The notes beneath the pieces were generated by a model. It saw nothing but the letters and a program-made list of their open reading frames with translations. It searched no databases and had not been told where the DNA came from. Shown here in pieces: positions 1 to 31,595 of a DNA stretch of 31,595 bases (within the stretch, counting starts at the first letter, position 1; each line of letters starts with the position of its first letter). Source of the DNA: Candidatus Zixiibacteriota bacterium (GTDB lineage: Bacteria; Zixibacteria; MSB-5A5; GN15; PGXB01); contig LS998015.1 of NCBI GenBank assembly GCA_900498245.1, positions 614,467 to 646,061 on the forward strand, read 5' to 3'. The position numbers and the translations under genes were made by a program.

Positions 1-87
1 AGCGCCATGCGCTCGATTCCCTTCCAGCGCCTGACGGCCCGCGAGTTGCGATACGTGGAAAGCAAGGTTCAATGGCCGATATAGGCG
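1..87 (+). CDS. C-terminal end of an upstream gene, possibly a RimK-like N-terminal domain protein (partial)
   Basis: The first reading frame is open from the window edge and stops at TAG 85-87, giving 28 C-terminal residues that end in VESKVQWPI. It overlaps the start of the ATP-grasp gene at 72 by 16 bases. In larger RimK-family proteins an N-terminal domain precedes the ATP-grasp part, and this tail could be that domain carried on a separate gene. That is inference from position and a loose resemblance. The frame used by the ATP-grasp gene is also open back to base 3, so a fused upstream extension cannot be excluded. Confidence 0.35.
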
Positions 88-956
88 TTTATATCGAGCG
101 TTATACGCTCGCCCGCTCCGAAGAAGTCGGGGCGTTGATGAAACTGGGGCAGGTGGCGCATCGGCTGGGGCATCGTCTTGATTTCCTTTTCCGGGCCGAC
201 ATGTATAAAATCCCCGAGTATGACGCTATTTATATCAGGGCTTTAACCGATCCCCTCAATTCTTCTTTTGTCGCCGCTCGTCTGGCGCAATTGAACGGCC
301 TGCGGGTAATCGATGACCCCGAGTCGATTGTCATTTGCTGCGACAAGGTGAATATGTATCGGCACCTGCAGACCCATATGGTCCCGATACCGGATACGGT
401 TTTCCTTAAAGAGAGCGACCTGACCCTGGAAAAAGGGGCGAGTCTCTTGAAGAATTTCGGCAACCCGATCGTATTGAAGGCCCCTAATACCAGTTTCTCG
501 ATGTATGTGGAAAAGGTGCATACCGCCGAGGAGTTTGTCAAGGTCGGGAAGAAGTTTCTGCGCCGGGCCGATCGGGTAGTGGCGCAGGGGTTCGTGCAGT
601 CCCAGTTTGACTGGCGGGTCGGAGTCCTGGCCGGAGAGCCGCTTTATGTCTGCCAGTATCTGATTCCGAAGAAACGTTGGAAGATTTTGAGTTATACCGA
701 TACGGGACGGGAGATTTATGGCAATGTGAAAGGCTTCGAAGTGGACAAGGTCAATTCCAAGTTGCTCGATACAGCCATCCGGGCCGGCGCCGCTATCGGA
801 AACGGCCTCTATGGTGTCGACTTAAAGCAGGTGGGCGACGAATTTGTCGTCATCGAAGTGAATGACAACCCTACAATCGCCGAGGATGAAGAAGATCAGA
901 AGGCGCCGCAGGTTTATGAACGGCTGGTGCGGTATCTGGTCGGAGAATGGGGGTAA
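72..956 (+). CDS. RimK-family ATP-grasp ligase
   Basis: The 294-residue protein has the ATP-grasp fold of the RimK family, whose members use ATP to ligate amino acids such as glutamate to a protein or peptide. Visible signatures are a DDP segment before the ATP-binding part, a central FDWRVGVLAGEPLYVCQY stretch, GLYGVDLKQ, and the Mg-binding EVNDNP motif with Glu262 and Asn264. It is shorter than the 480-530 residue RimK-family proteins that carry an extra N-terminal domain, and the upstream partial gene may supply that. The stop overlaps the next gene by 10 bases, so the two are probably translated together. The GNAT/C39 fusion next door is a known companion of this family. The substrate is unknown. 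Confidence 0.85.
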   Translation: MADIGVYIERYTLARSEEVGALMKLGQVAHRLGHRLDFLFRADMYKIPEYDAIYIRALTDPLNSSFVAARLAQLNGLRVIDDPESIVICCDKVNMYRHLQTHMVPIPDTVFLKESDLTLEKGASLLKNFGNPIVLKAPNTSFSMYVEKVHTAEEFVKVGKKFLRRADRVVAQGFVQSQFDWRVGVLAGEPLYVCQYLIPKKRWKILSYTDTGREIYGNVKGFEVDKVNSKLLDTAIRAGAAIGNGLYGVDLKQVGDEFVVIEVNDNPTIAEDEEDQKAPQVYERLVRYLVGEWG

Positions 957-2077
957 TCGTGCCCGATTCATATCTTATCCGCGAGGCCTCCCGGCGGGAT
1001 CTCGATGCCATCGAATCTCTCGAAAAAAACGGCTTCGAACAGGATCGTTTCAACCGTAACCAACTTCTTTACCTGATTGACGAAGCCAATTCGACCTTTT
1101 ATGTCCTGGAGGAAGCCGGTCAGGTCAGAGGGGCGGCGATCATGCTCTGGCGCAAACGGACTCCTTTGGGTCGGCTCTATTCGATAGTAATAGATCCCCG
1201 TTTTCAGGGCAAAGGGTGGGGCGCGGCGCTTCTCGCGGCCTGCGAGAAGGAAGCGGTCAAGCATAAATGCGAAAAGATATCGCTCGAGGTCCGGTCCAAC
1301 AATAAAAGGGCGATTTCTCTTTACGAGAAATTCGGTTACCGTCCCGATGCCACACTGCCCGGCTATTACTCCGACGGAATCAACGGCCTGCGGATGGTCA
1401 AACCGCTGGGTTATATTGTTTATCCGGAGCGATCTGTCAAAATCCCGTATTACGCCCAGACTCTCGAATTCACCTGCGGTTCGGCGGCGCTGATGATGGC
1501 GATGAAATATTTCAATCCGGAACTGGAAATGAACCGAACCCTGGAGTTGATGATCTGGCGGGAAGCGACGACCATTTTCATGACGGCCGGGTTCGGGGGG
1601 ACCGATCCGTTCGGGCTGGCGGTGGTGGCGCAGGTACGGGGCTACCGGACGCGGCTCATACTTCGTTCCGAACGAGTTCCGTTTCTGTCATCGGTGCGAA
1701 GCGAAGAAAAAAAGGAAGTGGTTCGGCTGGTCAGCCGTCAATTACGCCAGAAGGCCGAGCGGCTGGGGGTGAAAATAGAATACAAGAATTTTAAATTTCG
1801 CGATATCGCAACGGCCATGCAGCAGGGGGCGGTGCCGATTGTTCTGGTCAGCACCTATCATCTGCACGGCGATCGAGCCCCGCATTGGGTAACGGTGACC
1901 GGATATGACCGGCACTTTGTCTATTATCATGATCCGTATGCCAAGTTTTACGAACATGGCGGGAAACAGGCCCAGAATATAAAGATCCCGATGGAGCAAT
2001 TCCGCCATGTCCGCCGCTTCGGCAAAGATATCAATAAGATGGTCCTCTTTATCGAGGGGTTTCAGGCCGACAAATAG
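947..2077 (+). CDS. GNAT acetyltransferase / C39-like cysteine peptidase fusion
   Basis: A 376-residue two-domain protein. Residues about 8-155 form a GNAT acetyltransferase with the acetyl-CoA-binding RFQGKGWGAALL motif near residue 85 and the typical NNKRAISLYEKFGY end. Residues about 160-370 form a C39-like papain-fold peptidase, with Cys177 in FTCGSAALMM, His313 in HWVTVTGYD and Asp329 in HDPYAK as the likely triad. No signal peptide or transporter domain is present, so it is probably cytoplasmic. ATG 947 overlaps the RimK-like gene; GTG 959 is an alternative start. Pairing with an ATP-grasp ligase suggests that one peptide or protein is extended, acetylated and cleaved by this pair. The substrate is not visible here. 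Confidence 0.85.
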   Translation: MGVIVPDSYLIREASRRDLDAIESLEKNGFEQDRFNRNQLLYLIDEANSTFYVLEEAGQVRGAAIMLWRKRTPLGRLYSIVIDPRFQGKGWGAALLAACEKEAVKHKCEKISLEVRSNNKRAISLYEKFGYRPDATLPGYYSDGINGLRMVKPLGYIVYPERSVKIPYYAQTLEFTCGSAALMMAMKYFNPELEMNRTLELMIWREATTIFMTAGFGGTDPFGLAVVAQVRGYRTRLILRSERVPFLSSVRSEEKKEVVRLVSRQLRQKAERLGVKIEYKNFKFRDIATAMQQGAVPIVLVSTYHLHGDRAPHWVTVTGYDRHFVYYHDPYAKFYEHGGKQAQNIKIPMEQFRHVRRFGKDINKMVLFIEGFQADK

Positions 2078-2269
2078 AATCGGACTTTCCGAATTTCGAT
2101 CGTCCTGTTTTCTCCCTAAAGCAGTTTTTTTGACGGAATCACCCAAATTCTGCCCTTTTCCGGGGTGACTTTTTTCCCTTGACTTTGGGTCGCTACTGTG
2201 GCAATCTGTAAGCGGCGAAAAGCGGGATGAATGCTGTTTTGCCGAGATTTGTGAGAGTATTTGTAGATA

Positions 2270-3985
2270 ATGGCGCCAATTCACACTCCTGAGGAATTCA
2301 ACGACCTGGGGCGGCACATTCTCCGCTACGCCACCCGCGGTATTCTTCGGGCCGAGTTTCTTCGCCAGGTTTCCCAGATGATTCTTGATTTTTCCGGCTG
2401 TGATTGTCTGGAAATGCGCTTAAAAGAGCGGGGGCGCCATTTTCGCACCGAGTTGACACTCAATAATCCGGACAGTTTCCGTTTTGAGGTCCTGGCCGGT
2501 AAGGAGGATCAGCCCAGCCGGTTTTTCCCCAGAGAAAATTTTGATTCCGATTATGAAAAATTGTGCTATAAGGTTCTGTCAGGGTTACATACCGGTTCCG
2601 GCCCGGGGGTCACGCCTCGCGGCAGTCTCCGTATAAGTGATACTGACGCCGGTCTGACAATTCAATCGCCCAATCATTCCCCCGAAAAACTATCGTTATC
2701 GGGCGAATTTCGAACCCTGGCCATTATCCCTTTTGCCATCGACGGTGTCAATAATTGCCTTCTGGTCCTGAAAAGCCGCACGCCGGATTATCTGTCTGTT
2801 GACGAAGTGGCCAAATTCGAAGGGGTCGCCCAGAATCTCGGGGTGGCCCTGGTGCATCGCCACGCCCAGATTGCGGTTCGGGAAAGGGTCAAGGAACTAA
2901 CCTGCCTTTACGGGATTTCCAAAATGGTATTGCGCCCCGGTGTGACCCTGGAGCAGATTCTGCAGACAGTCGTGGAACTTCTACCCCCGGCCTGGCTCTA
3001 TCCCGAAACGGCCACGGCCCGGGTGACAATCGACGGCAAATCGTATCTGGCGCCGCAATTTGATGAAACGCCGTGGAAATTGTCGGCGGATGTCACGGTT
3101 AATAATATTAAACGCGGTAAAGTAGAAATCTTGTATCGGGAAGAGCGCCCGTTGCTCGATGAAGGGGTCTTTCTTCAGGAAGAACGGAACCTGATCGACA
3201 CGGTCGCCGGTGAAATCGCCGTGATTATCGAACGTCGCGAGGCGGAGAGCGAAAAAAAGCGTCTTCAGGAGCAATTGCTCCACGCCGACCGTCTGGCCAC
3301 AATCGGGCAACTGGCCGCCGGGGTCGCCCACGAATTGAACGAACCGCTAGGAACTATCCTCGGTTTCGCGCAACTGGCCCGAAAAAATCAGGGGATGCCC
3401 GAGCCGGCCGACCAGGATCTGCAAAAAATAATTAATGCTTCCCTGCATGCCCGGGAAGTTATCAAGAAACTGATGGTTTTTGCCCGGCAGATGCCGCCGA
3501 CCAAAGTTACTGTCAATTTGAACCGGGTGGTCGATGACGGCCTTTATTTTCTGGAATCGCGCTGCGCCAGCGCCGGGATCGAGATGATCCGTAAGACCGC
3601 TCCCGATCTTCCGGAAATAGTGGCCGACCCGTCGCAGTTGCACCAGGTTCTTGTCAATCTGGTGGTCAACAGTATTCAGGCGATGCCGCGCGGAGGGCGG
3701 CTAATAATCGAAACCGGAGCCGATCAAAATTTCGTTTATCTTATAATCGAGGATTCCGGGATCGGCATGAACGAAGAAACCCTCAAGAAAATTTTTATTC
3801 CGTTTTTCACGACCAAGGATGTGCATGAAGGGACCGGACTGGGACTTTCGGTGGTCCACGGAATTGTCTCCGCGCACGGCGGTTCTATTAAGGTGCAGAG
3901 CCGCGAAGGGGCCGGTTCCCGTTTCGAGGTGCAACTGCCGATTCATATTTCCAATAATAAAAAAGAGAGTGATGACCATGCCTGA
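2270..3985 (+). CDS. Soluble GAF-type sensor histidine kinase
   Basis: The 571-residue protein has no convincing membrane segment, so it should sense a cytoplasmic signal. Residues about 1-320 hold two divergent GAF-like sensory regions, joined to the kinase by a helical linker (about 315-340). The dimerisation/phosphoacceptor domain carries the motif AHELNEPLG with His354 as the phosphorylated residue. The ATPase domain shows the N box (VNLVVNSIQAM), G1 (EDSGIGM) and G2 (GTGLGLSVVHG). ATG 2270 lacks a strong ribosome-binding site. The 192 bases upstream hold no gene and only a weak TTGACT promoter-like hexamer at 2179. The stop overlaps the NtrC-type regulator, its obvious partner. Confidence 0.9.
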   Translation: MAPIHTPEEFNDLGRHILRYATRGILRAEFLRQVSQMILDFSGCDCLEMRLKERGRHFRTELTLNNPDSFRFEVLAGKEDQPSRFFPRENFDSDYEKLCYKVLSGLHTGSGPGVTPRGSLRISDTDAGLTIQSPNHSPEKLSLSGEFRTLAIIPFAIDGVNNCLLVLKSRTPDYLSVDEVAKFEGVAQNLGVALVHRHAQIAVRERVKELTCLYGISKMVLRPGVTLEQILQTVVELLPPAWLYPETATARVTIDGKSYLAPQFDETPWKLSADVTVNNIKRGKVEILYREERPLLDEGVFLQEERNLIDTVAGEIAVIIERREAESEKKRLQEQLLHADRLATIGQLAAGVAHELNEPLGTILGFAQLARKNQGMPEPADQDLQKIINASLHAREVIKKLMVFARQMPPTKVTVNLNRVVDDGLYFLESRCASAGIEMIRKTAPDLPEIVADPSQLHQVLVNLVVNSIQAMPRGGRLIIETGADQNFVYLIIEDSGIGMNEETLKKIFIPFFTTKDVHEGTGLGLSVVHGIVSAHGGSIKVQSREGAGSRFEVQLPIHISNNKKESDDHA

Positions 3986-5330
3986 GAGAGGAAATAAAGA
4001 GAAGATTCTGGTGGTTGACGATTCGCCCGACACGCTGGAGGTTCTACAGAGAAATCTTTCGACCGAGGGGTATGTCGTTTTTACCGCACCCGGAGTTTCA
4101 GAAGCGATCCGGGTTCTGGAGGCTTCGCCGATAGATCTGGTCATTACCGATTTGAAGATGCCCAAGGTCAGCGGCCTGGAATTGATCCGTCATGTCCGCG
4201 AGAATTTCAAGAACACCGAAGTGATGATGATTACCGGTTATGCCACGATCGAGGGGGCGGTGCAGGCGGTCAAATCCGGCGCCGAGGAGTATCTTACCAA
4301 GCCGTTCACCGATGAGGAACTGGCTGCGGCGGTTCGGCGCGTGCTCGACAAATTGCACCGGCGGCTCGCCGCCGAGACGCCGTCACGGAGTCTGCCGATC
4401 GCCCCGCACGGTATTATCGGCGAATCGGGGGCGATGAAGAAAGTGGCCGAAGCGATCGCGAGGGCGGCGTCGATCAGCGCAACCGTGCTTATTCACGGCG
4501 AAAGCGGAACCGGCAAAGAACTGGTGGCCCGGGCGATCCATTACAGTAGTCCGCGCGCCTCGGCCCCGTTCATACCGGTTAACTGCGGCGGTATTCCCGA
4601 AGGACTTCTGGAAAGCGAACTGTTCGGTTATGTCAAAGGTTCTTTCACCGGGGCCAATGAATCCCGGGCGGGATTTTTTCAGACGGCCGAGGGCGGCTCG
4701 ATCTTTCTCGACGAGATCAGCGAGACCAGTCTGGCGATGCAGGTCAAACTTTTGCGGGTTTTGCAGGACAAGGAAGTCTGCATGGTGGGGGCGACCCGGG
4801 GGCGGAAAATCGATGTTCGGATAATCGCCGCCACCAACAAGGATCTGCCGGGGCTGGTGGCCAAAGGGAGTTTTCGCGAGGATCTCTATTTCCGGCTCAA
4901 TGTTATCAATATAAATATCCCGCCGTTGCGCGATCGGGAGGATGATGTTCTCCTTCTGGCCAAAAATTTCGCGGCCAAGTTCGCCAAGGAGTTGGATCGT
5001 GCGGCGCCGCGGTTTTCGGAAAACTGCCTGAAGGCACTGCGAAGTTATTACTGGCCGGGAAATGTCCGGGAACTGGAGAATGTCATCCAGCGGCTGGTGG
5101 TGATGACCGACGGCGACCTGATCGATATTCCGGATATGCCGAGCCAGATGCGTTTCTCGGCCCTGCGCGAGAGCGGCTTGAACCGCACCCTGGCCGAGGT
5201 TGAGGGCGAATATATCAAGAATGTGTTGGCCTCGGTTCACGGCAACAAGACGCGGGCGGCGGAGATTCTCGGGATCGACCGCAAGACACTTCGCGAAAAA
5301 CTGAAGAATCTCGGCCACGCCGAAGAGTGA
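3978..5330 (+). CDS. NtrC-family sigma54-dependent response regulator
   Basis: The 450-residue activator has three parts. The receiver domain (about 8-120) has phospho-acceptor Asp58 in VITDLKMP and the TKPF lysine. The AAA+ domain has Walker A GESGTGKE (174-181), a GSFTGA sigma54-contact loop (221-226) and Walker B SIFLDEIS. The C-terminal Fis-type helix-turn-helix has NKTRAAEILGIDRKTL. It should activate sigma54 promoters when phosphorylated by the kinase it overlaps. ATG 3978 was chosen because AAGAGAG lies nine bases upstream; ATG 3972 is an in-frame alternative but is too close to that site. The loop has Ser where GAFTGA has Ala. No -24/-12 promoter was found nearby, so targets are unknown. 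Confidence 0.93.
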   Translation: MPERGNKEKILVVDDSPDTLEVLQRNLSTEGYVVFTAPGVSEAIRVLEASPIDLVITDLKMPKVSGLELIRHVRENFKNTEVMMITGYATIEGAVQAVKSGAEEYLTKPFTDEELAAAVRRVLDKLHRRLAAETPSRSLPIAPHGIIGESGAMKKVAEAIARAASISATVLIHGESGTGKELVARAIHYSSPRASAPFIPVNCGGIPEGLLESELFGYVKGSFTGANESRAGFFQTAEGGSIFLDEISETSLAMQVKLLRVLQDKEVCMVGATRGRKIDVRIIAATNKDLPGLVAKGSFREDLYFRLNVININIPPLRDREDDVLLLAKNFAAKFAKELDRAAPRFSENCLKALRSYYWPGNVRELENVIQRLVVMTDGDLIDIPDMPSQMRFSALRESGLNRTLAEVEGEYIKNVLASVHGNKTRAAEILGIDRKTLREKLKNLGHAEE

Positions 5331-5461
5331 TTTCGCTCTCAGCCGGTCAATTATTTGGATTTTGCCCGGTATCAATTTCTGATTCATAATATGGCGGGAA
5401 CAGATGGGGCTATTTCTTTGTATTTTCCTGTGAAGATTGATAATAGACGGGTTTCTCATAT

Positions 5462-6817
5462 ATGGCCAATATTATCGGTTCGGATTTCCGGGTGGTGATA
5501 ATCGGCGGGGGCTTCGGGGGGCTGTATGCCGCCCTGTCGATGCGCCGTCTTTCGGCCCAAATTACCCTAATAGATCGCCGCAATTTCCATCTCTTCCAGC
5601 CGCTTCTGTATCAGGTGGCGACCGGGGCTCTGTCGCCGGCCGATATCGCCTCGCCGCTTCGAGCAGTCCTGAAACGCCAGAAGAACACCCGGGTGGTGAT
5701 GGGGGAAGTGGTTGATATCGATGTCGCCGGTCGGAAAGTCATATTGAGCGACGGGCAGATACCGTATGATGTTCTCATAGTCGCCACCGGGTCGCGGCAC
5801 CATTATTTCGGTCATGACAACTGGGAAAACGTGGCTCCGGGGCTGAAGACTATCGAGGATGCCACCGAAATCAGGCGGCGGATCCTTCTGGCTTTCGAAG
5901 CCGCCGAACGGGAGCGCGACCCTGAAATTATTAAGGAACTGCTGACTTTTGTCGTGGTCGGAGGCGGGCCGACCGGGGTGGAACTGGCCGGGGCGCTGGG
6001 AGAGATAGCGCATCGCGCCCTGAAAGAAGATTTCCGCCACATCAACCCGGAACAGGCGCGAATTTTTCTGGTCGAAGGATACGACCGGATTCTTATCGCT
6101 TATCCTCCGGCACTTTCCGAGAAGGCCCAAAAGGCGCTGGAGAAGAAATTCGGGGTGACGGTTATGACCCGGTCGCAGGTCACGGGCGTAGCGCCGGAGC
6201 GGGTGCAAATTAAAGCGGATGGAAAAGAGAGTTTTATTTCGGCGAGGACCATACTCTGGGCGGCCGGAGTCAGGTCATCGCGATTGGGGAAAATAATTTC
6301 GGACAAGACAGGAGCCGTTCTGGATAGAACGGGGCGGGTTAAGGTTGAGCCCGATTTGAGTGTCAAGGGGCATCCCGAAATTCTGATAATAGGTGATCTG
6401 GCCAATATTGACAACGGTCGCGGGGAGCCGCTTCCGGCGCTGGCCCCGGTGGCGATGCAGGAGGGGCGGTACATGGCGGCATTACTCAAAAAGCGTTTGC
6501 GGGGGAAAAAGTGCCGGCCGTTTCGGTTCCGCAATCACGGCACGATGGCGACTATCGGGCGGAATGCCGCCGTGGCCGATCTTGGCTGGATCCGTTTCGG
6601 CGGATATCTGGGATGGCTGGCCTGGCTTTTTATACATTTAATGTATATTGTTGAGTATGAAAACCGCCTGTTGGTGCTGGTGCAATGGGCCTGGAACTAT
6701 GTCACCGGCAACCGAACGGCGCGGCTGGTGACCGGGATGAATCCGTTCCCGTTGAAAAAGCCGAAGATCGAAAACGGCGCCGTTATGATGGAGGAAGAGG
6801 GAAATGCCAAAGATTGA
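5462..6817 (+). CDS. ndh: Type II NADH:quinone oxidoreductase (NDH-2)
   Basis: A 451-residue FAD enzyme that passes electrons from NADH to quinone without pumping protons. The FAD-binding GGGFGG motif is at residues 15-20, followed by the family-typical RRNFHLFQPLLYQVATG. The NADH-binding GGGPTG is at 167-172, and IIGDLANID is the second FAD contact. The last 75 residues contain hydrophobic stretches around GYLGWLAWLFIHLMYIVEYE, as expected for membrane attachment. The 131-base upstream gap shows no strong promoter or ribosome-binding site. Its 3' end overlaps an ArsC-like redox gene by 14 bases, so the two are co-translated. Cytochrome bd, encoded elsewhere in the window, would be a natural downstream quinol oxidase. 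Confidence 0.88.
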   Translation: MANIIGSDFRVVIIGGGFGGLYAALSMRRLSAQITLIDRRNFHLFQPLLYQVATGALSPADIASPLRAVLKRQKNTRVVMGEVVDIDVAGRKVILSDGQIPYDVLIVATGSRHHYFGHDNWENVAPGLKTIEDATEIRRRILLAFEAAERERDPEIIKELLTFVVVGGGPTGVELAGALGEIAHRALKEDFRHINPEQARIFLVEGYDRILIAYPPALSEKAQKALEKKFGVTVMTRSQVTGVAPERVQIKADGKESFISARTILWAAGVRSSRLGKIISDKTGAVLDRTGRVKVEPDLSVKGHPEILIIGDLANIDNGRGEPLPALAPVAMQEGRYMAALLKKRLRGKKCRPFRFRNHGTMATIGRNAAVADLGWIRFGGYLGWLAWLFIHLMYIVEYENRLLVLVQWAWNYVTGNRTARLVTGMNPFPLKKPKIENGAVMMEEEGNAKD

Positions 6818-7154
6818 CTGGTTGTACTATCGGCTGGGCTGAGTGACCTGCGGGAAGACGCAGGAGTTTCTTGCGAAGAACAAGATCGAGATCGGCGAAG
6901 CGGTCAGCACGCGGGCCAAGACTTTCACAGAGAAAGACGCCCTCAGGATGGCGTCCGACGCCGATCAAATCTACGCCGCCAGAGGGAAAAAAGTGGTTCA
7001 TTATGATTTGAAGAAAGAGAAACCGTCGAAGGATGATTTGAAAAAAATCATGCTTGGCCCGACCGGGAACCTTCGCGCTCCCACCATGCGCATCGGGAAG
7101 ACGGTGATTATTGGGTTTGATGAGGGGGTTTATAGGGAATTGGTGCTGAAATAG
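6804..7154 (+). CDS. ArsC/Spx-like thioredoxin-fold protein with in-frame TGA (probable selenoprotein)
   Basis: Read through TGA 6840-6842, this frame gives a 116-residue ArsC/Spx-type protein. The start MPKIDWLYYRLG leads to U13-V-T-C16, then GKTQEFL, and the C-terminal part LRAPTMRIGKTVIIGFDEGVYREL is the family's cis-Pro and terminal region. U13 sits where Spx and ArsC relatives have the redox cysteine of CxxC, so Sec is expected there. ATG 6804 is preceded by a strong GGAGGAAGAGG site at 6790-6800, whereas a start at GTG 6843 would delete the first strand and the active-site residue. Overlap with ndh implies co-expression. A SECIS-like hairpin follows the TGA. I recall a described family of ArsC-like selenoproteins, but no Sec machinery lies in this window. 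Confidence 0.8.
6840..6875 (+). promoter_or_regulatory. Candidate bacterial SECIS element following the UGA codon
   Basis: After TGA 6840-6842 the sequence can fold 6859-6865 against 6869-6875 (seven pairs including one G-U) with loop GTT. The loop G at 6866 is 24 bases after the TGA, within the range known for bacterial SECIS elements, and it sits at the loop position they require. A competing hairpin pairs 6847-6852 with 6859-6864 around loop GGAAGA, but its loop is closer to the TGA than usual. Folding was done by eye. Confidence 0.55.
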
Positions 7155-7163
7155 CAAATGTAG

Positions 7164-7186
7164 GGCACGAGCCCGGTGCTCGTGCC
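7164..7186. repeat. Short perfect palindrome
   Basis: GGCACGAGC (7164-7172) and GCTCGTGCC (7178-7186) form a nine-pair hairpin with loop CCGGT, just after the selenoprotein gene. No T-run follows, so it does not look like an intrinsic terminator. It resembles dispersed palindromic repeats, but there is no second copy here. Confidence 0.55.
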
Positions 7187-7220
7187 AATTCGCCAAGAAA
7201 ATGGCAGGAGTACAGCAATA

Positions 7221-7294
7221 TAGGTCAGGGGCCTCTTCGGTCCTGACATTACTTCGTTATCATTGATGTCAGGATCTAAGAAGATCCTGACCTA
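7221..7294. repeat. MITE-like nested palindromic element
   Basis: The ends TAGGTCAGG (7221-7229) and CCTGACCTA (7286-7294) are perfect nine-base inverted repeats. Inside are two smaller hairpins: GTCAGG/CCTGAC at 7224-7247, and GTCAGGATCT/AGATCCTGAC at 7268-7291 with loop AAGA. The half-site GTCAGG therefore occurs in both orientations within 74 bases. This suggests a non-coding palindromic element of the REP or MITE kind. Confidence 0.6.
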
Positions 7295-7345
7295 CCCATA
7301 TTGTGAAATTTATTTGTCCAAATAAATATATTGAGAAAAATCCCC

Positions 7346-7840
7346 CTACGGCACCACCTGAATATCGCCCTTACCCCATAACCCGTAAAATTGATAGACC
7401 ACGCGATAGATATCGGCGGGAAGGGGATGTCCGGCCGAATCGACCGGAGCCCAGTTTATGGTCAGGAATCCGGCGTCGGCCGTGCTGTCATAACGGGCCA
7501 GAACATGACGATATTTATCGATAATCCTGATATCATATTCCAGCGCGACCGGGAAAGCGAAAGTGAGAGTTATAATGCCATCGGTTGGATTGGGATAAGC
7601 CGGTTTTACTTCGAAACTGTCGGGAAGACCGCCCAAAGGCCCGTAAATCTCACGGCTTTTGTATGGCGGCGTGCCGCTCTGAATGTGCCAATCGTCAGTA
7701 TCGACGGTGCCGTTGATATTGCCGTTAATGTCGGTATAAGTGATCCCGGTAAAATTCTCGGGCTTATTATTTGTGCCTTTGTCCGAGCAGCCCGAAATAA
7801 TGACAAACACGAAGAAGGAAAAAGAGATCCAAAATTTCAT
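7346..7840 (-). CDS. Secreted lipoprotein with FlgD/sorting-domain-like C-terminus
   Basis: The 164-residue protein starts at ATG 7840 (GGAG site at 7851-7854), with a hydrophobic signal MKFWISFSFFVFVIISGC whose Cys18 is the lipidation site. A short polar, Asn/Asp/Gly-rich region follows. The C-terminal 90 residues (SFEVKPAYPNPTDG onward, ending in PADIYRVVY) resemble the FlgD Ig-like or type IX sorting-type beta domain found on many FCB-group exported proteins. The frame is open further upstream, but that would bury the signal peptide. It runs opposite to the genes on both sides. Function unknown beyond likely envelope location. Confidence 0.75.
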   Translation of the reverse strand: MKFWISFSFFVFVIISGCSDKGTNNKPENFTGITYTDINGNINGTVDTDDWHIQSGTPPYKSREIYGPLGGLPDSFEVKPAYPNPTDGIITLTFAFPVALEYDIRIIDKYRHVLARYDSTADAGFLTINWAPVDSAGHPLPADIYRVVYQFYGLWGKGDIQVVP

Positions 7841-7990
7841 AAAAAATCGCCTCCAGAAAGGGATCTTACAGATTAAAGATAGCGGCCCGGCGGATTTTGT
7901 CAAGGACGGCTTTTGGCCGCCCTTGGGGCCCAGGACCCAAACCGTATCTTGCAATCGCGATTAGTTATTCTTAAATTGGCGCCGGTTATT

Positions 7991-8959
7991 ATGAGAAAAT
8001 TTGAAAAACCGACAGTCGTGGTGAGCCACTGTCTCGGGTTCGAAGCGGTGCGGTATAACGGCGCCATAATCAACGATGATTTTGTCGAGCGCCTCAAAGG
8101 GTATGTTAAATTTGTCACGGTCTGCCCGGAGGTGGAGATCGGTTTGGGGGTCCCGCGGGAGCCGGTTCGAATTGTCGAAATTAAGGGGCGCCGGCGCTTG
8201 ATTCAGCCGGCCACCGGGCTCGATTTGACCGAAAAAATGGAGCGCTTTTCCGAAAAATTCCTGAAGTCTTTGCCGGAAGTCGACGGGTTCATAATGAAAA
8301 GCAGGTCGCCTTCAAGCGGCATCAAGGATGTCAAAATTTACTCCGGAAAAGAAAAATCTCCGGCTATCGGCAAGGGGCCCGGCTTTTTCGGCGGGGAAAT
8401 TCTGGAGATGTTTCCGGGGACCGCCATTGAAGACGAAGGCCGGCTCCTCAATCTCCGTATCAGGGAGCATTTTCTGACCCGGATTTTCGCATTAGCGGCA
8501 TTGCGCAAAGTGGTCGGTTCCGGGACGATAGGGAAACTGGTCGCTTTCCATACCGCGAATAAACTCCTCCTGATGTCGGCCAGCCAGAAAGAGATGCGGC
8601 TTCTGGGAAAAATCGTGGCCAACCACGAGAAGAGGAAATTCATTGATGTCGGCAATGATTATGATATCCATTTCCGCGCCGCCCTGGCCCGCCCGATTCG
8701 TGAAAGCGCCAATGTCAATATGCTGATGCATGCTTTCGGTTATTTTTCCGACAAGTTGTCGTCGAATGAAAAAAAACATTTTCTGGACTTATTGGAGAAA
8801 TATCGAAACCGCCGATTGCCGCTCGCCGCCCTGACCGGTATCATGCATTCGTGGATAATTCGCTTCGATGAGCCGTACCTGGCCGGACAGACTTTTTTTG
8901 AGCTGTATCCGGAAGAGTTAACGGAACTGCACGACTCGGGGAAGGGACGCGATATTTGA
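7991..8959 (+). CDS. DUF523-DUF1722 (YbgA-like) protein
   Basis: A 322-residue fusion of two uncharacterised domains. Residues about 8-150 match DUF523, with conserved Cys14 in VSHCLGFEAVRYNG and a second cysteine in VCPEVEIGLGVPRE. Residues about 190-310 match DUF1722, the YbgA domain, with the late segment RRLPLAALTGIMHSW. In Escherichia coli ybgA lies next to the photolyase gene, and here the same family sits two genes before a photolyase, which supports a role linked to UV or DNA-damage response. ATG 7991 was chosen because the protein similarity begins there; upstream in-frame sequence looks non-coding. No clear ribosome-binding site. The stop overlaps the next start by one base. Confidence 0.85.
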   Translation: MRKFEKPTVVVSHCLGFEAVRYNGAIINDDFVERLKGYVKFVTVCPEVEIGLGVPREPVRIVEIKGRRRLIQPATGLDLTEKMERFSEKFLKSLPEVDGFIMKSRSPSSGIKDVKIYSGKEKSPAIGKGPGFFGGEILEMFPGTAIEDEGRLLNLRIREHFLTRIFALAALRKVVGSGTIGKLVAFHTANKLLLMSASQKEMRLLGKIVANHEKRKFIDVGNDYDIHFRAALARPIRESANVNMLMHAFGYFSDKLSSNEKKHFLDLLEKYRNRRLPLAALTGIMHSWIIRFDEPYLAGQTFFELYPEELTELHDSGKGRDI

Positions 8960-9435
8960 TGGCGATCGGGAGAAAACTCTATACCCTGCACCGTGTTCAA
9001 CGGATGCCGATTACCATTGAAAGGGCCTGGGAGTTTTTCTCCAATCCGGCCAACCTCCCGGAAATTACGCCGGAGTCGATGAAATTCCGCCCGACCTCGC
9101 CGTTGCCGTCGAAGATGTACCCCGGGCTTTTGATCACCTACACCGTCTCGCCGATTCTCTCGATCCCCCTCAAATGGGTGACCGAGATTACTCATATCGA
9201 CGAGCCCCGGATGTTTTCCGACGAACAGCGGTTTGGACCATACAAGTTCTGGCACCACCGTCATCTATTTTCGCCGGTGACCGGCGGGGTTGAAATGGAA
9301 GATATTGTGACTTACGCCCTGCCGTTCGATCCGTGCAGTCGTCCGGTTAACGGCCTTATGGTGCGGCCGAAACTTGAAAATATCTTTAATTTTCGATATG
9401 AAGTTATCAGAAAAAAATTCGGCTCTCTGGATTGA
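8959..9435 (+). CDS. SRPBCC (START-like) family protein
   Basis: This 158-residue protein is a single SRPBCC lipid/ligand-binding fold. The opening VQRMPITIERAWEFFSNPANLPEITPESM is the classic first strand and helices, and the C-terminal part (NGLMVRPKLENIFNFRYEVI) is the long closing helix. ATG 8959 overlaps the preceding stop (TGATG) and has GGGAAGGG upstream, so it is translationally coupled. SRPBCC genes of this kind are often seen beside photolyase genes. The ligand is unknown. No signal peptide, so it should be cytoplasmic. Confidence 0.82.
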   Translation: MAIGRKLYTLHRVQRMPITIERAWEFFSNPANLPEITPESMKFRPTSPLPSKMYPGLLITYTVSPILSIPLKWVTEITHIDEPRMFSDEQRFGPYKFWHHRHLFSPVTGGVEMEDIVTYALPFDPCSRPVNGLMVRPKLENIFNFRYEVIRKKFGSLD

Positions 9436-9456
9436 AACCCCGATTGTATAATCACC

Positions 9457-10824
9457 ATGATTGAAAAAGACCGGATCCGGCCCCTTAACGCCAAAAAAAT
9501 TATCAATCGCAAATATGTCATATACTGGATGCAGGCCTCCCCGCGGGCGTCATACAATCACGCCCTGGAGTACGCGGTCTCCGAAGCCAATAAAAGCGAT
9601 AAACCGCTGATTGTATTTTTCGGCATCACCGATCATTTTCCGTCGGCCAATCTCCGACATTACACTTTCATGCTGGAAGGATTGCAGGAAGTAAAAGACT
9701 CTCTTGAGGAGCGGGGGATAAAATTGGTCGTCCGCTATAATTCCCCGGAATTTGAAATTGCCGAACTGGCGCGCGAGGGCGGCCTGATCGTCGTTGACCG
9801 CGGATATACCCGGATTCAGCGTTACTGGCGACGGTGCGTGGCGGGACTTATCGATTGCCCGATCATTCAGGTCGAATCCGATGCCATCGTGCCGGTCGAA
9901 ACCGTTTCGCTCAAAGAGGAATATACGGCCGCCTCGATCCGCCCCAAGATTCAGCGTTTCCTGAGAGATTACCTGCGCCCGCTTCGGCCGATAAAATTAA
10001 AAAGAGAATCGCTTCGTTATCGGCTGGAGACGTTCGATATAAGTAATCTCGACCGAGCTCTCAAAAGACTGCAGATCGATCACTCGGTCGCGCCGATTGC
10101 CGATCTCAAGGGCGGCCTGTCTCATGCCGAAACTTTGCTCGACGAGTTTATCGTCAACAAGTTGAAATATTACGATTCTCTCCGCAATGATCCATCAAGG
10201 GATTTCGTCTCGCATTTGAGCCCGTACCTTCATTTCGGCCAGATATCCCCGATTCAGGTGGCGCTGGAGGTCATGACCAAAAGAGGGACCGGCCCGGACG
10301 CTTTTCTGGAGGAACTTATTATTCGGCGCGAATTGAGCCTGAATTTTGTCAATTATAATGTGGATTACGACCGTTTTGAGGGGCTTCCCGAATGGTGCCG
10401 GGCGACTTTGAAAAAGCATGAAAGCGACAAAAGGGAATATCTTTACACGCTGGCGCAACTGGAAAAGGGGGAGACGCACGACTCGTACTGGAACGCGGCT
10501 CAGAAGGAAATGGTCGGCACTGGAAAGATGGCCGGATATATGCGGATGTACTGGGGCAAGAAAATAATCGAATGGGTGGAGCGACCGGAAGAAGCGTATC
10601 GCTATGCCCTTTATCTCAACGATAAATATGAACTTGATGGGCGCGATCCCAACGGATACGCCGGGGTGGCGTGGTGTTTCGGCAAACATGACCGCCCCTG
10701 GTCGGAACGTCCCGTATTCGGCAATATCCGCTATATGAACGCCGACGGGTTGAAACGCAAATTCGATATCGAAAAATATGTCAGGCAGGTCAATGACCGA
10801 TGCCGGGCGGCGGAAGCCCGGTAA
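9457..10824 (+). CDS. phr: Class II cyclobutane pyrimidine dimer photolyase
   Basis: This 455-residue flavoprotein repairs UV-induced pyrimidine dimers using blue light. It matches the class II subgroup from end to end: the N-terminal antenna-type domain has YVIYWMQASPRASYNHAL and LRHYTFMLEGL, and the C-terminal FAD domain has SPYLHFGQISP, FLEELIIRREL, THDSYWNAAQKEM, GYMRMYWGKKI, LDGRDPNGYAG and WSERPVFGNIRYM. It closes the DUF523-DUF1722 / SRPBCC / photolyase operon, 21 bases after the SRPBCC stop. No strong ribosome-binding site is visible before ATG 9457. The organism is therefore likely to meet light or UV. Class II rather than class I is clear from the RRELSLNF and DGRDPNGY signatures. 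Confidence 0.95.
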   Translation: MIEKDRIRPLNAKKIINRKYVIYWMQASPRASYNHALEYAVSEANKSDKPLIVFFGITDHFPSANLRHYTFMLEGLQEVKDSLEERGIKLVVRYNSPEFEIAELAREGGLIVVDRGYTRIQRYWRRCVAGLIDCPIIQVESDAIVPVETVSLKEEYTAASIRPKIQRFLRDYLRPLRPIKLKRESLRYRLETFDISNLDRALKRLQIDHSVAPIADLKGGLSHAETLLDEFIVNKLKYYDSLRNDPSRDFVSHLSPYLHFGQISPIQVALEVMTKRGTGPDAFLEELIIRRELSLNFVNYNVDYDRFEGLPEWCRATLKKHESDKREYLYTLAQLEKGETHDSYWNAAQKEMVGTGKMAGYMRMYWGKKIIEWVERPEEAYRYALYLNDKYELDGRDPNGYAGVAWCFGKHDRPWSERPVFGNIRYMNADGLKRKFDIEKYVRQVNDRCRAAEAR

Positions 10825-10852
10825 TTACCATTTTCGCCGATTATTGAAACAT

Positions 10853-10937
10853 TTTATCCGGTCTGTGACGTCTAATAATAGAAATCTGTCCAACATGATT
10901 TCGCAGGAGACTTTTATCAAAGGCCAAACCGGATAAA
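10853..10937 (+). promoter_or_regulatory. Inverted repeat ending just before a ribosome-binding site
   Basis: TTTATCCGGT (10853-10862) and ACCGGATAAA (10928-10937) are perfect ten-base inverted repeats 65 bases apart. The second arm directly abuts the GAGGTGA ribosome-binding site of the gene at 10948. If transcribed, pairing could change access to that site. A repeat boundary is the other possibility. Confidence 0.4.
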
Positions 10938-10947
10938 GAGGTGAGAA

Positions 10948-11301
10948 ATGGAAAAGCATCTTAAAATACTCGGCGTTCTTTTTGTAATACGGGGCGTGCT
11001 GTCGATTTTGGGAGGAATGGCACTGATACTTATTCTAGGCAGCATCAGTTTGCTGGTTCATAATTTGCAGGCGGCCGCCATTATTACCACTGTCGGCGCC
11101 GTTCTGGGCGCCATATTCATGGTTACGGGGATCCCCGAGATTGCCGCCGGCTGGGGATTATTGATCAGAAAGAGATGGGGGCGGATTCTTGGCATTATCA
11201 TGGGGATACTGAATATATTTGATGTCCCGCTGGGGACCGCACTCGGAGTATATTCGCTCTGGGTGCTGTTCAACGACGAGGCCGAGAAACTCTTGACGTA
11301 A
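10948..11301 (+). CDS. Small four-helix membrane protein, unknown function
   Basis: A 117-residue, highly hydrophobic protein with four predicted membrane segments (about residues 7-34, 40-61, 62-72 running into the basic turn LIRKRWGR, and 79-105). No catalytic motif stands out; this is a common type of small integral membrane protein in uncultivated bacteria. The start is secure: ATG 10948 follows GAGGTGA with a five-base gap. It stands alone, 62 bases before the methyltransferase, and may share a transcript with it. I do not recognise a named family. Confidence 0.75.
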   Translation: MEKHLKILGVLFVIRGVLSILGGMALILILGSISLLVHNLQAAAIITTVGAVLGAIFMVTGIPEIAAGWGLLIRKRWGRILGIIMGILNIFDVPLGTALGVYSLWVLFNDEAEKLLT

Positions 11302-11362
11302 TATCCAAAGCAGATACTTGACTGAATAATTCGCGCAGTAAAAAGTGTTAGGAGAAGAGAAG

Positions 11363-12070
11363 ATGTCAGATCCGCAACCGGATTGGTTTTACGACGAATT
11401 CAGGCAGGTGGGGGTTGATTATAACAGTATCGAAGAGGTCGAGCGGTATGACCGTGATGCTTCCCCGATTCGGAAATTGAATGAAGAGGTCGCTCATATT
11501 ACGGGGGCTATCAATCTCAAGGAAGATCATACTGTTCTGGAGTTCGGTTGCGGGACCGGTGAGGTAACTATCGAATTGGCCAAACGATGCCGAAAAGTGA
11601 TCGCGGTCGATGTCGCTCAGCGGATGATCGATTACGCCGCCCTGAAAGCACTCGAACGCGGGATCGGGAATATCGATTTTGTCTGTTCCGGTTTTCTCAA
11701 TATCGAAAGACCGGACCGTGAAATCGATGCTATCGTGACCGAACTGGCCCTGCACCACCTTCCCGAATTCTGGAAGATGATCGCCATAAGACGGATGTAT
11801 GACCTTCTCAAAACCGGCGGCAGACTTTACCTGATGGACATCATTTTGTCTTTCGATGTCGGCCATTACCGCGCGGCCATGGACGAGATGGTGCAGTTCA
11901 CCAATAAGTTCGCTGGGCCCAACAAGGCCCGGGAGATGGTGCTTAATCTGAAAGAAGAGTATCCGTCGTTTGACTGGGTGATCGAAGCGATGCTCCTCAA
12001 GGCCGGTTTCAAAGTCGATTCGATTATCCGATACAACGGCTATTTTGCAGTATTTGTCGCCACGAAATGA
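11363..12070 (+). CDS. Class I SAM-dependent methyltransferase
   Basis: This 235-residue protein has the Rossmann methyltransferase core: motif I VLEFGCGTGEVTIEL (around Gly62-Gly66), an acidic strand end VIAVDVAQRM that binds the SAM ribose, TELALHHLPEF as motif IV, and LLKTGGRLYLMDI as the following strand. It belongs to the broad methyltransferase type 11/25 group. The substrate cannot be read from sequence. ATG 11363 was chosen because GGAGAAGAG at 11351-11359 fits it; GTG 11345 upstream is possible but has no such site. The N-terminal 45 residues are an acidic cap that may cover the substrate pocket. Confidence 0.88.
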   Translation: MSDPQPDWFYDEFRQVGVDYNSIEEVERYDRDASPIRKLNEEVAHITGAINLKEDHTVLEFGCGTGEVTIELAKRCRKVIAVDVAQRMIDYAALKALERGIGNIDFVCSGFLNIERPDREIDAIVTELALHHLPEFWKMIAIRRMYDLLKTGGRLYLMDIILSFDVGHYRAAMDEMVQFTNKFAGPNKAREMVLNLKEEYPSFDWVIEAMLLKAGFKVDSIIRYNGYFAVFVATK

Positions 12071-12133
12071 TGGCGTCCGTCTTCAACAATTTATATATTG
12101 TGGAAAAGGTCCCCTTGAGAAACGGGAAGACAG

Positions 12134-14134
12134 GTGAAATATCGACTCATAAAGTCGGCCATCCCGGCGCTGATTTTAATTCTGATCCTTGTAATATTGC
12201 GATTTCTGGAGCCGGGAATAGATCCGCCGTCGTTTTATACCGGGCATGGTCAGGCAGAACTGACCGATCCTTATAATCTCACCTATTTCGCCCGCAACGC
12301 CGTTCTTTACGGCACCAGCGATCCGTTTAATTTTCATCGCTGGGATATATTCAAATATTCGCTGGCGTCGGCTTCGTCATATGTGACTTTTTCTCTTTTT
12401 GATGTTTCCCGGGTGACGGCTAATCTTTCGGCGGTTTATCTGAATCTGGCCGGGCTTTTGCTTTTTATTCTCGCGCTTAAGAAATACTGGAACAGGCGCA
12501 AGTTAATTTTGACCGCCCTTTTTCTTCTCTTGAATGGACTTCTTTTTTTCTATGGACGGTTACCTTTCCTTGAGAACGGTCTGATTTTCCTTTCCGGTTT
12601 GACCTTTTTTATTTTCGCGCGGTATCATGATAAATTATGGGGACTGCTTCTAACCGGTATCTTGGTGTCCCTGGCGGCCCTATCGGGAAAACTTTTCGGA
12701 TTGATTCTTCTCGGACCGGTCATTATTACTCTTATTTATCGGGATCGCAAGAAAGCGCTCGTGCCCATTGCATTAACCGTTACCGGAGCATTTATTGGTG
12801 CAATCTTGTTCCTCCTATTCACCTTCGGCAAAGATATTTCTCTATTGACTTCATATTATCGGGAGCAGACAACCGGGATGTACGGGGCGCCGCCGGGGTT
12901 TTCGTCGATCCCCAATTTCATCAAAATGCTTCTGACCTACGGCGGCGAATCGGGTTTGTGGCAGTACAACCCGATATTCTTGCTCCTGACTGCTCTGGGC
13001 GCCGTTGCGGTTTTGCTGACAGTACCGTTAAGGGGTAAATTCGAAAAAGAGCATCTCCCGGTAATTTTCATGCTCGCCTGGCTTTTTTCCGGGATATTCG
13101 GCCTGATGCCGTTTCAGTATCGCCCTTTACGCTACGGGCTTTTTCTTTATCTGCCGATGGCAGCAATCGCCGCTTACGCTTTCGACATCTTTCAGGAGAA
13201 GAAAGTGCGGCTGGGACTCGACATCAAATATATCACCCTGCCGGTTATTTTCATGATTTTATGGCACCTCTTCACGCAGGTTCGCATCTATTTCGCCCCT
13301 TTCGGCAAGAAATTCGAATCCGGGGCGGCGGCGCTTCCGGTAACTTTTATTCTGGCCGCTATCGTGGCCGGGTTGTTATTCTTCTGGCTCAAGAATAACC
13401 GTCGCACTATTAGCGGAAGGGGCCCACTTTATATTTTTGCTTTCCTCGGATTGGTACTTGCCATCCATCAAGGAAGTTATATTTACCGCGGGCTGGTTCA
13501 TCCCAATAAATATCTGACCGAATTCGGGCGGGAACTGGGGCCGATGCTCAGTACTGAGGCCGTCATAAGCGGGCCGTACAGTTCGACTCTTGTTATCGAC
13601 GACAGTCTCAAGAGTGTGATATATATGTTCGGGCTGGCGAATATCGAGAAAGATCTTTTCACCAAATATCATGTCACCCATATTGCCGCCGATAATTCCA
13701 ACTGGAAACGGGCCCTGTCCGATTTTCCCATCCTGAAAGAGAGTTTCAAGATTCTGGAAGTGCCGGTGCATGATATTGCGGTCGATATTTATCGTGTTCC
13801 CGGGGCGGCCGCGCCGCCAACCGATTTCGAAAAAGGGGCCATTTATCTGGCGCAGCGGAAGGCCGATTCGGCTTATGTCAGTTTTAAGCAATTCAATGCA
13901 GCGCACCCCGATCATTTCTTCGGGCGGACCCATCTGGCATTCGCGGCGATGGTCAACGGATCCATCGAGGAATCGCTGGCAATTGTCAATAAACTATTAG
14001 CGGAGCGGCCCGATGACGCGGTTCTGCACGGTTTCTGCCAGGCCTATTATCAGCAGATGTTTAATATTACCAAGGACAATAAATATCTGGCGCTTTCAAG
14101 GGAGTACGGCGAGCGAGCAAGGGAGCATAAATAG
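12134..14134 (+). CDS. Multi-pass GT-C-like membrane protein with C-terminal TPR-like region
   Basis: A 666-residue integral membrane protein with about a dozen hydrophobic segments between residues 8 and 460. The first loop holds an acidic motif (QAELTDPYNLTYFARN), the layout of GT-C glycosyltransferases of the PMT/ArnT type that use lipid-linked sugars. The last 200 residues are soluble and end in a helical repeat region (about 565-660) that looks TPR-like (YLAQRKADSAYVSFKQFNA, LAFAAMVNGSIEESLAIVN). It begins at GTG 12134 with GGGAAG upstream, and no nearer ATG fits. A role in envelope glycosylation is inference. No other cell-wall sugar gene lies beside it. Confidence 0.7.
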   Translation: MKYRLIKSAIPALILILILVILRFLEPGIDPPSFYTGHGQAELTDPYNLTYFARNAVLYGTSDPFNFHRWDIFKYSLASASSYVTFSLFDVSRVTANLSAVYLNLAGLLLFILALKKYWNRRKLILTALFLLLNGLLFFYGRLPFLENGLIFLSGLTFFIFARYHDKLWGLLLTGILVSLAALSGKLFGLILLGPVIITLIYRDRKKALVPIALTVTGAFIGAILFLLFTFGKDISLLTSYYREQTTGMYGAPPGFSSIPNFIKMLLTYGGESGLWQYNPIFLLLTALGAVAVLLTVPLRGKFEKEHLPVIFMLAWLFSGIFGLMPFQYRPLRYGLFLYLPMAAIAAYAFDIFQEKKVRLGLDIKYITLPVIFMILWHLFTQVRIYFAPFGKKFESGAAALPVTFILAAIVAGLLFFWLKNNRRTISGRGPLYIFAFLGLVLAIHQGSYIYRGLVHPNKYLTEFGRELGPMLSTEAVISGPYSSTLVIDDSLKSVIYMFGLANIEKDLFTKYHVTHIAADNSNWKRALSDFPILKESFKILEVPVHDIAVDIYRVPGAAAPPTDFEKGAIYLAQRKADSAYVSFKQFNAAHPDHFFGRTHLAFAAMVNGSIEESLAIVNKLLAERPDDAVLHGFCQAYYQQMFNITKDNKYLALSREYGERAREHK

Positions 14135-14150
14135 TCTGCCTAATACGGCC

Positions 14151-14186
14151 GCAGGTTCTTAGCCGCCTGCAGCGCCTAAGACCTGC
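14151..14186. repeat. Imperfect palindrome between convergent genes
   Basis: GCAGGTTCTTAG (14151-14162) pairs with CTAAGACCTGC (14176-14186) with one bulged base. The inner part GCCGCCTGCAGCGC is itself partly palindromic. No T-run follows on either strand, so it is more like a dispersed hairpin repeat than a terminator, although it lies between two convergent genes. Confidence 0.45.
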
Positions 14187-14206
14187 AAAACTATAGAAAA
14201 TAAAAT

Positions 14207-14761
14207 TCAGTTGAAAAGACCCTTGGGAATGCTTTTTTCCTTTGTCTCATATCGATGCAAAGCAAATTTGCATTCTCTTTCATACTTAGAGCCATTGCCT
14301 TTAGTAATGATTATCTTAAACACGACTTCAATATGCTGCTCAGCAGAAGCAATATATATATCTCTATATATGAAGCACCTCGTTCCTTGCACCTCATAAT
14401 ATGAGTAGGGAAGCAGTTCGAATCTAGTAGCACTTGATTCCAAAATAGCATAAGGCTGATCAATACTAATTCTATCATCACCAAGTGAATTTGGACTTTC
14501 TGGTATCGCATAAATATGGATTCCGAAAGAATCAGCCACAAACTCCTTCCAATTCGGATCATCTATTGTCCCAATTATTTCTAAATGGAATTTCCATCCT
14601 TGGAAATCAGATATTACTTCATCGCCGTCCCATCCAAGATAGTCCTTGGGAGGATCTCCAATTAAGTAAAGCTTCGTGTAATAGTTGGAGCAACCAAGAA
14701 CGCATAAGATTAAGATTCCTGTTATTATGAATAGACTTCTTATTTTGGTTAATGTACTCAA
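14207..14761 (-). CDS. AT-rich putative lipoprotein, unknown function
   Basis: A predicted 184-residue lipoprotein: LTKIRSLFIITGILILCVLGC is a signal peptide with lipidation Cys24, followed by a polar soluble domain with many aromatic residues and no family I recognise. Base composition is much more AT-rich than the surrounding genes, pointing to recent acquisition. The start is uncertain: no ATG fits, and TTG 14761 is the best choice because it places the basic residue just before the hydrophobic stretch. The frame stays open up to 14830, but that part has neighbour-like base composition and no signal sequence. A disrupted or fused 5' end is possible. Confidence 0.55.
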   Translation of the reverse strand: MSTLTKIRSLFIITGILILCVLGCSNYYTKLYLIGDPPKDYLGWDGDEVISDFQGWKFHLEIIGTIDDPNWKEFVADSFGIHIYAIPESPNSLGDDRISIDQPYAILESSATRFELLPYSYYEVQGTRCFIYRDIYIASAEQHIEVVFKIIITKGNGSKYERECKFALHRYETKEKSIPKGLFN

Positions 14762-14843
14762 AGCAATTTCGCAATAATCAAAAGCTTTGCCGCGTTTTGC
14801 CACTGTGCCGGCCAGGGCGTGACCCTGCACTTGCGCCCAAATT

Positions 14844-15872
14844 TCAATAACTCGTCGGATCGAGTTTCACTTTGCCGCGGAATATCCGATAGACCGCGGT
14901 CGTGTACGCCAGCACCAGCGGCATCCCCAATATGGCTATTATGAGCATCACCTTCAACGTTTTTGGCGACGAGGCCGCATTATAAATGCTCAGGCTGTGC
15001 TCCGGATTCGGCTGAGAAAAAATCAAGTAAGGATACATCCCGATGCCGAACAGAGCCAAAAGCGCCAGCATCGCGGCGCACGACGATAAAAAGGCCCGCC
15101 AGTCGCGCTTGTGATGAATCTCGCGCGGGATATTGGCGATTGCCAGCATGTTCAGGAACGGCACGACAAAAAAGACGGGGCTGGAGACAATGACATCGGT
15201 CATATGGGGGACATACAGAAGAGTCGCCATGGTCGTGGTCACATAACAGATGACAAAGAAAATAATGGCGTTGTTGACCCAGTTACGGACCTTGTTGTGC
15301 AGTTCCCCCTCGGTTTTCATCACGACATAAATCGAGCCGTGCATCATGAAAAGGGCCACCGTGGTAATACCGACCAGGATCGAGTAGGGGTTCAAGAGTC
15401 CGAGAAAGGTTCCGGCGAACTCCCCCTGCGCATCGAGCGGAACCCCCAGCGCCACATTCCCCAGCGCCACCCCGATCAGGAGACTGGAGAGGATACTGCT
15501 GACACTGAAACTGATATCCCAGGTCTGCCGCCAGCGGCGCGATTCCCTCTTGCTGCGAAACTCAATTGCCACGGCGCGAAAAATAAGGGCGAATAAAAGA
15601 AGCATCAGGGCCAGGTAAAATCCGGAGAAAGCGGTGGCATAGACATTGGGAAACGCCGCGAAAAGCGCCCCGCCGCCGGTCACCAGCCAGACTTCGTTAC
15701 CGTCCCAAACCGGCCCGATCGCATTGAGCATGATCCGCCGTTCCGCATCGGTTTTTGTGAACAGGTGCAACGCCCCGACCCCGAGATCGAAACCGTCGAG
15801 AATGGCGTAACCGGTAAATAACACCCCCACCAGAATGAACCATACCGAATTTAAATCAAATGTGAAATTCAT
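14844..15872 (-). CDS. cydB: Cytochrome bd quinol oxidase subunit II
   Basis: A 342-residue membrane protein with about eight transmembrane segments, matching CydB. It starts with LNSVWFILVGVLFTGYAILDGFDLGVG, the family-typical first helix with its acidic DGFD motif, followed by AIGPVWDGNEVWLVTGGGALFAAFP. It forms the scaffold partner of CydA in the quinol oxidase that reduces oxygen to water. It is shorter than the roughly 380-residue Escherichia coli protein. ATG 15872 overlaps the cydA stop by four bases (ATGA), so the two are translationally coupled. No small CydX-like gene is visible downstream before the AT-rich lipoprotein gene. Confidence 0.93.
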   Translation of the reverse strand: MNFTFDLNSVWFILVGVLFTGYAILDGFDLGVGALHLFTKTDAERRIMLNAIGPVWDGNEVWLVTGGGALFAAFPNVYATAFSGFYLALMLLLFALIFRAVAIEFRSKRESRRWRQTWDISFSVSSILSSLLIGVALGNVALGVPLDAQGEFAGTFLGLLNPYSILVGITTVALFMMHGSIYVVMKTEGELHNKVRNWVNNAIIFFVICYVTTTMATLLYVPHMTDVIVSSPVFFVVPFLNMLAIANIPREIHHKRDWRAFLSSCAAMLALLALFGIGMYPYLIFSQPNPEHSLSIYNAASSPKTLKVMLIIAILGMPLVLAYTTAVYRIFRGKVKLDPTSY

Positions 15873-17215
15873 GCCAGATGACCCTCCGCTACCGCTTCAT
15901 CATCCGGCCCGTGCTGGATTTTCTCATTGAGCAGATAGATGAACAGGGCCAGAAGGAATATGTAAATGATACCGAAAAGAATGAGCGATGTAATGACTTC
16001 GCCCGTTGTCACCGATTTGGAAAAGGCCTCGGATGTCCGAAGCAGGTCATAGACGATATATGGCTGGCGACCCACTTCCGCCGAAAACCACCCCAGTTGA
16101 TTGGCCAGTTGCGGGCCCAGCACGGCAAAAACGAGAATCCACAGGAACCATCTGATTTCAAACAATTTCTGGCGCCACCAGAGAACCAGACCGCCCCAGG
16201 AAAGTAAAATCAGAATCATTCCGACCGCGACCATGGCATGATAGGTCTGAAAAACAAAATTGACCGGCGGGCGCTGATCGGGCGGGAAGGCCTTCAGTCC
16301 TGTCACGGGCATACCGGCGTCGCCGTGCACCAGCCAACTGAGCATCCCGGGAATCTTCAGCCCCAGATTGACCTGTTCGTTCTCGTCATTGACCCATCCG
16401 AAGAGGTACATATCGGCGGGCGCGGAGGCGTCATAGTGGGCTTCGAACGCCGCCAGTTTGGCCGGCTGATTCCGGCTGACCCCGACCGCGCTGGAATGAC
16501 CGCTGACCAGTTGCATGATCGAGGCGAAAGCGGCCACCACCAGGCCGATCTTTATCGAGGCTTTGGCGAATTCGAGATACTTCTTTTTGATAATATAGAA
16601 GGCACTGACGCTCAATATGAAAAAGGCCCCGGCCTGCCAGGCCCCCATGTACGTGTGCCAGATGCGGTCGACGGTCGAAGGGTTAAAGACCACCTGCCAG
16701 AAATTGAGCATCTCGGCGCGGGCGGTCAGGCCCTCGCCAACAATATGATGCCCGGCGGGAGTCTGTTGCCAGGAATTGGCGACCACAATCCAGATGGCGC
16801 TGAAATGAGCCCCCAGCGCCACCATGATAGTAGAAAGAAAATGAATTTTGGGCGAGACTTTGTTCCAGCCGAAAAGAAGGATCGAAAGAAATCCCGATTC
16901 GAGGAAAAAGGCGAAAATTCCCTCGGCGGCCAGGGCGCTTCCGAAAACATCGCCGACAAACCGGGAATAGACCGACCAGTTGGTGCCAAACTGGAACTCC
17001 ATCACGATACCGGAGGCCACCCCGATGGCAAATATCAGGCCGAAAATTTTGACCCAGAAGCGGGTCATCCGATGATATAATTCGTTGCCGGTTTTCATAT
17101 ACCATCCCTCCATCAGCACCAGAATCAAACCGAGGCCGATACTCAAGGGAGGAAAAATATAATGAAAGGCGATGGTAAGAGCGAATTGAAGACGCGATAA
17201 TATCAATACATCCAT
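15869..17215 (-). CDS. cydA: Cytochrome bd quinol oxidase subunit I (short Q-loop)
   Basis: A 448-residue heme-bearing subunit. The ligands are in place: His18 (heme b595/d site), His187 in [11 protein letters not shown] and Met328 in YHAMVAVGM (heme b558), and the glutamates in [12 protein letters not shown] (Glu99, Glu106). The quinol loop is the short type, with Lys253 and Glu258 in [10 protein letters not shown], which accounts for much of the length difference from the 522-residue Escherichia coli protein. The C-terminal part has [12 protein letters not shown]. The enzyme gives high-affinity oxygen respiration and tolerance of inhibitors. A strong promoter lies at 17249-17277, so expression may be constitutive or controlled by a factor not visible here. 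Confidence 0.95.
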
Positions 17216-17248
17216 ATTTATACCCCGTCATTGACTTGCGTTTGCCGA

Positions 17249-17277
17249 AGCATATCGTAGGCGGGAAAGGTTGTCAA
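17249..17277 (-). promoter_or_regulatory. Sigma70-type promoter of cydAB
   Basis: On the minus strand a perfect TTGACA (17272-17277) and TATGCT (17249-17254) are separated by exactly 17 bases. Transcription would begin near 17242, leaving a leader of about 27 bases before cydA. No operator palindrome is evident over the hexamers. Confidence 0.8.
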
Positions 17278-17300
17278 CCAAATTTCTTTCCCGAAATAGA

Positions 17301-17351
17301 TAAAAAGAGCGCCCGATTTTATCGCCGCGGGCAACGAAAAAATAGGGCGCT
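17301..17351 (-). terminator. Intrinsic terminator of the oligopeptidase B gene
   Basis: On the minus strand AGCGCCC (17345-17351) pairs with GGGCGCT (17308-17314), followed by CTTTTTAT. The 30-base loop contains its own short GC stem. It lies just after the oligopeptidase stop and before the cydAB promoter, where a terminator is expected. The long loop makes it weaker than a textbook case. Confidence 0.6.
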
Positions 17352-17366
17352 TGTGACTTGAATTGT

Positions 17367-19499
17367 CTATTCGTTTATGCCAAAAAGATGCAACAGATAA
17401 ACGAAATTGAAAGCGGTTTCTTTAAGGTACGCGTACCGCCCCGATTCCCCGAAATGCCCCGAACCCATCGAGGTCTTGAGCATCAGGATGTGATTATCGG
17501 TTTTGAGCGCCCGCAATTTGGCCGTCCACTTGGCCGGTTCCCAATATGAAACCCGCGGATCATTCAATCCGGCGTGAATCAAAAGCGACGGGTACTCATG
17601 CGCGGCAACATTGTCATACGGCGAGTACGACTTGATATAGTCATAATAAATTTTCTCATGGGGGTTGCCCCACTCCTCGTATTCCGTCACGGTCAAAGGC
17701 AGGGTGGAATCGAGCATGGTGTTCAGGACATCGACAAACGGCGATTGCAGAACCGCCCCCGCGAAAAGGTCCGGACGCATATTAATGGCCCCGCCGATCA
17801 GAATCCCGCCGGCGCTGGCTCCTTCGATGGCCAGTTTGTTCGGCGAGGTATATTTCTCTTTGATAAGATACTCGGCGCAGGCAATAAAATCGGTGATGGT
17901 GTTTTTCTTCTTCAGGAGCCGTCCCTCGTCGTACCACTGCCGCCCCATCTCGCCCCCGCCCCGCACGTGAGCGATGGCGTAGATGAAGCCGCGGTTGAGG
18001 AGACTCAGCCGATCCGAGGCGAAGTGAGGATCGCTGTTCAAGCCGTACGCACCGTAGCCGTAGAGAAGCATCGGGCTGGAGCCGTCATGCGGCATCCCTT
18101 TTTTATACACCATCGAAATCGGAATCAGGGCCCCGTCCGAGGCCGGAGCGTACAGCCGTTCCGATTGATATTGCGAGGAATCGTAGCCGCCGAGGATTTC
18201 GATCCGTTTCATCAGTTCGCGAGTTCGAGTGGTCATGTTGTAATCATAAATCGATGCGGGCGTGACCAAGGACGTATAGGTGAAGCGGTAAATATCGGTA
18301 TTGAATTCGCGGTTGGCGGCGGCATAGATAGCATAGGTCGGTTCGGGAAACTCTATGAAGTGCGATTCCCCGGTGTCCGGGTTCAAGATTAAAATTCTCT
18401 GCAGGCCCTTTTCCCGCTCCATAATGACGAGATAATTTTTGAAGGCGAAAACGGTGTCAATCTTGATATTATCATCGTATGGCAGAACCTCTTTCCAGTT
18501 GGCCCGCGACGGAGCATCGACCGGCGCCTCCATCAACTTGAAATTCCGGGCATTTTCATTGGTGAAAATGTAGAATTTGTCCCCCCGCTGATCGACCGAG
18601 TATTCGATATCTCTCTGCCGCGGCTGAATGATACGGAACTCTCCGAAGGGGTTATCGGCCCGAAGATAACGAACTTCCGAGGTGACATTGCTGGTGGCAT
18701 TCAATAGCAGATATTCCCGGCTCCGGGTTTGACTTATGGCCAGGAAATAGGCCTCGTCTTTTTCCTCATAGACAAGAACATCGTCATGCGGGTCATGCCC
18801 CAGGATATGACGGTACAGCCGGTACGGCCGGTGGGTATCATCGAGGATCGTATAGAAGAGCGTCGTGTCATCGCCCCAATCCATCATGGCATCGGCGCCA
18901 TCGGCAATTTTTTCCAGAACCTTGCCTGTTGTCAGATCTTTGACAAAAACAGAATAACTCTCCTCGCCATTGGTATCCAGAGTATAAGCCGCGAGATTCT
19001 GATCGGGGCTGATTTTCAGGATTCCGAGCGACAAATATTTGGCTCCTTCGGCCAGTTGATTCAAATCGAGTAGCACTTCTTCGGGGGCCTCGAGGGTGCC
19101 TTTCTTACGGCAGTAAAAGTGGTATTGTTTGCCGGCTTCGGTTTTCGAGTAGTAGTAATAATCGCCGACTTTTTCCGGCACCGAAAGGTCGGTCTGCTTG
19201 ATTCGGGCGAGGATTTCGTCATACAATTTCTGCTGGAAAGCCTCGGTCGGTTTCATGACCGCATCGGTATAGGCATTTTCGGCTTCCAGGTACTTGATGA
19301 CTTCGGGATTTTCTTTGTCGCGAAGCCAGTAGTAATTGTCGATTCGGATATCACCAAAGTTGGTGTCGGCCTTCGGAATTACTTTCGCAACCGGCGGAAC
19401 CGGCTCCTGTCCTCTGGCCGGAACTGTCCCGGCTGCAAAAATGAAACCGAGAAAAACCAGAACCGTAAATCCGTCATAAATACTGTCCATACTTAACAT
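17367..19499 (-). CDS. ptrB: Exported oligopeptidase B (prolyl oligopeptidase family S9)
   Basis: A 710-residue serine peptidase that cuts short peptides after basic residues, as PtrB does. The N-terminal part is a beta-propeller (DNYYWLRDKENPEVIKYLEA, RIKQTDLSVPEKVGDYYYYS are PtrB signatures). The C-terminal alpha/beta-hydrolase has Ser562 in EGASAGGIL, Asp647 in LNDPRVSYWEPAKW and His682 in GSGHFGESGR. Unlike Escherichia coli PtrB it starts with a signal peptide (GFTVLVFLGFIFAAGTVPARG), so it should act in the periplasm or outside. ATG 19499 was chosen for GGAG eight bases upstream; ATG 19532 is in frame but would put extra residues before the signal. Transcribed alone, with its own promoter and terminator. 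Confidence 0.92.
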   Translation of the reverse strand: MLSMDSIYDGFTVLVFLGFIFAAGTVPARGQEPVPPVAKVIPKADTNFGDIRIDNYYWLRDKENPEVIKYLEAENAYTDAVMKPTEAFQQKLYDEILARIKQTDLSVPEKVGDYYYYSKTEAGKQYHFYCRKKGTLEAPEEVLLDLNQLAEGAKYLSLGILKISPDQNLAAYTLDTNGEESYSVFVKDLTTGKVLEKIADGADAMMDWGDDTTLFYTILDDTHRPYRLYRHILGHDPHDDVLVYEEKDEAYFLAISQTRSREYLLLNATSNVTSEVRYLRADNPFGEFRIIQPRQRDIEYSVDQRGDKFYIFTNENARNFKLMEAPVDAPSRANWKEVLPYDDNIKIDTVFAFKNYLVIMEREKGLQRILILNPDTGESHFIEFPEPTYAIYAAANREFNTDIYRFTYTSLVTPASIYDYNMTTRTRELMKRIEILGGYDSSQYQSERLYAPASDGALIPISMVYKKGMPHDGSSPMLLYGYGAYGLNSDPHFASDRLSLLNRGFIYAIAHVRGGGEMGRQWYDEGRLLKKKNTITDFIACAEYLIKEKYTSPNKLAIEGASAGGILIGGAINMRPDLFAGAVLQSPFVDVLNTMLDSTLPLTVTEYEEWGNPHEKIYYDYIKSYSPYDNVAAHEYPSLLIHAGLNDPRVSYWEPAKWTAKLRALKTDNHILMLKTSMGSGHFGESGRYAYLKETAFNFVYLLHLFGINE

Positions 19500-19542
19500 G
19501 ACTTTATCTCCGATAACATTATCCTTAAGCAATTAAAAACGG

Positions 19543-19571
19543 AATTTACGGTAAGAAAGCGGAATTGTCAC
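19543..19571 (-). promoter_or_regulatory. Probable promoter of the oligopeptidase B gene
   Basis: On the minus strand GTGACA (19566-19571) and TAAATT (19543-19548) are 17 bases apart, five and four matches of six to the sigma70 hexamers. This would give a leader of about 37 bases before ATG 19499. Confidence 0.4.
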
Positions 19572-19674
19572 GCAAATTTGTGCCCGTTCACGCGAATCGG
19601 AAGTCCCGGCCGGCCGCGTAAATTAAGAGTGTCGGCCCGGGATAAAATCTTCGGAGATAGTATTTCGGTCCGGC

Positions 19675-20208
19675 TTATGGCCCGGTCCGGAAATGAAACA
19701 TTTCGTAATTGCTCTTTTCGCCGCCGGTTTCCATGTCCATCATCATACCGTTACCGCCTTTTATTGATCCGTACATCAAAATCATATAATCAGTATTCGG
19801 CGACAGGGGAGCATACGGGTGGACGAGGCAGCTGTCGTGCGATTGATTCCACTCGAATCGGCTGGTATCCATGATGCTGTCCATCCAGTCCATCATATGG
19901 GACATATCGGTCATGTTTCCCATCATCATATGATGCCCGAGAGAATCCATCCAGGTCGTCATCGAATCACCTCCCGAGAGGAAAAAAGCGCCCCGCACCG
20001 ACGCGGTATCCATCGGCATGTTGAATGTGATGGCGAGATCGGAATTACCGGCGACATTGGTCGCTCCGTCGGCCGGAACAATCTTCAAAATTTGGGGAAC
20101 GCCGGAAGCGGCTTGCACCGGGTTGCCATTATTATTCCCGCACCCCCAGATATAGAGACTTCCCGCTATAAGGGCTATCGCAATTAAGATGAGGTCGATT
20201 TTTTTCAT
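19675..20208 (-). CDS. Met/His-rich lipoprotein with Ig-like domain
   Basis: A 177-residue lipoprotein: signal peptide to lipidation Cys23 (LYIWGCGNNN), then an SbsA-type bacterial Ig-like domain with the usual opening VPADGATNVAGNSDLAITFN and closing LSPNTDYMILMYG. Between them, residues 83-113 are packed with methionine and histidine (MTTWMDSLGHHMMMGNM and onward), and a second cluster GMMMDME occurs near 155. Such clusters often bind copper or silver. ATG 20208 has AGGAG just upstream and lies only eight bases after the YHS-DUF2231 gene, so it is co-transcribed. Metal binding is inference, supported by the neighbouring YHS domains. Confidence 0.75.
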   Translation of the reverse strand: MKKIDLILIAIALIAGSLYIWGCGNNNGNPVQAASGVPQILKIVPADGATNVAGNSDLAITFNMPMDTASVRGAFFLSGGDSMTTWMDSLGHHMMMGNMTDMSHMMDWMDSIMDTSRFEWNQSHDSCLVHPYAPLSPNTDYMILMYGSIKGGNGMMMDMETGGEKSNYEMFHFRTGP

Positions 20209-20216
20209 AGGAACTC

Positions 20217-20978
20217 CTATTTGAACGAAAAATGGTCCGGGCCATACACCAGAGTGGCTCCAAGGTGTCCGGTGATTCCAATCAATACGACCGTAAGGAT
20301 AAGAGCCGAATAATACCATTTTCGGCCCTTTTTCCACTGATTGTGCCGGTAATATTGCCCCAACACGGCCGCGAATATGGTCATCACCTCCGAGGAAATG
20401 CCGAAAATCCGGTGCCAGTCGAAATATCGGGCCAGTTCCGCCGGATAGCGGGCATCGAACCCGGCGGCCAACCCGAGAAAGACCGTGACAATGGCGGCCG
20501 CCGCCCCGAGATAAGAAAGAGGAACGCTGAGATGGTCGTAGAAAATATTACCTGAAAAAAGTGACACCAGAGCAAAAAAGAGGGCGGCGAAGGTCAAAGC
20601 GATCGGAAAGTGGACCATCACGGGATGGAATTTTCCGATAAAACGCACCAAATTGAATTCTGAATTATCGGCGCCGGCTCCGTTATTGGTCGTGTTATTA
20701 TTTCCAGCAACAATTGCAGAGTCCTCAGCGGTCCCATTTATCGCCGCAAATTGCGGTAATCGGGCGAGATATTTTTGGGGGTTTTCCAGAAACTCCCGGC
20801 GGCACTTATTACAGCAGAAATATATCCGTTTCCCCTGATAATCAGTGTAGATCGAAGGATCAACGGTTTCATCGGTCAGAACCGGGCATTGGGAATTGGT
20901 CACATCGGCCCGCACCGGGACCGGATGAAATATCAGCGGGGTAACCAGAAACAGAAGGATGAAGAGAAGTGATTTCAT
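20217..20978 (-). CDS. Exported YHS domain / DUF2231 membrane fusion protein
   Basis: A 253-residue protein with a signal peptide (about 1-24), a YHS domain with Cys31, Cys55, Cys56 and Cys59 in CPVLTDETVDPSIYTDY and IYFCCNKCRREF, a low-complexity Asn-rich linker (about 88-107), and a DUF2231 membrane domain with four or five helices (KFHPVMVHFPIALTFAALFF; HRIFGISS; GHLGATLVYG). YHS domains are short metal-binding modules also found in copper ATPases. DUF2231 proteins have conserved histidines and are suspected redox or heme proteins. The fusion puts a metal site on the outer face of the membrane. It is the middle gene of a three-gene operon. Confidence 0.85.
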   Translation of the reverse strand: MKSLLFILLFLVTPLIFHPVPVRADVTNSQCPVLTDETVDPSIYTDYQGKRIYFCCNKCRREFLENPQKYLARLPQFAAINGTAEDSAIVAGNNNTTNNGAGADNSEFNLVRFIGKFHPVMVHFPIALTFAALFFALVSLFSGNIFYDHLSVPLSYLGAAAAIVTVFLGLAAGFDARYPAELARYFDWHRIFGISSEVMTIFAAVLGQYYRHNQWKKGRKWYYSALILTVVLIGITGHLGATLVYGPDHFSFK

Positions 20979-21033
20979 CGGTTCGTATCGGAGAGGGAAG
21001 ACGCCTGAGGTCCTCCCCCTCCGACCAAATATT

Positions 21034-21522
21034 TTAATGCCCTTCGTGGTTCATCCCGGGCATATCGGTCTTGCCGGCGTCTTTTGAGGCCGGCTTATCC
21101 AATTTGGCTAAGACGGCGGCCGGATCAGACTTAAATGTGGCTACGCATTTCTTGCAGCAGAAATATATTCTGCGCCCATTGTAATCGGTATATATAGCCT
21201 TATCGATTTCTTCACCCGAAACGGGGCAATTGGTCTGGGCGTTTTCAAATAAAATGCCCTGTTCAGCGGCCTTCTTGAAATACTTCTCCGGATCGGCCTT
21301 GATTTTGGGTGCGCACATATCACAACACATATAGATTCTCTGACCCTGAAGGTCAAAGTGGGAGGAACTGTCGATCGGTTCTCCGGTCACCAAACAGGTA
21401 GTTTGCGGTTTCAGAGTCTTTGTTGTGTCCGAAGCAGCCGGCGCTGATTCCGATGCGGTCGCCTTAATAGCGAATAGCCCCACAAATGATATCGCCAGAA
21501 TGGCAAAAATAGATTTCTTCAA
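21034..21522 (-). CDS. Exported protein with two YHS domains
   Basis: A 162-residue secreted protein: a signal peptide ending at ATASESA, then two YHS modules. The first has Cys43, Cys66, Cys67 and Cys70 (CLVTGEPID, IYMCCDMC). The second has Cys99, Cys122, Cys123 and Cys126 (CPVSGEEID, IYFCCKKC). The tail TDMPGMNHEGH adds more His/Met. All eight cysteines sit at matching positions, so both modules should bind metal. The start is TTG 21522, set by AGGAG seven bases upstream; no ATG fits. First gene of the YHS operon, diverging from the histidine kinase gene. Confidence 0.85.
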   Translation of the reverse strand: MKKSIFAILAISFVGLFAIKATASESAPAASDTTKTLKPQTTCLVTGEPIDSSSHFDLQGQRIYMCCDMCAPKIKADPEKYFKKAAEQGILFENAQTNCPVSGEEIDKAIYTDYNGRRIYFCCKKCVATFKSDPAAVLAKLDKPASKDAGKTDMPGMNHEGH

Positions 21523-21780
21523 GAGATTCTCCTTTCGCGGTTTCTTTTCAATTGCTTTTCTTAGATTTAAATTGATTTTCCCATATTATTCTTAGCAATC
21601 TATCTCAAATTTGATGCCGGTCTTCAAAGAAATCTTAATATTATGGGGGCCAATAAATTGAGTAAGAATAGTAAAAATAATGAGCCCGGAGGCCGATAAT
21701 ATTATTTAATTTTGTGTAGAATATTCTTCAAAATAAATAATCCGATATGTATAATTAATGAAGAGGGGCAATAGCGATAA
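21523..21780. other. AT-rich divergent intergenic region
   Basis: These 258 bases separate the YHS operon from the divergent kinase/regulator pair and must hold both promoters. On the minus strand TTGAGA is followed 17 bases later by TATGGG, a weak sigma70-like pair. No -24/-12 sigma54 element was found by eye. The region is clearly richer in A+T than the flanking genes. Binding sites for the neighbouring regulator are likely here, but none could be defined. Confidence 0.4.
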
Positions 21781-22845
21781 TTGAAGGAAGCGAATTTGCA
21801 GAAAAACGATTGGATAAAGGTTCTCACTTTAGCGATAATCGTGGCTATAACCGTAGCCATACATTACGGCTGGGTTCTGACACATTTTTTCGGTCATTCG
21901 GCTTGGATTCACGCCATCCACAGCCGTCTTTGCTATATCCCGATTGTCGCCGGCGCCGCCTGGTTCGGATTACGGGGAGGATTGGCGGTGGCTCTGGCGA
22001 TATCGATTTTGATTCAGCCGTACATTTTCATCCTGGGGGCGCCGCATTCCGATGTTTCGAGCGAATTGGTTGAAATTGTCTTTTATTTTGCTCTGGCATT
22101 TTTGACCGGGGGATTGATTGACCGCGAGACCAAAATTAGGAAACGTCAGGAGGAGACACAGCTGCAACTGGAGCGGTCGCACCAATTATCGATGATAGGT
22201 CAAATGGCGGCGGGGGTGGCCCATGAGATTAAGAACCCTCTGGCATCGATTAAAGGCGCAGTGGAAATCCTGAAAGGAGATGAGGCCACGCATGAGGAAA
22301 AGAAGGAGTTTCAGGATATTATTGTCAGGGAAATAAAGAGAATCGACGGCACGGTGCAGGAATTTCTCGAGTTTGCCCGCCCGAAAGAGATGGAATTTGC
22401 CCGAATCGATCTCGGCACGACCGTGCAAGCCTCGATTCGTCTCATGCAGAACCAGATTGAGAGCGCCGGAGTGAGCCTTGAGACCGATGTCCCCGAAAAC
22501 ATCATGGTCATGGCCGATCCCGAAAAGGTCCATCAGGTTATTATAAATTTGCTTCTCAACGCCCTGGAGGCCTCAAAATCAGGTCAGAAAATTGTCGTCA
22601 GGCTTGGACGTGATCGCCGTGCGGCCACCCTTGCCATACGGGATCAAGGGGACGGCATGGATCCCGATGACAAAGCGAAAATATTCGATCCATTTTTTAC
22701 AACGAAACCGCATGGCACCGGATTGGGCCTGGCTATCGTAAAGGCGATAGTCGAGCGCCATAAGGGGACCGTTGAAGTTGACAGTACCCGCGGCAAAGGA
22801 ACCATCTTCACCATCCGACTGCCGTTGGCGGAGACGGGAAAATGA
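21781..22845 (+). CDS. Membrane sensor histidine kinase
   Basis: A 354-residue kinase with about four membrane helices in the first 115 residues (VLTLAIIVAITVAIHYGWVL, LCYIPIVAGAAWFGL, LAVALAISILIQPYIFILG, IVFYFALAFLTGGLI), reminiscent of the DUF4118 sensor region of KdpD. The phosphoacceptor His148 lies in GVAHEIKNPLASIKG, and the ATPase domain has NLLLNALEAS, DQGDGMD and GTGLGLAIVKAI. With almost no periplasmic loop, it should sense something in or near the membrane. The start is uncertain: TTG 21781 has a distant GAGGGG, while TTG 21796 has AAGGAAG five bases upstream. It overlaps its regulator by four bases and diverges from the YHS operon. Confidence 0.88.
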   Translation: MKEANLQKNDWIKVLTLAIIVAITVAIHYGWVLTHFFGHSAWIHAIHSRLCYIPIVAGAAWFGLRGGLAVALAISILIQPYIFILGAPHSDVSSELVEIVFYFALAFLTGGLIDRETKIRKRQEETQLQLERSHQLSMIGQMAAGVAHEIKNPLASIKGAVEILKGDEATHEEKKEFQDIIVREIKRIDGTVQEFLEFARPKEMEFARIDLGTTVQASIRLMQNQIESAGVSLETDVPENIMVMADPEKVHQVIINLLLNALEASKSGQKIVVRLGRDRRAATLAIRDQGDGMDPDDKAKIFDPFFTTKPHGTGLGLAIVKAIVERHKGTVEVDSTRGKGTIFTIRLPLAETGK

Positions 22846-24215
22846 GTATTAAAATATTGGTGGCTGATGATGATGCCTCCCTGCGGCGGGTCATCGAATT
22901 CAAATTAAAACAAAAAGGTTACGGGATTGTCACGGTTGCCGATGGTGCGGCGGCGGTTATGGAATTGAAACAGAACCGCTATGATCTTCTCCTCTCCGAC
23001 ATCAGAATGCCCGGCCTCGACGGTTTTGAATTGCTGGATCAGTCCAAACAGATACAGCCCGACTTGCAGGTCATTCTGATAACAGCTCATGCTACAGTCG
23101 CTATGGCGGTGGAGGCGGTCAAGATGGGGGCTTTCGATTATCTTACCAAGCCGTTTGAAGACGAGTCCCTTTTTGGCGCCATTGACAAGGCCCTGAAGTT
23201 CAAAAAACTTGAGGACGAGAACCGTCTGCTCCGTAAGCGGCTCGATGGTCAGGAATCTTTTCGAGCCTTTGTCGGAATATCCAAACCGTTTAAGGATCTG
23301 ATGGCCATGGTCGAGAAGGTCGCGCCCACCGATGCCACCATTCTTCTCACCGGGGAATCGGGGACCGGCAAGGAAGTTATTGCCCGCATAATACACGGCA
23401 AGAGCCATCGCGCCGACCAGTCTTTTGTGGCGGTCAATTGCGCCGCCATCCCCAAGGAACTGCTCGAATCGGAATTATTCGGACATCTCAAAGGTTCCTT
23501 CACCGGGGCCGTCAGGGATAAGCGGGGCAAATTCGAACTGGCCGACAACGGCACCCTCCTGCTGGATGAAGTCAGCGAGCTGACCGTTGAACTCCAGGCC
23601 AAACTGCTTCGCGCCATTCAAGAGCGAGTTATCGAGCCGGTCGGCTCCGAAAAGGGTCGGGAAATTGATATAAGATTGATTGCCTCCACTAATGTTGATC
23701 TGACAGCGCGCGTCCGCGAGGGACGGTTCCGGGAAGATCTTTTTTACCGTCTGAATATTATCCCTCTCAATGTTCCGCCGCTCCGCGAGAGGATCGACGA
23801 TCTCCCGGTTCTTGTCAGGGAATTTCTGCGCCGATTTGCGCCGGAAAAAAATATCGATCTGGATGAGAAATTGATGGATCGTCTGGAAAATTACGATTGG
23901 CCGGGAAATATCCGGGAACTGGAGAATCTGATGGAGCGCATGATTATCCTCAGGAAAGCCGATCACCTCACGCTCGGGGATCTGCCTCCCGATTTCGGCA
24001 AATCCGCTTCCCCAGTGCATCCGGTCTCCCCGGATAAGAATGAAGAACTCGGTTTTCACGAAGCGGAGAAGAGATTGATTGTCGAGGCTCTTGACCGTCA
24101 TGGCTGGAACCGTTCCCGGGCCGCCGAGCATCTTAAAATTCCCCGTCATATTTTAATCTACCGAATGAAAAAATATGGTATCTTCTACAAAAATGACAAA
24201 TCGTCTCAGGAGTAA
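22842..24215 (+). CDS. NtrC-family sigma54-dependent response regulator
   Basis: A 457-residue activator and partner of the kinase it overlaps (ATGA). The receiver domain has Asp53 in LLSDIRMPGLDG. The AAA+ domain has Walker A GESGTGKE (171-178), GSFTGA (218-223) and LLLDEVSEL. The C-terminal Fis-type helix-turn-helix is WNRSRAAEHLKIPRHIL. As in the other NtrC-type protein in this window, the sigma54 loop reads GSFTGA rather than GAFTGA. It may control the divergent YHS operon, because kinase/regulator pairs often sit beside their targets, but no sigma54 promoter was found to support that. Confidence 0.93.
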   Translation: MSIKILVADDDASLRRVIEFKLKQKGYGIVTVADGAAAVMELKQNRYDLLLSDIRMPGLDGFELLDQSKQIQPDLQVILITAHATVAMAVEAVKMGAFDYLTKPFEDESLFGAIDKALKFKKLEDENRLLRKRLDGQESFRAFVGISKPFKDLMAMVEKVAPTDATILLTGESGTGKEVIARIIHGKSHRADQSFVAVNCAAIPKELLESELFGHLKGSFTGAVRDKRGKFELADNGTLLLDEVSELTVELQAKLLRAIQERVIEPVGSEKGREIDIRLIASTNVDLTARVREGRFREDLFYRLNIIPLNVPPLRERIDDLPVLVREFLRRFAPEKNIDLDEKLMDRLENYDWPGNIRELENLMERMIILRKADHLTLGDLPPDFGKSASPVHPVSPDKNEELGFHEAEKRLIVEALDRHGWNRSRAAEHLKIPRHILIYRMKKYGIFYKNDKSSQE

Positions 24216-24229
24216 ATCGACGGAACCGC

Positions 24230-25162
24230 ATGGATAAGAAGAAACTTTTCAAGACCATCCTTGGCTGGCTTCTGGCGCTCGTTATCATATACATTTTGGG
24301 AAAGACCATTTATAATCACCGCGCCGAATTGGCGCAGTGGAAATGGCACATCTCCTGGGGCAATGCCCTTCTTTCCGTCCTCACCCTGTTCGGGGCCTAT
24401 GTCTGCGGGAGCCAGGGCTGGCGCCAGGTGATTGTCGGTTTCGGACATAAAATTGACTTGCATGAATCGTTCCGGGTAATTTATCTGGCCAACCTGGGAC
24501 GATATGTCCCCGGAAAAGTCTGGCAGGTGGTCGGCATGGTCGGATTGGCCAAAGAGATAAAAATTCCCCCCCAGACTTCGCTTGCGTCCTTTGCTCTGGT
24601 GCAGGCCTATGCTCTGCCGGCGTCGTTTGTCCTGATTCCACTGGCCCTGGGCAAAAACAGCGCCCTGGAATCACTGATTGTTTATCGCGATGTTGTCTAT
24701 CTCTTCTTCGCGGCCACTATCGGCATTTTCTTGATTCTTTTCTTCTGGCCGGGAGGAATGGAGTGGGCTCTGAATAAAGTTTTGAAACTTCTAAAGCAGG
24801 AGACCGTCCAGTACCGCCCCAGTCTGGGCAATCGCCTCAGCATTTTTATCTGGTACATCCTGAACTGGGGGTTGTTCGGAGTCTCCTTCCACTTCTTCCT
24901 TCGGGCGCTTCTGGCCACCCCTCAACTCGGCTTTGTCTATTCCTCGGGGACATACATCGCCGCCTATATTCTGGGATATATTTCCTTTCTATCGCCGGCC
25001 GGATTGGGGGTGCGTGAGGGGGTCATGTCGGCTCTTTTGGCGCCGGTTTTGACCCCGCCGATCGCCGCCTCTGTGGCGCTGATTAACCGCGTCTGGATAA
25101 CCATTGCCGAAGCCATCAGTACTCTCTTGGCTCTGGCCACCTATAAGATCAAGAAAAAATGA
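24230..25162 (+). CDS. Flippase-like integral membrane protein (LPG-synthase TM family)
   Basis: A 310-residue membrane protein with seven or eight helices that matches the lysylphosphatidylglycerol-synthase transmembrane family (UPF0104/AglD type). The family hallmark SFRVIYLANLGRYVPGKVWQV is at about 80-100, and the C-terminal GYISFLSPAGLGVREGVMSALL is also typical. Members are thought to move or modify lipid-linked molecules. The soluble catalytic domain of true lysyl-PG synthases is absent. It begins 14 bases after the regulator gene and may be read from the same transcript. The substrate is unknown. Confidence 0.82.
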   Translation: MDKKKLFKTILGWLLALVIIYILGKTIYNHRAELAQWKWHISWGNALLSVLTLFGAYVCGSQGWRQVIVGFGHKIDLHESFRVIYLANLGRYVPGKVWQVVGMVGLAKEIKIPPQTSLASFALVQAYALPASFVLIPLALGKNSALESLIVYRDVVYLFFAATIGIFLILFFWPGGMEWALNKVLKLLKQETVQYRPSLGNRLSIFIWYILNWGLFGVSFHFFLRALLATPQLGFVYSSGTYIAAYILGYISFLSPAGLGVREGVMSALLAPVLTPPIAASVALINRVWITIAEAISTLLALATYKIKKK

Positions 25163-25187
25163 AATCATATAATAAAATGGTGTCGTC

Positions 25188-26198
25188 ATGAAAAAATATA
25201 TCCTGACATTCGTCATATTAATTATTGCTTCCGCCGCTATGGCAGGAAAATACAAAATCGACCGTCTCATCAATGTTGCCCCGGCCAATTGGATTCCCAA
25301 AAATGGCCCGGTCAAGTTTTCGCCCGATGGCTCTCAAGTCGCCTTTTTTTATCGCGGATACCTTTATATCTCCGACACTCTCGGACTCGAACATCAGGCC
25401 TCTCTCGACAGCACCATTTATCCGGTTCGTTACGAATGGCTCTCTAATGATGAAATAATCCTACAGCGGCAGATTCTCCGCAATACCACCGCCGTTCGGC
25501 GTCTTTGTGTCATAAATATCGACAGCGGTGAAGAACGAACCATTCTCGAGGACGTTCAGCCGGTCTATTACGGCGCCTCCGGTGATGCCGGCTCCTTTAT
25601 CGGGCCGTTTCTCACAGTTGAGGGAAACCCCTGCTATATTCTCGATCAGCCCGATGTTTTTGATATTATCATCCCCACCAGTACTTTTGGAGGCAGGGGA
25701 AAATCGCTCGCCGAAGCCGACAATCATATCCTTCAGTGGGGCGCCGACGGGCTCTATCTGGTGCGGGCCGATCAGGGCGATTCCACCCGCCTGACCCGAA
25801 AACCGTACCCCCGTATCAGTCTTCATCCGGCGATAAGCTACGATGAAGCATATATTCTCATGGGCGGTTTATTGGAGCATCTGGCCGATTCCAGTTACAT
25901 GATCCTCGATACCCTGGTCAAAGACAATCCTCCCACCGCACTGGGATGCGGAATCCTGTACGGTTCATTCAGCCCCAATTCATCCGAAATTCTGTTTCAG
26001 GACGGCTGTCCCGATGACCAGGACTATCTCGACAACCATATTGAAACCTATGATTATGACGCCAAACTGCTGGTCTCGCTCGACGCCCTGGTCAATCTCT
26101 CCAACTGCGTCGGCCCGTCATACTCCCCGGACGGCCATATGATTTCGTTTATTTGCAACGACACCGCCTATATCGCCTATAGAGTCTTGTATAAATAG
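25188..26198 (+). CDS. Secreted beta-propeller-like protein
   Basis: A 336-residue protein with a signal peptide (MKKYILTFVILIIASAAMAG). The rest contains repeated strand units with TolB/WD40-like signatures (VKFSPDGSQVAFFYRG near the start, PSYSPDGHMISFICND at the end, GSFSPNSSEILFQDG in between), so it should fold as a beta-propeller in the periplasm or outside. No catalytic residues are recognised. It lies 25 bases after the flippase-like gene. A carrier or scaffold role is possible, but I cannot name a function. Confidence 0.7.
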   Translation: MKKYILTFVILIIASAAMAGKYKIDRLINVAPANWIPKNGPVKFSPDGSQVAFFYRGYLYISDTLGLEHQASLDSTIYPVRYEWLSNDEIILQRQILRNTTAVRRLCVINIDSGEERTILEDVQPVYYGASGDAGSFIGPFLTVEGNPCYILDQPDVFDIIIPTSTFGGRGKSLAEADNHILQWGADGLYLVRADQGDSTRLTRKPYPRISLHPAISYDEAYILMGGLLEHLADSSYMILDTLVKDNPPTALGCGILYGSFSPNSSEILFQDGCPDDQDYLDNHIETYDYDAKLLVSLDALVNLSNCVGPSYSPDGHMISFICNDTAYIAYRVLYK

Positions 26199-26254
26199 CG
26201 AGTTCGGCCAAAATAGCCGCTTACGGGCAATTTATTATCTTCTATATGGTTACC

Positions 26255-26282
26255 TTTGGAGGGCGGTTTTGGGCCCGCCAAA
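26255..26282. repeat. Hairpin in the gap before the aminotransferase
   Basis: TTTGGAGGGC (26255-26264) pairs with GCCCGCCAAA (26273-26282) with one mismatch, loop eight bases. No T-run follows, so it is a poor terminator for the preceding gene. The rest of the 26199-26352 gap holds nothing recognisable. Confidence 0.35.
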
Positions 26283-26352
26283 CACGGAATCAAAGACCTA
26301 TTTTTGGCTCTCAAAATCGCCAAAAATCTATATAAAATAAGCATTTAGGGGG

Positions 26353-26381
26353 TTGCCGAAAAGGCCTTTCGGTGTTATAAT
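26353..26381 (+). promoter_or_regulatory. Promoter of the aminotransferase gene
   Basis: TTGCCG (26353-26358, four of six matches to the -35 consensus) and a perfect TATAAT (26376-26381) are exactly 17 bases apart. They are followed by AAAGGAG (26404-26410) and ATG 26416. The leader would be about 28 bases. Confidence 0.75.
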
Positions 26382-26415
26382 AGAGGGCTTGGAATTTTCT
26401 TATAAAGGAGCAGTT

Positions 26416-27696
26416 ATGTCAGTCACCCTCAATAATAAAACCGCCTTTGGTTATTCGACTATCCCCGATAAACAGATTCTCGAAATGGAGCATATTTACG
26501 GCGCCAGCCATTATCGCCGTCTCGAAGCCATCGTCCGCAAAACTCAGGGCGCCTGGCTCTACACGCAGGACGGCCGCAAAATTCTCGATTGCCTCGCCGC
26601 GTACAGCGCCGCCAACGCCGGACATCATCATCCCAAAATTGTCGCCGCGCTGGTCAAGGCGCTGCAGGAAGGGTACGGCTCGGTCATTTCCAATGTGGTT
26701 TATACCGATGTCCTCGGCCTTTTCCTGAAACGGGTCGCCGAATTTGTCCCGCAGATGGGGCCGCGGTTCGGCCATAACGGCAACAAGGTTCTGCCGAAAA
26801 ACGGCGGGGTGGAATCGGTCGAGACCGCCATCAAACTGGCGCGCTATTTCGGCTATAAAGAAAAAGGGATTCCCGACGGCAAGCAGGAAATTATCGTCTA
26901 TGAAAACAATTTCCACGGCCGGATGATCACGGTCATATCTTTTTCCACCAGCCCGAAGTACAAAGAAGGTTTCGGGCCGCTCACGCCGGGATTCAAAGTG
27001 GCGCGGTACGGCAGTCTCGAGGAGACCGAAAAACTTATCAACCCCAATACCTGCGGCATTCTGGTGGAGCCGATGCAGGGCGAGGGTGGGATGTATCAGC
27101 CGCCGAAAGGATTTTTGAAGGGCCTGCGGGAACTGGCCGACAAGCACAACCTGATGCTGATATTCGACGAGATCCAGGTCGGGATGGGGCGGACCGGCAA
27201 AAAATTATGTTTCGAGCATGAAAACGTGATTCCCGATGCCGTCATTCTCGGCAAGGCGATCGCCGGCGGGATGGTGCCGGTTTCGGTTCTGGTCACCAAC
27301 ACCTCCCTGATGGATATGGCGTTCAAGCCGGGATCCGACGGATCCACGTTCGGCGGGTATCCTTTGGCGTGCGTGGCGGGGCTGGCGGCGCTCGATGTTT
27401 TCGAGGACGAGCATCTGGCGGAGCGGTCGGCGGCCACGGGGAAGATTCTCAAGAAGAAAATACTCGATGTGGCCTCCCGCAGTCCGCATGTGAAAGAGGT
27501 GCGGGGCGAAGGGCTATTTATCGGGATCGAGGTCAAGAACGGCGATGCCATGGTCTTCTGCGAGAAACTTCTGGGCTACGACATGCTCTGCAACGACAGC
27601 CATCATCATACGATCCGGATTTCGCCGCCGCTGATTATCAACGACGACGAGGTGGAATATATAGTCGAGCGGCTGGAGAAGGTGCTGGTGGATTAG
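26416..27696 (+). CDS. rocD: Ornithine aminotransferase-like PLP enzyme
   Basis: A 426-residue class III aminotransferase. It follows ornithine-oxoacid transaminases closely: LDCLAAYSAANAGHHHPKI, VLPKNGGVESVETAIKLAR, YENNFHGRMITVISFS, FGPLTPGF, EPMQGEGGMY, FDEIQVGMGRTG, and PLP-binding Lys280 in LGKAIAGGMVPVSV, then GSTFGGYPLA. It would interconvert ornithine and glutamate semialdehyde, linking arginine and proline metabolism. One departure is NGG where the family usually has NTG before AEAVE. ATG 26416 was chosen for AAAGGAG five bases upstream; an in-frame TTG at 26353 is the -35 element of the promoter. A terminator follows at 27792. A different omega-amino substrate is possible. Confidence 0.8.
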   Translation: MSVTLNNKTAFGYSTIPDKQILEMEHIYGASHYRRLEAIVRKTQGAWLYTQDGRKILDCLAAYSAANAGHHHPKIVAALVKALQEGYGSVISNVVYTDVLGLFLKRVAEFVPQMGPRFGHNGNKVLPKNGGVESVETAIKLARYFGYKEKGIPDGKQEIIVYENNFHGRMITVISFSTSPKYKEGFGPLTPGFKVARYGSLEETEKLINPNTCGILVEPMQGEGGMYQPPKGFLKGLRELADKHNLMLIFDEIQVGMGRTGKKLCFEHENVIPDAVILGKAIAGGMVPVSVLVTNTSLMDMAFKPGSDGSTFGGYPLACVAGLAALDVFEDEHLAERSAATGKILKKKILDVASRSPHVKEVRGEGLFIGIEVKNGDAMVFCEKLLGYDMLCNDSHHHTIRISPPLIINDDEVEYIVERLEKVLVD

Positions 27697-27710
27697 CCCC
27701 GGCCCATATT

Positions 27711-27740
27711 GTGCGCGGCAGATGTCCACATCTGCCCGAG
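27711..27740 (-). repeat. REP-like palindromic repeat, copy 1
   Basis: Starts GTGCGCGGCAGATGTCC and continues ACATCTGCCCGAG, with GGCAGATGT/ACATCTGCC as perfect nine-base arms. Identical to the copy at 29832, and present in reverse orientation downstream of the transposase gene. Strand is given as minus relative to the downstream copies. Confidence 0.85.
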
Positions 27741-27791
27741 GGCTGATATAAAGAACTGAAGAAAAGCAACCCACTCTTAGATACCTCTCAT

Positions 27792-27823
27792 GCCCCGGCG
27801 CTTTGCAGTGCCGGGGCTTTTTT
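27792..27823 (+). terminator. Intrinsic terminator after the aminotransferase gene
   Basis: GCCCCGGC (27792-27799) pairs with GCCGGGGC (27810-27817), loop ten bases, followed directly by six T. A strong rho-independent terminator for the plus-strand aminotransferase transcript; the REP-like copy 1 lies between it and the gene. Confidence 0.9.
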
Positions 27824-27890
27824 GCGCATTGATGGGAAGAATCTTAAGGAGCCAGATTGACTTAGGGGGCGTTAATTTAAGGAAAACCGG

Positions 27891-28337
27891 CTAATTGGCT
27901 GCACCAATAAGCCCTTTTCTCAAAGGCAAAACCAATGATGGCAATCCCATTTTTGAAATAGTCGAATTGACTAATTCTCGAAAATATGGAAACGTCTGAA
28001 GTGGTAGGCTCAATTTGTTGAATATTTCAAAAAACTCCGTTGGTACATTTTCATTTATCTTAAATACCACTAAATATTTGGCAGATAAATTAAAAATTGT
28101 TCGATTTTTCGATTTGGCCTTTAAGGTATATGTTACTTCGATATATATTTTGTCTTCCTGGCGCTCACGGATCGTAGCAGATTCAGAAAATTCAAATTCT
28201 GCCGGACTTGGAAATATATTGTTATGTAATTCAGTTCTTAAATTCTTCAAGTATATATCGCAAATATCAGTTTGCTTCAGGTATTCGTTATACTCGCTCG
28301 GTGGTATGACTTTTTTTTCAGTTGATTCCATTTTCAC
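27891..28337 (-). CDS. SecB-like chaperone of a toxin-antitoxin-chaperone module
   Basis: A 148-residue protein with the SecB fold. The middle strands (IYIEVTYTLKAKSKNRTIFN, AKYLVVFKINE) and the C-terminal signature FPYFREL then MGLPSLVLP (about 116-138) match the SecB end seen in relatives (FPYxRE, PPLxLPP). General SecB proteins are acidic and followed by protein-export functions, whereas this one sits in an AT-rich TA operon, the pattern of TAC chaperones that protect an antitoxin. GTG 28337 overlaps the antitoxin stop by four bases (GTGA); ATG 28331 with GGGG upstream is an equally good start. Last gene of the operon. Confidence 0.75.
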   Translation of the reverse strand: MKMESTEKKVIPPSEYNEYLKQTDICDIYLKNLRTELHNNIFPSPAEFEFSESATIRERQEDKIYIEVTYTLKAKSKNRTIFNLSAKYLVVFKINENVPTEFFEIFNKLSLPLQTFPYFRELVNSTISKMGLPSLVLPLRKGLIGAAN

Positions 28338-28867
28338 CCCGCCGCCATTTTATTTTTTTTCTGCCATGGTTTCGTCAAATCGTGATCTGTTAAATCATAA
28401 ATATTGCCCGAATCGAATGCCCCCTGACTTGCTGAACCACACTTTTTTAGTAGCTTACCCAACGCTTCTTCAGCCATATTCAAAAAACTTACTCCCGCAC
28501 AATATGTGTGTAAAACATTATTTATTAATTGATTAAGACTAATATTGTCATGTGCCGCAGTTTCAGTTAAAATTCTGTGAATATCAGGCGTAGTCCTCAC
28601 AATAAATTTACCACTATATTTCTCTTCGTCCTGCCTTTGTGGTTCATGAATCGCTATGTTGTTCTCATAGTAGTATTTAAACATCTCTGTTCTAGATGCT
28701 TCAAAGGATTCTATTGCCGCCATCTTGCTATTGCCGGTACCATAAATGGCATATTCACCTAGTTCCCTAGCGTAAGCCTTATAAATGTGCTCACCCTCAT
28801 CCTCTAACCTTATGACCGTCAAGTCATAGTCGAGGTTCAGATAATAATCAAGGCTCTTCTTTTCCAC
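28334..28867 (-). CDS. HicB-like antitoxin with C-terminal extension
   Basis: A 177-residue protein. Residues 14-77 fit the HicB partial RNase H-like domain (AYARELGEYAIYGTGNSKMA, IAIHEPQ), and residues 86-122 a ribbon-helix-helix DNA-binding domain (IVRTTPDIHRIL, ISLNQLINNVL). The remaining 55 residues (123-177), ending around Trp168 in LTKPWQ, belong to neither domain. In known TAC systems such a tail is the chaperone-addiction region that makes the antitoxin depend on its SecB. GTG 28867 has GGAG seven bases upstream and overlaps the toxin gene by 20 bases. The DNA-binding domain fits repression at the palindrome upstream of the toxin gene. Confidence 0.78.
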   Translation of the reverse strand: MEKKSLDYYLNLDYDLTVIRLEDEGEHIYKAYARELGEYAIYGTGNSKMAAIESFEASRTEMFKYYYENNIAIHEPQRQDEEKYSGKFIVRTTPDIHRILTETAAHDNISLNQLINNVLHTYCAGVSFLNMAEEALGKLLKKCGSASQGAFDSGNIYDLTDHDLTKPWQKKNKMAAG

Positions 28868-29174
28868 TTTTCTGCTCCAATTCTAAAAAATTTATGATGT
28901 CGATTATTGCAGGGTATAAATATTTTCTGAAATTTATTCTTCTTATTTGTGTTCTTTTTTTCCCATGTATCAAATGGACTCCAAAATAGCCGTGGTTATA
29001 TGTATTCAGCAATCCTCGATGATAGTATTTTACCTCCGACCCTCTTGTATTTAATTTCTTCTCTGCACCCAGCTCCTCAATTATCCATTTCTCAATTGGT
29101 GCATAGTCCAAGTCAGGACTCTGCAAATTTCTAAATTCCTCTAGCTGTTTTCTTAGGCGGTCGCAGTCAATCAA
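28848..29174 (-). CDS. Putative toxin in the HicA position, not a standard HicA
   Basis: A 108-residue protein, larger than the usual 60-80 residue HicA. It has an N-terminal helical part (RLRKQLEEFRNLQ, IEKWIIEELGAEKK), then KYYHRG, YFGVHLIHGKKRTQIRRINF and a final helix. The beta-rich basic middle and closing helix loosely recall the dsRBD-like fold of HicA, but the usual GSHH-type catalytic region is replaced by RGSEVKYYHRG, with His52 as the candidate residue. Many Lys/Arg suggest an RNA target. The start is TTG 29174, and no ATG fits. First gene of the operon, which is the order expected for a toxin. Toxicity is inference from context alone. Confidence 0.6.
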   Translation of the reverse strand: MIDCDRLRKQLEEFRNLQSPDLDYAPIEKWIIEELGAEKKLNTRGSEVKYYHRGLLNTYNHGYFGVHLIHGKKRTQIRRINFRKYLYPAIIDIINFLELEQKSGKEEP

Positions 29175-29216
29175 GCTAATTACCTATCGTCATAGTTGAT
29201 ACGAATCTTTATAAGA

Positions 29217-29236
29217 TGATACTAAATATAGTATCA
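29217..29236. promoter_or_regulatory. Palindromic operator of the TAC operon
   Basis: TGATACTA (29217-29224) and TAGTATCA (29229-29236) are perfect eight-base inverted repeats around AATA, and they cover the -10 hexamer of the operon promoter. A further half-site TTGATAC lies at 29196-29202. The ribbon-helix-helix antitoxin encoded downstream is the likely ligand. Confidence 0.6.
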
Positions 29237-29252
29237 ATATATTTTATGTCAA
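29225..29252 (-). promoter_or_regulatory. Promoter of the TAC operon
   Basis: On the minus strand a perfect TTGACA (29247-29252) and TATATT (29225-29230) are 16 bases apart. A second pair, TTGATA and TATAAA, overlaps it 18 bases apart. The operator lies over the -10 element, which suggests autorepression. Confidence 0.6.
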
Positions 29253-29554
29253 TAATTATTTCTCCTATAAAGGCGGCCCGTATAGTCAACACTAAATTGA
29301 TGTTAAAATTGTATTGAGGCAGATCTTTCCCGTTAAGTCCTTGTATATTAATATAATAGCCCGTCAATTTTATTTTTGGCACCTAGATCGCATCAATTGA
29401 ATAATGGCTCAAATTGGACGCCCCTTTCATTTGCTTGCATCCGCCATATTACCTAATTTGCTACCTTTCACCCGCAATATCGCTGGATTTTGCCTCCAAA
29501 TTCGCTTACAATTTCCATACCAATTTGATGTCTTTTTCTTGCCGTCCTATTTAT
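29253..29554. other. AT-rich non-coding stretch between the TAC operon and the truncated gene
   Basis: About 300 bases with no coding frame I can support, no palindrome of note and no clear promoter hexamers. Composition is AT-rich on the side facing the TAC operon, and by 29400 becomes more mixed. It ends at the AGGAGGA ribosome-binding site (29555-29561) of the next gene. It may be remnant sequence of the module's insertion site. Confidence 0.5.
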
Positions 29555-29566
29555 AGGAGGACAATT

Positions 29567-29875
29567 ATGCCCATAAGTGAAAGAAAACTTATCGCCAACC
29601 GGCTAAACGCCCAAAAATCAACCGGCCCCAAAACGGCCTGGGGCAAGTTCCGCTCCAGCCGTAATGCCGTCAAGCATGGCCTTTATTCCCATTTCAATAT
29701 CCATTATGCCCTTTTTATGGTAACTCAAACTTTCGGTTTCGATTTCCTTCTTGCCCTTTTTAAGCATATCCGCGCCCGCCACGCTCGGCATGCTAAAGAG
29801 ATCGGGCCCAAACAGCAAAATGCCCCGAAATGTGCGCGGCAGATGTCCACATCTGCCCGAGGGCCATTATGTTAA
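29567..29875 (+). pseudogene. Truncated gene with a conserved N-terminal HGL motif
   Basis: ATG 29567 follows a perfect AGGAGGA, and the frame gives 102 residues. The first 43 residues (ANRLNAQKSTGPKTAWGK, SSRNAVKHGLYS) are a widespread motif at the start of longer hypothetical proteins. After it the protein should continue, but the frame runs into the REP-like repeat at 29832 and ends with the residues CARQMSTSARGPLC, which are that repeat translated. The gene therefore seems cut by repeat insertion or deletion. A functional short product is possible but unlikely. Confidence 0.65.
29832..29861 (-). repeat. REP-like palindromic repeat, copy 2
   Basis: Identical over its whole length to the copy at 27711: head GTGCGCGG, nine-base arms GGCAGATGT/ACATCTGCC, tail CCGAG. 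It lies 60 bases before the transposase gene, in the opposite orientation to the copies that follow the gene, and interrupts the preceding HGL-motif gene. Confidence 0.85.
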
Positions 29876-29921
29876 ACTTTCACTGACACCAGTTGTCAGA
29901 GTCATAACCAATTTTGAAATC

Positions 29922-30440
29922 ATGGTAATACGCCGTAGATTATCTATTTCAGGAAAGGCATTGGTTTTTGTCACCACCGCTGTGGCCAATTGGCAACCAA
30001 TCTTTGCCGATCCGGAAGTGGCGGAAATCTGCCTGAGTCAACTCAAGGAATCGGCGCAACATTTCGGTGTCTCGATAGTCGGCTATGTGCTTATGCCTCA
30101 TCATTTGCATCTTCTTCTGGGTTTCCCTGATATTAGGAAATTGTCCAGATTCATGCAAAGTTTCAAGATATTGAGTTCAAAGAAGATAGGCGAACTGCTC
30201 AGGATGAAAGGGCATCTCGTAGGCAAAGAGAATATCAGTCTCTGGCAAGCACGGTTTGATGATCTTATTATCGTATCAGAAGAGCAATTTCGCATTAAAC
30301 TCAATTATATCCATGAAAATCCGGTGCGTGCCGGACTGGTGCAAAGTGCGACAGATTATCCTTACTCAAGTGCCGGAGATTGGATAAATGAGATTGAAGG
30401 GAGGATAAAGATTGATAAGGAGTTTGGGTGGACCAAATAA
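29922..30440 (+). CDS. REP-associated tyrosine transposase (Y1/HUH, IS200-like)
   Basis: A 172-residue single-strand endonuclease of the TnpA-REP type. The HUH metal site is His61-Leu62-His63 in LMPHHLHLLL. The nucleophile is Tyr129 in NYIHENPVRAGLV, the position of the catalytic tyrosine in the Escherichia coli relative YafM. The motifs LWQARFDDLII and TDYPYSSAGDW are typical. It would nick and rejoin the REP-like palindromes nearby. ATG 29922 was chosen; the frame is open upstream to 29751, but that part runs through the repeat and the truncated gene. No clear ribosome-binding site precedes it. All catalytic residues are present, so it could be active. Confidence 0.88.
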   Translation: MVIRRRLSISGKALVFVTTAVANWQPIFADPEVAEICLSQLKESAQHFGVSIVGYVLMPHHLHLLLGFPDIRKLSRFMQSFKILSSKKIGELLRMKGHLVGKENISLWQARFDDLIIVSEEQFRIKLNYIHENPVRAGLVQSATDYPYSSAGDWINEIEGRIKIDKEFGWTK

Positions 30441-30482
30441 CGCTCGGGCAGATGTGGTTTTGGCGATTTCCGGACCGCGCAC
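30441..30482 (+). repeat. REP-like repeat, degenerate copy
   Basis: It begins CGCTCGGGCAGATGTGG and ends CCGCGCAC like the intact copies, but the centre (about 30457-30474) is replaced by unrelated sequence, so only the head GTGCGCGG and tail CACATCTGCCCGAG remain on the reverse strand. It touches the transposase stop. It could be a recombined or decayed copy. Confidence 0.6.
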
Positions 30483-30495
30483 GGAATGGGCGGAC

Positions 30496-30522
30496 GGGCA
30501 GATGTGGACATCTGCCGCGCAC
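30496..30522 (+). repeat. REP-like palindromic repeat, copy 3
   Basis: GGGCAGATGTGGACATCTG followed by CCGCGCAC, the reverse complement of copies 1 and 2 except at the outer tail. Confidence 0.8.
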
Positions 30523-30590
30523 AGGATGGGCGCTTGAGTTCCCATGCTCCCCAAAGTCAGGAATGAACCCAGCAATGATGTCCAAAAACA

Positions 30591-30628
30591 TTTCCGTAAT
30601 CTGGAGTCCTGCAAATCATTACGGGAAA
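30591..30628. repeat. Hairpin in the non-coding stretch after the transposase
   Basis: TTTCCGTAAT (30591-30600) pairs with ATTACGGGAAA (30618-30628) with one bulged G. It does not share sequence with the REP-like copies. Bases 30441-30867 hold no coding frame I can support, only repeats, this hairpin and a possible terminator. Confidence 0.4.
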
Positions 30629-30668
30629 AGTGTCAAATTTGGGGCCCCGGTTATTTTTTCACAAAACC

Positions 30669-30736
30669 AACCCACCGAAGCACATTTTGTTATCATCCAT
30701 AAACTTACGCCTTCAAAAGGTGGGTTTGTTTTTTTT
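30669..30736 (+). terminator. Possible terminator with a long loop
   Basis: AACCCACC (30669-30676) pairs with GGTGGGTT (30719-30726), followed by G and eight T (30729-30736). The 42-base loop makes it weak, but the T-run is convincing. It could end transcription from the transposase gene. Confidence 0.45.
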
Positions 30737-30783
30737 CGCCCCTTGCGGGGTAACGGGTTATGGTGATTAATTATGATATGAGC

Positions 30784-30814
30784 GCTCGGGCAGATGTGGA
30801 CATCTGCCGCGCAC
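30784..30814 (+). repeat. REP-like palindromic repeat, copy 4
   Basis: GCTCGGGCAGATGTGGACAT then CTGCCGCGCAC: a full-length copy, reverse complement of copies 1 and 2 including the CGAG tail. It is 12 bases from copy 5 in the same orientation. Confidence 0.8.
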
Positions 30815-30825
30815 GATATCAGCGT

Positions 30826-30853
30826 CACGGGCAGACTAAAGTCTGCCGCGCAC
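30826..30853 (+). repeat. REP-like palindromic repeat, copy 5 with changed arms
   Basis: CACGGGCAGACTAAAGTCTG then CCGCGCAC. The inner arm is GGCAGACT/AGTCTGCC instead of GGCAGATGT/ACATCTGCC, so both sides of the stem changed together while the head GCGCAC stayed the same. This pairwise change supports selection for the hairpin shape. Confidence 0.75.
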
Positions 30854-30867
30854 AAATTTGGCGTTTT

Positions 30868-31305
30868 TTAGAAGGCGGCGTGGCGGAGGTTGATGCCGTG
30901 CTCCAGGTAACCCTTCAGGCAACAGAGAAAATCGGCCCAACCGAAAGTGTTGTCGGCCAGACGGGCAATGCCATGATCGTCCTTCTCCCAGCCATCCTCA
31001 ATAATCTCAACCCGCGTGACCGCCGGCGCGACCGACTCGAGGGAGATTTCAACGGTGGTCTCGTCGCCGGGCCCGCCCCATCTAAACGAAATAAACTTGT
31101 CGGTGATGACCTTAAGGGGGGTGACATCGGCTTTGGCGTCGCCGAAATCGGCCCAGCGCCAGGTGACGGTGCGGCCCTCGTCGAGGCGGCCGGTGCTGGA
31201 AGAGGTGAAATAGCGGGAGAGCTGGACGGGATCGACGATACCTTCGAAGACCTCATGGGGCGGTTTGGAGATTTTCATATGGGCTTTGACATGAAGAGGT
31301 TTCAT
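30868..31305 (-). CDS. AHSA1/SRPBCC family protein
   Basis: A 145-residue SRPBCC protein of the AHSA1-like group (Hsp90-ATPase-activator homolog-like). The N-terminal HMKISKPPHEVFEGIVDP and PVQLSRYFTSSSTG, the middle WRWADFGDAK and RWGGPGD, and the ending FLCCLKGYLEHGINLRH are characteristic. The ligand is unknown. ATG 31305 follows AAAGGAA; the same frame stays open through the tandem repeats upstream, but that part is repeat sequence, not protein. It reads towards the REP-like repeats, with copy 5 just after its stop. Confidence 0.82.
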   Translation of the reverse strand: MKPLHVKAHMKISKPPHEVFEGIVDPVQLSRYFTSSSTGRLDEGRTVTWRWADFGDAKADVTPLKVITDKFISFRWGGPGDETTVEISLESVAPAVTRVEIIEDGWEKDDHGIARLADNTFGWADFLCCLKGYLEHGINLRHAAF

Positions 31306-31375
31306 ATGGCGTTCCTTTCGGAAAAGGGGATTTATAGATATATACGAGGGAAGGAGGGGGGAAGTCAAGGGGGGG

Positions 31376-31595
31376 GCACCCCCAAACCCGAAGAGCCGCA
31401 CCGCCCGTCCCGGAGTTTGAGGGTGGCACCCGTAGAAGCACCCCCAAATCCCGAAGAGCCGCACCGCCCGTCCCGAAGTTTGAGGGTGGCACCCGTAGAA
31501 GCACCCCCAAACCCGAAGAGCCGCACCGCCCGTCCCGAAGTTTGGGGGTGGCACCCGTAGGGGCACCCCCAAACCCGAAGAGCCGCACCGCCCGT
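31376..31595. repeat. Tandem 62-63 base repeat, 3.5 copies, continuing past the window
   Basis: Units begin with GCACCCCC at 31376, 31438, 31501 and 31563 (spacing 62, 63, 62), the last cut by the window edge. Each unit has inverted ends: in the third, CACCCCCAAAC and GTTTGGGGGTG are perfect arms, and in the others one base differs. The inner part is GC-rich (CCGCACCGCCCGTCCC). So each unit is itself a hairpin. Confidence 0.85.

Follow-up and report, generated by a model that had tools for sequence, protein, structure and literature searches.

A very probable selenoprotein gene of the ArsC-related U-x-x-C family in a Candidatus Zixiibacteriota bacterium, cut short at its active site by ordinary gene calling

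Introduction

A family of small ArsC-related selenoproteins is already catalogued by NCBI as NCBIfam NF041106 (ArsC_rel_Se_1, 'ArsC family (seleno)protein'). A 2026 review describes it as a UxxC selenoprotein, named 'arsenate reductase-like protein, UxxC' (PMC13188914), and the same name is used in PMC9312934. The Sec form of ArsC known from the Sargasso Sea carries the motif UxxS (PMC1088965). The gene described here is of a known kind, because its family is already present in NCBIfam and in these reviews, and it adds a member to this previously catalogued selenoprotein family.

Results and Discussion

Gene layout and the in-frame UGA

The window, i.e. the whole stretch of DNA analysed, comprises 31,595 nucleotides. 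The following features are relevant here:

5462-6817, plus strand: type II NADH dehydrogenase gene (NDH-2), upstream, with the Pfam domains Pyr_redox_2 and NDH2_C
6790-6794, plus strand: Shine-Dalgarno sequence GGAGG, 9 nt spacing to the ATG, read directly
6804-7154, plus strand: putative Sec-containing ArsC-related gene of the NF041106 family, 116 residues plus TAG stop, with TGA translated as Sec
6840-6842, plus strand: putative Sec UGA codon, residue 13, opening the U-x-x-C motif (Cys16 at 6849-6851)
6859-6875, plus strand: SECIS hairpin, 7 bp stem 6859-6865/6869-6875, apical loop GUU 6866-6868, 23 nt past the UGA

As read from the sequence, the gene starts with ATG 6804 and stops with TAG 7152-7154, and its translation with TGA as Sec begins MPKIDWLYYRLGUVTCGKTQEFL. 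The 3' end of the NDH-2 gene overlaps this start by 14 nt and has an ordinary TGA (6815-6817) as its own stop. Since the NDH-2 gene stops at TGA as usual, there is no genome-wide reassignment of this codon.

An earlier note on this DNA had claimed a ribosome-binding site in front of ATG 6804, an in-frame UGA at the redox position of a U-x-x-C motif and a loss of the active site in ordinary gene calling. GGAGG, TGA 6840 and Cys16 were all found in place. In the mechanical ORF list the gene indeed begins with GTG 6843, immediately 3' of the TGA, and extends to 7154, so that a naive gene caller misses the active site. This ORF is what speaks for the UGA being a plain stop, with either a functional gene starting at GTG 6843 or a nonsense-mutated pseudogene. 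However, the well-placed ribosome-binding site serves ATG 6804 and not GTG 6843, and conservation across phyla extends to the 12 upstream residues, the UGA and the SECIS (see below), making both variants extremely improbable. The gene truncated at its active site by ordinary calling is now corrected, and the case indicates that a selenoprotein can be found in raw sequence by a reader without tools.

At the right end of the window (31253-31590) we observed short, near-identical tandem repeats, translated ...PEEPHRPSRSLRVAPVEAPPN..., which give long overlapping ORFs on both strands. These ORFs are probably spurious.

Family identity

The protein matches NF041106 over the full length of the model (positions 1-107 of 107) with an E-value of 9.5e-39 and 132.3 bits, compared to a curated cut-off of 85 bits. 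The U/C-x-x-C motif of the family is present at the N-terminus of helix 1 (UGA 6840 and Cys16; helix 14-25 in the model). The best Pfam match was ArsC with 18.4 bits, which is under the gathering score of 24. The Spx/MgsR model TIGR01617 reached 29.8 bits at a curated cut-off of 75 bits, and the arsenate reductase model TIGR00014 (ArsC) was absent among the family-model matches with E-values up to 10.

Homologues and the Sec/Cys column

A family member above the cut-off was detected in 18 of 132 genomes of the phylum, and 16 of these 18 members contain one internal TGA. The two stop-free matches (L031 and L035) were considered as Cys forms and rejected, their contigs starting exactly at the UGA.

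A scan of the genome collection with peptide patterns from the single sequence yielded zero relatives, the patterns being too specific. With an alignment-based scan we obtained 430 relatives and read the 80 best, which belong to Planctomycetota, Acidobacteriota, Zixibacteria, Melainabacteria/Cyanobacteriota, Methylomirabilota, Rokubacteria, KSB1, Calditrichota, Nitrospinota and others. The scan pattern is located in the C-terminal half of the protein and is therefore neutral with regard to Sec. The Sec column holds TGA in 83 and Cys in five of 88 distinct homologues, which come from about a dozen phyla; this ratio is that of a sample because the best-scoring fifth alone was fetched. As TGA is kept in 83 of the 88 and all others have Cys, neither chance nor a nonsense mutation can be its origin.

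In the alignment of 52 members the Sec column, R10, G85, G88, R91, A92 and P93 are invariant, and D5, W6, Y8, G12 and C16 are conserved to at least 90%. Conservation thus extends to both sides of TGA 6840, including the 12 residues upstream, and the TGA stands in the column of the first active-site cysteine, as had been predicted from the letters alone. The homologue alignment called for in the earlier note thereby gave a column that is either Sec or Cys. Cys16 is present in 88 of 93 rows, the remaining ones having Ser (4) or Arg (1). A few Zixibacteria members (L022/L103, L028 and L029) exhibit U-x-x-S in place of U-x-x-C, and these would require an external resolving thiol.

In one family (f19) of the same phylum we noticed a second gene of the ArsC superfamily, which is Spx-like and has an in-frame TGA (LYGKFTUTSC...LLRRPI):

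L042:1483-1815, minus strand: Spx-like gene with in-frame TGA, found also at L038, L039, L041 and L045 (genomes G125 and G127-G130)

A GCAAGAAGUUUCUUGC hairpin is located downstream of the TGA in four of these five loci. Its scores reach neither the NF041106 nor the TIGR01617 cut-off. Elsewhere in the phylum, the Spx-like relatives are free of stops. The gene may represent a Sec form of an Spx/MgsR-like protein not described so far.

The SECIS hairpin

For the hairpin downstream of the UGA, homologue sequences were aligned ungapped from the UGA, and synonymous-codon shuffles of the same genes served as control. In the stem (+17 to +23 pairing with +27 to +33) 88% of the pair cells are canonical, compared to 64% in the shuffles (z 20.6; the z values given for the SECIS overstate the significance, because related sequences are counted as independent). 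Independent of these values are the compensatory changes: several stem pairs show two-sided changes, e.g. +18/+32 (GC 60, CG 8, TA 3, AT 3), and pair +23/+27 is AT in 54 and GC in 13 sequences. Almost all Sec forms have GUU as their apical loop, and the five Cys forms have lost most of the pairing. Compared to synonymous shuffles, clearly stronger folding is confined to the initial 48 nt counted from the UGA (mean z -1.1, n = 88). With its G-U loop, a spacing of 23 nt and 7 bp the hairpin fits the published bacterial SECIS model.

The energy of the SECIS is -8.2 kcal/mol for 6857-6877, i.e. with two flanking bases per side, and -7.1 kcal/mol for the bare stem. As naked RNA, the 41-nt segment folds preferentially into a competing hairpin (6847-6852/6859-6864, +5 to +10/+17 to +22) with -11.5 kcal/mol. 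We do not regard this structure as the SECIS, because no more than 10 nt separate its loop from the UGA and because its pairing is weakly supported, with a z of 6 compared to 20 against synonymous shuffles. With the UGA in the A site it would sit inside the ribosome, freeing the conserved hairpin. The SECIS-like hairpin proposed earlier is real and conserved with compensatory changes; it had to be refined insofar as the conserved stem is 6859-6865/6869-6875, which is not the minimum-energy fold. For specialists, it may be of interest that a SECIS is demonstrated here by compensatory changes, with synonymous-codon shuffles as the control.

Sec machinery in the genome

The genome, a single contig of 3.5 Mb, contains the bacterial selenoprotein machinery whose presence the earlier note had proposed as a check: selA and selB are adjacent, and selD and one tRNA-Sec (anticodon UCA) were detected as well. 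Together, the machinery, the Sec/Cys column and the conserved SECIS support the selenocysteine interpretation of TGA 6840, and from these sequence data we infer with high confidence that the gene encodes a selenoprotein in which UGA 6840 would be read as Sec. Decoding by the ribosome would involve tRNA-Sec(UCA), SelA, SelD and SelB, the latter being recruited via the hairpin 6859-6875.

The selD gene of this genome (L008, G000:C1:438747-439673) has one in-frame TGA inside. Because of this TGA its product is probably a selenoprotein itself, as in many Sec-using bacteria.

Replacement of Sec by Cys in one clade

The five Cys forms (L106, L107, L109, L110 and L120) group as one clade (support 99/97) in a 92-row tree; this clade is nested in a Melainabacteria/Obscuribacterales group of Sec forms (support 100/97). 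The possibility that the Cys forms are a sign of lost Sec machinery was rejected, selA and selB being above the cut-off in all five genomes; a second family member was not found in these genomes. The data fit a single putative Sec-to-Cys replacement after which the SECIS decayed and the machinery was retained. The direction from Sec to Cys follows from the nesting of the Cys clade among Sec forms, the root of the tree having no independent fix. To specialists, such a tree-implied replacement in organisms that retain selA and selB may be of particular interest.

Gene neighbourhood

Among the loci compared across phyla there is no conserved neighbourhood pointing to a pathway, and no ars genes were recognised among the neighbours examined. 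An NDH-2 gene is located directly upstream in three of 81 loci, all of them from Zixibacteria. It might be that in this Zixibacteria lineage translation of the selenoprotein is coupled to that of NDH-2, a respiratory enzyme from which it would take electrons or which it would protect, a proposal we regard as very unlikely. If true, the family would be a selenol oxidoreductase with a link to the quinone pool and not to arsenic or transcription.

Fold and proposed function

The fold of the AlphaFold2 model (calculated with 52 relatives, pLDDT 94.7) is thioredoxin-like and places residue 13 at the start of helix 14-25. The best match among solved structures by Foldseek was Spx (E-value 3e-4). The highest Z values were those of Spx and an ArsC-related protein (9.2 each) and of YffB (8.9), with an rmsd of 2.7 over 86 to 90 residues (Spx: 88). 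Foldseek TM-scores of 0.5 to 0.6 indicate a moderate likeness, though the fold class is clear, and an ArsC/Spx-type thioredoxin-like fold is strongly supported by the prediction.

The residue before the cis-Pro is Ala (A92) in 52 of 52 aligned members, and Arg92 is found here in the Spx alignment. ArsC has its oxyanion-binding Arg94 at this position. The invariant Ala therefore makes a function as arsenate reductase or Spx unlikely and is a reason to doubt the label 'arsenate reductase-like'. The designation ArsC/Spx-like in the earlier note is thus borne out for superfamily and fold, by the full-length NF041106 match and by the AlphaFold2 fold, but hardly for either function.

If the protein were a true arsenate reductase of the glutaredoxin-coupled ArsC type, Sec would act as its nucleophile. 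The shared superfamily and ArsC as the best Pfam match, albeit with a score under the gathering threshold, are in line with this, as is the name given to the family in the reviews (PMC13188914, PMC9312934). Without the Arg, with U-x-x-C in place of C-x-x-S and with no recognised ars genes among the neighbours examined, such a function is unlikely.

Alternatively, the protein might be a redox-sensing transcription regulator of the Spx type, with a Sec-Cys switch and binding to the RNA polymerase alpha subunit. The U-x-x-C motif coincides with the C-x-x-C switch of Spx, and Spx is the best solved structure, tied by Z with the ArsC-related protein. However, the TIGR01617 score is far too low, Arg92 of Spx is replaced by Ala, and the position of Gly52, the glycine of Spx contacting the alpha-CTD, is a gap in the alignment. 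Furthermore, the genome has a separate, stop-free Spx/ArsC-like paralogue (G000:C1:1109279). A regulatory function of this type is very unlikely.

We prefer a selenol-disulfide oxidoreductase over both an arsenate reductase and an Spx regulator, and the U-x-x-C motif and the predicted fold make this a likely role. Sec would occupy the place of the first active-site Cys of relatives, at the N-terminus of helix 1. There the selenolate would attack an oxidised, disulfide-type substrate, the resulting mixed selenosulfide would be resolved by Cys16, and the U-C bond would be re-reduced by a low-molecular thiol or thioredoxin. Since Cys16 is so widely kept, the U-C selenosulfide is likely to be the oxidised state in most members.

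Comparison with known systems

With Spx/MgsR (TIGR01617; PDB 1z3e, 3gfk, 6gho) the protein shares the fold and the position of the redox pair; it differs in a score far below the cut-off, in Ala for Arg92 and in Sec for Cys. ArsC (TIGR00014) and its Sargasso Sea Sec form belong to the same superfamily and have Cys or Sec at the same catalytic place, whereas nearly all members of the family described here carry U-x-x-C instead of U-x-x-S, and Ala at the position of the oxyanion-binding Arg. YffB and the ArsC-related protein (PDB 1rw1, 3gkx) are the closest folds other than Spx (Z 8.9 to 9.2), but they are Cys enzymes and their identity to our protein is below 20%. With NF041106 the gene has in common the full-length match above the cut-off, the U-x-x-C motif and the Sec codon in place. 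There is no essential difference to this family, the start codon overlapping the end of the NDH-2 gene being a local detail.
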